A stretch of DNA of 64,000 nt from an uncultured Clostridia bacterium (lineage in GTDB: Bacteria; Bacillota; Clostridia; Christensenellales; Borkfalkiaceae): the NCBI GenBank assembly GCA_947629665.1, contig CANREJ010000002.1, positions 1 to 64,000 of the forward strand, written 5' to 3'. Under the pieces are notes generated by a model. That model ran no database searches. It was not told where the DNA came from and saw only the letters and a program-made list of their open reading frames with translations. A program made the translations under genes and the position numbers. Positions 1 to 64,000 of this stretch are shown here, one piece after another. Within the stretch, counting starts at the first letter, position 1, and every line of letters begins with the position of its first letter.

Positions 1-196
1 CCCCCCCCCGCAAAATTGCGGAGAAGGATACTTAATTTTGCTAAACCTGTTGGATTTTGTTTTTTTTATTTTAGTACATTTGGTAAATATTGTCAACTGT
101 TTGGATTAAATTTAATTCAAACGCACCGCCCACAGTTTTTTTGCCGCAATAATTTTTGTTGTTTACAAATTTTTTATGATATGTTAAACTGAAATT

Positions 197-2290
197 ATGA
201 GTAAGTTTGTAAACGTGCGGCTACCTGTTATTGTTGCCCTTTCACTTTGCGCAGGAATTGGGCTGGGCATTTTATTGTACTATTACAATCTTACGGTGGC
301 GTGGGCGGCTCTTGCAATAGCACCTGCGGCGGTTGCTGTTCTTATATGGACTCTTGCTAAACATAAAATAATAAAGCCGCTTATATTTATTTTGCTCCCG
401 CTTTTATTATTCATCGGCGGTGCACTCAATTCTTACTACGGTATATCGCGCTTTGACCGCACGCAAATTTTGGAAGATAAAGAATATGCCATACACGGTA
501 AAGTCAAACAAATGGGCGCAACTGCGACGGGCGAATACATAATTATATCAAATATTACCGCGAACGGACAAAAAATCGACGGAAATATGTATGTCTATCT
601 TTCGCCCACCTACGGTGAACTTTGCAGTGAGGGCTACACCGTTGATTTTATCGGTCCTGTTGAAAAGGTTAGACCCTTCCAATACGGTAAACTTTCAAGC
701 TATACCGAAAACAATGTCAAATACAGAAGTTCGGTATTTGCGGGGTTAAAATCAACCTACAAATACAACTTTTTTGCAAGCATACGCTCGGTAATGCGCA
801 ATACCCTGTTTTCAAATTTGGATAAAAACACCGCCGCAATTTGCTATGCAATGCTTACCGGCAACACAGATTTTATTGATGAAGCCTCGCTTGACAGCTT
901 CCGTTACGGCGGAGTTGCGCATATTTTTGCCGTTTCGGGCTTACATATCGGCCTGATTTTCGGCATCATATCGTTTATACTTAAAAAACTGCACTGTAAT
1001 AAATATATATCCGCAATAATAGGGCTTACATTCGTGTTTTTATATTCTGCACTCTGCGGGTTTACTCCCTCATCGCTACGTGCGGCAATTATGTGCGCGG
1101 TTTTATCGCTTGCAAACCTGTTACGCAGACGGTACGACGGGCTAAACGCGCTTGCCGCCGCCGTAATACTGATTTTAAGTATTACACCGCTCAATCTTAT
1201 GTCGGTAGGATTTCAATTATCTGTTTGCGCAATCGGCGGAATAACGTGCTTTTCAAAATACATAGAAAAGTTGCTCACTAAAATAAAACTGCCCTATAAA
1301 ATATCATCCGCCATAGGCACGTCGCTTGGCGCACAACTTGGCACTCTGCCCATTATGCTGTGTAATTTTGGATATATAAGCGCGGCGGGATTACTTCTTA
1401 ACATTGTTGTAATTCCCGCAGTTTCGGTGATGTTTATTATTCTATTTGTTGCCGTTGTGCTGTGTTCGGTTATAGGCGTTATCGCGCCGTTTGTTATTCC
1501 TTACGCCGTGCTTCCACTTCAATTTACTATATCGCTGTTTGTCGGCGCAGGTTTTGAAAACGCATTGATAAGCGGGTTCGGCGCCGGATTATTCGTACCT
1601 ATCTATTTCCTGTTTGTACTCGGCATAAGCGACAAATTGAATTTAAAAATTGTTGCCCGCATAACCATACTCGCCTGCGGGGTTGCCATTCTTACCACAT
1701 ATGTTCTTATACGCTACAATGCTCCCCAATCGGGATATAGGCTTATCGTTTCCGCATACGGAAACGGCGGCGAAGCGATAATAAAATCGAACATGGGTAC
1801 GGTTTTAATCGTTACGGACGAGGTAAATCCCTCCCGCCTCAAAAATACTCTAAACAACAATTACGTTACGGAAATAGACGCCTTGATTGTGCTGGGAGAA
1901 AGCAATCTGGACGTTTATCCTCTATTGGATATAGATTGCGGAGCCGTATACGTTTGCAACAACTATCCGCAAATCCAGCCTTACGGCGATATGCAAGTTA
2001 CATATAGCGGGGAATTTACCGTTTGCGGCGCAGACTTTTTCTTTTATGACGACAACACATTGTTTGCGGAAGTTGGCGGCGTTAAAATAGCAATCTGCGC
2101 GGACGAGAACTACACCGTTAAAAGCTGTGATATTTTTATTTCGGACAAACCTGCAAAAATCGAATACCAAACGCAAATATCTTTTACGCATACCGAAGGC
2201 ACGCTGAATGTGCAGGATTGCGGAGATATAATTTACAATATTAAAAATGGCAATTTCCGCCTTGCATACAATATCCCGCCCCTAAAATGA
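197..2290 (+). CDS. comEC: ComEC/Rec2-family competence/membrane protein with degenerate C-terminal metallo-beta-lactamase-like region
   Basis: 697 aa, multi-TM; competence-domain motif YGGVAHIFAVSGLHIGLIFG; C-terminal part lacks an HxHxDH motif. Confidence 0.88.
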   Translation: MSKFVNVRLPVIVALSLCAGIGLGILLYYYNLTVAWAALAIAPAAVAVLIWTLAKHKIIKPLIFILLPLLLFIGGALNSYYGISRFDRTQILEDKEYAIHGKVKQMGATATGEYIIISNITANGQKIDGNMYVYLSPTYGELCSEGYTVDFIGPVEKVRPFQYGKLSSYTENNVKYRSSVFAGLKSTYKYNFFASIRSVMRNTLFSNLDKNTAAICYAMLTGNTDFIDEASLDSFRYGGVAHIFAVSGLHIGLIFGIISFILKKLHCNKYISAIIGLTFVFLYSALCGFTPSSLRAAIMCAVLSLANLLRRRYDGLNALAAAVILILSITPLNLMSVGFQLSVCAIGGITCFSKYIEKLLTKIKLPYKISSAIGTSLGAQLGTLPIMLCNFGYISAAGLLLNIVVIPAVSVMFIILFVAVVLCSVIGVIAPFVIPYAVLPLQFTISLFVGAGFENALISGFGAGLFVPIYFLFVLGISDKLNLKIVARITILACGVAILTTYVLIRYNAPQSGYRLIVSAYGNGGEAIIKSNMGTVLIVTDEVNPSRLKNTLNNNYVTEIDALIVLGESNLDVYPLLDIDCGAVYVCNNYPQIQPYGDMQVTYSGEFTVCGADFFFYDDNTLFAEVGGVKIAICADENYTVKSCDIFISDKPAKIEYQTQISFTHTEGTLNVQDCGDIIYNIKNGNFRLAYNIPPLK

Positions 2291-2317
2291 TTCGGGCGGG
2301 ATAATTTCTATTACTGC

Positions 2318-2767
2318 TTATTTACTGTATTTTTTTTCGACGGCGGTGATTTTATCTACACGGCGCCGGTGCCTTCCGCCCTCAAACTCTGTTTTTAAAA
2401 AGATTTCAACAATCTTTAAAGCGTAACCCGTGCCAACAACCCTTTCGCCGAGTGCCAACATGTTTGCGTCGTTGTGCAAACGGGTAAATTCGGCGCAATA
2501 TGTGTCGTGGCAATGTGCGCACCGCACACCCGGCACCTTATTGGCAACTATGGAAACGCCTATGCCCGTGGAACACACAAGTATGCCCATTTGGCACTCG
2601 CCGCGCGCTACTGCTTCGGCCGCAGGCAGAGCATAATCGGGATAATCGCAACTTTCCGTGCTGTCCGTTCCAAAATCGACTACCTCATAGCCGTTTGCTT
2701 TGAGGTAATTTTTTATTTCGTTTTTAAGGTTTAAACCGCCGTGATCGGCCGCAATTGCAATTTTCAT
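2318..2767 (-). CDS. rpiB: Ribose-5-phosphate isomerase B (RpiB/LacAB family)
   Basis: 149 aa; MKIAIAADHGGLNLKNEIKNYL and CSTGIGVSIVANKVPGVRCA motifs. Confidence 0.95.
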   Translation of the reverse strand: MKIAIAADHGGLNLKNEIKNYLKANGYEVVDFGTDSTESCDYPDYALPAAEAVARGECQMGILVCSTGIGVSIVANKVPGVRCAHCHDTYCAEFTRLHNDANMLALGERVVGTGYALKIVEIFLKTEFEGGRHRRRVDKITAVEKKYSK

Positions 2768-3249
2768 TTAATTTCTTCACCGTCCTTGTATTGGGTTATA
2801 TAGTCGGCAATAAGGTTATCGCAGGCCTTTGAAAGTGCGTCGCGGGTAACTCTGTACGCCTCCAAATCCCGTCCATACGGGTCGGGCACGTCGTAGCCGC
2901 AAACGTCGCGAATACAAAAAACGTTCCCGCAATCCTCCAAAAGTTGCTTCTGGCTTTGGGTCATGCAAATAACAATTGTGCTGGCGTTGATAATTTTTTG
3001 GGTAAGTTGCCGCGGGGAAAAGTTGTCCGCTTTAATGCCGACCTCTTCAAGCGCGGTTTTGCTGTTTGCGCTTATCGTGCCACCCACTTCCGCATGTATT
3101 CCGCACGAGGACACATCCCACCACTTGATTTTCCTTTTTTTGAGTTTGCTCCTTAACAGCATTTCAGCCATAGGACTGCGGCAGGTGTTGCCCGTACAAA
3201 CAAACAGCACCTTTTTCCTTCTGTTTTTAGCTTTCATAACGTTTACCAC
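2764..3249 (-). CDS. Low-molecular-weight protein tyrosine/arginine phosphatase
   Basis: VLFVCTGNTCRSPMAE P-loop and VPDPYG motif; overlaps neighbouring genes in an operon. Confidence 0.93.
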   Translation of the reverse strand: MVNVMKAKNRRKKVLFVCTGNTCRSPMAEMLLRSKLKKRKIKWWDVSSCGIHAEVGGTISANSKTALEEVGIKADNFSPRQLTQKIINASTIVICMTQSQKQLLEDCGNVFCIRDVCGYDVPDPYGRDLEAYRVTRDALSKACDNLIADYITQYKDGEEIK

Positions 3250-4228
3250 ACGCCTTTGTAAGTCTGTTCATAACCCCCGCCATAACGCCACCACGCTCCT
3301 TTGGAGAAATTACAATCAACAGCTCGCTCGTTTTTTCGCCCTCACGGAGTTTGGCATAGAGATTTGCCGCCATTTCTTTTGGCGTTGACCCCAAAAAGAT
3401 AAATTTTCTGTCGCCTATAAGTTCTTTACCGTCGCCGTCGCAGAGTATGCATACTTTTACGCCCTTTTCCAATTCGGCGTCGTACAGTGCAAGCGCGTTT
3501 TTATACTCGTCAGGCTCAAACATTTCCGTCCGGCATGTCGGCGCATAGTGCTTATAGCGCATACCCGGAGAACGCGCAACGCCGCCTTCCCTGTACACGT
3601 ATTCGCCGCAAGCACCAACAGTCTCCTGCACCATTTCTTTGCTTATAAGCCCGCTTCTCAGCACCACGGGAATTTCGCCCGTACAGTCCAGAACCGTGCT
3701 TTCGATACCGCCAGTGCAAACGCCGCCGTCTAAAATCAAATCGATTTTACCGTCTAAATCGGCCAAAACATGTTCTGCCGACGTGGGAGAAATATGCTTT
3801 GAAATATTTGCTGACGGAGCGGCAATGGGCAAATCAAGGTATTTTAAAAATTTTTGCGCACCTTCGTGTGAGGGAATACGGACGGCAAGCGTATCCAGCC
3901 CGCAACTTACGGCGGGGCTCACCGTGCCCTTGCTCTTATACACCATTGTCAGCGGGCCGGGCAAAAACTTTTTTGCGAGAATCTTTGCGTAGTCCGGCAC
4001 CTCGGCAACAAGCGCGGAAATATCAAAATCTTTATGCACATGCACTATGAGCGGATTGTCGTTCGGGCGACCCTTTACTTCAAAAATTTTATTTACGGCA
4101 ACGGTATTATAGGCGTTTGCACCCAAACCGTAAACTGTTTCGGTGGGAAATGCAACCGTTTCTCCTTTTAAAATGAGCGTTTTAGCCCTTTTTAAGCTAT
4201 TTTCGGTTATAGGTAAAATTTCGGTCAT
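3227..4228 (-). CDS. L-threonylcarbamoyladenylate synthase (Sua5/YwlC/TsaC)
   Basis: GETVAFPTETVYGLGANAYN, KGRPNDNPLIVH, SPGMRYKHYAP (Sua5 C-domain linker). Confidence 0.95.
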   Translation of the reverse strand: MTEILPITENSLKRAKTLILKGETVAFPTETVYGLGANAYNTVAVNKIFEVKGRPNDNPLIVHVHKDFDISALVAEVPDYAKILAKKFLPGPLTMVYKSKGTVSPAVSCGLDTLAVRIPSHEGAQKFLKYLDLPIAAPSANISKHISPTSAEHVLADLDGKIDLILDGGVCTGGIESTVLDCTGEIPVVLRSGLISKEMVQETVGACGEYVYREGGVARSPGMRYKHYAPTCRTEMFEPDEYKNALALYDAELEKGVKVCILCDGDGKELIGDRKFIFLGSTPKEMAANLYAKLREGEKTSELLIVISPKERGGVMAGVMNRLTKACGKRYES

Positions 4229-4230
4229 AT

Positions 4231-5697
4231 TTAGAACGGAGGATCCTCGTCCTCAGGCGGTGCGTCGTCTTCGCTGAGCGGTGCAAGCTCCTCGCCCTCC
4301 GACGGGCGGTTTGTATAGCGGCTGTCGCTTTGGGCACGCTCCTCCATCTCTTCATTCAGTTCGGGGTTGACAAATTTGGTAAGTTCGCCCCTGAATCTCA
4401 GTTTGATTCTTCCTTGCTCGCCGTTTCTGTGCTTTGCAATTATAAGCTCCGCCATGCCTTTTACAATTTTTTTCTTTTCGATTTCCTCAGGCGTAGCGTT
4501 TACGTCGGGGCGGTTTATAAACATAACAATATCTGCGTCCTGCTCTATCGCGCCCGATTCGCGCAAATCTGAAAGTTGCGGCTCCGACGACTGGATACGG
4601 CGCAACTGCGAGAGCGCAATAACAGGCACGTCAAGTTCTTTTGCCATTATTTTTAAATCGCGTGTAATTGACGCGACTTCCTGCGTTCTGTTTTCGTCGC
4701 CGTACTTTTTGCCGCCTGACATAAGCTGTATGTAGTCTATCATCACAAGGTCGAGCCTGTTGCCGTTCTTGGCCTTGATTCGCCTGCATTTAGAAAGAAT
4801 TTCCGCGGGCGTAACGCGCGAACTGTCATCAATGTTGATTTTGCTGTTCCGCAAAAGTTCGCTGCCCTTTGCGAGCCTTTTCCAATCTTCGGGACCAAGC
4901 CTGCCTGCAAGCGCGTCGGACATACTCACACTCGAAATACTGCACAAAAGCCTTTGGATTATCTGCACTTCCGGCATTTCCAAGCTGAATACGGCGCAAA
5001 CGCAACCGTTATTCACGGCGGCATTTTCAACAATATTCATGGCGAGCGAAGTTTTGCCCATACCGGGGCGAGCGGCAATTACAATAAGATCCGATTTCTG
5101 CAAGCCGTTTGTAATTCTGTCGAGCATGGTAAACCCGGTAGGAACTCCTCTAAATGCGTCCTTATCCTCGGACAGTTTTTGGAATTTGGCAAGCACCCGG
5201 TCAATCCCGTCGCTTTCCCTTATATCCTTAACGGCAGACGTGTCCTGCACGCGAGAAACGTTATAAATTTTTTCTTCGGCAAACTGTATGCTCTTTACAA
5301 CGTCGTCGCTCGTTTTGGAATATTCGGCAATATCCCTTGAAGCGCGTATAAGACTTCTGTTCACGCTGTCGCGCTTTACTATTTCAAAGTAATATTTATA
5401 GTTTGCCGCCGACAATGTAGACTGTGCGAGTTCCGTTATATATGAAATTCCGCCCGCTTTTTCGAGGTTGCCCTCGCTTTCAAGTTTATCCGAAAGCGTA
5501 ACTATATCGAGGGGCTTCCTGCTCTCGAAAATCATTTTAACGGCGGAAATAATATATTGGTGCGATTCCTGATAAAAATCGTTTTTATCAAGCCCGCCTA
5601 AAACGTCCGCAAGTATTTCATTGTCCATAAGCATACACCCAAGAAGTGCCTGTTCGGCCTCTAAATTGTTGGGCATAACGTTTGTTTTGTCTGGCAT
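4231..5697 (-). CDS. dnaB: Replicative DNA helicase DnaB
   Basis: 488 aa; Walker A AARPGMGKTSLAMN, LVMIDYIQLMSG, IALSQLRR. Confidence 0.97.
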   Translation of the reverse strand: MPDKTNVMPNNLEAEQALLGCMLMDNEILADVLGGLDKNDFYQESHQYIISAVKMIFESRKPLDIVTLSDKLESEGNLEKAGGISYITELAQSTLSAANYKYYFEIVKRDSVNRSLIRASRDIAEYSKTSDDVVKSIQFAEEKIYNVSRVQDTSAVKDIRESDGIDRVLAKFQKLSEDKDAFRGVPTGFTMLDRITNGLQKSDLIVIAARPGMGKTSLAMNIVENAAVNNGCVCAVFSLEMPEVQIIQRLLCSISSVSMSDALAGRLGPEDWKRLAKGSELLRNSKINIDDSSRVTPAEILSKCRRIKAKNGNRLDLVMIDYIQLMSGGKKYGDENRTQEVASITRDLKIMAKELDVPVIALSQLRRIQSSEPQLSDLRESGAIEQDADIVMFINRPDVNATPEEIEKKKIVKGMAELIIAKHRNGEQGRIKLRFRGELTKFVNPELNEEMEERAQSDSRYTNRPSEGEELAPLSEDDAPPEDEDPPF

Positions 5698-5703
5698 AGT
5701 ACT

Positions 5704-7479
5704 CTATATTCCCATTAATTTCTCAAATTCGCTCAGCGTTTCATCAAATTCACGCATTGCTATTTCAAACGGTTCGGCTTTTGTTAAGTCCACTCCCGCA
5801 AGCTTCAAAAGTGAAACGGGGTCGGTTGATGACCCGCCCGAAAGGAACTTTATATAGTCCTTTACGGCGCTTTCGCCGCATTTTAAAATCCTCTTTGCGA
5901 TGTTGATTGCGGCGGTAATTCCCGTGGCGTATTTATAAACGTAAAACGAATTATAAAAGTGAGGTATTCTTGCCCATTCAAAGGAAATGTTATTGTCGTG
6001 TTCTATTTGGTCGCCGTAATATTTTTTACCTATCTTTGCGTACATTTCGCACATTGCGTCCTTTGTTAAAGGCTCCCCTCTCTCGGCGACTGAATGAGCC
6101 TCCGCTTCAAATTCCGCAAACATGGTTTGCCTGTGCAGAGTTGCTCTTATCGTGTCGAGATAATAGTTTAAAAGATACTTTTTTAAATTTGTATCCTTTG
6201 CCTCGCCGAGCATATATTTTAACAGCAAAACTTCGTTTACGGTGCTTGCTACTTCCGCAACAAATATTTTATATTGACTCTTTGCGAAGGGCTGATATTT
6301 TTGCGAATAGTATGTGTGAATGGAATGACCCATTTCATGCGCTATTGTAAACACTTCCGAAATTGTAGGGTGATAATTTAACAGCACATAAGGGTGTACA
6401 CCGTAGCAGGACGCGCTGTATGCGCCGTTTCTCTTCCCCTCGGTTTCCTCAACGTCAAGCCAACGCTCATCATAGGCCTTTTTAAGTAACGCCTGGTAGT
6501 CCTTGCCGAGCGCGCCAAGCCCTTTTATAACGTAAGCATAAGCCTCATCGTACGAAAGTTTAAAATCAACCCCCTCCACAAGCGGGGCATACACGTCGCT
6601 GAAATATTGCTTTTCATATCCCAGAATCTTCTTTCTGTCGGCAATGTAACGGTGCATAGAGGCAAGATTATCGTCCACTGCTTTTAGCAAATTGTCGTAG
6701 ACGCACTTGTCTACGTCTTCGTCAAACAGCGCACGCTCCAAGCACGAGTTAAATTTGTAAACGCGGCTTAAAAGCACGTCGCTTTTTACATTGCCGATAT
6801 AAGTTGATGCAAGCGTGTTCAAAAGACTGCCGTAGGCGGCGTAATATTTATCGTAGGCCTCCTTGCGCTTTTCCTTGTTCGGGGAATGAAGTATTATGCC
6901 GTAAAGCCCGTGCGAAAGTTTTACTGTTTTCCCTTCATACTCGATTTCCGGCAGAGGCACGTCGAGATTGTCAATCATTGCGAAAGTATCGCTAAAAGTA
7001 TTAAACACCTCATAGGACATTCCTATGATTTTTTCTTCCGCTTCGGAAATTGTGTGCGCCTTGCCCTTTATTACGCGTTTGATTATATAGTCATAATCAA
7101 AAAAATCCGGATCTGCGGCAACCGAATTTAAATATTCGTCGCTTAATTTAGCCATTTCAGGTTCAAAAAACGCGCGCTCGGTTGAATATTGCGAAAAGAG
7201 CGGAAACATTTTAGAGTACTGCGCCGCATGCAAAGGGACGGCAATATTTTCATCATGGCGCAAATGCGCATAAATTGCCAAACGCTCTATTAAAACGGAA
7301 TATTCGTCGTCTTCCCTCAAAAATTTTAAAAGTTGCTCTTTATTGCCGAGCTTTCCTGCATATTTAGAAAATTTTGGAACATTTTGCGCCTTTATAAAGT
7401 CCTGTTCCCACAGTTCGTCCGTGGCATAAATATCCTCAACTTTCCATTTGCGTTCGATTTTTACGTCTTTTCTATCCAT
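5704..7479 (-). CDS. pepF: Oligoendopeptidase F (M3 peptidase)
   Basis: 591 aa; HEMGHSIHTYYS zinc motif; M3 family architecture. Confidence 0.94.
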   Translation of the reverse strand: MDRKDVKIERKWKVEDIYATDELWEQDFIKAQNVPKFSKYAGKLGNKEQLLKFLREDDEYSVLIERLAIYAHLRHDENIAVPLHAAQYSKMFPLFSQYSTERAFFEPEMAKLSDEYLNSVAADPDFFDYDYIIKRVIKGKAHTISEAEEKIIGMSYEVFNTFSDTFAMIDNLDVPLPEIEYEGKTVKLSHGLYGIILHSPNKEKRKEAYDKYYAAYGSLLNTLASTYIGNVKSDVLLSRVYKFNSCLERALFDEDVDKCVYDNLLKAVDDNLASMHRYIADRKKILGYEKQYFSDVYAPLVEGVDFKLSYDEAYAYVIKGLGALGKDYQALLKKAYDERWLDVEETEGKRNGAYSASCYGVHPYVLLNYHPTISEVFTIAHEMGHSIHTYYSQKYQPFAKSQYKIFVAEVASTVNEVLLLKYMLGEAKDTNLKKYLLNYYLDTIRATLHRQTMFAEFEAEAHSVAERGEPLTKDAMCEMYAKIGKKYYGDQIEHDNNISFEWARIPHFYNSFYVYKYATGITAAINIAKRILKCGESAVKDYIKFLSGGSSTDPVSLLKLAGVDLTKAEPFEIAMREFDETLSEFEKLMGI

Positions 7480-7521
7480 TTTAACCTCTGATTTTTATTT
7501 AATTGATGCCCGAAACGTTCG

Positions 7522-8217
7522 TCAGTCGCCGTTTAATTTACGGCTCAACCTGTTTAAACCGAGCGTAAACTCAAAAAACGTGTACAGCGACGTTATCCAG
7601 CCCTTGTTTTTTATGGACCAATCCGTTACAACGCCCACCAACGCACTCAAAGGGAAATCCCCCCTGTCCCTGCTGTCGGCGCTCTCGTCTCTGTTATCGC
7701 CAAGCAAAAACATGCAGTTTTCCGCCACCAAATGCTCTTCAAACGTATTCTTTGCATGTGCGGCATTGTTGTATTCGTCGGAAAGATAGTCCTCTTCGAT
7801 TTTTAAAAATTCGTCGCTGTCTTTATATTTTATATAGAGCTGCCCCCTGTCCAATTTTACGGTATCGCCGCCAAACGCCACAACACGCTTAATAATATCG
7901 TACGGAATCCCGTTATTGTCAGCCGTCTGTACAACAACGATGTCAAAGTAGTCGGGCTCTGCGTGCGTGTTTACAAACACATAATCTCCGCCCGGCTCCA
8001 TCTTTGATTTGTTTCCGCCGGTAGGAGCCCCAATCAGTGTGGGCAACATAGATTTACCCTTAATATAAATGTTTGTGTAGTAGGTGTTAAAAATTATTTC
8101 CGCAACAAAAACAAGGCAAATAAATACTATAATTATATCTAATATTAAGTTCAATAAAGACGGCTTTTGCCTTTCATAAAGGCTTTTGCCTACTTTTTTT
8201 AACATACTCAAAGCCAC
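7522..8217 (-). CDS. lepB: Signal peptidase I
   Basis: IKGKSMLPTL (Ser), DIIKRVVAFGGD (Lys), LLGDNRDESADSRDRG box E. Confidence 0.95.
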   Translation of the reverse strand: MALSMLKKVGKSLYERQKPSLLNLILDIIIVFICLVFVAEIIFNTYYTNIYIKGKSMLPTLIGAPTGGNKSKMEPGGDYVFVNTHAEPDYFDIVVVQTADNNGIPYDIIKRVVAFGGDTVKLDRGQLYIKYKDSDEFLKIEEDYLSDEYNNAAHAKNTFEEHLVAENCMFLLGDNRDESADSRDRGDFPLSALVGVVTDWSIKNKGWITSLYTFFEFTLGLNRLSRKLNGD

Positions 8218-9884
8218 ATTACGTTATTTACGGCAACGGCTTTACCGCATCTTACCGAAAAAATAAAATTTGAAGCAAACGCAGGTAACGCGGTTCCGTT
8301 TATATTTTTAAAAAACTTACTTTCTGCCAAAATACTCTGCCAAACACCGCCAACAACTTCAAATTCGTCGGCATACTCCTCCTTGGCGTTTGCGTCGTAA
8401 AATACAAGTTGAACCGTTGCCGACTCCTCGCAAAATATATCCAACTTTAAAATACTGCCGGGATTGGGTGTAAACATAGGATTGTTCATACGGAAAGTTT
8501 TTAATCCATACTTCGAAAACAGCCCCTTTACTCCGCCTGATTTTTCTATAACTTTGGGCATAGCTTCGCTGTCTATAAAAAACATTCCGCCCACAGCGCA
8601 GGTCTGCGGATCTTCAACGGCAAAAGTACCTGTGCCGTCTTTATCCGAATACATTACGCGGCACTTGGAGCGCATATTCCTGAACTTGCCGCTTATTTTT
8701 TTTGCCACGATTTTTGACCATACCGTAAATCCGTTTATATATTTTACATAGCATAGCACAAACACCGTTGCGGTATTTTCAAAAATATCCAAATAAAACT
8801 CCTGTCCCTCCGGAGTAATTTTATTTTTTTGTGCACACGCCGTCCATTCGCGGAGAGATGAATCTATGCAATCTTCCGCAATATACATTCCGCAATTTTC
8901 AACAATGCCCTGGTCGTCGAAAATTGCTTTTGCAATGAGATTGGACTCTTCATCCACCTCAACGGAAATTTCGGCAGGTTTTGGTATAAACACCTGCCTG
9001 TTTTTAAGGTTTTTATCAAGGAACATAAACATATCGGCCGCGCTTTTGTTGCCTATGCAACTGTTAAACTGCACGGAATATGCAATTGCGCTCTCCGAAA
9101 CGTATTGGCTGTTTATGCGTGAAAAAGTATCATACGCCCTGTCGTAATCAAAGCGCGGGTCGTTGGTGGAACAAAGCATAAGCACGGGGCAACGCACATA
9201 AGGGGCATATGCCTGAGAATCTATGCCCGCAATAAAGCGGTATCTCTCTTCGTTTAAATCTGGCTCCACCGAAACATATTTACTTATGCCCGAATATGCC
9301 CGCCAGCCTGCGGCGCAAACCGGAATTATGCAAGCAAACTGTTCGGCGACGCCCAATTTCCAGGCAATCTCGCCGCCGTCGCGCAGACCTATTACCGCAA
9401 TCTCACCGCCGCCGTTGCGTTCCAAGGCATATTTTTTGGCGTAAATTCCTATTGCAACCCATTCATACCAACAAGTTTCAACCGCGCTATCGTCAACGTA
9501 GTCGTATCGTCTGCCAGCCGAGGCAAAGTTGGCGTACGCCACATTCGGCGGATATACTGTGTTAAAGCCGCCATTTCCCCACTCGCCGCGATAATCGAGC
9601 ATCAAAACACTGTAACCGCGGTGTACAAAAATTTTTATCAGTTCCTCATCGATTGTATCGCAACTGTCAGGGAAGATTATTACAGTGGCGCTCTCAGGCG
9701 ATTTTACGTCATAGGCGTATTCTGCCGCAACGCGTACCCTTCCCTCGCCCGTATCGCGCGCACTGAAATTAACGCGTTCAAAAATTATTCCATCCTCTTC
9801 CTTGGAGGAAAGCATGGCAGGCTCCGTATCCAAAGAAGCGTTGAACGATTCCCAAAGAGAAAGTGGCGTCAATATGTTAGGCAT
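8208..9884 (-). CDS. Alpha/beta-hydrolase-like (acetyl-xylan esterase-like) protein, possible pseudoenzyme
   Basis: 558 aa; hydrolase-fold strand/elbow pattern with VIGLRDGGEIAWKL at the expected nucleophile elbow; C-terminal beta-rich region. Confidence 0.55.
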   Translation of the reverse strand: MPNILTPLSLWESFNASLDTEPAMLSSKEEDGIIFERVNFSARDTGEGRVRVAAEYAYDVKSPESATVIIFPDSCDTIDEELIKIFVHRGYSVLMLDYRGEWGNGGFNTVYPPNVAYANFASAGRRYDYVDDSAVETCWYEWVAIGIYAKKYALERNGGGEIAVIGLRDGGEIAWKLGVAEQFACIIPVCAAGWRAYSGISKYVSVEPDLNEERYRFIAGIDSQAYAPYVRCPVLMLCSTNDPRFDYDRAYDTFSRINSQYVSESAIAYSVQFNSCIGNKSAADMFMFLDKNLKNRQVFIPKPAEISVEVDEESNLIAKAIFDDQGIVENCGMYIAEDCIDSSLREWTACAQKNKITPEGQEFYLDIFENTATVFVLCYVKYINGFTVWSKIVAKKISGKFRNMRSKCRVMYSDKDGTGTFAVEDPQTCAVGGMFFIDSEAMPKVIEKSGGVKGLFSKYGLKTFRMNNPMFTPNPGSILKLDIFCEESATVQLVFYDANAKEEYADEFEVVGGVWQSILAESKFFKNINGTALPAFASNFIFSVRCGKAVAVNNVMWL

Positions 9885-9893
9885 TTTAACTCC

Positions 9894-12557
9894 TTAACAA
9901 CTCGTTTGCACGGTTGAACCGTGGCTCTCGGTTGCTTTTTGTACGATGATTTTATTGTCGATTCTGTGTTTAAGTTCTTCAACGTGGCTTATTACGCCTA
10001 TCGTAAAACTTGAACTTTTCAATTTTTCGAGCGCGTTCATTACCGTATCGAGCAAAGCGCTGTCCAGCGTGCCGAACCCTTCGTCCAAAAAGAAAAACTC
10101 AATGGACTTCAACGAACGGGCGCAGATTGTTTGCGAGAGGGCAAGTGCAAGAGAAAGCGAAACTAGGAAAGTTTCTCCACCCGAAAGCGTATTTACGCCG
10201 CGGAGGTTGCCGCAATCGAAATTGTCGCCCACCACAAAATTATTGTCTTTATAAGTCAAATAATATCTGCCGTCGGTGAGTTTCAGTAAGGTTACGGAGG
10301 CCATCGAAGAAATATCGTAAAGATACTCGTTGGCTATAAATTCAAGAAATTTATTGCTTTTTGTAAGGTCGCGGAGCTGATATATAAGGTTTCTGTTATT
10401 TTGAACTTCGGCAAATTGTTTTGAAAGCGCAGTTTTTTCTTTTAACTTTTCCTTTGCAGTTTTTAATTTGCTTTCAAGCACGGCAACCGATTGCAACAAT
10501 CCGTTTTTTTGGCTTTCAAGCGCATTTTTGCTGTTTTCTGCACAGTTGAGCGCCTCCTCCGTTGCCTGTTCAAGCCCGCCTTCGGCAATAAGCTCCGCAT
10601 ACCTTGCCTTAGACGAAGCGTATTCCAAATCAAACGCGTTTACTTCCTGCCCTGCGTCTTGCACATCGGCAAATTTTTTAGCGAGCGCAAGGCAATCATT
10701 TATATCCTTAAATCCTGTTTTTGAAACAATATCGGCGCATTTTGACAAATTTTCCCTTCGCTTTTCTTCGGTAAGCCTGGTGGATTCGTTTAATTTTCCC
10801 TGCAATTCGCCAAATTTTGCCCGCAAAGTTTTACAGCCTTCTATTTGGTTTAACAACTCTTTATGTCGAGCTTTTAATTGGGCAAGCTGAGCGGTCGCAT
10901 TATTTTCCGCGGCAACATAGTCCAGGCATTCACTGCCAAACACCGCAGAAAGTTCGGCCTTTATTTCGTCAGCATTCTTACGTATCGACTCGCCTTCGTT
11001 TTTTAATGTTTGTATATGGCTGAGATTTTTATCCGCTCTCCTTTGTGCTTCGCCTGATTTATTTATGGCCGTACGCAACAATTCGTTGTCTTTTTCGCGC
11101 TCTTTTATGGCCGCCTGCAAAACCTCAAACTGTTTTGTAACATTTTCGAGCTTAAACTCCCGCACGTCCGAAATCCGCTGTTTATATAAATTTATCCGGT
11201 CTTTAAGTTCTTTTTTTATAAACCCGTAAAGTTCCGAGCCGTCGTCATACCTATCCAACCGCGCGTTTAAGTCCAAAAAGTATTCAAGCGAAGCTACGTA
11301 CTCGGTGCGCAAAACCGCACCCTTAAATTCCACGTTTACAAACTCTTCAAGTTCTTCGCTTCTGCTCTTCCCTACTTTTTTTTCAAGTGCAAGTGTTTCT
11401 TCCGCATAGACGCTTATCTCTTTTTTGAGTTGTTCGGCAAGTTTGACCGCTTCTTTATATTGCTCCCTTTTGGCTTTAAGCTCATCGTCCAGTTCGGCGA
11501 GCCGTTTTGGCTTGCCCGAAAAAGACTGATACTTTGCCACGAGCTTTGTCAACTCCTCGGTTTTACTCTCAAATTCGCCGTCTAAAAGTTCTTTTTCAAG
11601 CCGTGCAAGCGTTTTTTCGTTTTCCGCAGACTTTTCGTTTAAATCTTTGAGTTGCGCGGCGATATCTCGCAATTGTTTATCGTTTTCATTGGCGGCTCGC
11701 ATAAAACTTACCGCTTCTTTGCACAGCGGAAGGGCAGAAATTTCCTGCCGCATTTCGTCTATCGAGGGCTTTCTTGCAGTGAGTTGTTCTATCTTGCTCT
11801 TTATTTTTTTAGCTTCTTCCCTCTTTTTGTAAAGGGCTTTTAAATTTTCAAACGTTGAAACAGCCTTTTCCAGGTCGTTTAAAACGCTTTTAAGCGCAGT
11901 GTTGCTGTCCTCAATACTCTGTTCTAAAAACCTTATGCTCTCGACGCTTACGTCGCCATATCCTTCGAGCCTGCCGCTTAAATTTGCAAATTCAGCGTCT
12001 ATATCCTTGATTTTATCTGCTATTTTGTCTTTAAGTTCAATACCGTATTTTGATAATGAAAATAATCTTTCGATTAAAGCAAGCCGTTCGCTTGGCAACG
12101 ATTTAACAAAGCGTGAAAATTCACCCTGCGGCAAAGCTATACATTTGCGGAAATCCTCCGCCCTCACGCCAATGATTTCAACTATCTGTTTTTCGACTTC
12201 CTGCGTCTGTTGTGCTATGCATACGCCGTCCTCATATAGCGAAGCCGAATGAACGCCGTTCTTTCTCTTTAACGTGCGTTCTATATAGTAAGTCCTGCGC
12301 TTGCCGCGGTTAAAAAGATCAAAGGTAAATTTAACCGTTGCGGCATTACAACGATAATTTATTATATCGGTCTTTTCCTTACTGCGCTCCACTCGGCCGT
12401 ACAGCGCAAAATTTATGCAATCCAAAATTGTGCTTTTGCCGCTGCCGGTATCCCCGAAAATTCCAAAAATACCACTCTTTATTAAATGTTCAAAGTCTAT
12501 TACAGTATGCTCGGAAAAACTGTTTATTCCCTCAAATTCAAGTTTTAACGGTTTCAT
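9894..12557 (-). CDS. sbcC: Exonuclease SbcC (Rad50-like ATPase)
   Basis: 887 aa; FGDTGSGKSTILDCINFALYG, long coiled coil, LSGGETFLVSLSLALALSQ, FFLDEGFGTLD; adjacent to sbcD. Confidence 0.95.
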   Translation of the reverse strand: MKPLKLEFEGINSFSEHTVIDFEHLIKSGIFGIFGDTGSGKSTILDCINFALYGRVERSKEKTDIINYRCNAATVKFTFDLFNRGKRRTYYIERTLKRKNGVHSASLYEDGVCIAQQTQEVEKQIVEIIGVRAEDFRKCIALPQGEFSRFVKSLPSERLALIERLFSLSKYGIELKDKIADKIKDIDAEFANLSGRLEGYGDVSVESIRFLEQSIEDSNTALKSVLNDLEKAVSTFENLKALYKKREEAKKIKSKIEQLTARKPSIDEMRQEISALPLCKEAVSFMRAANENDKQLRDIAAQLKDLNEKSAENEKTLARLEKELLDGEFESKTEELTKLVAKYQSFSGKPKRLAELDDELKAKREQYKEAVKLAEQLKKEISVYAEETLALEKKVGKSRSEELEEFVNVEFKGAVLRTEYVASLEYFLDLNARLDRYDDGSELYGFIKKELKDRINLYKQRISDVREFKLENVTKQFEVLQAAIKEREKDNELLRTAINKSGEAQRRADKNLSHIQTLKNEGESIRKNADEIKAELSAVFGSECLDYVAAENNATAQLAQLKARHKELLNQIEGCKTLRAKFGELQGKLNESTRLTEEKRRENLSKCADIVSKTGFKDINDCLALAKKFADVQDAGQEVNAFDLEYASSKARYAELIAEGGLEQATEEALNCAENSKNALESQKNGLLQSVAVLESKLKTAKEKLKEKTALSKQFAEVQNNRNLIYQLRDLTKSNKFLEFIANEYLYDISSMASVTLLKLTDGRYYLTYKDNNFVVGDNFDCGNLRGVNTLSGGETFLVSLSLALALSQTICARSLKSIEFFFLDEGFGTLDSALLDTVMNALEKLKSSSFTIGVISHVEELKHRIDNKIIVQKATESHGSTVQTSC

Positions 12558-13711
12558 TCTTCCTCCGTCAGCGAGAGGAACAAACTCAAAAGTTCCTGCG
12601 GAACTTCGCTGTTAAACCGCGATTTATAAAATTCCGAAAACAGCTCGGAAGCGCTCTTATTCTTATTTGATTGTGCAACATAATCCTGCGCGGAAGTTGC
12701 AACTTCCGCCTTTAACGCAACTAAATTATCCTGCGCACGCAACAGCGTGAGTTCGGCAGGCGTAAGCGGTTCTGTTAAATTTAAGGTAAGTTCGGCGTGG
12801 CACTGCGGGTATTTTTTTAATAATTCAACGCCGTTCGTTACGTCGTTTGCCTGCAACCGCACAAGTTGTTTTGCGCTTGTAATTTCTATCTCTTTAAAAT
12901 TTGTAACGCCGCAAGCGTTTAACTCAAAGACGTTTATAGATTTTTTTGAACCGCACTCATCAAAAGTAAACTGCATAGGCGCGCCGCTGTAATAGCCGTT
13001 TTTGCCAATCTTCTGTTTGCGGTGTAAATGGCCGAGCGCGCAATACGCACAATCGGGCAACATGTTGGCGGGAAAGGCGCGGGCGCCTCCCAAATCAATT
13101 TCGCGTTCGCTGTCGCTTACAACCCCGCCCGCCACAAAAATGTGAGATAAAAATATCGACGGATAATTTTGTGTGTTTCCGCGTTGTCCAAAAGCAATCC
13201 AGCGCGCCATTTTGTCGGCAAACGCCTCATCGGATTTGCCCTCTTTAAACCGCGCTTCGTTGGGGTATGGCAAGGTGTTTACGTAAACTTTTTCACCGGC
13301 GACGTTTTCAAAAACCACATATCCGCTGTCCGAGGCTACGGGATAAGCCCCGACATGTTTTTTTATTGCGACGGGCTGTAAATCGTTACCCACGATATAA
13401 ATCCCCAGCTCGCCCGCAAGAGCCGCGGCGGCGGTTAAGCGCACATAGTCGTCGTGATTTCCGCTGATTATCAACACGGAGGCAACTTCCGCAATTTTTT
13501 TAATGCCGCCGTAAAAAATCTGTTCGGCTTCCGCCGAAGGCGTGTAAGTATCAAACACGTCGCCCGCAATTAAAGCCAGCTCAACACCCTCTCTTTTGCA
13601 TATAGAATAAATCTCCGCCAAGACCGCACGGTACTCATCGTACCTGTCTACGTTTATTAACTTTTTCCCGATATGCAAGTCGGAAGTATGCAAAATTTTC
13701 ATTTCCTGCAA
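12554..13711 (-). CDS. sbcD: Exonuclease SbcD (Mre11-like)
   Basis: MKILHTSDLHIGKKL, IAGDVFDTYTPS, ISGNHDDYVRL; overlaps sbcC start. Confidence 0.96.
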   Translation of the reverse strand: MQEMKILHTSDLHIGKKLINVDRYDEYRAVLAEIYSICKREGVELALIAGDVFDTYTPSAEAEQIFYGGIKKIAEVASVLIISGNHDDYVRLTAAAALAGELGIYIVGNDLQPVAIKKHVGAYPVASDSGYVVFENVAGEKVYVNTLPYPNEARFKEGKSDEAFADKMARWIAFGQRGNTQNYPSIFLSHIFVAGGVVSDSEREIDLGGARAFPANMLPDCAYCALGHLHRKQKIGKNGYYSGAPMQFTFDECGSKKSINVFELNACGVTNFKEIEITSAKQLVRLQANDVTNGVELLKKYPQCHAELTLNLTEPLTPAELTLLRAQDNLVALKAEVATSAQDYVAQSNKNKSASELFSEFYKSRFNSEVPQELLSLFLSLTEEE

Positions 13712-13865
13712 CTAAAAAATGCAATAATTTATTGCAAATGCTGTTGATTTTTTTTGGGCGCGCTTATATAATATAACTTACTCGCACAATACTTGATTTT
13801 ATGTTCTCATTATTATATACTATTTGATTGAATAAATCAAGCGGATAAAACAGGAGTTTATAAAA

Positions 13866-15581
13866 ATGGCCTTTATTTCGGTTTCCGAAGAAGTCGCAAA
13901 AAAATCGTTTACTTCGGTTGAAAACAAATTTATTACCAAATATTTGCCCGTTTTGGAGCCTGTTGCGGTAAAAGTATATCTGTACTCGCTCTATTTATAT
14001 CAAAGCGGACAAACCTCCTTTACGCTGGCGGACTTGTCCGCAAGTTTACAAATTACCGAAGACGAAATTAAGGGTTATTTTGAATATCTGGAAGAGCTTG
14101 AACTTGTTTCAATCGTTTCGGCCATTCCCTTTGAAGTTAAAATTCTCGACGCGGAAAACGTATACGGCACGCCCAAAAAAGTCAAGGCGGAAAAGTATTC
14201 CGATTTCGCCAAGACCGTACAAAACGTTATTAAGGGCAGAATGATATCCACAAACGAATTCAGGGAATATTTCTACCTCATTGAGGAGTACGGATTTGAG
14301 CAGGACGCCCTGGTAATGATAATAAATTATTGCGTCAATCTCAAAGGCGACGATATAAGGTTGCAGTACATTAAAAAAGTTGCCAAATCGTTTGCGGAGG
14401 ACGGAATTACAACCGCCAAAAAAGTTGACGAAAAGTTAAGCGCCTACACCTCCTCAACCCCTGCGCTCATCAAACTTTTCAATGCCGCGGGTATTAAAAA
14501 GCAACCCGATGTGGACGACGACAAGTACTTTAAAAAATGGACGGTTGAAATGGGCTTTGAGGAGCCTGCAATAATAGCCGCCGCTAAACTTTTTAAGGCC
14601 AAAACGGTTGAACGCATAGACGCCGCCCTCGACGAACTTTATAAAAACAAAAAGTTTGACGTTAAAGAGATTGCGGATTATAGCAGTGCAAAATCCTCGG
14701 TGTACGCCGCAACTCTCGAAATCGCAAAAAATTTGGGCGTATATATGCAAAATTCCGCGCCCTACGTTGAAACGTATGTAAACGTATGGTGTAATTACGG
14801 ATATTCGTTGGAAATCTTAAAAAGCATATCCGCATATTGCTTTACGCACGGTAAAAATTCATTTGAAGACATGAACGACCTCATCCAATGCCTATATAAC
14901 GATGGAATCGTTGCCGATATAAGCGTTGAAGCGTACATAAAAGAGCGCATTGCGGAGGATAAACTTTTAAAAGAGATACTAGCCGCCTGCGGACTTACAC
15001 GAAAAGTCATAGATTGGGACAGGCAATCGCTTGCACGTTGGCGCGATTGGAAATTCAACGATATTATGCTGTTTGAAGCGGCAAAACTTTCTTCCGGCAA
15101 ATCCAATCCTATGGCGTATATGAACGGAATTTTATCCGCATGGAAATCCCAAAATATATATTCGCCCGAAAAAATCGCGCAAACCCCCGCCTCTTCCGCC
15201 AAAATTGCACCTGCCGACAGCGCAAATAAGGCAGAAATCGAACGTCATTATTTTGAGTTGCGCAATGCTGCGCAAACCCGCGCAGAGAGCGTACTTTTAA
15301 AAGCTATGGCCGATAAAACATATGGAGCAATAAGAAAAGAACTCAACGAACTGAACATACAACTTGCGTTTGCGGAAATAAAAGACAAGGGCAAAGCCGC
15401 AGAAATATCCGCAAAAATCAAAGAACTCGAACAAAATGCAGACAAAAGGCTTGCACAACTAAAAATTGACAAAGCAGACTTTTCACCCAAATATCAATGC
15501 AAAATCTGCAACGATACGGGCTATGATAAAAACGGAAACCCCTGTAAGTGCATGGACGAATTTTTAAAAACTTTAAAATAA
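13866..15581 (+). CDS. DnaD-like replication protein with a C-terminal DnaI/DnaC-type zinc-binding N-domain
   Basis: 571 aa; DnaD-like helical repeats (e.g. YINGILSAWKSQNIYSPEKI-type segment) followed by coiled coil and YQCKICNDTGYDKNGNPCKCMDEF at the C terminus. Confidence 0.8.
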   Translation: MAFISVSEEVAKKSFTSVENKFITKYLPVLEPVAVKVYLYSLYLYQSGQTSFTLADLSASLQITEDEIKGYFEYLEELELVSIVSAIPFEVKILDAENVYGTPKKVKAEKYSDFAKTVQNVIKGRMISTNEFREYFYLIEEYGFEQDALVMIINYCVNLKGDDIRLQYIKKVAKSFAEDGITTAKKVDEKLSAYTSSTPALIKLFNAAGIKKQPDVDDDKYFKKWTVEMGFEEPAIIAAAKLFKAKTVERIDAALDELYKNKKFDVKEIADYSSAKSSVYAATLEIAKNLGVYMQNSAPYVETYVNVWCNYGYSLEILKSISAYCFTHGKNSFEDMNDLIQCLYNDGIVADISVEAYIKERIAEDKLLKEILAACGLTRKVIDWDRQSLARWRDWKFNDIMLFEAAKLSSGKSNPMAYMNGILSAWKSQNIYSPEKIAQTPASSAKIAPADSANKAEIERHYFELRNAAQTRAESVLLKAMADKTYGAIRKELNELNIQLAFAEIKDKGKAAEISAKIKELEQNADKRLAQLKIDKADFSPKYQCKICNDTGYDKNGNPCKCMDEFLKTLK

Positions 15582-15612
15582 AATTAAAGGCTTTACATAT
15601 TGAATTGTCAAA

Positions 15613-16581
15613 CTAAGTGCAACAGTAAGAGATAAAAAAGTTAAATAAATCAACAGGTTTTTTGTAAGATAAAACTTTTTTAGGTCTGGCGTTTAAAAGC
15701 GCCAGATTTTTTTGTAAAGTTTTGTCTGCGATATGCGAGAGGTTTCTGCCTTTGGGATAAAATTCTCTTAATAATCCGTTAAGATTTTCATTAGTGCCTT
15801 TTTGCCATGCACAATAAGCATCGGCAAAATATATTTCGCAGCCGAGAGCTTTTTCTATATCTTCCCAACGTGCAAACTCTTTGCCGTTATCTGTGGTAAT
15901 TGTCTTAATAGCTCCCTTTGGCAATTTGGAAAGTTCTCGTATTATAACATCTCTAACCGTTTCGGCTTCTCGGTTTGGGCACTTTAAAGCTATATAATAT
16001 CTCGTCATCCTTTCGGCTAAGGTAACAAAGCAAGCTCTCGTTTTACCTCTGCCCGAAACTACCGTATCTAACTCCCAATGCCCGAATTCTTTGCGTTTAT
16101 ATACCGATTTATCTCTTTTTCTTATGCTTTTGCCCTTTCTTTGCGGTTTTCCCTGTTCCGTTGCCGTTCGGCTCTTACCTTTCCTGCGTAGCACTTTTAA
16201 ATTGCCTTTTGAAATATATCCCTCATACAACCAACGGTAAATAGTTTTAAAGGACGGTAGTTTTAATCTTTCGCAAGGAGTATTGGCTATCTGTTCCGGA
16301 GACCACGTTAAGGCGAGCTTTTCTTCTATGTATTCTTTAACCTCTTCATTGCCGAACATTCCTCTATGGCAAAACCTGCGTCTGCGTTCGTATTTATTTT
16401 GAGCCGTATCTGGATAGTAAGTATAGTTGACGAACATTCGGGAATAATTGCGGCGTATCTCACGGGAGATCGTACTTGGGTTTCTGCCCAATAATTTTGC
16501 AATTTCTCTATAACTTTTGCCTTGGACGTAATATTCTCGTAGACAAGCGCGTTCTTCTATGCTAAGATGGTTGTAGTTCAT
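15613..16581 (-). CDS. IS30-family transposase
   Basis: 322 aa; N-terminal HTH MNYNHLSIEERACLREYYVQGKSYREIAKLLGRNPSTISREI; DDE residues in WELDTVVSG, TITTDNGKEFA, KGTNENLNGLLREFYPKG. Confidence 0.95.
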   Translation of the reverse strand: MNYNHLSIEERACLREYYVQGKSYREIAKLLGRNPSTISREIRRNYSRMFVNYTYYPDTAQNKYERRRRFCHRGMFGNEEVKEYIEEKLALTWSPEQIANTPCERLKLPSFKTIYRWLYEGYISKGNLKVLRRKGKSRTATEQGKPQRKGKSIRKRDKSVYKRKEFGHWELDTVVSGRGKTRACFVTLAERMTRYYIALKCPNREAETVRDVIIRELSKLPKGAIKTITTDNGKEFARWEDIEKALGCEIYFADAYCAWQKGTNENLNGLLREFYPKGRNLSHIADKTLQKNLALLNARPKKVLSYKKPVDLFNFFISYCCT

Positions 16582-16672
16582 ATTTTTCCTCTGTTTAAGA
16601 ATTTTGTTTGCAATCTTATTCTAACACAGTTGATTTATATGAACTACTTTTTTACCCTTACCCGTTGCACTT
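15615..16672 (-). mobile_element. IS30-family insertion sequence
   Basis: Imperfect terminal inverted repeats around the transposase: left AAGTGCAAC-AGTAAGAGATAAAAAAGT...AAATCAACAG; right (reverse complement) AAGTGCAACGGGTAAGGGTAAAAAAGT...AAATCAACTG. Outer boundary approximate; no target duplication recognised. Confidence 0.82.
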
Positions 16673-16698
16673 GTTATGATAATTCACCTACATTTTAA

Positions 16699-16727
16699 AA
16701 GCGGCGCGCAAATTTTGCGCGCCGCTC
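16699..16727 (-). terminator. GC-rich palindrome at the mazF 3' end
   Basis: GCGGCGCGCAAATTTTGCGCGCCGC, immediately downstream of the mazF stop. Confidence 0.6.
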
Positions 16728-16728
16728 T

Positions 16729-17079
16729 CTATTGTTTTACAAATCCAAGGCTTATGAGTATTGCTTTATCCACTTTTGACATTGTTGTGAGCGGAAGTTC
16801 GCCTATACGCTCCTTTAATCTTCGCTTATCGAGAGTCCGTATCTGCTCCAAAAGAATTACGCTGTCTTTTTGCAATCCGTAAACTTCCGAAGGAAGTTCT
16901 ATATGGGTGGGCAATTTTGCCTTGTTTATTTTACTTGTTACCGCCGCCGCAATGACTGTGGGCGAATATTTGTTGCCCACGTCGTTTTGTACCACAAGCA
17001 CCGGGCGAATACCTCCCTGCTCGCTTCCTACAACCGGCGACAAGTCGGCATAGTAGAGTTCTCCGCGTTTAATAGTCAT
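16729..17079 (-). CDS. MazF/PemK-family endoribonuclease toxin (EndoA/NdoA-like)
   Basis: 116 aa; [31 protein letters not shown]; no antitoxin ORF upstream. Confidence 0.94.
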
Positions 17080-17154
17080 ATCAACCTCTTTTCGGCAGGG
17101 TATATTTTATTATATGTACTGCCTACCAATTATTGTTGACCGACCGAGCGCGAT

Positions 17155-18351
17155 TTATACGCTTAAAATCACTTGGGAAATATATTCCGCCGTTCCCGAA
17201 GGCAGATAGAGATTAAGCACGTATTGGTTGAGGAAAATGAAAGTGTAATAAACAACGAAGCATGTGAGCATAACGCCGCCCGCAACTTTGCCTAAACTCT
17301 TGGACTTACTGCCTACCGTAAAGCCGAATATGAGCAGCGCTGCAACCACGGAGACTATTCCGCCTACCATTCCCTCCATAGTAAAAGGTATTCCGCGCGT
17401 TCCCGTGCAGAGTGCGCCCACACCGCCTATTAAAAGTATATTTGCAATATTGCTGCCAATTATATTGCCCGTAGCTATACCCACGTCGCCTTTTTTTGCA
17501 GCAGATACGGAAGTTATCAACTCGGGCAATGACGTGCCAAAGGCTACAACGGTCATTGCAACTATTTCAGTGGGAATATTCAAAAGATTTTCCGCAACCA
17601 CGGTGGCGGAATCAACAACGAGCTGGGCGCCGATTACAACCATGCCCAATCCCAAAACGGCAATTATAACGAGGAACCAGGTTCTTTCCTGCATCCTTTC
17701 ATACCAAGGGTCGAATTTTTGAAACCACTTTAATTCACCGTTTGCAATAACGGCCTCGCCTTCGGCAGCAACCGAAACGGCAGTTGCCTGTTCAAGCCCG
17801 GCTTTGGATTGCTTTTTAGCCAAAACAATATTATATGCCATAAAGGCTATATACAAAGCAATCAAAATCAAGCCGCATACCCAATTCATTGTGCCGTTTA
17901 GGTACAGCGCTCCGTCCGGGGTACGGCTAAATTCAAAGGGCCCGACAAAAACGCCGAGTATCAAAAAAAGCAAAGAAACAAAAATGAGGAATGGCATATC
18001 TATCATGCGCGTTGTTTTTTCCGACGGAAGGTTACAGATTAACGCGGATATACCCAAAATCAAAAGAATATTCAACGCGTTACTGCCTATTATATTGCCC
18101 ACAATAACGGCTCCGCCGTCAGGTTTAACCGCGTCAACTATCGTTACGGCAAGTTCTGGCGCAGAAGTTCCTATTGCAACAACCGTAACGCCGATTATAA
18201 ACGTGGAAATTTTAAGTTTTTTGGCAATACCTGCCGCACCGTCCACAAAAAAGTCGGCGCCTTTAACAAGAAGCACAAAGCCTATAATCAGCAAAATTAT
18301 ATTTACCGCCCAGGTTGCTCCCGTATTTTCCAAAATCACTTTAAAATTCAT
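17155..18351 (-). CDS. CaCA-family calcium/sodium antiporter (YrbG-like)
   Basis: 398 aa; two alpha repeats: VVAIGTSAPELAVTIVDAV...GNIIGSNALNILLILG and VVAFGTSLPELITSVSAA...GNIIGSNIANILLIGG. Confidence 0.93.
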   Translation of the reverse strand: MNFKVILENTGATWAVNIILLIIGFVLLVKGADFFVDGAAGIAKKLKISTFIIGVTVVAIGTSAPELAVTIVDAVKPDGGAVIVGNIIGSNALNILLILGISALICNLPSEKTTRMIDMPFLIFVSLLFLILGVFVGPFEFSRTPDGALYLNGTMNWVCGLILIALYIAFMAYNIVLAKKQSKAGLEQATAVSVAAEGEAVIANGELKWFQKFDPWYERMQERTWFLVIIAVLGLGMVVIGAQLVVDSATVVAENLLNIPTEIVAMTVVAFGTSLPELITSVSAAKKGDVGIATGNIIGSNIANILLIGGVGALCTGTRGIPFTMEGMVGGIVSVVAALLIFGFTVGSKSKSLGKVAGGVMLTCFVVYYTFIFLNQYVLNLYLPSGTAEYISQVILSV

Positions 18352-18377
18352 AATCGACCTCCCGTTTTTATTATCCC

Positions 18378-18434
18378 CAAAACAAAAACAAGACTTTCGA
18401 CTTAAACCCTAAAATTTAAGTCGAAAGTCTTGTT
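18378..18434 (-). terminator. Intrinsic terminator of the riboswitch expression platform
   Basis: 20-bp near-perfect stem (ACAAGACTTTCGACTTAAA/TTTAAGTCGAAAGTCTTGT, 8-nt loop) followed on the minus strand by TTTTTGTTTTGGGG. Confidence 0.88.
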
Positions 18435-18513
18435 CCCGAATACGGGGGCGGCTCCGGGCAAATTGTTTTGCCGGTTATGGCGTAGCCGCTCTTGTAACTA
18501 CTCCCCTTCAACA
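18387..18513 (-). promoter_or_regulatory. yybP-ykoY-like (Mn2+-type) riboswitch leader upstream of the CaCA antiporter
   Basis: Minus-strand RNA GUUGAAGGGGAGUAGUUAC...CCGG...CCCCGUAUUCGGGAACAAGACUUUCGAC: GGGGAGUAG motif, P1 pairing GUUGAAGG/CUUUCGAC, terminal CAAGAC, and P1 3' strand embedded in the terminator. Confidence 0.75.
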
Positions 18514-18519
18514 CAACCG

Positions 18520-18548
18520 ATTTTAGCAAACAAAAATCAATCTGTCAA
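18520..18548 (-). promoter_or_regulatory. Sigma-A-type promoter for the riboswitch/antiporter transcript
   Basis: TTGACA-17 nt-TAAAAT on the minus strand; -35 lies within the last codons of nnr; predicted start is at the P1 helix. Confidence 0.7.
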
Positions 18549-19961
18549 GCGCTTAACCGCCAAATGCAGATTTTTGATTATATCGTTTGACGTTACGCAA
18601 TATTCGGTTTTTTCCTCTGCGCAAATTTCCGCAGTATACCCCAAAACGTACGAAGCCGCCGAGACCGCATATAGCCCGTCAACGCCGCGGGCGGCAATAC
18701 CGCATGCCAACCCCAAAAGCATATCGCCGCTACCGCCCTTGGAAAGCGCGGAATTGCCTCTTGTCAAAAGATAGGTATTCTCCCCATTGCCGAGTACGCT
18801 CACGGAACCCTTTAAAAACACCGTTACGCCGTATTCTTTTGTAAAACAGCGGACAAGATTTACGGGATTGCGCAAAATTTCTTCAACAGACAGATTTGTG
18901 AGCCGCGAAAACTCTTTTACATGCGGAGTAATTATAACCTTGCAATGCTTGTTTTTAAGCGCGCCTATGCCAAACTTTGCAAGCGAGTTGAGTCCGTCGG
19001 CATCGATAATCAAAGTTTTGGAATAACTTTTTAACAAATTTAAAATAGTGTTATGCAACTCCCGCGATACACCGCAACCCGAACCGACGGCAATACAGTC
19101 GGCAGTAATATCGACCTCGTTAAAAATAATTTGCGGCAATTTAACAGCAAGCCGCGGCCGTAAATTGATACCTGTATTGAGTTTTACATATCCACACCCG
19201 GATTTTAAAGCGGCCTCGACGGCCAGCACCGCCGCACCGTAATATTTATCCGAACCCGCAATCAATTGCGCAGTGCCATAAACGCCCTTGTGGGAATTGC
19301 GCTTGCGTGCAGGAAAAAATTTCGCAATATCGGCGTCCTCAAAAACTTGGATATAGCCGTTGCGCGGGCACACAATGCCAATATCTTTTTTAATGATTTT
19401 ACCGCAAACATCAACTCCGTCGTTCAAAAAATATCCGCTCTTATATTCCCCGATTGCAACGGTAATATCCGCATTCACCGCGCAACCTTCAATAAGTCCG
19501 TTATCGCCGTTTAGCCCGCTCGGAATATCCGCAGACACAACAAACGCTCCCAACGAGTTGATTTTAGTTATTGTTTCCGCAACAGCGCCGGAAACAGGGC
19601 GGCATAATCCCGTGCCGAAGATACAGTCAACGATTATATCGCCTGCAATCTCATCGGCATATGCGCCGCCGTAAAGACCTTTTTCGCGCATGCAGTCGGT
19701 GGAAAAATTGCCGTCGAGCGCATAAACACCAACATTATATCCGCGAGTCAACAGCTCACGCGCGCAAACATAGCCGTCGCCGCCGTTATTTCCCGTACCG
19801 CACACAACCAAAATGTTTGATTTTTTTTCTGCCACGGCGGCAACTTCATCCGCTATGCCGCAACCTGCGCGCTCCATTAACACTTTGGATGGGATTTTTA
19901 AGTTTTCAATTGTATAGGCGTCGGCTTCACGCATATCCGCCGTGCTTAAAACCTTAAACAT
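18537..19961 (-). CDS. nnr: Bifunctional ADP-dependent NAD(P)H-hydrate dehydratase / epimerase
   Basis: 474 aa; YjeF_N (VVCGTGNNGGDGYVCARELL) plus carbohydrate-kinase-like domain (GNSALSKGGSGDMLLGL). Confidence 0.95.
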   Translation of the reverse strand: MFKVLSTADMREADAYTIENLKIPSKVLMERAGCGIADEVAAVAEKKSNILVVCGTGNNGGDGYVCARELLTRGYNVGVYALDGNFSTDCMREKGLYGGAYADEIAGDIIVDCIFGTGLCRPVSGAVAETITKINSLGAFVVSADIPSGLNGDNGLIEGCAVNADITVAIGEYKSGYFLNDGVDVCGKIIKKDIGIVCPRNGYIQVFEDADIAKFFPARKRNSHKGVYGTAQLIAGSDKYYGAAVLAVEAALKSGCGYVKLNTGINLRPRLAVKLPQIIFNEVDITADCIAVGSGCGVSRELHNTILNLLKSYSKTLIIDADGLNSLAKFGIGALKNKHCKVIITPHVKEFSRLTNLSVEEILRNPVNLVRCFTKEYGVTVFLKGSVSVLGNGENTYLLTRGNSALSKGGSGDMLLGLACGIAARGVDGLYAVSAASYVLGYTAEICAEEKTEYCVTSNDIIKNLHLAVKRLTD

Positions 19962-20641
19962 TACAGCCTTAAACTTACCTCCGCGGAATTTATCTCAAAT
20001 ATTGTTCCTCCGCTTTTTACAATTAATCTGCCGTTGGGGGACACATCGAGAGCAATTGCCTCCCGCGTTTGCCCGTTTTCCAAGAGTTTTACGGTTGTTC
20101 CAAACCAATCTATATAACTCTTGTAGTCCCGCACCGAATAATCGTTTTCAAGATTTTTTAAAAGTCGGTTTTTAACCTCGTTTACAGTCGGTTTTACGCA
20201 TACGTGTTGAGTTATTGAAGTTGCAATGTCTTTTAATTCATCGGGAAACTCATTGCATACGTTAATCCCCATACCAACAATCGAGCGGGTAATTTTATTG
20301 CCTTGAAGGGTATTTTCAATCAACGTTCCGCAAATTTTTTTACCTTCGACAAGCACATCGTTTGCCCAACGGATAACGGGTTTTATGCCGAAACTTTCTA
20401 TTGTTCTGCACACTGCCACGCAGTGATTAACCATTATTTTAAAAGCGTCGTCAGCGCAAAAATCATTATAAAACCGTACCACGGAAATATACAAACCGCC
20501 CTCGTCGGAAATAAAACTCCTACCCTTGGTTCCCCTGCCTGCGGTCTGCTTGCGGGCAACGACCGCGGTATCACAATTGAAATCCGCACGCTTGATATAC
20601 TCGTTTGTGGAGTCCACTTCGGCAAGCTCAATTATCTTCAT
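19961..20641 (-). CDS. birA: Biotin--[acetyl-CoA-carboxylase] ligase, no N-terminal HTH
   Basis: Likely start MKIIELAEVDSTNEYIK (ORF track start 20683); KQTAGRGTKGRSFISDEGGLYISV, RWANDVLVEGKKICGTLIE. Confidence 0.9.
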   Translation of the reverse strand: MKIIELAEVDSTNEYIKRADFNCDTAVVARKQTAGRGTKGRSFISDEGGLYISVVRFYNDFCADDAFKIMVNHCVAVCRTIESFGIKPVIRWANDVLVEGKKICGTLIENTLQGNKITRSIVGMGINVCNEFPDELKDIATSITQHVCVKPTVNEVKNRLLKNLENDYSVRDYKSYIDWFGTTVKLLENGQTREAIALDVSPNGRLIVKSGGTIFEINSAEVSLRL

Positions 20642-21245
20642 CAATCTCACCAAAACTTTCAAGAGCCGCCTTCGCGGTTTCAACTTCGTAGCCCTTTGAA
20701 ATCAAATATTTAAAGGCTCTGTAAAGATTCTTTTGGTCGGCTTCTTTTCCGCGCATATATTTTTGTAAGAGCGACAACGCCTCGCCGCCGTCCTCTTCTA
20801 CTTCGGCAAGCGCCTGTTCTATGGCGTTTTTGTCGGCCCCGCGCTTAATTAAATCAAGTTCCATTGCCCGCTTGCCCTTGCCGTGAACGCTCTCAACATA
20901 GGCGCGGCAGTAAGCGTAATCGTCAATGAATTTATAGTATTCCAAACGCTCCAAAACATAGTCCTGCACGGCCTGCACATACCCTTTTTTTGTGAGGAAA
21001 TCACGCATCTGCTTTGCCGTTTTCATGGTTGAGGAAAGATGGGTCATGGCCTTATCAAGCGCCTGGCTCTTTTCCGTTTCAAGCTGAATTTCGTCAAGCC
21101 TCGATTTGTCTATCTGCATTCCGGCTTTTAAACGGTATTTTACCGCCACTTCCAGCTTTATGCCGCAATAAAATCTGCCGTCGATATACACGTTGCATCG
21201 CGTTTTATCTTTTACTTGCGGCTCAATTGACGTAATCTCGGACAT
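20628..21245 (-). CDS. recX: Regulatory protein RecX
   Basis: Likely start MSEITSIEPQ (ORF track start 21293); RecX helical repeats, RAMELDLIKRGADKNAIEQAL, KYLISKGYEVETAKAAL. Confidence 0.85.
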   Translation of the reverse strand: MSEITSIEPQVKDKTRCNVYIDGRFYCGIKLEVAVKYRLKAGMQIDKSRLDEIQLETEKSQALDKAMTHLSSTMKTAKQMRDFLTKKGYVQAVQDYVLERLEYYKFIDDYAYCRAYVESVHGKGKRAMELDLIKRGADKNAIEQALAEVEEDGGEALSLLQKYMRGKEADQKNLYRAFKYLISKGYEVETAKAALESFGEIDEDN

Positions 21246-21362
21246 ACTGCTCCTTTTTTTGATTATTTTATCACCGCCCCATAATTTTGTCAATCTCCGC
21301 GTTTGACAATAAAAACGTGCAGTTGTATAATTATATAGAATTTTTTATTGAAGGTTTTAGTT

Positions 21363-22382
21363 ATGTCGGTTAATATTGATTGGGCAAGTTTGGGGTTCGG
21401 TTACGTTAAAACTCCTTACCGCTACGTAAGCCTGTTCAGGGACAGAAAATGGGATAACGGCGTTTTGACCGAGGACGATAAAATAGTTATGACCGAATGT
21501 GCGGGCGTACTGCAATATTCACAGTCCGTTTTTGAGGGTTTAAAAGCCTACACAACCGAAAACGGCAAAATCGTTACCTTCCGCCCCGATTTGAATGCGG
21601 AAAGAATGATTGAATCGGCAAAACGCTTGGAGATGCCCCCTTTCCCCGCGGAAAAATTTTTGGATGCCGTAGACAAGGTTGTTTATGCAAATAGGGAGTA
21701 TGTTCCGCCCTACGGGAGCGGGGCCACGCTGTATCTCCGGCCTTTTATGTTCGGTTCCTCTGCGGTTATAGGTGTAAAGCCTGCGGTGGAGTATCAATTC
21801 AGGTTGTTTGCCACCCCCGTCGGGCCGTATTTTAAAGGCGGTATAAAGCCAATTACAATACGTGTGAGCGATTTTGACAGGGCGGCACCAAGGGGCACGG
21901 GGCATATTAAAGCCGGCTTGAACTATGCAATGAGCCTGCACGCCATTGTGGACGCGCATGAACAGGGATTTGACGAAAATCTGTATCTCGACCCCGCAAC
22001 GAGAACTTATGTGGAGGAAACTGGCGGGGCAAACTTCATTTTTGTTACCAAAGACAAAAAAATCGTAACCCCCAAATCGGACAGCATACTTCCCTCGATA
22101 ACAAGGCGTTCGCTATGCTACGTGGCTGAAAAATATTTGGGCCTGACGGTTGAGCATAGGCCTGTAAAACTTGAAGAAGTTAAAGACTTTGCCGAATGCG
22201 GGTTGTGCGGGACTGCGGCGGTTATTTCGCCCGTCGGCAAAATTTACGACCACGGCGAAGAAATTGCCTTCCCCTCCGGTATGGAAAAAATGGGCGAAGT
22301 AACAAACGAGCTTTACCGGACGCTCACGGGAATACAGATGGGCAGACTGCCCGCTCCCGAAGGCTGGATAAGGGAAATTTAA
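21363..22382 (+). CDS. ilvE: Branched-chain amino acid aminotransferase
   Basis: GYVKTPYRYVSLFRDRKWDNG, YSQSVFEGLKAY, GTGHIKAGLNYA; likely start at second Met (ORF track start 21348). Confidence 0.94.
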   Translation: MSVNIDWASLGFGYVKTPYRYVSLFRDRKWDNGVLTEDDKIVMTECAGVLQYSQSVFEGLKAYTTENGKIVTFRPDLNAERMIESAKRLEMPPFPAEKFLDAVDKVVYANREYVPPYGSGATLYLRPFMFGSSAVIGVKPAVEYQFRLFATPVGPYFKGGIKPITIRVSDFDRAAPRGTGHIKAGLNYAMSLHAIVDAHEQGFDENLYLDPATRTYVEETGGANFIFVTKDKKIVTPKSDSILPSITRRSLCYVAEKYLGLTVEHRPVKLEEVKDFAECGLCGTAAVISPVGKIYDHGEEIAFPSGMEKMGEVTNELYRTLTGIQMGRLPAPEGWIREI

Positions 22383-22396
22383 TGTTAAAAACGGAT

Positions 22397-22430
22397 AACG
22401 GGCGGCAATTGCCGCCCGTTTTATATTTTG
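22397..22430. terminator. Palindromic terminator between convergent ilvE and the YigZ-family gene
   Basis: AACGGGCGGCAATTGCCGCCCGTT followed by TTATATTTT. Confidence 0.8.
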
Positions 22431-23053
22431 AAGGGGAAAAAATATTCTTTTGATTTGTTAATGGTAACTCTGCCGTTGAGTGTATTTATAAGCGAAGAAT
22501 TAAAACTCTCCTCCTCCGCCTTTTTAACGGCAACCGTAAACCGAACGTCGTTTAAGTATTCCGTTGATAAAACATTTGCTCCGTTGGCGGCAAAAAACCT
22601 GATGGCCGTATCTATGTTTGAATAATCTATAAAATAAACGCTTTCACAGCAGGTTTCGTATAAAACCTTCGTTGCGGCGTTTATATTTTCCGCAACCGAG
22701 CTCGAATAGGCGCGCACAAGGCCGCCCGCGCCGAGCTTTATACCGCCAAAATAGCGGGTTACTACCACGCAAACCTCAAACAACCCGTTGTTTTTTAAAA
22801 CTTCGAGCATAGGCATTCCAGCTGTGCCCTGCGGCTCGCCGTCGTCGGAAAAACGCGGAAAATTGCCGAGATTGTCGGCTATATATGCATAGCAGTTATG
22901 TGTGGCGTCTGCGTATTTTTTGGATATTTCGGCAATGAACGCCCTTGCTTCTTCCTCGCCCGAAACGTGCCGCGACGTTGCTATAAACTTGGATTTTTCT
23001 ATTACTTTTTGGGTAACATATTCGCCTGAAAGCGATTTGTAGGATTGCGGCAT
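22421..23053 (-). CDS. YigZ/IMPACT (UPF0029) family protein
   Basis: KFIATSRHVSGEEEARAFIAEISKKYADATHNCYAY, RFSDDGEPQGTAGMPML, VVTRYFGGIKLGAGGLVRAY. Confidence 0.94.
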   Translation of the reverse strand: MPQSYKSLSGEYVTQKVIEKSKFIATSRHVSGEEEARAFIAEISKKYADATHNCYAYIADNLGNFPRFSDDGEPQGTAGMPMLEVLKNNGLFEVCVVVTRYFGGIKLGAGGLVRAYSSSVAENINAATKVLYETCCESVYFIDYSNIDTAIRFFAANGANVLSTEYLNDVRFTVAVKKAEEESFNSSLINTLNGRVTINKSKEYFFPFKI

Positions 23054-24238
23054 TTATTTTAAAATGATTTTTACGTGTACTTTTTTACCCTTGTGAAGAA
23101 CGTCGCCGCTGTTTACGGGCGCGTTTATATCCGTTACTTTGTCGTCGTTTAAAGATACTCCCCCCTGCTGGATTAGTCTGCGCGCCTCGCCGTTGGACGC
23201 ACAAATTCCCGCGGCAACCAAAACGGGGATAATTGTTGCAGTTTCAACGGAAATTTCTTTTTCGGGCAAATCTCCGCCGCCGCCGAACGCCGCCTTTGCC
23301 TGCGACATTGCAATCTCCGCCGCCTTTTCGCCGTGCACGAGCTTGGTGAGTTCGTAAGCGAGAATTTCCTTTTTTTCGTTTATGCGGCTTTCATCCCACT
23401 CTTCCATTTGGCGTATCTCGTCCATTGGAATAAAAGTGAGCATTTTAATACACTTCATAACATCGGCGTCGTCCACATTGCGCCAATATTGGTAAAATTC
23501 GTAGGGGCTTGTCTTATTTTCATCCAGCCAAACGGCACCTTTTGCCGTTTTGCCCATCTTTTTGCCTTCGCTGTTTAAGAGCAGGGTTATTGTCATGGCG
23601 TAGGCGTCCTTACCCGACTTTTTGCGTATCAACTCCGTGCCCGCAAGCATGTTGCTCCATTGGTCGTCGCCGCCGAATTGCATATTGCAACCGTAGTGTT
23701 CGTTCAAATACCAAAAGTCGTAGGACTGCATTATCATGTAGTTAAATTCCAGGAATGAAAGTCCTTTTTCCATCCTCTGTTTATAACATTCGGCGCGGAG
23801 CATATTGTTTACTGTAAAGCATGCCCCAACATCTCTTAAAAGATCTATATAATTTAACTTTAACAGCCAATCGGCGTTATTCACGATTATGGCCTTGTCG
23901 TCGCCGAATTCTATAAATTTTTCCATCTGCGCCTTAAAGCACTCGCAATTATGGCGTATGGTTTCGGGCGTAAGCATAGAGCGCATATCCGACCTGCCGG
24001 AAGGATCGCCAATATAGCCCGTGCCGCCGCCCAATAAAACCACGGGTTTATTACCCGCCATCTGCAATCTCTTCATAAGGCACAACGCCATAAAGTGCCC
24101 AACGTGCAATGAATCCGCCGTGGGGTCGAAACCTATATAAAAGCGTGCGCCTCCGTTGTTGATAAGGGTTTTGATTTCCTCCTCATCCGTAACCTGCGCA
24201 ATCAATCTGCGCTCCCGAAGCTCGCTGTAAATATCCAT
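23054..24238 (-). CDS. tyrS: Tyrosyl-tRNA synthetase
   Basis: YIGFDPTADSLHVGHFMALC (HIGH-like), GKKMGKTAKGAVWL (KMSKS-like), C-terminal S4 domain; likely start at M8 of the ORF. Confidence 0.96.
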   Translation of the reverse strand: MDIYSELRERRLIAQVTDEEEIKTLINNGGARFYIGFDPTADSLHVGHFMALCLMKRLQMAGNKPVVLLGGGTGYIGDPSGRSDMRSMLTPETIRHNCECFKAQMEKFIEFGDDKAIIVNNADWLLKLNYIDLLRDVGACFTVNNMLRAECYKQRMEKGLSFLEFNYMIMQSYDFWYLNEHYGCNMQFGGDDQWSNMLAGTELIRKKSGKDAYAMTITLLLNSEGKKMGKTAKGAVWLDENKTSPYEFYQYWRNVDDADVMKCIKMLTFIPMDEIRQMEEWDESRINEKKEILAYELTKLVHGEKAAEIAMSQAKAAFGGGGDLPEKEISVETATIIPVLVAAGICASNGEARRLIQQGGVSLNDDKVTDINAPVNSGDVLHKGKKVHVKIILK

Positions 24239-24304
24239 AATTTTTGCCTTAACCTTCATTTATTATCTAAATAAATATAACAAAGGCTAGCATACTTTGT
24301 CAAG

Positions 24305-25018
24305 TTAATCGGTTAAAAAATCGTCTTTGTTGAGGTTTTCGCGCGCCTTTTCTATCGCGCGTTTTTCTATGCGCGAAATATAGCTTCTCGATATGCCCAA
24401 TTTTTTTGCAACTTCTCTCTGCGGCAGTGCCGCTCCGTCTATTAGCCCGTAACGCAGCGACAAAATAGTAAATTCGCGCTCGCTTAAAAATTTTTTTAAA
24501 ACCGCAATGAATTTTTCCCTCTGTACGCTCTTTTCAACCTGTAAAAAAACGCTATCCTCCTTTTCGGATAGCAAATCCATTAAAGTGAGTTCGTTGCCGT
24601 CCTTATCCGTGCCGACAGGGTCGGTTAAAGATACGTTGTTTTTGTGTTTCTTCCCCGAACGCAACAGCATTAAAATTTCGTTTTCTATACATCTTGCCGT
24701 ATAGGTTGCAAGAGCCGTACCCTTGCCCTCCTGAAAGGTATTTATCGCCTTAATCAGGCCTATTGAGCCAACGGAAAGCAAATCGTCTGTTTCGGCGGCG
24801 CCCATATATTTTTTTACCACGTGCGCAACGAGCCGCATGTTATGTTTGATTAAAATTTCCTTTGCTTCCGCGTCGCCCTGTCTTGCAAGGGTTAAATACT
24901 TCTTTTCTTCCTCCGGTGAAAGAGGTTTCGGGAATGTTCCTTTGTTTTGTATAAGCCCCGTAAAAAAGAATATTTTTGAAAATAAAAGCCCCAAAAAATC
25001 AAAAAACATACGCCACAC
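24305..25018 (-). CDS. sigK: Sporulation sigma factor SigK, uninterrupted, with hydrophobic pro-sequence
   Basis: 237 aa; MWRMFFDFLGLLFSKIFFFTGL pro-region, FPKPLSPEEEKKYL, NMRLVAHVVKKY, KLGISRSYISRIEKRAIEK. Confidence 0.9.
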   Translation of the reverse strand: MWRMFFDFLGLLFSKIFFFTGLIQNKGTFPKPLSPEEEKKYLTLARQGDAEAKEILIKHNMRLVAHVVKKYMGAAETDDLLSVGSIGLIKAINTFQEGKGTALATYTARCIENEILMLLRSGKKHKNNVSLTDPVGTDKDGNELTLMDLLSEKEDSVFLQVEKSVQREKFIAVLKKFLSEREFTILSLRYGLIDGAALPQREVAKKLGISRSYISRIEKRAIEKARENLNKDDFLTD

Positions 25019-25084
25019 CCCCTAAAAGTTCAGGCTGTATAGTGTATGTTTTTTACTGTTTGTACTATTCTTTTTTAAAACAAT

Positions 25085-27046
25085 TTATTCAAGTTCAAAG
25101 GCGCCCGTATACAATTGATAATACTTGCCCTTTTGCTCGATAAGCTGTTCGTGCGTGCCGCGTTCTATTATTCTGCCGTGTTCCAAAACCATGATGGCAT
25201 TGGAATTTTTAACCGTTGAAAGCCTGTGGGCAATTACAAATACCGTCCTGCCCTCCATAAGTTTATCCATTCCGCGCTGGACTATCGCTTCCGTTCGGGT
25301 ATCGATTGAGCTTGTCGCTTCGTCCAAAATCATTACGGGAGGGTCCGCAACCGCCGCACGGGCAATGGACAAAAGTTGCCTCTGCCCCTGCGAAAGATTT
25401 GCGCCGTTCTGGTGCAACATTGTGTTGTAGCCGTCGGGTAGCCTTGTTATAAAGTCGTCTGCGCCTGCAAGTTTTGCCGCGGCAATACATTCCTCATCGG
25501 TGGCATCGAGTTTGCCGTAACGGATATTTTCCATAACCGTGCCCGTAAACAGGTTGGTATCTTGCAATACCATACCTATTGCACGGCGCAGTTCGCCTTT
25601 TTTAATCTTTGTTACGTTTATGCCGTCATACCTGATCTTTCCGTCGGCTATGTCATAAAAACGGGTCAACAGGTTGGTTATGGTGGTTTTGCCTGCGCCC
25701 GTTGCGCCTACAAACGCAACTTTTTGTCCGGGCTTTGCATACAGCGAAATATCGTGCAAAACTATCTTATCGGGTGTATAGCCAAAGTCTACTTCCTCCA
25801 TAACTATATCGCCCGCAAGTTTCTCGTAAGTGAGCGTACCGTCCTTGTGCGGGTGCTTCCATGCCCAAATGCCCGTGCGCTCCGAACATTCCACAAGCTG
25901 ACCGTTCTCCTCTTTTGCGTTTACCAAAGTAACATAGCCGTCGTCGCTTTCGGGCTCCTCGTCTATGAGGGCGAACAACCTTGCTGCACCTGCAAGTCCC
26001 ATAACCACCGAATTGACCTGGTTGGAAACTTGGTTTATATTGTTGGTAAATTGCCTTGTAGCCTGCAAAAACGAGAGCAAAATTGCTATTCCGCCCGCAA
26101 CAAGGATTGCGCCGTCGGCGCCTGTTTCATAAAACATTGCGCCCGATATGCTCACGTTCATTGCGTGTTTGGTTATAAACACGCCGCCTATAAGCGCAAT
26201 AATTACGTACAGCACGTGGCCTATGTTGCCCAAAATAGGCATGAGCATATTTGCATAGCGGTTGGCACGGTTGGATTGGTCGTAGAGATGCTCGTTTACC
26301 TTGTCGAAATCGGCCTTTGCCGCCTCTTCGTGGCAGAAAACCTTAACGACCTTTTGGCCGTTCATCATTTCCTCTATAAACCCTTCGGTTCTGGCAACCG
26401 CGCGTTGCTGTCCCAAGAAATATTTGCCCGCACCGCCGCCTACTACTTTTGTTACAAAGAAGATAAGCCCGATTCCCGCAAGAACTATCAAAGTGAGCCA
26501 TAAGCTGTAATACAGCATAAGGAACAAAAGCGTTATGCACATTATTCCCGACGTTAAAAGTTGCGGCAGGGATTGTGAAATCATTTGGCGCAGTGTGTCT
26601 ATATCGTTTGTGTAGTAGCTCATTATTGCGCCGTGGCTGTGCGTGTCAAAATATTTAATGGGCAAGTCCTGCATGCCGTCGAACATTTGTCCGCGCATTT
26701 TCTTTAAAAATCCCTGGGTTATTATTGCCATAAGTTGCTTATCCACCGCGCCCGCCGCAAGCGAGAACGCATATAAACTTATAAGAATAAGCATAGGCTT
26801 TGTTATATCCCATCCAAAGCGCGCCCAGCTTACCACCTCGCCTGCTTTGCGTGCGGCTTCGGCAGTTTCCAAAGCGGTGTATATTTCACCCATAAACAAC
26901 GCGGGCAAAGCCGAAACAATGGCGTTAAAAATGATTAAAATCAATGTAAACGTCATCATTTTGGGATAATAATGGAACAACGCTTTTAAAGTTCTTTTAA
27001 ATGTGCCCTTGGGCGCTTTTACTGCTGGTCTTTTAATCGGCGGCAT
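25085..27046 (-). CDS. ABC exporter, fused permease/ATPase (heterodimeric multidrug type)
   Basis: TM domain plus GATGAGKTTITNLLTRFYD, LSQGQRQLLSIARA, VMILDEATSSID; likely start MPPIKRPAVK. Confidence 0.93.
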   Translation of the reverse strand: MPPIKRPAVKAPKGTFKRTLKALFHYYPKMMTFTLILIIFNAIVSALPALFMGEIYTALETAEAARKAGEVVSWARFGWDITKPMLILISLYAFSLAAGAVDKQLMAIITQGFLKKMRGQMFDGMQDLPIKYFDTHSHGAIMSYYTNDIDTLRQMISQSLPQLLTSGIMCITLLFLMLYYSLWLTLIVLAGIGLIFFVTKVVGGGAGKYFLGQQRAVARTEGFIEEMMNGQKVVKVFCHEEAAKADFDKVNEHLYDQSNRANRYANMLMPILGNIGHVLYVIIALIGGVFITKHAMNVSISGAMFYETGADGAILVAGGIAILLSFLQATRQFTNNINQVSNQVNSVVMGLAGAARLFALIDEEPESDDGYVTLVNAKEENGQLVECSERTGIWAWKHPHKDGTLTYEKLAGDIVMEEVDFGYTPDKIVLHDISLYAKPGQKVAFVGATGAGKTTITNLLTRFYDIADGKIRYDGINVTKIKKGELRRAIGMVLQDTNLFTGTVMENIRYGKLDATDEECIAAAKLAGADDFITRLPDGYNTMLHQNGANLSQGQRQLLSIARAAVADPPVMILDEATSSIDTRTEAIVQRGMDKLMEGRTVFVIAHRLSTVKNSNAIMVLEHGRIIERGTHEQLIEQKGKYYQLYTGAFELE

Positions 27047-28859
27047 TGTTATCACCTCCATCCATTTCACTGAACGAACTTACAGCCTTACCGCCTTTGT
27101 TTTGGGTGGTATAAACTTCGGTGTATATAGCATTTTTACCCAAAAGTTCTTCATGCGTTCCTACGGCGTCTATTTTGCCGTTATCCATAATAATTATCCT
27201 GTCGGCGTCTTCAACGGAAGATGTGCGCTGGGCTATTATTATTTTTGTGGTTGAGGGGATATATTCACGGAACGCCTTTCTTATAAGGGCGTCCGTATGT
27301 GTATCGACCGCCGAAGTAGAATCGTCCAAAATAAGAATCTTGGGCTTTTTTAGCAGTGCGCGGGCTATGCAGAGCCTCTGTTTTTGACCGCCCGAAACGT
27401 TCGTACCGCCCTGTTCAATGTATGTATCGTACTTTTGAGGGAAGGTTTGTATAAACTCATCCGCCTGCGCAAGTTTGCAGGCCTCGATAAGCTCATCGTC
27501 GGTTGCGTTGGGATCGCCCCAGCGGAGGTTTTCCTTTATTGTGCCGGAGAACAATTCATTCTTTTGCAAAACCACGGCAACCTGGTTGCGGAGCGACTCG
27601 ACGTCATAATCCCTTACGTCTGTGCCGCCTACTTTAACCGAGCCTTCCGTTACGTCGTATAACCTCGAAATCAAATTGACAAGGGAAGTTTTGGAAGACC
27701 CCGTTCCGCCTATAATACCAACCGTTTCACCCGAATGAATATGCAGGTTGATATTTTCAAGAACATTTTTTTTCGCCGATTTTGAATACTTAAAGGATAC
27801 GCCCTCAAAATCAATCGACCCGTCCACTACTTCGTGCTTTGCATTTTCGGGGCTGTGAATAGTACTCTCCTCGGTTAATACTTCGCAAATACGGCGGCTG
27901 CTCTCTATCGACATAGTAATCATGGCAAAAATCATGGAAAACATCATCAAAGACATAAGAATCTGCATTCCGTAAACTATGAGCTGAGAAATGGACTCGG
28001 AATTTAACGATGCTCCAAACCCTACGGAAACGTTATCCAATATCAAATAGGAACCCACGAAAAGTATAGCCGAAAGTACGCCGTAAAAGAAAAACTGCAT
28101 AACGGGGTTATTCCATGCCAAAATACGCTCGGCCTTGGTAAAATCCCTCTGCAACTCCGTAGCGGCATTGTCAAATTTTTGCTTTTCATACTCTTCGCGG
28201 ACGTAGGATTTAACAACGCGTATTCCCTTAACGTTCTCCTGTATGGATTCGTTTAAATTATCGTATTTTTTAAACAGCTTTCTAAACAGCGGCAATGTGC
28301 GCCACATTATAATAAACAGAATGGCGGCAAGCGGAAAAATTACGCCCACAAAAATCCAGGCGAGGTTTCCACCCATAACAAACGCCATTACCGCCGAAAA
28401 TATCATCATCATCGGGCTACGGATAGCCGTGCGGATTATCATCATATACGCAAACTGCACGTTAGTTACGTCGGTAGTCATGCGGGTTACAAGGGACGAT
28501 GTAGAAAACTTATCGATATTTTCAAACGAGAACTCCTGCACCCTGTAATACATATCTTTGCGGAGATTCTTTGCAAATCCTGCCGCCGCCTTAGCGCAAA
28601 AAGCGCCTGCAAGCGCGCCGCACGCCAAAGAAGCAAGCGACATTAAAACAAGTATCAACGCGTACTGTCCAATACTCAAACTACTCCAAGACGTCCACTC
28701 CCACTTCCACAGTTGCACGCCGTTTTTAATTGAGCCGACCAACTCTGCGATCACAAAAGGTAAAAGGCATTCCAAAATTACTTCAAACGAAACAAATATA
28801 GGTGAAAGTATTGAAGCCGTTTTGTATTCCCTTACGCTTTTTAAAAGGGTTTTAATCAT
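27033..28859 (-). CDS. ABC exporter, fused permease/ATPase (partner)
   Basis: 608 aa; GGTGSSKTSLVNLISRLYD, VSGGQKQRLCIARALLKKPKILILDDSTSAVD. Confidence 0.94.
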   Translation of the reverse strand: MIKTLLKSVREYKTASILSPIFVSFEVILECLLPFVIAELVGSIKNGVQLWKWEWTSWSSLSIGQYALILVLMSLASLACGALAGAFCAKAAAGFAKNLRKDMYYRVQEFSFENIDKFSTSSLVTRMTTDVTNVQFAYMMIIRTAIRSPMMMIFSAVMAFVMGGNLAWIFVGVIFPLAAILFIIMWRTLPLFRKLFKKYDNLNESIQENVKGIRVVKSYVREEYEKQKFDNAATELQRDFTKAERILAWNNPVMQFFFYGVLSAILFVGSYLILDNVSVGFGASLNSESISQLIVYGMQILMSLMMFSMIFAMITMSIESSRRICEVLTEESTIHSPENAKHEVVDGSIDFEGVSFKYSKSAKKNVLENINLHIHSGETVGIIGGTGSSKTSLVNLISRLYDVTEGSVKVGGTDVRDYDVESLRNQVAVVLQKNELFSGTIKENLRWGDPNATDDELIEACKLAQADEFIQTFPQKYDTYIEQGGTNVSGGQKQRLCIARALLKKPKILILDDSTSAVDTHTDALIRKAFREYIPSTTKIIIAQRTSSVEDADRIIIMDNGKIDAVGTHEELLGKNAIYTEVYTTQNKGGKAVSSFSEMDGGDNNAAD

Positions 28860-28890
28860 TAATTCACCTTAATTTATTTAATACTAAATA

Positions 28891-28919
28891 ATTATAGTAT
28901 TATATTTAAGTGTTGTCAA
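28891..28919 (-). promoter_or_regulatory. Consensus sigma-A promoter for the ABC exporter operon
   Basis: Minus strand TTGACA-17 nt-TATAAT, ~30 nt upstream of the 28859 start. Confidence 0.8.
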
Positions 28920-29092
28920 ACTTAATTCATTGAAGTAAATAAGAAATTTGTGTGAAATAACATCGTTCGGCAAATCCAAAAAAATTTATTAACGGCTTGT
29001 TTTTGCTTGCAAAGAAACTTTTTATATGCTATAATCACATAGCAATTGGGAAATTTGTTTGCGCAAAGTTCTTTAAAAATAAAATTTAACAT

Positions 29093-29167
29093 GGCCCTGT
29101 GGTCAAGCGGTTAAGACGGAGCCCTCTCAAGGCTCAATCCCGGGTTCGATTCCCGGCAGGGTCACCA
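29093..29167 (+). tRNA. tRNA-Glu (CTC)
   Basis: GGCCCTG...CAGGGTCACCA cloverleaf; anticodon arm GAGCC-CTCTCAA-GGCTC; T arm CCGGGTTCGATTCCCGG; encoded CCA. Confidence 0.93.
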
Positions 29168-29173
29168 TCAATT

Positions 29174-29199
29174 AGCACGGATTGTTCCGTGCTTTTTTT
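29174..29199 (+). terminator. Intrinsic terminator of tRNA-Glu
   Basis: AGCACGGA-TTGT-TCCGTGCT followed by TTTTTT. Confidence 0.9.
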
Positions 29200-29332
29200 G
29201 CGATGATTTCTGGTGTGCATGCTCTATTATTATCACATTGGCGGTTCGCGTGAAGCGGCGCCGTTTTTTTATTGCAAGGCTTGATTTTGGCTACAATTAT
29301 GCTATAATATTTTTAAACTCACAGGCAACGAT

Positions 29333-30112
29333 ATGAAAAAATTTTTACTTATATTTTTATTATCAGCTATGGGGCTTTGTTCGGTCGCATGCGCAAAGCC
29401 AAAACAATTTGAAATTTCTTTGCGAGACGGACTTTTTCAAGGTACGGCCAACCATAATTCCGGGCTGACAATCAGTGCGGAATTTTCCGAAATGGACCGA
29501 ATGGAATATATTAAAACAACAACGAACAAAGTCAAAGACTTGTCCACGATTGATACGAAATTCTATACGCCCTATCACGTCAATTTTGTTTTGAGTGAAT
29601 GTAACGAAAACTATGTTTTGGATTTTGGAGAATTGGTTGCGCAAAATTCTTATACAACAGATACTTATGAGTTTAAAAATATCAAAGGCGACGCCTTTAA
29701 CCGCGAGTTGGATATAGCCGATATTAAATTGCAATTGATAGATAATGATAGCAATAAGGCGGCCGATGAATTAAAAATCGATTATAAACTCAATGGCACG
29801 GCGGACAGCGCAATTCTCAAATTTATTTCTGCCGGAACGGAAAGTGCTGTCCCTCACCATAATTTTGAATATAACTGCCGCTTGACGTTTGATGAAAATA
29901 TCCAATTTGAAATTAAAGAAAACGATTTGTTTTACGCGGGAACAGTATTAAATTATTCTATCTATACGGTTGAAGGGTACAAAGTTATCATATATGTCAA
30001 CAATGAGCCGTATACGGAAATCGAACCGAGCGGAATTGAAGTTATGAATTTTAAATATGTTACGGGATATGGCGATGTAAACATAAAATTCCGGTTGGTG
30101 AAAACCGATTAA
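29333..30112 (+). CDS. Hypothetical lipoprotein
   Basis: 259 aa; signal peptide with lipobox MKKFLLIFLLSAMGLCSVAC. Confidence 0.75.
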   Translation: MKKFLLIFLLSAMGLCSVACAKPKQFEISLRDGLFQGTANHNSGLTISAEFSEMDRMEYIKTTTNKVKDLSTIDTKFYTPYHVNFVLSECNENYVLDFGELVAQNSYTTDTYEFKNIKGDAFNRELDIADIKLQLIDNDSNKAADELKIDYKLNGTADSAILKFISAGTESAVPHHNFEYNCRLTFDENIQFEIKENDLFYAGTVLNYSIYTVEGYKVIIYVNNEPYTEIEPSGIEVMNFKYVTGYGDVNIKFRLVKTD

Positions 30113-30217
30113 TCATCGGCGAAATACAAAAACGACTTAAAAATCAAATTGCGTATTGACTTTAAGCTGTTTTGATATTAAAATATTTATGAAATAATAT
30201 TACAAGGACGGAAATTT

Positions 30218-31597
30218 ATGAAACATATTTACTTCCCAGAGCCTTTTAGAATCAAAAGCGTTGAACCTCTTAAAATTCTCACGAGAGAGGAGCGCGAAAA
30301 AAAGATTGCCGAAGCCAACTACAACGTGTTTGCGCTTGCTTCGCGCGATGTGTATATAGACCTGCTTACGGACAGCGGCACAGGGGCAATGAGTTCCGGG
30401 CAATGGGCCGGCGTTATGCTTGGCGACGAATCATATGCGGGCGCAGATTGCTACTATAAGGTACAGGAACAGGCTCATAAAATTTTCGGGCTACCCTACG
30501 TACAGCTTGTACATCAGGGCAGAGCGGCCGAAAAAGTCCTCCTCCCTATCCTCCTCCAAGGTAAAAAATATGCCATATCCAATATGCACTTCGATACCAC
30601 CCGCGCACATGTTGAGCTTGCGGGCGCTCGCGCAATTGACTGCGTTGTTCCCGAAGCGTTGGACACGGCTAAATATTATGACTTCAAGGGCAATATGGAC
30701 TGCGGACGTTTGGAGCAGTATATTAAAGAGTTGGGCGCGGAAAATATAGGCGTAATAATAATGACAATTACGAACAATTCCGCAGGCGGCCAGCCCGTTT
30801 CGGTTGAAAATATCCGCCAAACGCGCGAAATCGCCCATAAACATGGCATTAAATTTATGATAGACGCCGCCCGCTATGCCGAAAACTCCTACTTTGTTAA
30901 ACAGCGTGAACCCGAATTTAAAAACAGCTCAATACAGGATATTGTTAAGGCTACATTCGAGGACGCAGATTGCTTTACGATGAGTTCCAAAAAGGACGCA
31001 ATCGTAAATATGGGCGGACTTATAGGTTGCCGCGACAAGGAAATTTTTGAACTTGTTAAACAGCGCACTATTTCGTTTGAAGGCTTTATTACCTACGGCG
31101 GCATGTCGGGAAGAGACATAGAGGCGCTTGCCATAGGTCTTGAAGAGGGCATTGACGAAAATTATCTTAAATACCGCATAGGTCAGATGCAATATCTTGC
31201 CGCGCGGCTTGAAGAAGGCGGCATACCTTTCCAGAGCCCCGTTGGCGGCCACGCTGTTTTTGTAGACGCCAAAAAACTTCTGCCCCATATCCCCTACTAT
31301 CAATTCCCCGCACAGGCGCTGGCAATAGAACTGTATCTCGAAGCGGGAATACGCGCCTGCGATATAGGTTCCTACATGCTTGGCAACGACCCCGACACAG
31401 GCAAACAGCTTGAAGCGGAATTTGAGTTTACCAGGCTTGCCATACCCCGCAGGGTCTACACGCAGTCGCACCTCGACGTAATTGCAGACGCGCTCATAAA
31501 TATAAAGGAACGTGCGGCAAACATAAAGGGCTATAAGATTGTGGAAGAACCCCCTATTCTACGCCACTTTACAGCTAAACTCGCTCCCATTGATTAA
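30218..31597 (+). CDS. tnaA: Tryptophanase (beta-eliminating lyase family)
   Basis: 459 aa; PLP lysine in [15 protein letters not shown]; TnaA-like DTT in MHFDTTRAH and CDIGS rather than the TPL-type MERG motif. Confidence 0.86.
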
Positions 31598-31614
31598 AAT
31601 ATGGAGATATAGAG

Positions 31615-31650
31615 GGCGGCGGCGCAAATTTTGCGCCGCCGCCTTATAAT
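31615..31650. terminator. Bidirectional GC-palindrome terminator between tnaA (+) and rnpB (-)
   Basis: GGCGGCGGCGCAAATTTTGCGCCGCCGCC followed by TTATAATTT. Confidence 0.75.
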
Positions 31651-31654
31651 TTGA

Positions 31655-32000
31655 GATTAATCTGTAAGCCGAGTTCTGTCGTGTACGGTCATCTATCTAC
31701 ACGCATAGTCGCCAATGCGTTCAAGCGATATTAACGGACGCATGCGGGCGGGCAACCCTCGCATTTAAGCGGGCATACGTCCCAATCTTGCATCGGGTGG
31801 GGTTTAATTGGCTTGCTTCGTTACCGAAACAACGGTGAGCCCTTACCTCGCCATTCCGCCCTTACCGCGAATAAACGCGGCGGTATATTTCTGTTCACTT
31901 TCCTTAAAGTCGCCTCCACCTGCCGTTAGCAGGCACCCTTGCCCTGCGATGCTCGGACTTTCCTCACGCTGCTCTCGCAGCCCGCGACCGTATGATTAAC
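31655..32000 (-). ncRNA. rnpB: RNase P RNA (class A)
   Basis: Minus strand CGGTCGCGGGCTGCG...GTGAGGAAAGTCCGAGC...GGGTGCCTGCTAACGGCAGG...GGAAAGTGAACAGAAA...CAGAACTCGGCTTACAG; ends approximate. Confidence 0.94.
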
Positions 32001-32122
32001 TCAAATCAAATACATTTTAACACCTTTTTAAAAATTAAGCCAACTATTTTGCCGCTGTATATTGATTTTTGATTAATTTTACTTTAAAATATATTTGTAA
32101 CAATATAAACAAGGGGTTAATT

Positions 32123-33541
32123 ATGAAAAAGACAAAAATTATATGCACACTCGGTCCCGCAAGCGACAACGAAGTTGTACTTTCCGAGATGATTGACGCT
32201 GGCATGAACGTTGCAAGGCTCAATTTTTCCCACGGCACGCATGAGGAGCATGCACAAAAAATTGCAATGTTAAAGCGTTTGAGAGAGCGCAAAAAGGTGC
32301 CTCTGCCCATTCTTTTGGATACCAAAGGGCCCGAATTTAGAATTAAGACCTTTGCAGACGGCAAAATAACTTTAAAAGACGGCGATACTTTTACGTTTAC
32401 CACGGAAGATATAATAGGCGATAAAAACCGCGTTGCCGTTACTTTTGAAGGATTGTGCGACCAAATGTTCCCCGGAGATAAAATATTGCTGAACAACGGG
32501 CTTATGATTTTTGAGGTTGTGCGCGTTGAAAAGCCCGACGTTATATGCAAAACAATTATCGGCGGAGAACTTTCCAACAGAAAAAGTATGTTTTTCCCCG
32601 ATAAACAGCTTGATATGGTTTACCTTTCCGAACAGGATAAGGACGATATTAAGTTTGGCGTTGAACAAGGCGTTGACTTTATTGCGCTATCATTTGTTTC
32701 AAAGGCGCAGGACGTTATTGACGTGAGAAATTGGCTGAAAATGTGCGGCTCGCCCGAAAAAGAAATTGAAATAATAGCAAAAATAGAGAGCCGTGCGGGC
32801 GTGAATAATCTCAACGAAATATTGGAAGTATCCGACGGCATAATGGTTGCGCGCGGCGACCTCGGCGTTGAAGTGCCTTTTGAAGAACTCCCCGGTATAC
32901 AGAAAAAGATAATAAACGCCTGCCGTATACGCGGCAAGCGCAGTGTAACAGCAACCGAAATGCTGGAATCCATGATAAAGCAACCCCGCCCCACCCGTGC
33001 GGAAATATCGGATGTTGCCAACGCCGTTTACGACGGCTCCTCCGCCATTATGCTTTCAGGCGAAACGGCGGCAGGCGCATATCCCGTGCAGGCAGTTCGC
33101 GCAATGGCTAAAATTGCCCAGCAAGCCGAATCCAATACAAAATACATAGCGCATATAGACGACAGCGCATATCACATTAAAAATCTTTCGGAAGCTTTGT
33201 CCCACTCCGCCTGCACGCTCGCGCAGGATATAGACGCAAAAGTTATAGTCGTATGTACAAGAACGGGCGGCACGGCAAGGACTGTTTCGAGATTCCGCCC
33301 CATGATAGATATAATAGGCATGACAACCGACGAGCGCGCATACAGAAAACTTGCGTTGAGCTGGGGCGTTATTCCCGTTATGAGCGAAGAGTTCTATTCG
33401 GTTGACGTACTCTTCCACTATGCTAAACGCGCCGCCATAGATACGGGACTGGTACAAAAGGGTGATAAAATTGTTTTAACGGGCGGCACGCCCAACGGCA
33501 AGAGCGGCAACTCCAACCTTATAAATGTTGAAACCGTTTAA
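32123..33541 (+). CDS. pyk: Pyruvate kinase
   Basis: MKKTKIICTLGPAS, MVARGDLGVEVPFEELPGIQKKII; RBS at AAGGGG upstream of the ATG (ORF track start 32069). Confidence 0.96.
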   Translation: MKKTKIICTLGPASDNEVVLSEMIDAGMNVARLNFSHGTHEEHAQKIAMLKRLRERKKVPLPILLDTKGPEFRIKTFADGKITLKDGDTFTFTTEDIIGDKNRVAVTFEGLCDQMFPGDKILLNNGLMIFEVVRVEKPDVICKTIIGGELSNRKSMFFPDKQLDMVYLSEQDKDDIKFGVEQGVDFIALSFVSKAQDVIDVRNWLKMCGSPEKEIEIIAKIESRAGVNNLNEILEVSDGIMVARGDLGVEVPFEELPGIQKKIINACRIRGKRSVTATEMLESMIKQPRPTRAEISDVANAVYDGSSAIMLSGETAAGAYPVQAVRAMAKIAQQAESNTKYIAHIDDSAYHIKNLSEALSHSACTLAQDIDAKVIVVCTRTGGTARTVSRFRPMIDIIGMTTDERAYRKLALSWGVIPVMSEEFYSVDVLFHYAKRAAIDTGLVQKGDKIVLTGGTPNGKSGNSNLINVETV

Positions 33542-33565
33542 AACCACAAAAATCATATTATTACA

Positions 33566-33600
33566 ACGTCCGCGGCAAAATGCCGCGGACGTAATTTTTA
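33566..33600 (+). terminator. Intrinsic terminator of pyk
   Basis: ACGTCCGCGGCA-AAA-TGCCGCGGACGT followed by AATTTTTATTT. Confidence 0.88.
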
Positions 33601-33614
33601 TTTCGGCGGAAATT

Positions 33615-33818
33615 TCAATCTTCAAGTCCCGCCAAAAAATCTATTGTTACACCAAAAAATTTTGCAATGGATATCAGTTTGGAAAGCGTAGGCTCACATT
33701 TGCCAAGCTCCCACAAACTTATTACCGACTTACCCACGTCAAGTTCCTTTGCAAGCTGTATCTGCCCTATTCCCTTTTCAAGGCGCAAAAACCGCAACCT
33801 TTCGCCAAACTCCTTCAT
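33615..33818 (-). CDS. XRE-family HTH transcriptional regulator (67 aa)
   Basis: MKEFGERLRFLRLEKGIGQIQLAKELDVGKSVISLWELGKCEPTLSKLISIAKFFGVTIDFLAG; start chosen downstream of operator palindromes. Confidence 0.88.
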   Translation of the reverse strand: MKEFGERLRFLRLEKGIGQIQLAKELDVGKSVISLWELGKCEPTLSKLISIAKFFGVTIDFLAGLED

Positions 33819-33825
33819 AAAATTA

Positions 33826-33880
33826 TTTTCCCATAAAAATGGGAAAAATACTTGACTTCCCATTATAGTGGGAATATAAT
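33826..33880. promoter_or_regulatory. Divergent operator/promoter: two TTCCCA-N6-TGGGAA palindromes, one filling the spacer of a consensus promoter
   Basis: TTTTCCCATAAAAATGGGAAAA (33826-33847) and TTCCCATTATAGTGGGAA (33857-33874); TTGACT (33852-33857)-17 nt-TATAAT (33875-33880). Confidence 0.82.
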
Positions 33881-33912
33881 ATTATTAATGTCAAACAAAG
33901 GAAGGATAAAGA

Positions 33913-34248
33913 ATGTTTTGCAAAAATTGCGGAAAAGAAATCAACGACAGCGCTATTGTGTGCCCTTATTGCGGAGTACAAATAGCCGAATTTAAAAACA
34001 ACGAACCCAAACAGCACTGCACCCTCGCCATTGTGGGGTTTGTACTTTCGTTCTTAATTTCCATAGCGGGATTGATTTGCAGTATTATTGCACGTAAAAA
34101 ATGCAATGAAGAAAATCTTGAAGGCGGCGGTTTTGCGCTTGCGGGAATAATCATAAGCGCAGTTTCGTTAGTGGGCACAGTTATAAGTCTAATTCTTATA
34201 ATAAGCATGATGGGGCTTGCGGCTTCCACTTTGGCTACCGCGTTATAA
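33913..34248 (+). CDS. Zinc-ribbon plus DUF4190-like small membrane protein
   Basis: MFCKNCGKEINDSAIVCPYCGVQIAEF followed by two TM segments. Confidence 0.8.
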   Translation: MFCKNCGKEINDSAIVCPYCGVQIAEFKNNEPKQHCTLAIVGFVLSFLISIAGLICSIIARKKCNEENLEGGGFALAGIIISAVSLVGTVISLILIISMMGLAASTLATAL

Positions 34249-34253
34249 AAACA

Positions 34254-34290
34254 ACAAAATCCCCGAAGCAATCAGCTTCGGGGATTTTGT
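34254..34290 (+). terminator. Intrinsic terminator of the zinc-ribbon gene
   Basis: 16-bp stem ACAAAATCCCCGAAGC-AATCA-GCTTCGGGGATTTTGT. Confidence 0.85.
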
Positions 34291-34306
34291 TACCTTCTAA
34301 ACGCTA

Positions 34307-34342
34307 AGGCGGCGGCGCAGTTAATAAATTGCGCCGCCGCCT
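34307..34342. repeat. GC-rich palindrome sharing arms with the 31615 palindrome
   Basis: AGGCGGCGGCGCA-GTTAATAAAT-TGCGCCGCCGCCT; no clear U-tract on either strand. Confidence 0.6.
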
Positions 34343-34414
34343 CAGAGAGAATATGAAAAAAAGTTGTGTATTCAAATTTTACTTTGGTTTAAGTATAGCC
34401 TTGAATTGTGAATT

Positions 34415-35977
34415 TTAAATGAAAATTGTATGATTTTTTATGTTTTCAAAAATTTTTTCGGCAATTTTAATTCCGTCAGCGGCAGAACTCGTAATCCCGC
34501 CCGAATATCCCGCACCCTCGCCGCAGGGATACAGACCAGCAAGCGAAACGCTTTGTAAATCTTCGCCGCGCTCGATTTTTACGGGCGATGAAAAGCGTGT
34601 TTCCACACCCGTTAAAATCGCCGAAGGGTTTGCGAAGCCCCTCAACCTTTTATCCATGTCGGGGATAGCGGCTTTTAACGCCGAAACGGCGACAGAGGGC
34701 AATATCTCGTTCAGCGGTGCAAAAAACGTGCCCGCGGCATAGGTAGGTTCAACCTCGCCAAATCCTTGCGAAATTTTATCCAGGGCAAAATCTTTATATA
34801 GTTGTACGGGCGCGGCATATGTCCTTCCGCCCGCTTCAAACGCCATGCGTTCGATCTCTCTTTGGAACTCCATTCCGGAAAATAATTCCCCGCCGAAATC
34901 ATCGGCTTTCATCTGCACCATAAGCGCGGAATTGGAATTCAATCCGTTACGGGCATAATTTGACATTCCGTTTACCACTACCCCGCCCTCTTCGCTTGCC
35001 GCAGGGATAACAACACCGCCCGGGCACATGCAAAAAGTAAAGACCGTACGCTCGTGCGCATGGCTCACCAACTTATAGTCCGCCGCAGGCAACAACTTGT
35101 AATTTTTACCGTATTGCGCCAGACCTATTTGCGCGGCGAGGTGTTCTATCCTTACGCCGATTGCAAAATCGCGCGGGGTCATCTTTATGCCGGAACGGTC
35201 GAGCATTTTAAACGTGTCGCGTGAAGAATGTCCAACCGCAAGCACGGTAAACCCAACTTCCAGCTCGCTTTCCTCACCCGTTTTTGTGTTTTTGAGAATA
35301 AGCGACTTCAATTTCGGCCGGTTTGATTTTCCGCTTTGGAACTTATTAAAACCTATAAACTGCGTATTGAATAAGTATTTGCCGCCGTTATTTTCAATAA
35401 ATTTACGTATATTTTTTAAAACGGTTTTAAGATTATCACTACCGATATGCGGCTTGTTGAGATACAATATTTCCTTCGGCGCACCGAAACGGGCAAAATA
35501 CTCCAAAACATCCCTGTTATTGCCGTTGTGCGTCTGTGTGTTGAGTTTTCCGTCCGAAAAAGTACCCGCGCCGCCCTCGCCGAACTGCACATTGGATTGG
35601 GGATTTAAAACGCGGCTCTTAAAGAATTTCAGCGTTGTCTGCTCCCTCTCCTCAACACACTCACCCCGCTCGATAATTATCGGCGCAATTCCGTGTTCAA
35701 CAAGCCGCAGGCCGCACATAAGTCCCGCGGGGCCGCTACCTATAACGGCAACTTGCGTAGCCGAACAGAGCTTTTCAAGAGACGGCCGCACCTCTTCCGG
35801 CTCCTCCGAAAATGCTATGGAGTACACCCACAAAATGTTATTTTTATCGCGGGCGTCAAGCGATTTTTTAAGAATTTTAAAAAATTTTACAGGCTTTTTG
35901 AGATTTTTTTGTGCTATTTTTATTAACGTCTGCTCGCTTTCGCCAATATGAAGTTTTATATTATCCAGCCGTTTCAT
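34415..35977 (-). CDS. FAD-dependent dehydrogenase/oxidoreductase (COG2509-like)
   Basis: 520 aa; VAVIGSGPAGLMCGLRLVEHGIAPIIIERG; NVQFGEGGAGTFSDGKLNT. Confidence 0.88.
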   Translation of the reverse strand: MKRLDNIKLHIGESEQTLIKIAQKNLKKPVKFFKILKKSLDARDKNNILWVYSIAFSEEPEEVRPSLEKLCSATQVAVIGSGPAGLMCGLRLVEHGIAPIIIERGECVEEREQTTLKFFKSRVLNPQSNVQFGEGGAGTFSDGKLNTQTHNGNNRDVLEYFARFGAPKEILYLNKPHIGSDNLKTVLKNIRKFIENNGGKYLFNTQFIGFNKFQSGKSNRPKLKSLILKNTKTGEESELEVGFTVLAVGHSSRDTFKMLDRSGIKMTPRDFAIGVRIEHLAAQIGLAQYGKNYKLLPAADYKLVSHAHERTVFTFCMCPGGVVIPAASEEGGVVVNGMSNYARNGLNSNSALMVQMKADDFGGELFSGMEFQREIERMAFEAGGRTYAAPVQLYKDFALDKISQGFGEVEPTYAAGTFFAPLNEILPSVAVSALKAAIPDMDKRLRGFANPSAILTGVETRFSSPVKIERGEDLQSVSLAGLYPCGEGAGYSGGITSSAADGIKIAEKIFENIKNHTIFI

Positions 35978-37152
35978 TTATTTTTTGTTTTTAAAATTAT
36001 ATCGTCGGCAACGGCCGTACCGCTTGAAAACGCCCAGTGCAGATTATAGCCTCCGCAGTCGCCGTCAACGTCCAATATTTCGCCCGCAAAATACAAATTT
36101 TTGCACAGTTTGCTTTCAAGGTTGTCCGCTATGTCATTCATATCTATGCCGCCCTGCGTTACCTGCGCATAGTCAAATCCAAGCGTGCCCGTAACTTCAA
36201 GAGTGAAATTTTTTAGCAGGCTGACAATTGCTTCAACGGAATTTTCACCTGCACGGGCTATTATTGCACGGGCAATTTGGTTATGGACTATGCCGCAAAG
36301 AATGTCGGGATAACTTGTCCCGCTCCCAAGTCGGGTTTTTAGCGTTTCGCATATTTCATCCTCGCCGTATTGCGGCAAAAAATCTATTGCAATTATGCCG
36401 CCCGACGTGAGTTCGCTCGAAAGATAGAATGCGGCGTTGCCCGAAACGCCGTAATCGGTAAAAATTATGTCGGCACGCGTTTCCTTTTTTAAAATTCCGC
36501 CAACATACGCTTTTGCCATGCTGTTTACGCGTATACCTTTCAACCCCTTTATAAATTTGGTATCCGTTTTAAGCTGTACTATTGCAGGGCGCAGGGGCGT
36601 TAATTTGTGCCCGAAATTTTGCGCAAGTTTATAAGCCGAACCATCCGTTAAAAATTGCTTTTGGGCTTTTCCGCCCGTAGCAAGCACAACGTACTCGGCT
36701 AAAAAACTATTTTCGCCGCAATCCACAACAAAACCGTCGCTTACGCTTATGTTTTTAACGCGCGTTGAAAGTAAAATATCCACGCCGGCGTTCTTCAATC
36801 GGCGCAAAAGTATATCGGTGAGCGAAGACGCCTGCATGCTGTGCGGATAAACCCTGCCGGCCCCGTCGGTAAAATAAATCATTTTACCGAAAAGCCTTTC
36901 CTGCGTCCGTTCGGCCGAAACCCTGAAAATTATTTTTTCGGCAAGCCCTATTCTACCGCTACGGTAATGGCAAACTGACATATCCTTGTTACAAATATTG
37001 CCCTGCCCGTTGCCCGTTGCCGAAAGTTTTTTGCCTGCCCTCTCACCGGCCTCTATTATCAAAATTTTAAGGTGAGGATTTTCCGTTAGCGCAACCGCGC
37101 ATGCAAGTCCGGAAGCGCCTCCGCCTATAATTATAACGTCATACTTTTTCAT
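35974..37152 (-). CDS. HI0933/YhiN-family flavoprotein
   Basis: DVIIIGGGASGLACAVALTE, KLSATGNGQGNICN, AGEILDVDGDCGGYNLHWAFSSG. Confidence 0.92.
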   Translation of the reverse strand: MKKYDVIIIGGGASGLACAVALTENPHLKILIIEAGERAGKKLSATGNGQGNICNKDMSVCHYRSGRIGLAEKIIFRVSAERTQERLFGKMIYFTDGAGRVYPHSMQASSLTDILLRRLKNAGVDILLSTRVKNISVSDGFVVDCGENSFLAEYVVLATGGKAQKQFLTDGSAYKLAQNFGHKLTPLRPAIVQLKTDTKFIKGLKGIRVNSMAKAYVGGILKKETRADIIFTDYGVSGNAAFYLSSELTSGGIIAIDFLPQYGEDEICETLKTRLGSGTSYPDILCGIVHNQIARAIIARAGENSVEAIVSLLKNFTLEVTGTLGFDYAQVTQGGIDMNDIADNLESKLCKNLYFAGEILDVDGDCGGYNLHWAFSSGTAVADDIILKTKNK

Positions 37153-37185
37153 TTGTTAAATTATACTTTATTTTTAAGCCGCGTG

Positions 37186-37695
37186 TCAACCTTTAAAATC
37201 ATCCAATATGCTCTGCAATGTTTTAAGATGTAATTCCTCGTCGCCGCAGATCCGTGAAACAATTTCCTTAACCTGAGTGTTTTTTAATTTTACCAACATG
37301 TGATTATACATGCAAATCGCCTGCCGCTCCCCTATTATATCGTCCTCCAACATAAACTTCAACGTTCGGGAATAGGCTACGTATTTGGCGCTGTAAAAAT
37401 CAAATCCGTTGTACGGGCAGCGGCAAAATACGGGCGGTGCGCCAAGAGCCAAAACTGTTTGCCCAAGCAAATTTAGATGCAGCATTTCGGCAACAGCTAT
37501 GGAAACGAGCTTTTCCGCCACATCAGCATAGCCGCACCGCTTAAAAAAGAACGAATGATAAATGTACTGTAATACCGCGTTGAGTTCGCCCGTGGAAGAG
37601 GCATATGCCGGTGAAATCAATCTCAGGCTGTAAGCGTCCTCGCTTAAATCATCTGTTGTGGGAAACGGCTGTGGTAAGGTCAAAGGTTTTGGCAT
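37186..37695 (-). CDS. Ferritin-like domain protein
   Basis: 169 aa; four-helix pattern with ExxH motifs (VAEMLHLNLLG, GDEELHLKTL). Confidence 0.75.
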   Translation of the reverse strand: MPKPLTLPQPFPTTDDLSEDAYSLRLISPAYASSTGELNAVLQYIYHSFFFKRCGYADVAEKLVSIAVAEMLHLNLLGQTVLALGAPPVFCRCPYNGFDFYSAKYVAYSRTLKFMLEDDIIGERQAICMYNHMLVKLKNTQVKEIVSRICGDEELHLKTLQSILDDFKG

Positions 37696-37922
37696 GGCGC
37701 AGGCTCCTTAAACGGTATAATCCAAAGTATGAAACAATAAAAATTTTGGTGCCCATCCAAAACCCGATTTTAACACCTACAAGCCGTAAAATCGATAAAT
37801 TTGTACTGTTTATGTGTGGCATAGTACTATTTAAATTGCTAAAATTAAAACAATATTTAAAAATTTTGCGGCGATTATAATCTTATGCAATCGCCGCAAT
37901 GCTAAAACAGCTAATTAAGTTT

Positions 37923-40745
37923 TTACTTTACGTTGAGAATTTTCTTTAAAAACTGCCCCGTGTAGCTCTGTGGGCACGCGGCAATATCTTCCGGTGAGCC
38001 TGTGGCAATGACTGTGCCGCCTCTGTCGCCGCCTTCGGGACCAAGGTCAATAATCCAATCTGCGCACTTTATCACGTCGAGGTTATGCTCAATAACCAGC
38101 ACGGTGTTTCCGCCCGCCCTTAAACGCGCAAGTATTTTTATAAGTTTGTCAACGTCGTAACTGTGAAGTCCCGTTGTGGGCTCGTCAAGAATATAAAAAG
38201 TTTTTCCCGTACTCCTCTTTGATAATTCTGTTGCGAGTTTTACCCTTTGCGCCTCGCCGCCCGAAAGTGTTGTGGAGCTTTGACCGAGTTTTATATAGCC
38301 CAATCCCACGTCGTTAAGCGTTGAAATTTTGTTATAAATCGAGGATATAGGTTTAAAAAATTCACACGCCTCTGCAACGGTCATTTCCAGAACATCGGAT
38401 ATGGATTTTCCCTTATATTTTACTTCCAATGTTTCACGGTTGTATCGCTTACCGCCGCAAACTTCGCACGGAACGTAGATATCGGGCAGGAAGTGCATTT
38501 CTATTTGAATTATGCCGTCGCCCTGGCAGTGTTCGCACCGCCCGCCGGTAATATTGAAAGAAAATCTGCCGCTCTTATACCCCCTTTCCTTTGCGTCAGG
38601 CGTTGCCGCAAACAAATCCCTGATTGCCGTAAAAACGCCCGTGTAGGTTGCGGGGTTGCTTCTCGGCGTTCTTCCTATCGGCTGTTGGTCTATGGCAATT
38701 ATTTTATCAAAGTGTTCAAGCCCCTCAAACTTATCGGCCTTGCCCAAGGGTTGACGCGCACGGTTCAATTCGTTTGCGAGGTACGGATAAATAATTTCGT
38801 TTACAAGGGAACTCTTGCCGCTGCCTGAAACGCCCGTTACCGCGGTTATCAGCCCCGCAGGAATTTCAACATTGATATTTTTCAGGTTGTTTTGTTTACA
38901 GCCGTAAACTTTCAGCCACTTGTCCGATGGTTTTAACCTTACTTGCGGCACTTCTATTTTTCTTCTTCCCGCAAGATAATCGCCCGTTATGGAACGCGGT
39001 TCGTTCATAATGTCCTCTTGCGTGCCGCACGCAACTATTTCGCCGCCGTGAACGCCCGCCATGGGGCCTATGTCAACTATATAATCCGCCGCGCGCATTG
39101 TGTCCTCGTCGTGTTCAACAACAATCAGCGTGTTGCCCAGGTCGCGCAAACCCTTTAATGAGTTCAAAAGTTTTTCGTTGTCGCGCTGGTGTAGCCCTAT
39201 GCTGGGCTCGTCCAAAATATACAAAACGCCCGTGAGCGCACTGCCTATCTGCGTTGCTAATCTTATTCTTTGGCTTTCGCCGCCCGAAAGCGTTGCCGCC
39301 GAACGCGAAAGCGTTAAATATCCAAGCCCTACATCTTCCAAAAAGTTTATGCGGTTGTCGATCTCTTTGATTATACTGTCCGCTATGAGGTGTTCGGTTT
39401 TATTGAAGAAGGAAAAATCGGCAAAGGATTTTAAATCGTCCACTGACATTTCGCACACTTCGGCAATGTTTTTACCGCCAACAGTTACCGCAAGCGCCTC
39501 TTTTTTAAGACGTTTTCCGTGGCAAAGCGGACAATCCGACGTGCGCATATAGCGTTCAATATCCCATTTTACGCTATCGGACGACGTTTGGTTATATCGC
39601 CGCTGTAAATTGGTAACAAAGCCTTCCCATGCGGTTTTATAGCTTCCCGTAAACCGGTATGCGTTGTATGCAAGGTCAATCAACTCGCCGTTGTTACCGT
39701 ACATAAGCATATCGTAAACGCCGTCGGGCAAATCTTTTACGGGCACGTCGAGCGAAAAACCGTAAACTTTGGAAAGCGAGTTTAAATACATTTGGGTCAT
39801 TGCCGAACTGTCGAGATTCCAGCCGCTTATTTTTATTGCCCCCTCGCGCAAAGTTTTGGTTTTGTCGGGACAAATCATGTCCGGATCCACAATTTGCTTA
39901 AAGCCGAGCCCCGAACACTCAGGACAAGCTCCCCATGGCGTATTGAATGAAAACAACCGTGGCTCTATTTCCTCAATGGATATGCCGCAATCGGGGCAGG
40001 CATAGTTAGAGGAATATAGCTCTTCCTTGCCGTCGCAGTCTATTACAACAAGCCCATTGGCAAGCGATAGAGCGTTTTCAAGGCTCTCGGTAAGCCTTTT
40101 TAATATTCCGTCCTTAATTATAAGGCGGTCTATTACCACCGCAACATTGTGGCGGATATTCTTTTCCGGGTGGATTTCTTCCTGCAAGTCATAAATAATT
40201 CCGTCTATTTTTACCCTGGCGTAGCCGCTCTTCTTCCAACTTGCAAGTTCCTTTTGGAACTCGCCTTTTTTTCCGCGGACTACGGGAGCCTCAACAATTA
40301 TTTTGCTGCTCTCAGGCATGGACATAACCCTGTCCGCAATTTCGTCAACCGACTGTTTGCGTATCTCCCTGCCGCACTTGGGGCAGTGCGGAATGCCCAC
40401 GCGGGCAAACAGTAATCGGAAATAATCGTAAATTTCAGTAACCGTGCCAACCGTTGAGCGCGGATTATGCGAAGTGGTTTTTTGGTCGATGGAAATTGCA
40501 GGCGAAAGCCCGTCGATAAGCTCCACGTCGGGCTTTTCCATCTGCCCTAAAAATTGACGGGCATAGGACGAAAGACTTTCTATATATCTGCGCTGGCCTT
40601 CGGCAAAAATCGTATCGAAAGCAAGCGTGGATTTACCGCTACCCGAAAGCCCCGTAAACACAGTTAACGTGTTGCGGGGAATGTGAACGTCAATATTTTT
40701 AAGATTATTTTCTTTTGCGCCTTTAACGTAAATTTCTTCTTTCAT
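37923..40745 (-). CDS. uvrA: Excinuclease ABC subunit A
   Basis: 940 aa; two ABC ATPase domains, CPDCG and C-x2-C zinc motifs, [32 protein letters not shown]. Confidence 0.97.
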
Positions 40746-42712
40746 GATTTTTTGCTCATTGCAAGTTTCTTTTTTAGTTGTGAAATTGTATCGCGTATCT
40801 CAATTGCGCGCTCAAAATCAAGTTGTGCCGAAGCCACTTTCATAAGCGCCTTTAATTTTTCTATTTCGGCGGGAATATCCTTTAATTTTATATCGTCGCC
40901 GACAGTCTTTTTGCCCGTTATTCCTATGGAATTTTTAACTTCCTTGATTATTGTTTTGGGCACAATTCCGTGGGCTTTATTGTATTCGCTTTGAATTTTC
41001 CTGCGGCGGTTGGTTTCGTCTATGGCGCGCCGCATGCTGCCTGTGATTACATCGGCATACATAATAACCCTGCCTTCGGCGTTTCTCGCCGCTCTGCCGA
41101 TAGTTTGCACAAGCGAGGTTTCACTGCGCAAAAAGCCCTCTTTGTCGGCGTCGAGAATGGCAACAAGTTTAACTTCCGGCAAGTCCAAGCCCTCGCGCAG
41201 AAGATTTATGCCGCACAACACGTCAAATTCGCCGCTTCGCAGGCCGTTGATTATGTCTATTCGCTCCAAGGCGTCAATGTCGCTGTGCATATAACGAACT
41301 TTGAGCCCATGCTCCTTTAAATAGTCGGTAAGGCTCTCCGCCATGCGTTTGGTCATCGTAGTAACCAAAACCCTGCCGCGCTCGTCTATCACCTTTTTTA
41401 TCTCGCCCAGCAAATCGTCTATCTGCGTTTTTGTGGGACGCACTTCAACTTCCGGGTCAAGTAATCCCGTGGGGCGTATGAGCTGTTCAACTATATTCCC
41501 CGCCTGCTTCAATTCGTACTCCGCGGGAGTTGCCGAAACGCATATAAGCTGGGGCACGCGCTCGTCAAACTCCTCAAACGTGAGCGGGCGGTTATCATAT
41601 GCCGATTTTAAACGGAAACCATAGTTAACAAGATTTTCCTTTCGGGAACGGTCGCCGTGATACATTGCGCCTATCTGCGGAATGGTCATGTGGCTCTCGT
41701 CAATAAAAACAAGGAATTTTCCCGCGGGGAAATAGTCCAAGAGAGTGAACGACGGCTCGCCCGGCATACGCCCGTCAAAGTAACGGCTGTAATTTTCCAC
41801 TCCGCTGCAATAGCCGATTTCGCGCATCATTTCCAAATCATAAGTGGTGCGCTGTTCAAGGCGCTGGGCCTCCAAAAGTTTGCCCTCGTCGCGGAAGGCC
41901 TTTACTTCGTCCTGCATGTCCCGCTCTATCATTGAAAGCGCGGTCTGCATTTTGTCGGAACCCACCGCATACTGCGACGCGGGGAATATCAAAATATGTT
42001 TAAGCTCCGAAATAATATTGCCCGAAACGGCCTCCTCCTCGCAAATTCTGTCTATTTCGTCGCCGAAAAACTCAACACGTATTGCGATTTCCGAGTTTGA
42101 AGCGGGAAAAATTTCAACAACGTCGCCGCGCACGCGGAAAGAGGAACGCTGAAAATCAATATCCCTCCTCGCGTACTGGATTTCAACAAGGCGGCGGATA
42201 AGCGCGTCCCTTTCAAGTTCCATGCCGGGGCGCAAAGATATTGCAAGGCGGAAATATTCTTCGGGCGCGCCCAAACCGTAGATACAGCTAACCGAAGCCA
42301 CAACAATGACGTCCTCCCGCTCGCCCAAAGAGCTGGTTGCCGAGTTGCGGAGCTTGTCTATTTCGTCGTTGAGGCTCATATCCTTTTCGATATAAGTGTC
42401 GGTTGACGGTATGTAGCTTTCGGGCTGGTAGTAGTCGTAATATGACACAAAGTATTCCACGCGGTTGTTGGGAAAAAACTCCTTAAACTCGTTGCAGAGT
42501 TGCGCGGCAAGCGTTTTATTGTGCGCAATAACCAAAGTGGGGCGGTTCACGTTTTTAATGACGTTGGCCATTGTAAACGTTTTGCCGCTACCCGTAACTC
42601 CCAAAAGAACTTGCGTGCGTATGCCGTCCAGCACTCCCTCCGACAGGCTCTCGATCGCCTGCGGCTGGTCGCCCGTGGGCTGAAATTTTGAATGTAACTC
42701 AAAAGTCGCCAT
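40742..42712 (-). CDS. uvrB: Excinuclease ABC subunit B
   Basis: Start [49 protein letters not shown]-terminal UVR domain. Confidence 0.97.
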
Positions 42713-42859
42713 AGCTGAATTATACCCCTTTTTCGGTTGATTTACAACAATTTGCGGGGCACGATAAAAAATAAACTTATGTTTGATTATAACAAATGCG
42801 CCAAATTTTGTCAATCGTGTATTAAATAAAGTTTACGCAACTGCCGCAAATAAATTTTC

Positions 42860-42888
42860 TTGACTTTTTTATATTATAATGATATATT
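42860..42888 (+). promoter_or_regulatory. Promoter of the structured leader
   Basis: TTGACT (42860-42865)-17 nt-TATATT (42883-42888); start expected within a few nt of 42894, the first base pair of the closing helix. Confidence 0.65.
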
Positions 42889-42893
42889 TTAAG

Positions 42894-43095
42894 TACCACA
42901 TTTCACAAACTGAATATCGGCGCGAATTTTTTGCGCTTTTTCTCACATGTTATTAATACGTATAACGGCAGTGTGTATCTCTGTTTCTGTAGCGTATTAA
43001 TATCTTGTGTAATTTTCGCGCATACAGTTTGTGAGGTGTGGTAACCGTTAGAGATACCGTGCGGTGTGCTCTTTCGGGGCACACCTTATTTTTTT
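42894..43095 (+). ncRNA. Unclassified structured leader RNA/attenuator or small RNA
   Basis: 19-bp P1 (42894-42912 / 43025-43043), P2 GCGCGAA/UUCGCGC (42920-42926 / 43015-43021), P3 15 of 17 pairs (42944-42960 / 42993-43009), terminator hairpin 43063-43085 plus TTATTTTTTT. Confidence 0.75.
43063..43095 (+). terminator. Intrinsic terminator directly upstream of the LRR lipoprotein RBS
   Basis: GGTGTGCTC-TTTCG-GGGCACACC followed by TTATTTTTTT. Confidence 0.85.
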
Positions 43096-43115
43096 ACCGC
43101 ACAAAAGGAGATACA

Positions 43116-46100
43116 ATGAAGAAAAAACTGTTGATTTTGTTATTGACTGTGGTTGCGGGTTTATGCTGTGCGCTATGCTTTGCGGGTTGCGGCGGAGAGG
43201 AAACGTCAAATGGCGGCAGCTCTTCGCTGGACGGTATTTACTACGTTTACCGCAACGAAAAACACGAAATGGATAATTGGATTAAAATTTCAGGCAGTAA
43301 TTGGGAAGATGACGACGGCGTTGGCGGAACATTGGAGCGCAACGGCAACAACCTTTCCTTTAACGGCACAGTTTTTGGAGAAACGGGTGAAATTTACAGC
43401 GGCACTTATGTTTCCGACGGCATTTTGAAAATTAAAGTTTTCGGTGCGGACATTTACTACTGTAAAGAGGACAAAACTCCGCCCGACGGCAATGTTCAAG
43501 GCGGCGGGAACCAAAACCAAGAACCCGCCCAAAAATATACCGTAACCTACAACGCCAACGGCGGAGAATTTGCGGATGGAGAAACATTTACGCAGGAAGT
43601 AAACGGAAACTCGCTTTTGACCGCTCCCACTCAACCCACGCGCGCAAGATACACATTCGGCGGTTGGGCAAAGGATAAAAACGGCAAAAATTTATGGCAA
43701 TTTGCAACGGATAAAGTTACGGAGAACATAACGCTTTTTGCAGTGTGGCAAGAGCCTTCCGCAAGTATTTTAAGCGTTGAGGGCGCAAGCATAGACGGCG
43801 ACGAAATTTTAATGATAGTTTCGCCCGAAACGGACAAGGTTTCACTTGCAAACAAAGTGATATGCAGTTCCGACAGCAGTTGGAAATTATATTTTGACAG
43901 CATGGGGCAAACGGAAATCCCCACAAGAATTGCCGCAAACTTAAACGGCTCGCTTTCCAACGGCGATAATGAGTTTTATATTGTTGTTACTTCGGCTAAC
44001 GCCTCGCAAGTAAACACCTATAAGCTCATAGTTCACAGGCAGTACACCGTAAACGTTATTTACTATGACAATAAAAACATTCCTCTAAAAACGGAAACGG
44101 CGCTTACGGGCGAAACGTACAACGTAACCTACACACCCGATATTACGGGCTATACCTTTAATTATTGGCAGGATAAAGACGGCAAGGAATATAAGTCAAA
44201 CGTACTATATTCGGGTTTGAACCTCTACGCCAACGCTACGGCTAAAACTTATAAAATAACCTTGAATGTCAACGGCGGCGAGCTTTCCACAACCGAAAAA
44301 ACGGTTACATATGATAAATCTTACAGCCTGCATAAACCCACAAAAACGGGGTATTCCTTCCTCGGCTGGGGAAATAGCAACGGAAATACTCTGTTTACGG
44401 ACAACAGCGGCGCGAGCCTTGAAAATTGGACGGGCACAAGCGATATAACGCTTTATGCAAAGTGGCAGGCAAATCAATACAAGGTTACTTTAAATAAGGA
44501 TTTAAGTACGGGCGGCTCGGTTTCCGGCGACGGCGACCACGCCTATGACAGTCAGGTAACCATAACCGCCAGCACGTACAGCGGCTATACTTGGCTCGGT
44601 TGGTATAAAGGAACAGAGCAAGTTTCCACCGAATATACTTATAGGTTCAAAATGGGCTTTGCCGTAACTTACACAGCGAAGTGGATAAAATGCCCTGTAA
44701 CCTTGGAAAGAAGCGATACTGCGGCAGGCACCGTTAGCGGAGTGGATAAAACCGTTCTCGGCGCGCAAACAACTATAACCGCTAATACTAATAAAGGCTA
44801 TACTTGGGTAGGTTGGTATAAGGGCGATGACCAACTCACCACCGAATTGACTTACACTTTTAAACTTGAAGAAACACCCGTAACTTATACGGCAAGGTGG
44901 ACGTATTACACTGTTACAACCAATACGACCATTGAAGATGCCGGCACTTATACAGAACAAAACGAAGTAAAAACTACCGCAGGCACTTCTGTTACTCTTA
45001 AAGCTACGACAAATAACGGTTATACTTGGGTTGGCTGGTATAACGATGAAACAGAATTGTCAACAGAGTTAAACTATACCTTTGATATGCCAAAGGAAAA
45101 CGTTACCTATACCGCAAAGTGGATAAAGGTAACATTGACAAAAGATTTAAGTGCAGGCGGAAGCATTACTTCATTAAATAAAGCATACAAAGCGGGTGAA
45201 AGCGTTACTATTACGGCAAACACATATAACGGTTATACCTGGGTTGGCTGGTATAATGATGATATAGAGCTAACTACCGATTTAAATTACACCTTTGATA
45301 TGCCGAAAGAAAACGTTACCTATACTGCAAAGTGGGCGTGTTACACTGTTACAACAAAGACCAATTATTCAAGTGCGGGAAGTTATACAAGTAAAAACGC
45401 TACTAAAACCACTGCTGGCACAACTGTTACTCTCCAAGCCACAACAAACAACGGTTACACTTGGGTCGGCTGGTATGATAATGAAACGGAATTGACAACA
45501 GAGTTAAATTATACCTTTGATATGCCAAAGGAAAACGTTACCTATACCGCAAAGTGGATAAAGGTAACATTGAAAAGCAATAACAATTCTGCCGGAACTG
45601 TTCCCTCCCTCGGTGAAAAGTATATCGCAGGTCAAAGCGTTACTGTTACGGCTACAACAAACAACGGTTATACTTGGGTCGGCTGGTATAACGATGACAC
45701 AGAATTAACAACAGAGTTAAATTATACCTTTGATATGCCAAAAGAAAATGTTACCTATACCGCAAGATGGATAAAGATAACATTGAAAAGCAATAATACT
45801 TCTGCCGGAACTGTTCCCTCCCTCGGTGAAAAGTATATCGCAGGTCAAAGCGTTACCGTAACAGCTTCTTCAAATATCGGTTACACCTTTATCGGTTGGT
45901 ATGACAAGAACAACCACGAACTTGCCACAACTCTTGAATATACATTTGAAATGCCTAAGGAAGACTCAACATATACGGCAAAGTGGGAAGTAAGTGATGA
46001 AATGAGTAATTTTGTATTTACTTCCACCAAAGAAATCTGCACTATAACAGGGTTAAAAAATAATGCAATAAATACCATTATAGTTCCCGACTATGTAACT

Positions 46101-47636
46101 TCTATCGGTGATAACGCTTTTAAGGATTGCTTCAACATTACAAATGTAACCATAGGTAAGGGCGTTAATTCCATCGGCGAAAACGCGTTTTATAATTGCT
46201 ATAAATTGGTTGAAGTTATAAATCTTTCCGAATTGTCCATTACCAAAGAAAAAAGTGAATACGGGTATGTTGCAAACTATGCGTTAGCCGTGGTAGATTC
46301 CGCCGAAAAAAGTAAAATAAAACAATCAGACGATTATGTATTTTACGAGGACGAAAATATAATTTATTTGTTAGGTGGTAAAGGGAACAATACAGCATTA
46401 CAATTACCGGTGCCGGAAAAGTTAAACGGAAAAAACTATGAAATTTATAAATACGCTTTTTATAAAAACGATAAAATAACCAAAGTTACCATACCCGACA
46501 GCGTTACATCTATCGGAGATTATGCGTTCGATGATTGCACAGGTCTTGAAAGCGTAACCATATCCGACAGCGTTACTTCTATCGGCATATATGCGTTCTC
46601 TGGTTGCAGAAGCCTTAAAAGCATAACCATAGGCAACGGCGTTACTTCTATCGATTGGTATGCGTTCTATGATTGCACGGCAGAAATAAAATGGGGTGAT
46701 AATCCTTCAATAAAAGAAATTGGTAAATATGCATTTTGTAGATATAATGGTGCAAGCATAACCATACCCGATAGTGTAACTTCTATCGGCGAGTATGCGT
46801 TCAAGGAGTGCACAAACCTTACAAGCATAACCTTACCCGTAAGTGTTACTTATATTGACAATGGTGCGTTCGCGTTTTGTACAAACCTTATAAGCATAAC
46901 CATACCCGACAGCGTAACTTCTATCGGCGAGTATGCGTTCTCTGGTTGCACAAAATTAATACAAACGGTAAGCGGCGTACAGTATGTAGATAAGTGGGTT
47001 GTAGATTGCGACAATTCCGTAACCAATGCTAATTTGAGGGCTAATACCAAAGGCATTGCAAAACATGCGTTCAGGGAGTGCACAAACCTTACAAGCGTAG
47101 CCATAGGTAACGGCGTTACGTCTATCGGCATGTATGCGTTCGAAAATTGCACAAGCCTTACAAGCGTAACTATACCCGACAGCGTAACTTCTATCGAACA
47201 GTATGCGTTCCGTAATTGCACAAGCCTTGAAAGCGTATATATAACAGATATTGCGGATTGGTGCAATATCGATTTTGGTAATTATGACGCTAACCCTTTG
47301 TATTATGCACATAAACTTTATTTGAACAATAATCTTGTAACGGAGATTACTGCCGATATGTTGCAAGGAGTAATCGCAATTAACGATTATGCGTTCCGTT
47401 ATTGCTACAGCCTTACAAGTATAACCATACCTAACAGCGTTACGTCTATCGGCTATAGGGCATTCTCCGATTGCACAAGTCTTGAAAGCGTAAAGTTTGA
47501 AAACACTTCGGGTTGGAAAGTTTTGTACGATAAGTCATCAAGCGGAACAAATGTAACTGTTACTAACGCTACGAAAAACGCAGAGCTTTTAACGAGTACC
47601 TATTACTATTATTATTGGCGTAGGTATGACGAGTAG
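43116..47636 (+). CDS. Giant surface lipoprotein: InlB B-repeat (Listeria/Bacteroides-type) domains followed by BspA-type leucine-rich repeats
   Basis: Start after AAAAGGAG; lipobox LCFAGC; several ~70-aa GYTWVGWYNDxxELTTELNYTFDMPKENVTYTAKW repeats; SVTSIGxYAFxxCTxLxSVTIPD repeats. Confidence 0.9.
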   Translation: MKKKLLILLLTVVAGLCCALCFAGCGGEETSNGGSSSLDGIYYVYRNEKHEMDNWIKISGSNWEDDDGVGGTLERNGNNLSFNGTVFGETGEIYSGTYVSDGILKIKVFGADIYYCKEDKTPPDGNVQGGGNQNQEPAQKYTVTYNANGGEFADGETFTQEVNGNSLLTAPTQPTRARYTFGGWAKDKNGKNLWQFATDKVTENITLFAVWQEPSASILSVEGASIDGDEILMIVSPETDKVSLANKVICSSDSSWKLYFDSMGQTEIPTRIAANLNGSLSNGDNEFYIVVTSANASQVNTYKLIVHRQYTVNVIYYDNKNIPLKTETALTGETYNVTYTPDITGYTFNYWQDKDGKEYKSNVLYSGLNLYANATAKTYKITLNVNGGELSTTEKTVTYDKSYSLHKPTKTGYSFLGWGNSNGNTLFTDNSGASLENWTGTSDITLYAKWQANQYKVTLNKDLSTGGSVSGDGDHAYDSQVTITASTYSGYTWLGWYKGTEQVSTEYTYRFKMGFAVTYTAKWIKCPVTLERSDTAAGTVSGVDKTVLGAQTTITANTNKGYTWVGWYKGDDQLTTELTYTFKLEETPVTYTARWTYYTVTTNTTIEDAGTYTEQNEVKTTAGTSVTLKATTNNGYTWVGWYNDETELSTELNYTFDMPKENVTYTAKWIKVTLTKDLSAGGSITSLNKAYKAGESVTITANTYNGYTWVGWYNDDIELTTDLNYTFDMPKENVTYTAKWACYTVTTKTNYSSAGSYTSKNATKTTAGTTVTLQATTNNGYTWVGWYDNETELTTELNYTFDMPKENVTYTAKWIKVTLKSNNNSAGTVPSLGEKYIAGQSVTVTATTNNGYTWVGWYNDDTELTTELNYTFDMPKENVTYTARWIKITLKSNNTSAGTVPSLGEKYIAGQSVTVTASSNIGYTFIGWYDKNNHELATTLEYTFEMPKEDSTYTAKWEVSDEMSNFVFTSTKEICTITGLKNNAINTIIVPDYVTSIGDNAFKDCFNITNVTIGKGVNSIGENAFYNCYKLVEVINLSELSITKEKSEYGYVANYALAVVDSAEKSKIKQSDDYVFYEDENIIYLLGGKGNNTALQLPVPEKLNGKNYEIYKYAFYKNDKITKVTIPDSVTSIGDYAFDDCTGLESVTISDSVTSIGIYAFSGCRSLKSITIGNGVTSIDWYAFYDCTAEIKWGDNPSIKEIGKYAFCRYNGASITIPDSVTSIGEYAFKECTNLTSITLPVSVTYIDNGAFAFCTNLISITIPDSVTSIGEYAFSGCTKLIQTVSGVQYVDKWVVDCDNSVTNANLRANTKGIAKHAFRECTNLTSVAIGNGVTSIGMYAFENCTSLTSVTIPDSVTSIEQYAFRNCTSLESVYITDIADWCNIDFGNYDANPLYYAHKLYLNNNLVTEITADMLQGVIAINDYAFRYCYSLTSITIPNSVTSIGYRAFSDCTSLESVKFENTSGWKVLYDKSSSGTNVTVTNATKNAELLTSTYYYYYWRRYDE
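44460..45990 (+). repeat. In-gene tandem repeats of ~70-71 codons (InlB B-repeats)
   Basis: Near-identical adjacent units, e.g. TGAAAAGCAATAA...CCCTCCCTCGGTGAAAAGTATATCGCAGGTCAAAGCGTTAC at 45571 and 45784 (213-bp period). Confidence 0.9.
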
Positions 47637-47661
47637 ATTAAATTTTGCGGGTTAAAGGACA

Positions 47662-47700
47662 GCCGCCGCGGCAGAATTGCCGCGGCGGCGTTTAATTTGG
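47662..47700. terminator. Bidirectional palindrome between convergent LRR gene and pnp
   Basis: GCCGCCGCGGCA-GAAT-TGCCGCGGCGGC followed by GTTTAATTT. Confidence 0.75.
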
Positions 47701-47735
47701 TATTTTTGTTGCAACTTTTTATTGCAAATTTTATT

Positions 47736-49829
47736 TTATGATAACTTTTCGAGGAGTTTGAGGTCGATGCCCTTGTCGCCGATTTTTATAATTTCAACCT
47801 TTACGGTGTCGCCGATATTTACCACGTCCTCCACCTTGTCCACGCGCTTATCGGAAAGTTTGGAAATGTGAATCATGCCGTCCTTGCCGGGGGCAAACTC
47901 TACGAACGCGCCGAAGTTCAAAATTCTTACTACCGTACCCACGAACATATCGCCGACTTCGGGGTCGTGAGCTATTGAAAGCACAATCGCCTTTGCGCGC
48001 TCGGCGTTCTCGATGGGGCCCGTGCAGGCTATATATCCCCTGCCGCTGTCGTCCTCGTTGAACTCTATTTCGGTGCCCGTCTCCTCCATTATCTTCTTTA
48101 TCACGCAACCCTGCTTGCCGATAACGTCGCCGATCTTTTCGGGGTCGATTTCAAAGCTGATAATCTTGGGCGCATAAACGGAGAGCTGGGGAGCAACTTC
48201 GGGCACGCACTCGAGCATTTTGGAGAGAATGAACTGCCTGCCTTCATTTGCCTGGTCTATCGCCGTGTGCATTATCTCCTCGGATATACCCTTGATTTTG
48301 ATATCCATCTGGATTGCGGTTATGCCCTTTTGGGTGCCCGCAACCTTGAAGTCCATATCGCCGAGGAAGTCCTCCAAGCCCTGAATATCGGTTAAAACCT
48401 TAAATTCGCCCGTCTCCTGGTTTTTGATAAGCCCCATTGCAACGCCCGCTACGGGGGCTTTTATGGGCACGCCTGCGTCCATTAAAGCCATTGTGGAGCC
48501 GCACACGGAAGCCATCGACGACGAGCCGTTGGACGAAAGGATATCGTTTACTACCCTTATTGCATAGGGGAAGCTCTCCTCGTCAGGAAGCACGGGAATG
48601 AGCGCGCGCTCCGCAAGTGCGCCGTGGCCGATTTCACGCCTGCCGGGGGAACGCAGAGCCTTTGCCTCGCCCGTGCAGTAGCCGGGGAAGTTATATTGGT
48701 GCATGTATCTCTTGGACGTTTCTTCGTCAAGCCCTTCGAGCTTCTGCGCCTCGGTGAGCATTGCAAGGGTGCAGGTTGTCATGGTTTGGGTTTGTCCACG
48801 GGTAAAAATTGCAGAGCCGTGAACTCTGGGAAGTATGTGGCGTTCGCACCAGATGGGACGGACGTCCTTTAAGCCCCTGCCGTCGGGGCGGATACCCTTG
48901 TCGAATATCTTTGCACGTACCTTTTCCTTTGTGAGGTAATAGAGGCTGTCCTTTATTTCGCGCGCGTTGTCGGGATAGATCTCGGCAAAGTGTTCCAAAA
49001 CTTCCTTTTCGGCCTCTTCCTGTCTCTTCTCCCTCTCCTGCCTGTCAAACGTGTCGATTGCCCAATCGATTTTCTCGGAGGCGTATTCGCGCACGACCTT
49101 GTCAAGCTCTTCGGGAACGTGATAAAGCTCAATTTCGCGCTTGGGTTTGCCGACGACGGGAACAATCTCGTTTTCAATAAATTCGCAAATCTTTTGAATT
49201 TCCTTATGGCCGAACATGATTGCTCCAACCATTTGTTCGTTGGTAACTTCGTTCGCGCCGGCCTCAATCATTAAAATCGCGTCCTTTGTGCCTGCGAGAT
49301 TCAAATGAATGTCGCTCTTTTGCCTTTGGGCAAGGTCGGGATTTATAACGTAATTGCCGTCAACAAGCCCTACTACCACCGAGCCCGTAGGACCTGCCCA
49401 AGGAATATCGGAAATTGCAAGCGCGACCGAGGAACCGATCATTGCAAGAGGTTCGGGGGAAATATCGGGCTCAACCGAAATTGCCTGCGCTGTTACCACA
49501 ACGTCGTTGAAAAGTCCCTTGGGGAACAGCGGGCGGAGAGGCCTGTCTATAAGCCTTGCGGTCAAAATTGCCTTGTCGCTCGCCCTGCCCTCGCGCTTTT
49601 TGAAGCCGCCGGGAATTTTGCCTATTGCGTACATTTTTTCGTCGTAGTCGACTTGCAGGGGGAAGAAATCCATGCCCTCGCGGGGAGCTTCGGACATACA
49701 TACCGAAACTATAACCGCCGTTTCGCCACAGCGAACCACGCACGAGCCGTTAGTCTGTTCGGCGTACTTGCCCGTCTCTATAATGACGTCTCTGCCGCCG
49801 ATTGAAAGTGTAAATTGTTTAAAATTCAT
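47736..49829 (-). CDS. pnp: Polyribonucleotide nucleotidyltransferase
   Basis: 697 aa; two RNase PH domains, KH (IDPEKIGDVIGKQGCVIKKI) and S1 domain. Confidence 0.97.
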   Translation of the reverse strand: MNFKQFTLSIGGRDVIIETGKYAEQTNGSCVVRCGETAVIVSVCMSEAPREGMDFFPLQVDYDEKMYAIGKIPGGFKKREGRASDKAILTARLIDRPLRPLFPKGLFNDVVVTAQAISVEPDISPEPLAMIGSSVALAISDIPWAGPTGSVVVGLVDGNYVINPDLAQRQKSDIHLNLAGTKDAILMIEAGANEVTNEQMVGAIMFGHKEIQKICEFIENEIVPVVGKPKREIELYHVPEELDKVVREYASEKIDWAIDTFDRQEREKRQEEAEKEVLEHFAEIYPDNAREIKDSLYYLTKEKVRAKIFDKGIRPDGRGLKDVRPIWCERHILPRVHGSAIFTRGQTQTMTTCTLAMLTEAQKLEGLDEETSKRYMHQYNFPGYCTGEAKALRSPGRREIGHGALAERALIPVLPDEESFPYAIRVVNDILSSNGSSSMASVCGSTMALMDAGVPIKAPVAGVAMGLIKNQETGEFKVLTDIQGLEDFLGDMDFKVAGTQKGITAIQMDIKIKGISEEIMHTAIDQANEGRQFILSKMLECVPEVAPQLSVYAPKIISFEIDPEKIGDVIGKQGCVIKKIMEETGTEIEFNEDDSGRGYIACTGPIENAERAKAIVLSIAHDPEVGDMFVGTVVRILNFGAFVEFAPGKDGMIHISKLSDKRVDKVEDVVNIGDTVKVEIIKIGDKGIDLKLLEKLS

Positions 49830-49924
49830 TATCCATTCTCCTTTTCTGTTCTTGTGCCTGCGGCGCCCGCCGCAAACTTATGAAAAATGAGCGGAATAAA
49901 ACACCCCGCTCAATTTTTTTAAAA

Positions 49925-50179
49925 TTACTTTCTGAGTCCCAAAGCAGCAACGATTGCACAGTATCTTTCGATATCTTTGCTCTTTAAGTAGTCCAAAAGT
50001 CCACGGCGGCGGCCAACCATTTTTAAAAGACCGCGGCGGGAGTGATTGTCGTGAATGTGCTGTTGAAGATGCTCGTTAAGGTGATTGATCCTTTCGGTTA
50101 AAAGAGCAATCTGTACTTCGGGCGAACCTGTATCGCCCTCCTTTGTGGCATACTTTGCAATAATTTCGGACTTTTCCAT
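49925..50179 (-). CDS. rpsO: 30S ribosomal protein S15
   Basis: 84 aa; [46 protein letters not shown]. Confidence 0.97.
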
Positions 50180-50344
50180 TTACTTTATCCTCCTATGGAA
50201 ATATTTGCGGGAAACAAAGCAAGCCGTTGAGTATTCGCACCCCTTTGTATCCGTAACGAATTATATTTTACCATACATACGCGGAAATAGCAAATGATTT
50301 TTTATGTATTTGCGAATTGAATATTTAAAATTTTTAACCGATAT

Positions 50345-51709
50345 TTAATCTGTTGAAAAAAATTTTAAACGTTTTTCGCTTATTGAATCAACTTTATTTA
50401 TATAAGTTGGTATATCCTTTGGAGTGGCAAAGCGCTCTATGCGTTCCCCGGCGGCAAATACGCGCTTTGAAATTGCGTTTGCGCCCACGGCGATATTGTC
50501 GCCGAGTTCTTCCATTACGTCTATATTGTAGACGCAGGCCTTTTGGGGCTTGCACCAGCCAACGTTTTCCAGCCCGCCCGCCTGATATTTTTGGCGGTAG
50601 AGATAGTAAGGAACGTAGCCTGCCGCAGTGAGCATTTCCCGTGAAAGGGCAATCATCTGCCCTATTTGCCCTACGTGAAGCTGTTTTATGTTTTCTTTGA
50701 GTTTTGCACCCGATTTCAGCGATAGAGTATGCACGGTTATATTTTCGGGATTTAAATTTATGGCGGTTTTAAGCGAGTATTCAAATTCGTTTAAACCCTC
50801 GTCGGCAAGCCCCGCTATTAAATCGATATTAATGTCAAAGCCGTATTTTTGCGCCATTTCATATGCTTTAAGAGTTTGCGCGGCAGTGTGCTTTCTGCCT
50901 ATCGCCGCCAAAGTTTCATCGTTAAAAGATTGGGGGTTTACGCATATGCGGTTTACGCCGTTTTGGCGGGATATGTTGAGTTTTTCCTCCGTAAACACAT
51001 CGGGCCGACCTGCTTCCACCGTGTATTCCACAGGCAATTTTACTATTGCGTTTATCGCTTTATATACTTTGTTAAGAATTTCGGCAGACAGTACAAACGG
51101 AGTGCCGCCGCCCAGATATACCGAACGAACCCCCTCGATAAAGGGTTTAACGCTCTCTATTTCCCGCACGAGGCAATCGATATACGATTGCACATACTGC
51201 CTTGTTTTGTCTATCGGCGCAGTAATAAAAGAACAGTAATCACACTTTGTAGGGCAAAACGGCAAGCTGACATACAAAGATTTCCCGCCCTGTCTGAAAG
51301 GTTTTTGCTCTTGCAGTATCCTTTCGATAATTTGGATATTGGCGGTGGAAACGCATAAATTTTTAAAAAGCTCCTTAAAATCCCTGCCTGCGCTTTGCTC
51401 CATTACTGCAAGTTTGGTCGGCCTTATGCCCGTAAGCGCACCCCATGGAAGTTCAATACCCTTGGCTTTTGACAAAACTTTGTAAAACGCAAGTTTTGCA
51501 TAACGCTTTGCGTAACGCTTATACTCCAAATCGTTTAAAGGGTTAAAACTGTCCTCAAAATCATAAAATTCGAACCTGTATTCTATTGTGTTAAAAAATT
51601 TTCCTCCCGAATATGAAAAATAATGGGTGAACTCCTCTTCTTCACAGTTAAAAGCGCGGAGTACGTCCATTATTTCCGGGCGCAGAAATTCACTGTTGGT
51701 ATTTAACAT
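50345..51709 (-). CDS. hemZ: Coproporphyrinogen dehydrogenase HemZ-like radical SAM protein
   Basis: 454 aa; YVSLPFCPTKCDYCSF; HemZ-type N-terminal region. Confidence 0.88.
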   Translation of the reverse strand: MLNTNSEFLRPEIMDVLRAFNCEEEEFTHYFSYSGGKFFNTIEYRFEFYDFEDSFNPLNDLEYKRYAKRYAKLAFYKVLSKAKGIELPWGALTGIRPTKLAVMEQSAGRDFKELFKNLCVSTANIQIIERILQEQKPFRQGGKSLYVSLPFCPTKCDYCSFITAPIDKTRQYVQSYIDCLVREIESVKPFIEGVRSVYLGGGTPFVLSAEILNKVYKAINAIVKLPVEYTVEAGRPDVFTEEKLNISRQNGVNRICVNPQSFNDETLAAIGRKHTAAQTLKAYEMAQKYGFDINIDLIAGLADEGLNEFEYSLKTAINLNPENITVHTLSLKSGAKLKENIKQLHVGQIGQMIALSREMLTAAGYVPYYLYRQKYQAGGLENVGWCKPQKACVYNIDVMEELGDNIAVGANAISKRVFAAGERIERFATPKDIPTYINKVDSISEKRLKFFSTD

Positions 51710-51712
51710 AAT

Positions 51713-52315
51713 TTACCTGACATAGGGATTGTTTTTGCGCTCAAATTCAAGCGTCGTATCTGGGCCGTGCCCCGTGTAAACGGTTGGATTGCCTTCAAGT
51801 ACAAACAGCTTTTTTACACTGCGCACAAGTTTACTCATGCTACCCGTGGGTAAATCTGTTCTGCCCACACTGCAACAAAACAGGGTATCGCCCGAAAAGA
51901 GGCAATTTTCGGCAAGGTAGCACATATTGCCTCCGGTGTGTCCGGGCGTGTGGATAGCCGTAAAATCCACTCCGCACAGCGTAAATTTTTCGCCGTCGGC
52001 CAACGTGCGCGCTATTTTAAATTGAGGAATGTAGACCCCGCCGAATATGCTTGCATTTTCCTCACAGAATATAAAATCTTTTTCATACTCGCCGCATAAA
52101 ATCCGTGCGCCGGTTTTATATAATTCCCCGCACATTCCAACATGGTCGAAATGTCCGTGAGTTAAAAGCACGTATTCGCATTGGAGATTTTTGCGCCTCA
52201 ACTCATCGAGCACACTCTCCTCCGAGGGGTCGATAACAACTGCCGATTTACCGTCCGCGGTTATAATATACGAATTGCTTGCAAAGCCTTCCGGCTCCAC
52301 CTTAAATACTTTCAT
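51713..52315 (-). CDS. MBL-fold metallo-hydrolase (glyoxalase II-like)
   Basis: LTHGHFDHVG, HTPGHTGGNMCYL, LFSGDTLF, VYTGHGPDT. Confidence 0.93.
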   Translation of the reverse strand: MKVFKVEPEGFASNSYIITADGKSAVVIDPSEESVLDELRRKNLQCEYVLLTHGHFDHVGMCGELYKTGARILCGEYEKDFIFCEENASIFGGVYIPQFKIARTLADGEKFTLCGVDFTAIHTPGHTGGNMCYLAENCLFSGDTLFCCSVGRTDLPTGSMSKLVRSVKKLFVLEGNPTVYTGHGPDTTLEFERKNNPYVR

Positions 52316-54444
52316 CAGTTGTTTGTTCTAAAAACTTCTATAATGCGGTTATCGCGCTTTAAGCGGTTCATGAGAAGATCTATATCCGACCGCTTGTTGA
52401 GAGTTACTTTTATATCAAATTCGGCCTGCTTGTCTTTATTTATACGTCCAACAATGTTGGTCATTGAAAGTTGCATTGCAGAAATTTCGGCGGTTATATA
52501 AGCCATTACGCCCGTGTCGTTGGTGGCAATAATCTTTATGCCTGCAAGGAAATCCGACTTGAAGTCGCCCGTCCACTGCGCAGGTTGCAACCGTTCGCGT
52601 TCCAGCCCGCGGAGATTGGGGCAATCGGCCCTGTGGACAATTACACCCCTCCCGCGCGAAATAAAACCGACTATATCATCGCCGGGTACAGGGTTACAGC
52701 AGTGCGCAAGGCTTACGACAAGCCCCGTTACGCCTTGAACCAATACGCTTCCCGCAGGGGTATAGCGCAGTTTGGCGTTATCGATTGCCGAAGCGGGCTT
52801 GGGCGCTTCTTTTTTATAATAATCTATAAGTTTTACTATTACGGTATTTACCGATACGGCCCCGTAGCCGACGGAAGCCATCATTTCCTCTTGCGAGGCA
52901 AATACCATTTTATTTGACAGGCGTTTAAAGGCGTTTTCGGTGAGGAGGTCGGTGAGGTTATAACCTCTGCGCTTTGCCTCCGCTTCAAGCATAGCTCTGC
53001 CCGTGCGGATATTTTCCTCCTTCATTTCCTTTTTGAAGAATTGCCTTATTTTTGCTCTTGCAGAACCCGACTTTACAAATTTAAGCCAATCCCATGAAGG
53101 ACCCTTGCTGTTCGATTGGGTCAATATTTCCACTATATCGCCCGTGGATAGCGTGGCCGTAAGCGGCACAATTTTGCCGTTTACCTTCGCGCCGACGCAC
53201 TTGTTGCCCACTTCCGAGTGGATAGCATAGGCAAAATCAACGGGCGTTGCGTTTAACGGCAACGATAAAACTTTGCCCTTGGGAGTAAATACAAGCAATT
53301 CGTTGTCATACAGGTCGTTCTTTAAACTGTCAACAAACTCCTTGCTCTCGCCCATGCTGCCTTGCCAATTCATGACGTCGCGTATCCAGCTTAAACGGTC
53401 GTCAAAGTCTGTTTTGCTTGATTTCTGCTCTTTGTACATCCAATGCGCGGCAATACCGTATTCGGCCGTCTTGTGCATTTCGACCGTGCGTATTTGAATT
53501 TCAAAGAATTGCCCGAAATTCGTTACAACGGTAGTATGCAACGACTGGTACATGTTACGCTTGGGAGTTGCTATATAATCCTTTATTCTTCCGGGAACAG
53601 GCTTCCACTTGTTGTGGATTTTACCTAAAATTTCGTAGCACTCTATTTCGGTGTCCACAATAACACGCACGGCCGTAATATCGTAAATCTGGTCGAGCGT
53701 TTTATTTTGCAATTTCATTTTACGGTATATAGAATAAAAATGCTTGGGGCGGCCTATTACTTCGCCTTTTATGTTGCTTTCTTTTAAAATTTCCTTAATT
53801 TCGTTTACGACAAACTCAACAAACTCGCGGCGTTCGGCAAGTTCCTGGTGAATATTGGTAACAAGAAATTCATATGCTTCCGGATCGAGATATTTCAGGC
53901 ACAGGTCTTCGAGTTCGCACTTTATTTGCGAAATACCCAGCCTGCCTGCGATGGGCGCATAAATTTCAAGCGTTTCTTTTGCTATGCGTTGCTGGCGTTC
54001 GTTTGAAAGAAAGTTCAGCGAACGCATGTTGTGGAGTCTGTCGGCAAGTTTGATAATTATAACCCGCACGTCGTTTGCCATAGCCACGAAAATTTTGCGG
54101 AAGTTTTCGGCGTCCTCTTCTTCATGGGAATGGTAGTTTATTTTATCGAGCTTGGTTACGCCCTCAACAAGGGTCATTATTTCTTTGCCGAAGCGGACTT
54201 TTATGTCTTCGTCCGTAGCGGGCGTATCCTCTATTACGTCGTGCAAAAATGCCGCCGCAACCGAGGGATAATCCAACCCCAGGTCGATTAAAATTTCCGC
54301 AACGGCGCACGGATGCGTAAAGTACGGTTCGCCTGAGGCCCTCTTTTGCCCCTTGTGCATTAACTCCGCGTAATTATAAGCGGCAAGCAGTTGCTGTTGC
54401 TCGTCGCCGCTGTATTTACTGTGAATCTTATCAAGAACAGTCAT
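52315..54444 (-). CDS. relA: Bifunctional (p)ppGpp synthetase/hydrolase (RelA/SpoT)
   Basis: 709 aa; HDVIEDTPATDEDI (HD), GRPKHFYSIYRKM (synthetase), TGS and ACT domains. Confidence 0.96.
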   Translation of the reverse strand: MTVLDKIHSKYSGDEQQQLLAAYNYAELMHKGQKRASGEPYFTHPCAVAEILIDLGLDYPSVAAAFLHDVIEDTPATDEDIKVRFGKEIMTLVEGVTKLDKINYHSHEEEDAENFRKIFVAMANDVRVIIIKLADRLHNMRSLNFLSNERQQRIAKETLEIYAPIAGRLGISQIKCELEDLCLKYLDPEAYEFLVTNIHQELAERREFVEFVVNEIKEILKESNIKGEVIGRPKHFYSIYRKMKLQNKTLDQIYDITAVRVIVDTEIECYEILGKIHNKWKPVPGRIKDYIATPKRNMYQSLHTTVVTNFGQFFEIQIRTVEMHKTAEYGIAAHWMYKEQKSSKTDFDDRLSWIRDVMNWQGSMGESKEFVDSLKNDLYDNELLVFTPKGKVLSLPLNATPVDFAYAIHSEVGNKCVGAKVNGKIVPLTATLSTGDIVEILTQSNSKGPSWDWLKFVKSGSARAKIRQFFKKEMKEENIRTGRAMLEAEAKRRGYNLTDLLTENAFKRLSNKMVFASQEEMMASVGYGAVSVNTVIVKLIDYYKKEAPKPASAIDNAKLRYTPAGSVLVQGVTGLVVSLAHCCNPVPGDDIVGFISRGRGVIVHRADCPNLRGLERERLQPAQWTGDFKSDFLAGIKIIATNDTGVMAYITAEISAMQLSMTNIVGRINKDKQAEFDIKVTLNKRSDIDLLMNRLKRDNRIIEVFRTNN

Positions 54445-56765
54445 TATCTGTCTCCGTTTTGAATAGCCGCAATTCTGTTGTAGAGAGGGGAATTGGTAAG
54501 TTCTGTCTTTACGCCGCGGTAAACGGTTATCGCACCGCTTTCAAATGATATTAAGCCGAGCTGTAAAAATACGCTCAACGCAAAAGCCGTTTGTATGGAC
54601 GATAGCCCCCAATCGTTATATTTAACCACTTCGCTTATGGAAGAACCGCGGACATTGTTTATATTTGAACATAAAATAGCGTAAATATTGAGCAAATCAT
54701 TGCGGGAAAGAGATATTCCCTGTATGTAGTCGGGCGTTCTTCCCTCGCCGTAAACTTCCAATTGCTTGCCTATGAGAGTTGGCAATGCGTCGGCGTGGTG
54801 CTGTAAAAAAATTATCCTGTTATAGCCGCTGAAATCCACGTCGGCCTGCGGCGATACGAGAATTACGGACGAGAAATTCCTGTTTGACGGAACAAACAGA
54901 TCTACGTTCAATTTTTCCGCGCCCTCAAAGTCTGTAACCGTCCGGTATTCGTCCGCTATAAAAACCGTGCCGAAATCGGGGCAGTTCTTCATGGCCTCCT
55001 CAACTTCTTCCTTTTTGAGGATTTTAGCCTTTTTTATGCCGCCGTAAATAAGATTGAAAACACCGTTCAAGGCAATATCTTCGGGAGCCGATTCGCCTGC
55101 TATTCTGCTATATATAATATCACGGACAAAGCCTTTCACGTATTCCTTGCCGCGGAAGTTGGAAACATTATATTCAAAAATGAGGTATTTGGGCGCACGG
55201 CTTTCAACCAAAGTCGCATAACGGCTTCCGCCGAAATACATCAGCTCTATACGGCTGTCCTTTATGGAAAGATGGTTATTGGGCTGTTTGCCCCAGCGGA
55301 TGGGAACGGCGTTCTCTTCTATTAGGAACATGGGGCGTTTATTCCCCACTCCGAAAGGTTCCAGCAATTCAAGCTCCTTGGCAAATTTAGCCGAATATTC
55401 GCCGCGCAAAACTCCGCTTATCCTAACGGTTGGAATAAAATCCTCCTCCGTGTAATTGGCGGACATATACTCATTTAACGCAGCTTTAAGCCCCTCGTAA
55501 TTTTCTGCCTTTATATTGACCCCGGCAGCCTGCGAATGTCCGCCGAACTCGTCTATATATTGTTCGCACGCTTTTAACGCTTCAAAAATATTTACGTTTT
55601 CAACCGAGCGCGCCGAACCGCGCAATATATCGCCGTGGCGCACAAAAAGTATGACCGGGCGGGAAAATTCATCGGCAAGCCTTGCGGCAACAATTCCCAC
55701 AAATCCGGAATTCCAATTTTCGCCGGCAAGAACGATAATTTTTCCACTCAACCCCTCGTCCATGAGCAGTTCGCGGGCTGCCAAATAAAGCTCGTCGCAA
55801 CATTTCTGCCTTTCCATATTGTATGAGGCAAGTTTTGAAGCCAGCCCAAAAATTTGCGTTTCGTCTGTTGCATTAAACAGGTCAAGCGCCGCTTTTGCAT
55901 CGCCCATTCTGCCCGCGGCGTTGATTTTCGGCGCAATTGAAAAGGCAAGCGTTTGGGAAGTTACCAAACCTTCCTGTTTATAAAATTGGGAATAACAAGA
56001 GCGGGGCTTTGAGTTTATGAGCTTTAATCCCTCATAAACTATATCCCTGTTTTCGCCCGTGAGCGGTACGCTGTCGGCCACCGTTGCAATTGCGGCAAAA
56101 TCAAGATATTTATACGCCTCCTCCCCTAAAAGTGCGCATGCAACTTTAAAGGCAACCCCTGCGCCGCAAAGATTATCGTAGATATATCCATCATTGAATT
56201 TGGGATTTATACATATGCAGTCGGGGATCTTTTCGGGAAGCTCATGGTGATCGGTAACTATTACTTCCGCGCCCTGTTCTTTTATATATTCAACTTCGTT
56301 GAAACATGAAATGCCGCAGTCTACCGTAATTACAAGTTGCGGGAAATATTCTTCAAAAATCTCGTCTATAAGCTCTTCCGATAATCCGTAGCCGTTTTTG
56401 CGTTCTGGTATGCACAAAATAGGTTCCAAACCGAAGTCCTTTAAAGCGTTGCCCATTATTGTGCTTGCACATACGCCGTCGGCGTCATAGTCGCCGTATA
56501 CAACCACGCACCAACCCTCATCGCGCGCACGCGTAATCAACTCCACAGCCTCGCGCATACCTCCCATTTTATATGGCGAAATAAAGTGCGCTTTGGACGG
56601 GTGTAAAAAGTTTTGGATACTTTCCTTATCGGTCAATCCCCTGCCGTAGAGAATCTTAACCGTATCCTCGCATAACCCGCACTCGGCAGCAAGTTGGTTT
56701 ACGATATTAAGTTGTTCTGCCGTAAAAGAAAACTCGGTTAAAATTCTTTTCATAATAAAAGACAA
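54444..56765 (-). CDS. recJ: Single-stranded-DNA-specific exonuclease RecJ
   Basis: 773 aa; VVVYGDYDADGVCAS, VTDHHELPE, DCGISC. Confidence 0.93.
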   Translation of the reverse strand: MSFIMKRILTEFSFTAEQLNIVNQLAAECGLCEDTVKILYGRGLTDKESIQNFLHPSKAHFISPYKMGGMREAVELITRARDEGWCVVVYGDYDADGVCASTIMGNALKDFGLEPILCIPERKNGYGLSEELIDEIFEEYFPQLVITVDCGISCFNEVEYIKEQGAEVIVTDHHELPEKIPDCICINPKFNDGYIYDNLCGAGVAFKVACALLGEEAYKYLDFAAIATVADSVPLTGENRDIVYEGLKLINSKPRSCYSQFYKQEGLVTSQTLAFSIAPKINAAGRMGDAKAALDLFNATDETQIFGLASKLASYNMERQKCCDELYLAARELLMDEGLSGKIIVLAGENWNSGFVGIVAARLADEFSRPVILFVRHGDILRGSARSVENVNIFEALKACEQYIDEFGGHSQAAGVNIKAENYEGLKAALNEYMSANYTEEDFIPTVRISGVLRGEYSAKFAKELELLEPFGVGNKRPMFLIEENAVPIRWGKQPNNHLSIKDSRIELMYFGGSRYATLVESRAPKYLIFEYNVSNFRGKEYVKGFVRDIIYSRIAGESAPEDIALNGVFNLIYGGIKKAKILKKEEVEEAMKNCPDFGTVFIADEYRTVTDFEGAEKLNVDLFVPSNRNFSSVILVSPQADVDFSGYNRIIFLQHHADALPTLIGKQLEVYGEGRTPDYIQGISLSRNDLLNIYAILCSNINNVRGSSISEVVKYNDWGLSSIQTAFALSVFLQLGLISFESGAITVYRGVKTELTNSPLYNRIAAIQNGDR

Positions 56766-56798
56766 AAAGGCGGGTTGCCCCGCCTTTGAAGTTTAAGG

Positions 56799-57797
56799 TT
56801 AGTTACCCTTCTTTTTCGAGGGCTTTGCGGCAATTTTCTTGCCTGTATTTTTTATGAAGATGTATACGTACGGGGCAACAATCACGTTACCATATACCGC
56901 AACGGCAAACGAAGTAAAGGCAAGAGCCATTGGTATAAGCGCGGGAATTACCGAAAGTGAACTGATTGCCGTGGCAACAAAGAACAAAACGGCCGTAACG
57001 GCAAGGATTGCGGGCACCGCAATGTTTGTTTTGCGCGTTTGGCGCGCAGACAGTTCCGCCAATTCCTCCACGCCGATATTTGCGTTTTCCTTAGCGTTGC
57101 GTTTAATTCTTTCCAACATAAACGTAACGCCCAATACCGTAACAAGCGTAAGAATTATTCCAAACACCAAAGCCGATGACGATACAGGTACGCGGCAGAG
57201 GGCAAGCACCGCAGCATAGAGCGCAATATTATGCAAATCTATGGCAATTGCGGTAAACGCCGCCGAAAACCTGAATCTTATCATTGTGTATATCAGTTGT
57301 GCAACAACTATTACGGCAAGTGCAACCGCCGCTCTCCAAAGCGTATATCCGCCGCCAAGTTCGGCTGTTTGCTCCGCAAGAGTTGCCTGCGCTTTAACGG
57401 TTTCCCCGTCGATATACTTTGATAATACTTCTTTAAGTTTATTGTTTATGTTTTTAACGGCTGTTTGAAGCGCCGAATTGTCAACCGACGTTGAAAATCT
57501 GTATTCTATCTGTTTTTCATCGCTGAATGACGACCCGTTGGTTTTTGCATAATATTTTACGCCCGAAGCGTCGAGGACATCCGCACAAATCCCTTCAATA
57601 TCAACGTCCCCGCCGTTTAATTCCACAATGCTGTACGATACGGTGATTGATTTATAGCTTGAATATTCCCCGCCGTAGTTGAAAAATCCGTTGGAAACAA
57701 AGTGCAATACCGTGCCGAGCGCCATGCCGATTACTATAACCACACATGAGATTATTGCAAGAATACGGAATTTTAATTCGTTGCTTAACTTATTCAT
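56799..57797 (-). CDS. secF: Divergent SecF-like protein translocase subunit
   Basis: 332 aa; N-terminal TM plus C-terminal TM bundle; overlaps the secD-like gene; lies between recJ and the scfB/yajC block. Confidence 0.72.
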   Translation of the reverse strand: MNKLSNELKFRILAIISCVVIVIGMALGTVLHFVSNGFFNYGGEYSSYKSITVSYSIVELNGGDVDIEGICADVLDASGVKYYAKTNGSSFSDEKQIEYRFSTSVDNSALQTAVKNINNKLKEVLSKYIDGETVKAQATLAEQTAELGGGYTLWRAAVALAVIVVAQLIYTMIRFRFSAAFTAIAIDLHNIALYAAVLALCRVPVSSSALVFGIILTLVTVLGVTFMLERIKRNAKENANIGVEELAELSARQTRKTNIAVPAILAVTAVLFFVATAISSLSVIPALIPMALAFTSFAVAVYGNVIVAPYVYIFIKNTGKKIAAKPSKKKGN

Positions 57798-59298
57798 CTT
57801 CTTCTACCTCCCTTGCATAGCCGCAGAAGGCAAACTTGTCACGCACGAGCGAAGCCATAACATACCACATAAATCTTGTGAACCAATAGAGCACAAAGGA
57901 AGCAACCGAACCCACAAGGAAGATAAGCCCGCAAGCCGAAAGCTCGCCTACGCCCACAAGAGTCATAATTATTGCCGCAACTATAAGCATCACATGAATA
58001 TCTATTATGCCGAGCATCGACCTCTTATAGCCGATCTTAACCGAAGATTCAAACGTTCTGCCGAGAGCCGTTTCCCTTCTCACGGCTTCAAACGTAAAGA
58101 AGTTGGAGAAGCTCAAAAGTACGAGTCCCAAAACGGCGGCAAACAAACCGCTTATGGTAATCTGTATGCCTATAAGATATACGGCCGTCAAAAGCGCTAC
58201 GGAATACGTTAATACCATAAGCGCATTTACAAGCCCAAGCAGTTTATATTTGATTATAGGCAAAGCCGCGGCGAGAACCACTATCAAAAGAATAACTATA
58301 CCAACTGCCATAGCCGCGTTTTTGCCCGCTACCGACGATGAGATTACAATATTTTCGTTATCCACGTCGCTATATGCGTTCGTTAGCATTTTGCCGTGCG
58401 CTATGGAATTTATAAGTATCGCATAGTCTTCGGAGGAATCCTTCGTGGACTGGAAATACAATGATTTTTCTTGAAGCTCCTGCCCCATCTGGAAGGATAA
58501 TTGAAGACTCGTTTTGCCCGCATACAAATAGGCGTTGCCATCCGATGAGTTGGTGAGAATTTTGTTCATATTCTCAAACCCCTCGTCGGTGAGGTCAATT
58601 TTTAACGCATATGTGCCGGCTCTCTGGAACACCGAAGCGCCCTTGAAAAAGCTGTTGAATTTGTTTGGATTATTTAAATCCAATTCCTTGTAAAGCGCAT
58701 TTGTATCGGAATAAGTTTCCTCCGAACGGATACTGAGCGCGCCCTCAACCGAAATATAATTGAGCGCATGGTTTGCAATGGCGTACGCCGAGTTGCGCAG
58801 AGTTGCGTCGTCAAGCCCCGCCTGCACATAAGTGAGGTCTGCGGGTATGCTTACTTTAATAAGGTATCCGTTCAAAACCGTTACGGAATAGGATGAATAT
58901 CCCTTATCGCCGAATCTTTCCGCAAGCAGTGCCGCGTCCGCCTTTATGCCGACGATAAATTCATCGCGGGCGTCCACTTCGCTACCGTCTACCATTTTAT
59001 ACAGCTTGTCCTTTTCAACATACACGTTTGCGGATTCAACATACTCGTATTTGTCCGCATATTCTTTCTCTTTTTCCGTATTACCGTAGATATCGCTTTT
59101 ATACTTTGCTTCTGCAATTACTCCCTCCGGATAAAATATCACGGACGCCTCGCCCGCAAGTTCACTGCCCAAGGGAATATTCATCATAAACGCATCGTTT
59201 GAACCCGACACCCCGAACGATATTGTGGCAAAAAGCGTTAAAACAATAATTGCCGCTACCAACAGCGCAGTTATTATCGCCGATTTAACTTTGCCCAT
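57790..59298 (-). CDS. secD: Divergent SecD-like protein translocase subunit
   Basis: 502 aa; SecD-like topology with C-terminal bundle AVLGLVLLSFSNFFTFEAVRRE...GYKRSMLGIIDIHVMLIVAAIIMTLVGVGELSACG; synteny with yajC. Confidence 0.75.
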   Translation of the reverse strand: MGKVKSAIITALLVAAIIVLTLFATISFGVSGSNDAFMMNIPLGSELAGEASVIFYPEGVIAEAKYKSDIYGNTEKEKEYADKYEYVESANVYVEKDKLYKMVDGSEVDARDEFIVGIKADAALLAERFGDKGYSSYSVTVLNGYLIKVSIPADLTYVQAGLDDATLRNSAYAIANHALNYISVEGALSIRSEETYSDTNALYKELDLNNPNKFNSFFKGASVFQRAGTYALKIDLTDEGFENMNKILTNSSDGNAYLYAGKTSLQLSFQMGQELQEKSLYFQSTKDSSEDYAILINSIAHGKMLTNAYSDVDNENIVISSSVAGKNAAMAVGIVILLIVVLAAALPIIKYKLLGLVNALMVLTYSVALLTAVYLIGIQITISGLFAAVLGLVLLSFSNFFTFEAVRRETALGRTFESSVKIGYKRSMLGIIDIHVMLIVAAIIMTLVGVGELSACGLIFLVGSVASFVLYWFTRFMWYVMASLVRDKFAFCGYAREVEEDE

Positions 59299-59388
59299 CG
59301 CATATCTCCTTTTATTTTTAACAAAACAAAAATTAACTACTTTATTATATAGTAAAAATTCTATGCCGTCAATAAATTTAAGCCGAAA

Positions 59389-60717
59389 TTAGATATTTTT
59401 GTTGGCTTTTTTGTGCGCCAGAGCGTGCATGCCGCACTCTATGCGCTTTTTCATCATGGCACAGGTTATTTTATAGGGTTTGTTTATATCGCCCTCATAG
59501 TGATAGTTGTTTGCCGCACAACCGCCGCTGCAAATAAATTTTGCAAAACAATCCCCGCACTCTTCGCGCGTAAAAAGACAGGAATTTGCAAATTTTGAGC
59601 GGATGTCGGGGTTGAGTTTACCATCGTAAACATTGCCCATCAAAAAATTCTTATCTCCCGCAAATTGATGGCAGGGATATATATCGCCGTTCGGCACAAC
59701 CGAAAAATATTCGTTGCCCGCTCCGCATGCCGAAACTTTTTTTTGCAGGCATACCCCGCCTTCCAGATCAACGTTGAAATGGAAAAAGTTAAACCCTTCG
59801 CCTTTATCGTATTTATCGAGATATTTGCCCAGCAAATTTTCATACTCGGCGTTCACGGCGTCCAGATGTTCCTCGCGTATGGCAAGGTCGGGAATATCCG
59901 TTACAACGGGCTCCATCGAAATACTGTCAAACCCGTTTTCCGCAAGAAAAATCACGTCCTTGGAAAAATCGAGATTTTTAGACGTGAACGTACCGCGGAC
60001 ATAGTAAGATTTGTCCCCGCGGCTTTTTACAAATTTTTTGATTTTATCAATTACCAGATCAAAACTGCCTTTACCGTTCACCGTTTTGCGGATAGCGTCG
60101 TGTACTTCCTTTCTGCCGTCAACACTTAACACAACGTTTTCCATTTCCCTGTTGAAAAAATCGATTGCGTCGTCATCCAGCAAAAGGGCGTTGGTTGTGG
60201 TGGTAAAAAGAATTTTTTTGCCTGCCTTTGCCGTTTGTTCGCGGGCATAGGCAACTACGTTTTTAATGGTTTGCAAACACATTAAGGGCTCGCCGCCGAA
60301 AAAATCCGCTTCGAGCACCTTTCTGTTGCCGCTGTTTTCAATTAAAAAATCAATAGCACGTTTTGCCGTCTCCTCGCTCATAAATTCGCGGGCGGAATGA
60401 TAAGCACCCTCGTCGGCAAAGCAATAACGGCACCTGAGATTACAGTCGTGGCAAATATGCAGACACAGTGCTTTTACTTCTGTTGACTTTAAAGGATATG
60501 TTTTAACTTCCTCGGCGTTAAAGAGCCCCTGCTCTTTTAAGGCGGCAATATCCCTCTCAATCTCCTCTGTTTGGGCTTTTGTAAAAGCGCATAAATCGCC
60601 GCAGTTTTCGTATTTTGCGGCGACGTAATTTTTTGTGAGTTCGTCGCATTCGTGCAAACTTCCACTGCCCGAATCGTATATATAAAATTTATCTTGACAT
60701 TTAAAAGCGTGTACCAT
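59389..60717 (-). CDS. scfB: SCIFF-peptide radical SAM/SPASM maturase
   Basis: 442 aa; MVHAFKCQDKFYIYDSGSGSLHECD, CHDCNLRCRYCFAD, SPASM cysteines; next to the SCIFF gene. Confidence 0.94.
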   Translation of the reverse strand: MVHAFKCQDKFYIYDSGSGSLHECDELTKNYVAAKYENCGDLCAFTKAQTEEIERDIAALKEQGLFNAEEVKTYPLKSTEVKALCLHICHDCNLRCRYCFADEGAYHSAREFMSEETAKRAIDFLIENSGNRKVLEADFFGGEPLMCLQTIKNVVAYAREQTAKAGKKILFTTTTNALLLDDDAIDFFNREMENVVLSVDGRKEVHDAIRKTVNGKGSFDLVIDKIKKFVKSRGDKSYYVRGTFTSKNLDFSKDVIFLAENGFDSISMEPVVTDIPDLAIREEHLDAVNAEYENLLGKYLDKYDKGEGFNFFHFNVDLEGGVCLQKKVSACGAGNEYFSVVPNGDIYPCHQFAGDKNFLMGNVYDGKLNPDIRSKFANSCLFTREECGDCFAKFICSGGCAANNYHYEGDINKPYKITCAMMKKRIECGMHALAHKKANKNI

Positions 60718-60727
60718 ACCAAAAATT

Positions 60728-60752
60728 AAGGAGCAGAGAATTTCTGCTCCTT
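60728..60752 (-). terminator. Hairpin between SCIFF gene and maturase
   Basis: Minus strand AAGGAGCAGA-AATTC-TCTGCTCCTT followed by AATTTTTGG, ending just before the scfB ATG. Confidence 0.75.
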
Positions 60753-60764
60753 TAAAAATTTTGC

Positions 60765-60920
60765 TTACTTAATTTTTTCGGGGTTCTGTTCTCTCGTGAT
60801 TCTTTCACAGCTCTGATTGCCCACCGTGCAACTTGTTTTGCATGCCGACTGGCAAGTGCTTCTGCATTCGCCGCAGCCCGTTATTTTTTTCTGTACAGGT
60901 TTAGCAACTGTTTTTATCAT
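60765..60920 (-). CDS. scfA: SCIFF (six cysteines in forty-five) ranthipeptide precursor, 51 aa, absent from the ORF track
   Basis: MIKTVAKPVQKKITGCGECRSTCQSACKTSCTVGNQSCERITREQNPEKIK; SD GGAGATTTCAAAATG. Confidence 0.96.
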   Translation of the reverse strand: MIKTVAKPVQKKITGCGECRSTCQSACKTSCTVGNQSCERITREQNPEKIK

Positions 60921-60994
60921 TTTGAAATCTCCTTAAAAATCTATATCGTAGTTTATTTCATTATAAAGTATATAACAAAAAAAATCAAGTGATT

Positions 60995-61363
60995 TTACGT
61001 CCTACTTTTTATATTGACGGCAAGAACTCCCGTTAAACCGCCGGCCACGGCGCCTATAAGAAGTTCTATAATAAATTTCCAATCGCAGGACAGATTGCCT
61101 GCAATGGCGCCGAACAGCAAAAAAGTTAAAACCACGGACAGCACTCCGTGAATAATTCCTTTTACAAGCCCCTTTTCGCCGCGGATAAACAATAGCCCAC
61201 CTCCCGCTATGGAAAGCACTTTAAAAACTTGGTTTACGGGCTTTACCGCCGAAGCGGGAACGGAAAATATTTGTATTATCACCGTAAAAATAAGCACAAA
61301 AGCAAGCGATATAAGTATTGCACCGAGTACAGCCTTTGCTATTTGAAATATATGTACGCGCAT
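60995..61363 (-). CDS. TIGR04086-like small membrane protein
   Basis: 122 aa multi-TM protein located between yajC and the SCIFF gene. Confidence 0.75.
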   Translation of the reverse strand: MRVHIFQIAKAVLGAILISLAFVLIFTVIIQIFSVPASAVKPVNQVFKVLSIAGGGLLFIRGEKGLVKGIIHGVLSVVLTFLLFGAIAGNLSCDWKFIIELLIGAVAGGLTGVLAVNIKSRT

Positions 61364-61409
61364 AAAAAAACCTCCGCTATACTATATGCGGAGGTTTTCG
61401 CGGTTATTA

Positions 61410-61817
61410 TTACTTTGTTTCTTCGTTCTGTTCCACGGGTTGCTCTTCGGGTTGGGGTTCTTCAACAGTTTCAACCTGTTCTTCCGTTTCCGCGGGAGCG
61501 GGCTCTTCAACCGCTTCAACCTTGGGAGGCTCCACAACGGCGTCCGTTTGATAAATTGCCTGTTTATCGAACTTTATATAGCTTTTCCCTGCGGTTTCGC
61601 TACCCGTTTCCAACACAAAAGTGTTTTCTTCATTATCCACTTCAACAACAATCCCGCAAACGCCGCCAATAGTTTTAACTTTATTGCCGGGGCCGACGGC
61701 GTTAATGAGGTTCTGTGCGTCCTGTTCTTGCTTTTTACGCTTTTTACTGCTGATAACCATCCATACTATAAGTAAAACAATAATTACACCAAAAATTACG
61801 TAAATAGCCCAATCCAT
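61410..61817 (-). CDS. yajC: Preprotein translocase subunit YajC
   Basis: N-terminal TM, RKKQEQDAQNLINAVGPGNKVKTIGGVCGIVVEVDNEENTFVLE; acidic C-tail. Confidence 0.92.
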   Translation of the reverse strand: MDWAIYVIFGVIIVLLIVWMVISSKKRKKQEQDAQNLINAVGPGNKVKTIGGVCGIVVEVDNEENTFVLETGSETAGKSYIKFDKQAIYQTDAVVEPPKVEAVEEPAPAETEEQVETVEEPQPEEQPVEQNEETK

Positions 61818-61944
61818 ACTTTACAAACTCCAATTTATTTTTTATTACTATAATATTTTTTTAAAATTTTTGCAAGCGATTTAATCTACAACCGTAAATT
61901 TTTCACTTATTTTCCATTAAATAAACAAAATATATTTCGCCGTT

Positions 61945-63063
<1,119 letters not shown>

Positions 63064-63113
63064 TTATTTAACCGAATTTAAAACCTAATAAAGTGAAATA
63101 AATAACCGCTGGT

Positions 63114-63334
63114 TGCCGCAGCGCGCTCATGAACTTACAAAGCCAGACGCCTCTTTTAGAAGCAAGCAAGTCTATGAGTATTGCTTGGCTTAGAGCCGAG
63201 AAAGACAAGAAGCGCGCGGAAAACCCGAAGGAGTTTACCATGTGCCGCAGCGAGCTCATGAACTTACAAAGCCATACGCCTCTTTTAGAAGCAAGCAGGT
63301 CGAGAAGCGCGCGGATTTCCTGACGGGAGTTTAC
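63114..63334. repeat. Degenerate two-unit tandem repeat (59-bp core, 129-bp spacing)
   Basis: TGCCGCAGCGCGCTCATGAACTTACAAAGCCAGACGCCTCTTTTAGAAGCAAGCAAGTC at 63114 and again with 3 mismatches at 63243; each unit also carries AGCGCGCGGA...GGAGTTTAC. Confidence 0.9.
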
Positions 63335-63386
63335 TAAAACGTAAATGACCAAAGGAAAACGCAAGCGCGACAAAGAGATGCGCCGC

Positions 63387-64000
63387 TTATAAAATGAGGC
63401 AACAATCGCCGAAGGAGAAAAATCGATACCTCTCCCTCACCGCCGTTTCGTAAACGGACAATATTTCTTCCCTGCCCGTTAAGGCGGCAACAAGCATTAT
63501 AAGGGTGCTTTCGGGCAAATGAAAGTTTGTGATAAGCGCGTCCACGCACTTGAATTTATAGGGAGGATAAATAAATATCTGCGTGTTGCCTTTTTGTGGG
63601 ATTACCGTGCCATCATCATTTGTTGCGCTTTCCAATGTGCGGACAGATGTTGTGCCCACGGCGATTATTCTCCTGCCCTCCCGCTTTGCGGCGTTGATTT
63701 TATCAGCCGCATCCTTTGATACTTCAAAGTATTCGGAATGCATCTTATGGTCGGTTATTATCTTTTCCTTAACGGGACGGAAAGTGCCGAGTCCCACGTG
63801 CAATAACACTTCTACGACCTCAACCCCCATATCTTTTATTTTTTGCAGAAGTTCGGGGGTAAAATGCAATCCCGCAGTTGGCGCCGCCGCCGAGCCGTCG
63901 TACTTGGCGTAAACGGTTTGGTAGCGGTTTTTATCCTTTAACTTTTCCTTGATATACGGCGGAAGGGGCATGCTCCCAACCCGCTCCAAAATTTCTTCAA
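63387..64000 (-). CDS. queA: S-adenosylmethionine:tRNA ribosyltransferase-isomerase, 5' end beyond window
   Basis: [42 protein letters not shown]...[14 protein letters not shown]; reading frame open to window edge. Confidence 0.95.

Follow-up and report, generated by a model that had tools for sequence, protein, structure and literature searches.

What is the structured RNA encoded directly ahead of a giant surface-protein gene in an uncultured Clostridia bacterium, and how might it control that gene? The window analysed here, a stretch of 64,000 nucleotides, contains a 1506-residue open reading frame with BspA-type leucine-rich repeats (LRR), InlB-B/List_Bact repeats (Pfam matches PF13306, 1e-99; PF18998, 2.8e-71; PF09479, 2.1e-49) and a lipobox-like N-terminus. 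A preliminary description of the upstream region had proposed an unclassified structured leader with attenuator architecture, naming a stand-alone small RNA, possibly 6S-like, as the alternative. We find that the RNA is a 5' leader and not a stand-alone small RNA. As far as sequence comparison can tell, it belongs to a real, uncatalogued family of transcription-attenuating RNAs in Clostridia.

Anatomy of the leader

The elements of the leader are collected in Table 1. Inspection of the sequence and folding placed the promoter, the 19-bp helix P1, the inner helices, the terminator and the start codon exactly where the preliminary description had them. A consensus scan additionally found TG preceding the -10 element, and transcription is expected to start at approximately 42894-42895, the base of P1. 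Two of the 19 P1 pairs in this copy are G-U. The P1 domain (42894-43043, 150 nt) folds with a minimum free energy (MFE) of -57.6 kcal/mol, against -30.3 +/- 3.7 for dinucleotide shuffles (z -7.3, 0/200), and the whole leader (42890-43130) gives z -5.1 against shuffles. An intrinsic terminator lies between this structured RNA and the start codon, the arrangement expected of an attenuator, and its segment 43069-43077 doubles as the 3' strand of the putative antiterminator. On the opposite strand, a divergent uvrB-like gene has a perfect TTGACA-17-TATAAT promoter (42786-42814, minus strand).

Table 1. Features of the leader and its downstream gene, in window coordinates
Feature	Position	Strand	Basis
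Promoter: TTGACT (42860-42865), 17 nt, TATATT (42883-42888)	42860-42888	+	Sequence and consensus scan
P1 5' strand, UACCACAUUUCACAAACUG	42894-42912	+	Covariation, 57 non-redundant copies
P2 5' strand, GCGCGAA (partner 43015-43021)	42920-42926	+	MFE and centroid folds
Conserved GGCA motif, 5' of pseudoknot segment; GGYA-like in most relatives	42967-42970	+	Alignments, listings
Putative pseudoknot segment, GUAUCUCUG (partner 43049-43057)	42975-42983	+	Near-invariant in genus; class-wide coevolution
P2 3' strand, UUCGCGC	43015-43021	+	MFE and centroid folds
P1 3' strand, CAGUUUGUGAGGUGUGGUA	43025-43043	+	Folds and covariation
Putative switching linker, ACCGUUAGAGAUACCGUGC	43044-43062	+	Linker coevolution with both partners
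Putative antiterminator 5' strand, CCGUUAGAG (partner CUCUUUCGG, 43069-43077)	43045-43053	+	Coevolution
Intrinsic terminator hairpin	43063-43085	+	Consensus scan, folds
Terminator U-tract, TTATTTTTTT	43086-43095	+	Sequence
Shine-Dalgarno AAGGAG	43105-43110	+	Sequence; spacing repeated in many genus copies
BspA-type LRR/InlB-repeat surface lipoprotein, 1506 aa (ATG at 43116)	43116-47636	+	ORF, Pfam

The leader's designation as unclassified holds, since no Rfam family fits it or its relatives. Rfam 15 at the gathering threshold gave no match to the leader, and its matches elsewhere in the window were confined to RNase P and tRNA. The T-box, 6S and c-di-GMP models did not match, and at E<=10 the region 42840-43140 drew a spurious miRNA model only. 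Among the relatives scanned, one tRNA was the sole match. A term search of the literature and of structured-RNA surveys returned no recognisable description; the RNA may figure as an unnamed candidate in the supplementary lists of those surveys.

A recurrent element with a covarying helix

The window holds one copy of the element and its genome three, at C2 (the window), C75 and C76. A linker pattern matched 33 of 94 genus genomes, a few of them by chance, and filtering left 82 distinct genus copies, 57 of these non-redundant. All 82 have in common the promoter, P1, a GUAUCUCUU-like motif, the linker and the terminator, and in nearly all of them the -10 element lies 5-6 nt ahead of (T/C)ACCACA. 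The genus plan begins with TTGAC..TATA(A/T)T, followed at a near-fixed distance by (T/C)ACCACAT and a variable P1 arm; it continues with an internal ..GGCA.TGTGTATCTCTT motif, a P1 3' arm ending GGTGTGGTAACC, then AAGAGATAC and the terminator. A P2-like stem was recognised by eye in relatives. Some copies carry a second repeated hairpin (GACCACGTCATCTGAT..ATGCAGAGAACCTCTCTTAA, no Rfam match), which lies between the leader terminator and the start codon at L011, L023, L160 and L228 and trails copies in genomes G010, G020 and G447.

P1 covaries at every variable position. At positions 8-13 the copies form a mean of 5.65 Watson-Crick pairs, against 2.25 +/- 0.16 after arms are exchanged at random among copies (no more than 2.81 in any of 2000 shuffles of the 57 non-redundant copies), and most of these positions show three or four pair types. 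In an independent count on alignment A1, 98.2% of cells were paired and 8 pairs were altered on both sides, with a covariation score of 0.219 versus 0.066 for shuffled sequences (0/500). A U-G pair is fixed at position 6 in 57/57 copies and is present at the next position in 50/57; wobble pairs fixed in this way point to an RNA helix rather than a DNA inverted repeat.

The copies sit in the sense orientation just before genes, which identifies the RNA as a leader: for 74 of 76 testable genus copies and 75 of 84 class-wide copies, a gene on the same strand begins no more than 300 nt downstream, compared with divergent upstream gene starts at 18 of 53 and 33 of 82, respectively. The U-tract and the ATG are approximately 20 nt apart in most genus copies. 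Most downstream products of the genus copies have a signal peptide or lipobox, and of 160 downstream proteins, 118 looked secreted, lipid-anchored or membrane-bound and six began with a Zn ribbon, as tallied by a crude N-terminal rule. These genes share no common pathway; they encode lipoproteins, LRR and stalk-domain proteins, Zn-ribbon membrane proteins and small ORFs. Three copies (L048, L056, L231) precede small DUF378 membrane proteins; in these the terminator differs and the antiterminator is both shifted and weaker. In one distant genus, a small Cys-rich protein (..CPGNGENGNECCCDECNY.., no Pfam match) is often encoded 3' of the RNA (L318, L322, L326, L340, L347).

The linker pattern followed by filtering found no copies with the element's anatomy in the sampled other genera of the order; two strict-pattern matches outside the genus (G330, G397) were rejected, as both lack that anatomy. 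Covariance model R1 found the RNA in 90 of 251 family genomes (9 of 18 genera) and in 14 of 344 genomes of the class. A second model, R2, built from 36 sequences, found it in 5/5 genomes of one distant genus, with 5-14 matches each, and in 35 of 38 genomes of another family, with up to 21 matches per genome. R2 matched 0 of 330 other phylum genomes, a result that doubles as a false-positive control and was obtained with filters that lose weak matches in large genome sets. Tandem arrangements also occur, in which each unit has a separate promoter and terminator: L349, L367 and L344 consist of two complete units in series, approximately 45-50 nt apart, and the two units of L247 have some 480 nt between their starts. 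The plasmids searched gave no match. In viral contigs, 32 pattern matches were rejected for want of the element's anatomy and an f48-type pattern had no match; MT835845, a record labelled 'phage', contains a copy but probably represents a bacterial contig; its products include ClpB- and YicC-like proteins.

Alternative partners for the linker

The preliminary description had sought a competing structure in two pairings, both of which are present as written. The first, AGGTGTG in the P1 3' strand with CACACCT in the terminator 3' arm, is weak class-wide (z -2.9) and absent where P1 lacks GUGUG (e.g. L316, L318, L325). The second, GTGCGGT with ACCGCAC, is likewise weak (z -3.4 in the genus, -2.2 class-wide). 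The conserved competition appears instead to run through the linker 3' of P1, for which an internal segment of the GUAUCUCU type and the apical half of the terminator would compete.

In the antiterminator, CC..AAGAG of the linker is complementary to CUCUU..GG of the terminator. The two sides change together, as in CCUAAGAG/CUCUUAGG (L233), CCUUUUAGAG/CUUUAAAAGG (L260), CCUUUGAG/CUUAAAGG (L267) and CCUGAAGAG/CUCUCAGG (L191). Within the genus, linkers pair with their own terminators at -8.87 kcal/mol versus -7.62 for permuted partners (z ~ -6, 0/5000), and across 53 non-redundant class-wide copies the values are -12.6 and -7.3 kcal/mol (z -13.8, 0/5000). For the pseudoknot between linker and interior, the same 53 copies give -16.1 versus -11.3 kcal/mol permuted (z -12.3, 0/5000). 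Class-wide controls with reversed linkers reach only z -1.6 and -2.2. Clade structure by itself does not account for the signal, because permutation within clades still gives z -10.9 for the antiterminator and -9.7 for the pseudoknot. The pseudoknot strand hardly varies within the genus and yields no separate signal there; the pseudoknot covariation stems from copies in other clades. Where the linker additionally duplicates the 5' strand of the inner hairpin (UGCAUUUUU), as it does in two distant groups, forming the pseudoknot amounts to a strand exchange in that hairpin. In the window copy (L274) the antiterminator has 7 pairs and 2 mismatches (-9.4 kcal/mol), and AGAG of the linker is common to both pairings.

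Since both pairings draw on the same bases of the linker (GGAGA/AAGAG), they are mutually exclusive, presumably also in vivo, and would together form an attenuation switch. The coevolution of linker and terminator apex points to a conserved antiterminator that excludes the terminator, as an attenuator requires. It is thus highly probable that the window's leader is a cis-acting transcription attenuator whose linker chooses between pseudoknot and antiterminator. In the proposed model, RNA polymerase would initiate at the base of P1; the leader would fold through P1, P2 and P3, after which the linker would face its two exclusive partners. In the OFF state it would pair back with GUAUCUCU, leaving the terminator free and stopping transcription approximately 20 nt before the start codon. 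In the ON state it would pair with the apical half of the terminator, blocking the hairpin and allowing transcription of the lipoprotein gene. We infer this assignment of ON and OFF. When the leader is folded in isolation, the terminator is strongly preferred on thermodynamic grounds, and antitermination would therefore have to be kinetic.

Candidate signals and rival explanations

A domain conserved in sequence and fold is coupled here to an expression platform, as in riboswitches. The choice between pairings is most likely set by a cellular signal in the form of a small molecule, a predicted metabolite acting via the conserved P1/P3/pseudoknot domain, with a protein as the main rival. Attenuation can be stated with high confidence, the nature of the ligand with little. 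That the family is a widespread new class of Clostridia riboswitches, with a candidate global-signal ligand and a large regulon of secreted, surface and accessory proteins, is a reading that we advance tentatively, at somewhat short of an even chance. Proteins with DAC domains are found in nearly all genomes examined, so c-di-AMP stays a candidate. For c-di-GMP the case differs. In Clostridia, adhesins and surface proteins can be under the control of c-di-GMP-I/II riboswitches, and the window RNA likewise precedes a surface-protein gene; a variant of these riboswitches is nonetheless very improbable, as the leader has no such Rfam match and searches for GGDEF proteins came up empty in the window's genome and in at least 11 further RNA-carrying genus genomes, which effectively excludes this ligand in the genus. 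The same attenuator could instead be set by a trans-acting protein or RNA, which we consider unlikely yet well ahead of the other alternatives. Regulated genes without a shared pathway are what a global regulon would present, and many conserved positions sit in helices; set against this, the unpaired NAAUA after P1 and the GGYA loop are kept across families in the manner of an aptamer, and no candidate protein was found. ANTAR-responsive attenuators, e.g. EutV targets, also act by leader antitermination before scattered genes (PMC3369931), but the window RNA is not a dual hairpin in its anatomy, and ANTAR regulation is effectively excluded in the genus: only 3 of 94 genomes have an ANTAR protein, and none of these has a verified RNA copy.

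A stand-alone small RNA, 6S-like or other, would suit the strong promoter at the RNA's foot and the strong terminator, and terminated leaders may indeed be abundant; it is nevertheless highly improbable given the sense orientation just before genes, the distance of approximately 20 nt from U-tract to ATG in most genus copies, the coevolving antiterminator and the lack of a 6S match, and the alternative raised in the preliminary description is accordingly disfavoured. Attenuation by a ribosome translating a leader peptide would share the terminator/antiterminator logic, and one relative gives a sub-threshold Phe_leader match (E 0.05, 32.9 bits against a cut-off of 55). Shine-Dalgarno-led ORFs of at least 7 codons occur, however, in just 6 of 82 genus leaders and 12 of 87 class-wide leaders, making this explanation most improbable. 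Slighter still is the prospect of a DNA element (an invertible promoter, MITE or other repeat) with inverted repeats that resemble a helix. The repeat is long and its copies per genome are many, but the promoter lies outside it, its orientation relative to genes is single, its arms covary rather than keep one sequence, and the fixed U-G wobble of P1 would not persist in such DNA.

Returning to the attenuator, its mechanism is of a known kind; what appears to be new is the family itself, together with its abundance and envelope-protein regulon. T-box RNAs are also terminator/antiterminator leaders with many copies per genome, but the targets seen here are not aminoacyl-tRNA or amino-acid genes. 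In the ZTP (pfl) riboswitch a pseudoknotted domain competes with the terminator by internal strand displacement (PMC10085676). The window RNA resembles it as a 5' leader in which a pseudoknotted domain would compete with a terminator, and differs from it in sequence and fold, in having no Rfam match, in a linker that is predicted to pair with the terminator apex, and in occurring in many copies per genome before envelope-protein genes rather than serving one pathway.

The two coevolving alternative pairings provide a precise, directly testable model of the switch. A genome of gut Clostridia can hold up to approximately 20 copies of the RNA, most of them ahead of genes whose products are secreted, lipid-anchored or membrane-bound. 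The RNA appears to be among the more abundant uncatalogued cis-regulatory RNAs of these bacteria, with a regulon dominated by cell-envelope proteins. The identity of its ligand would show how these mostly uncultured bacteria choose the surface proteins that they display.
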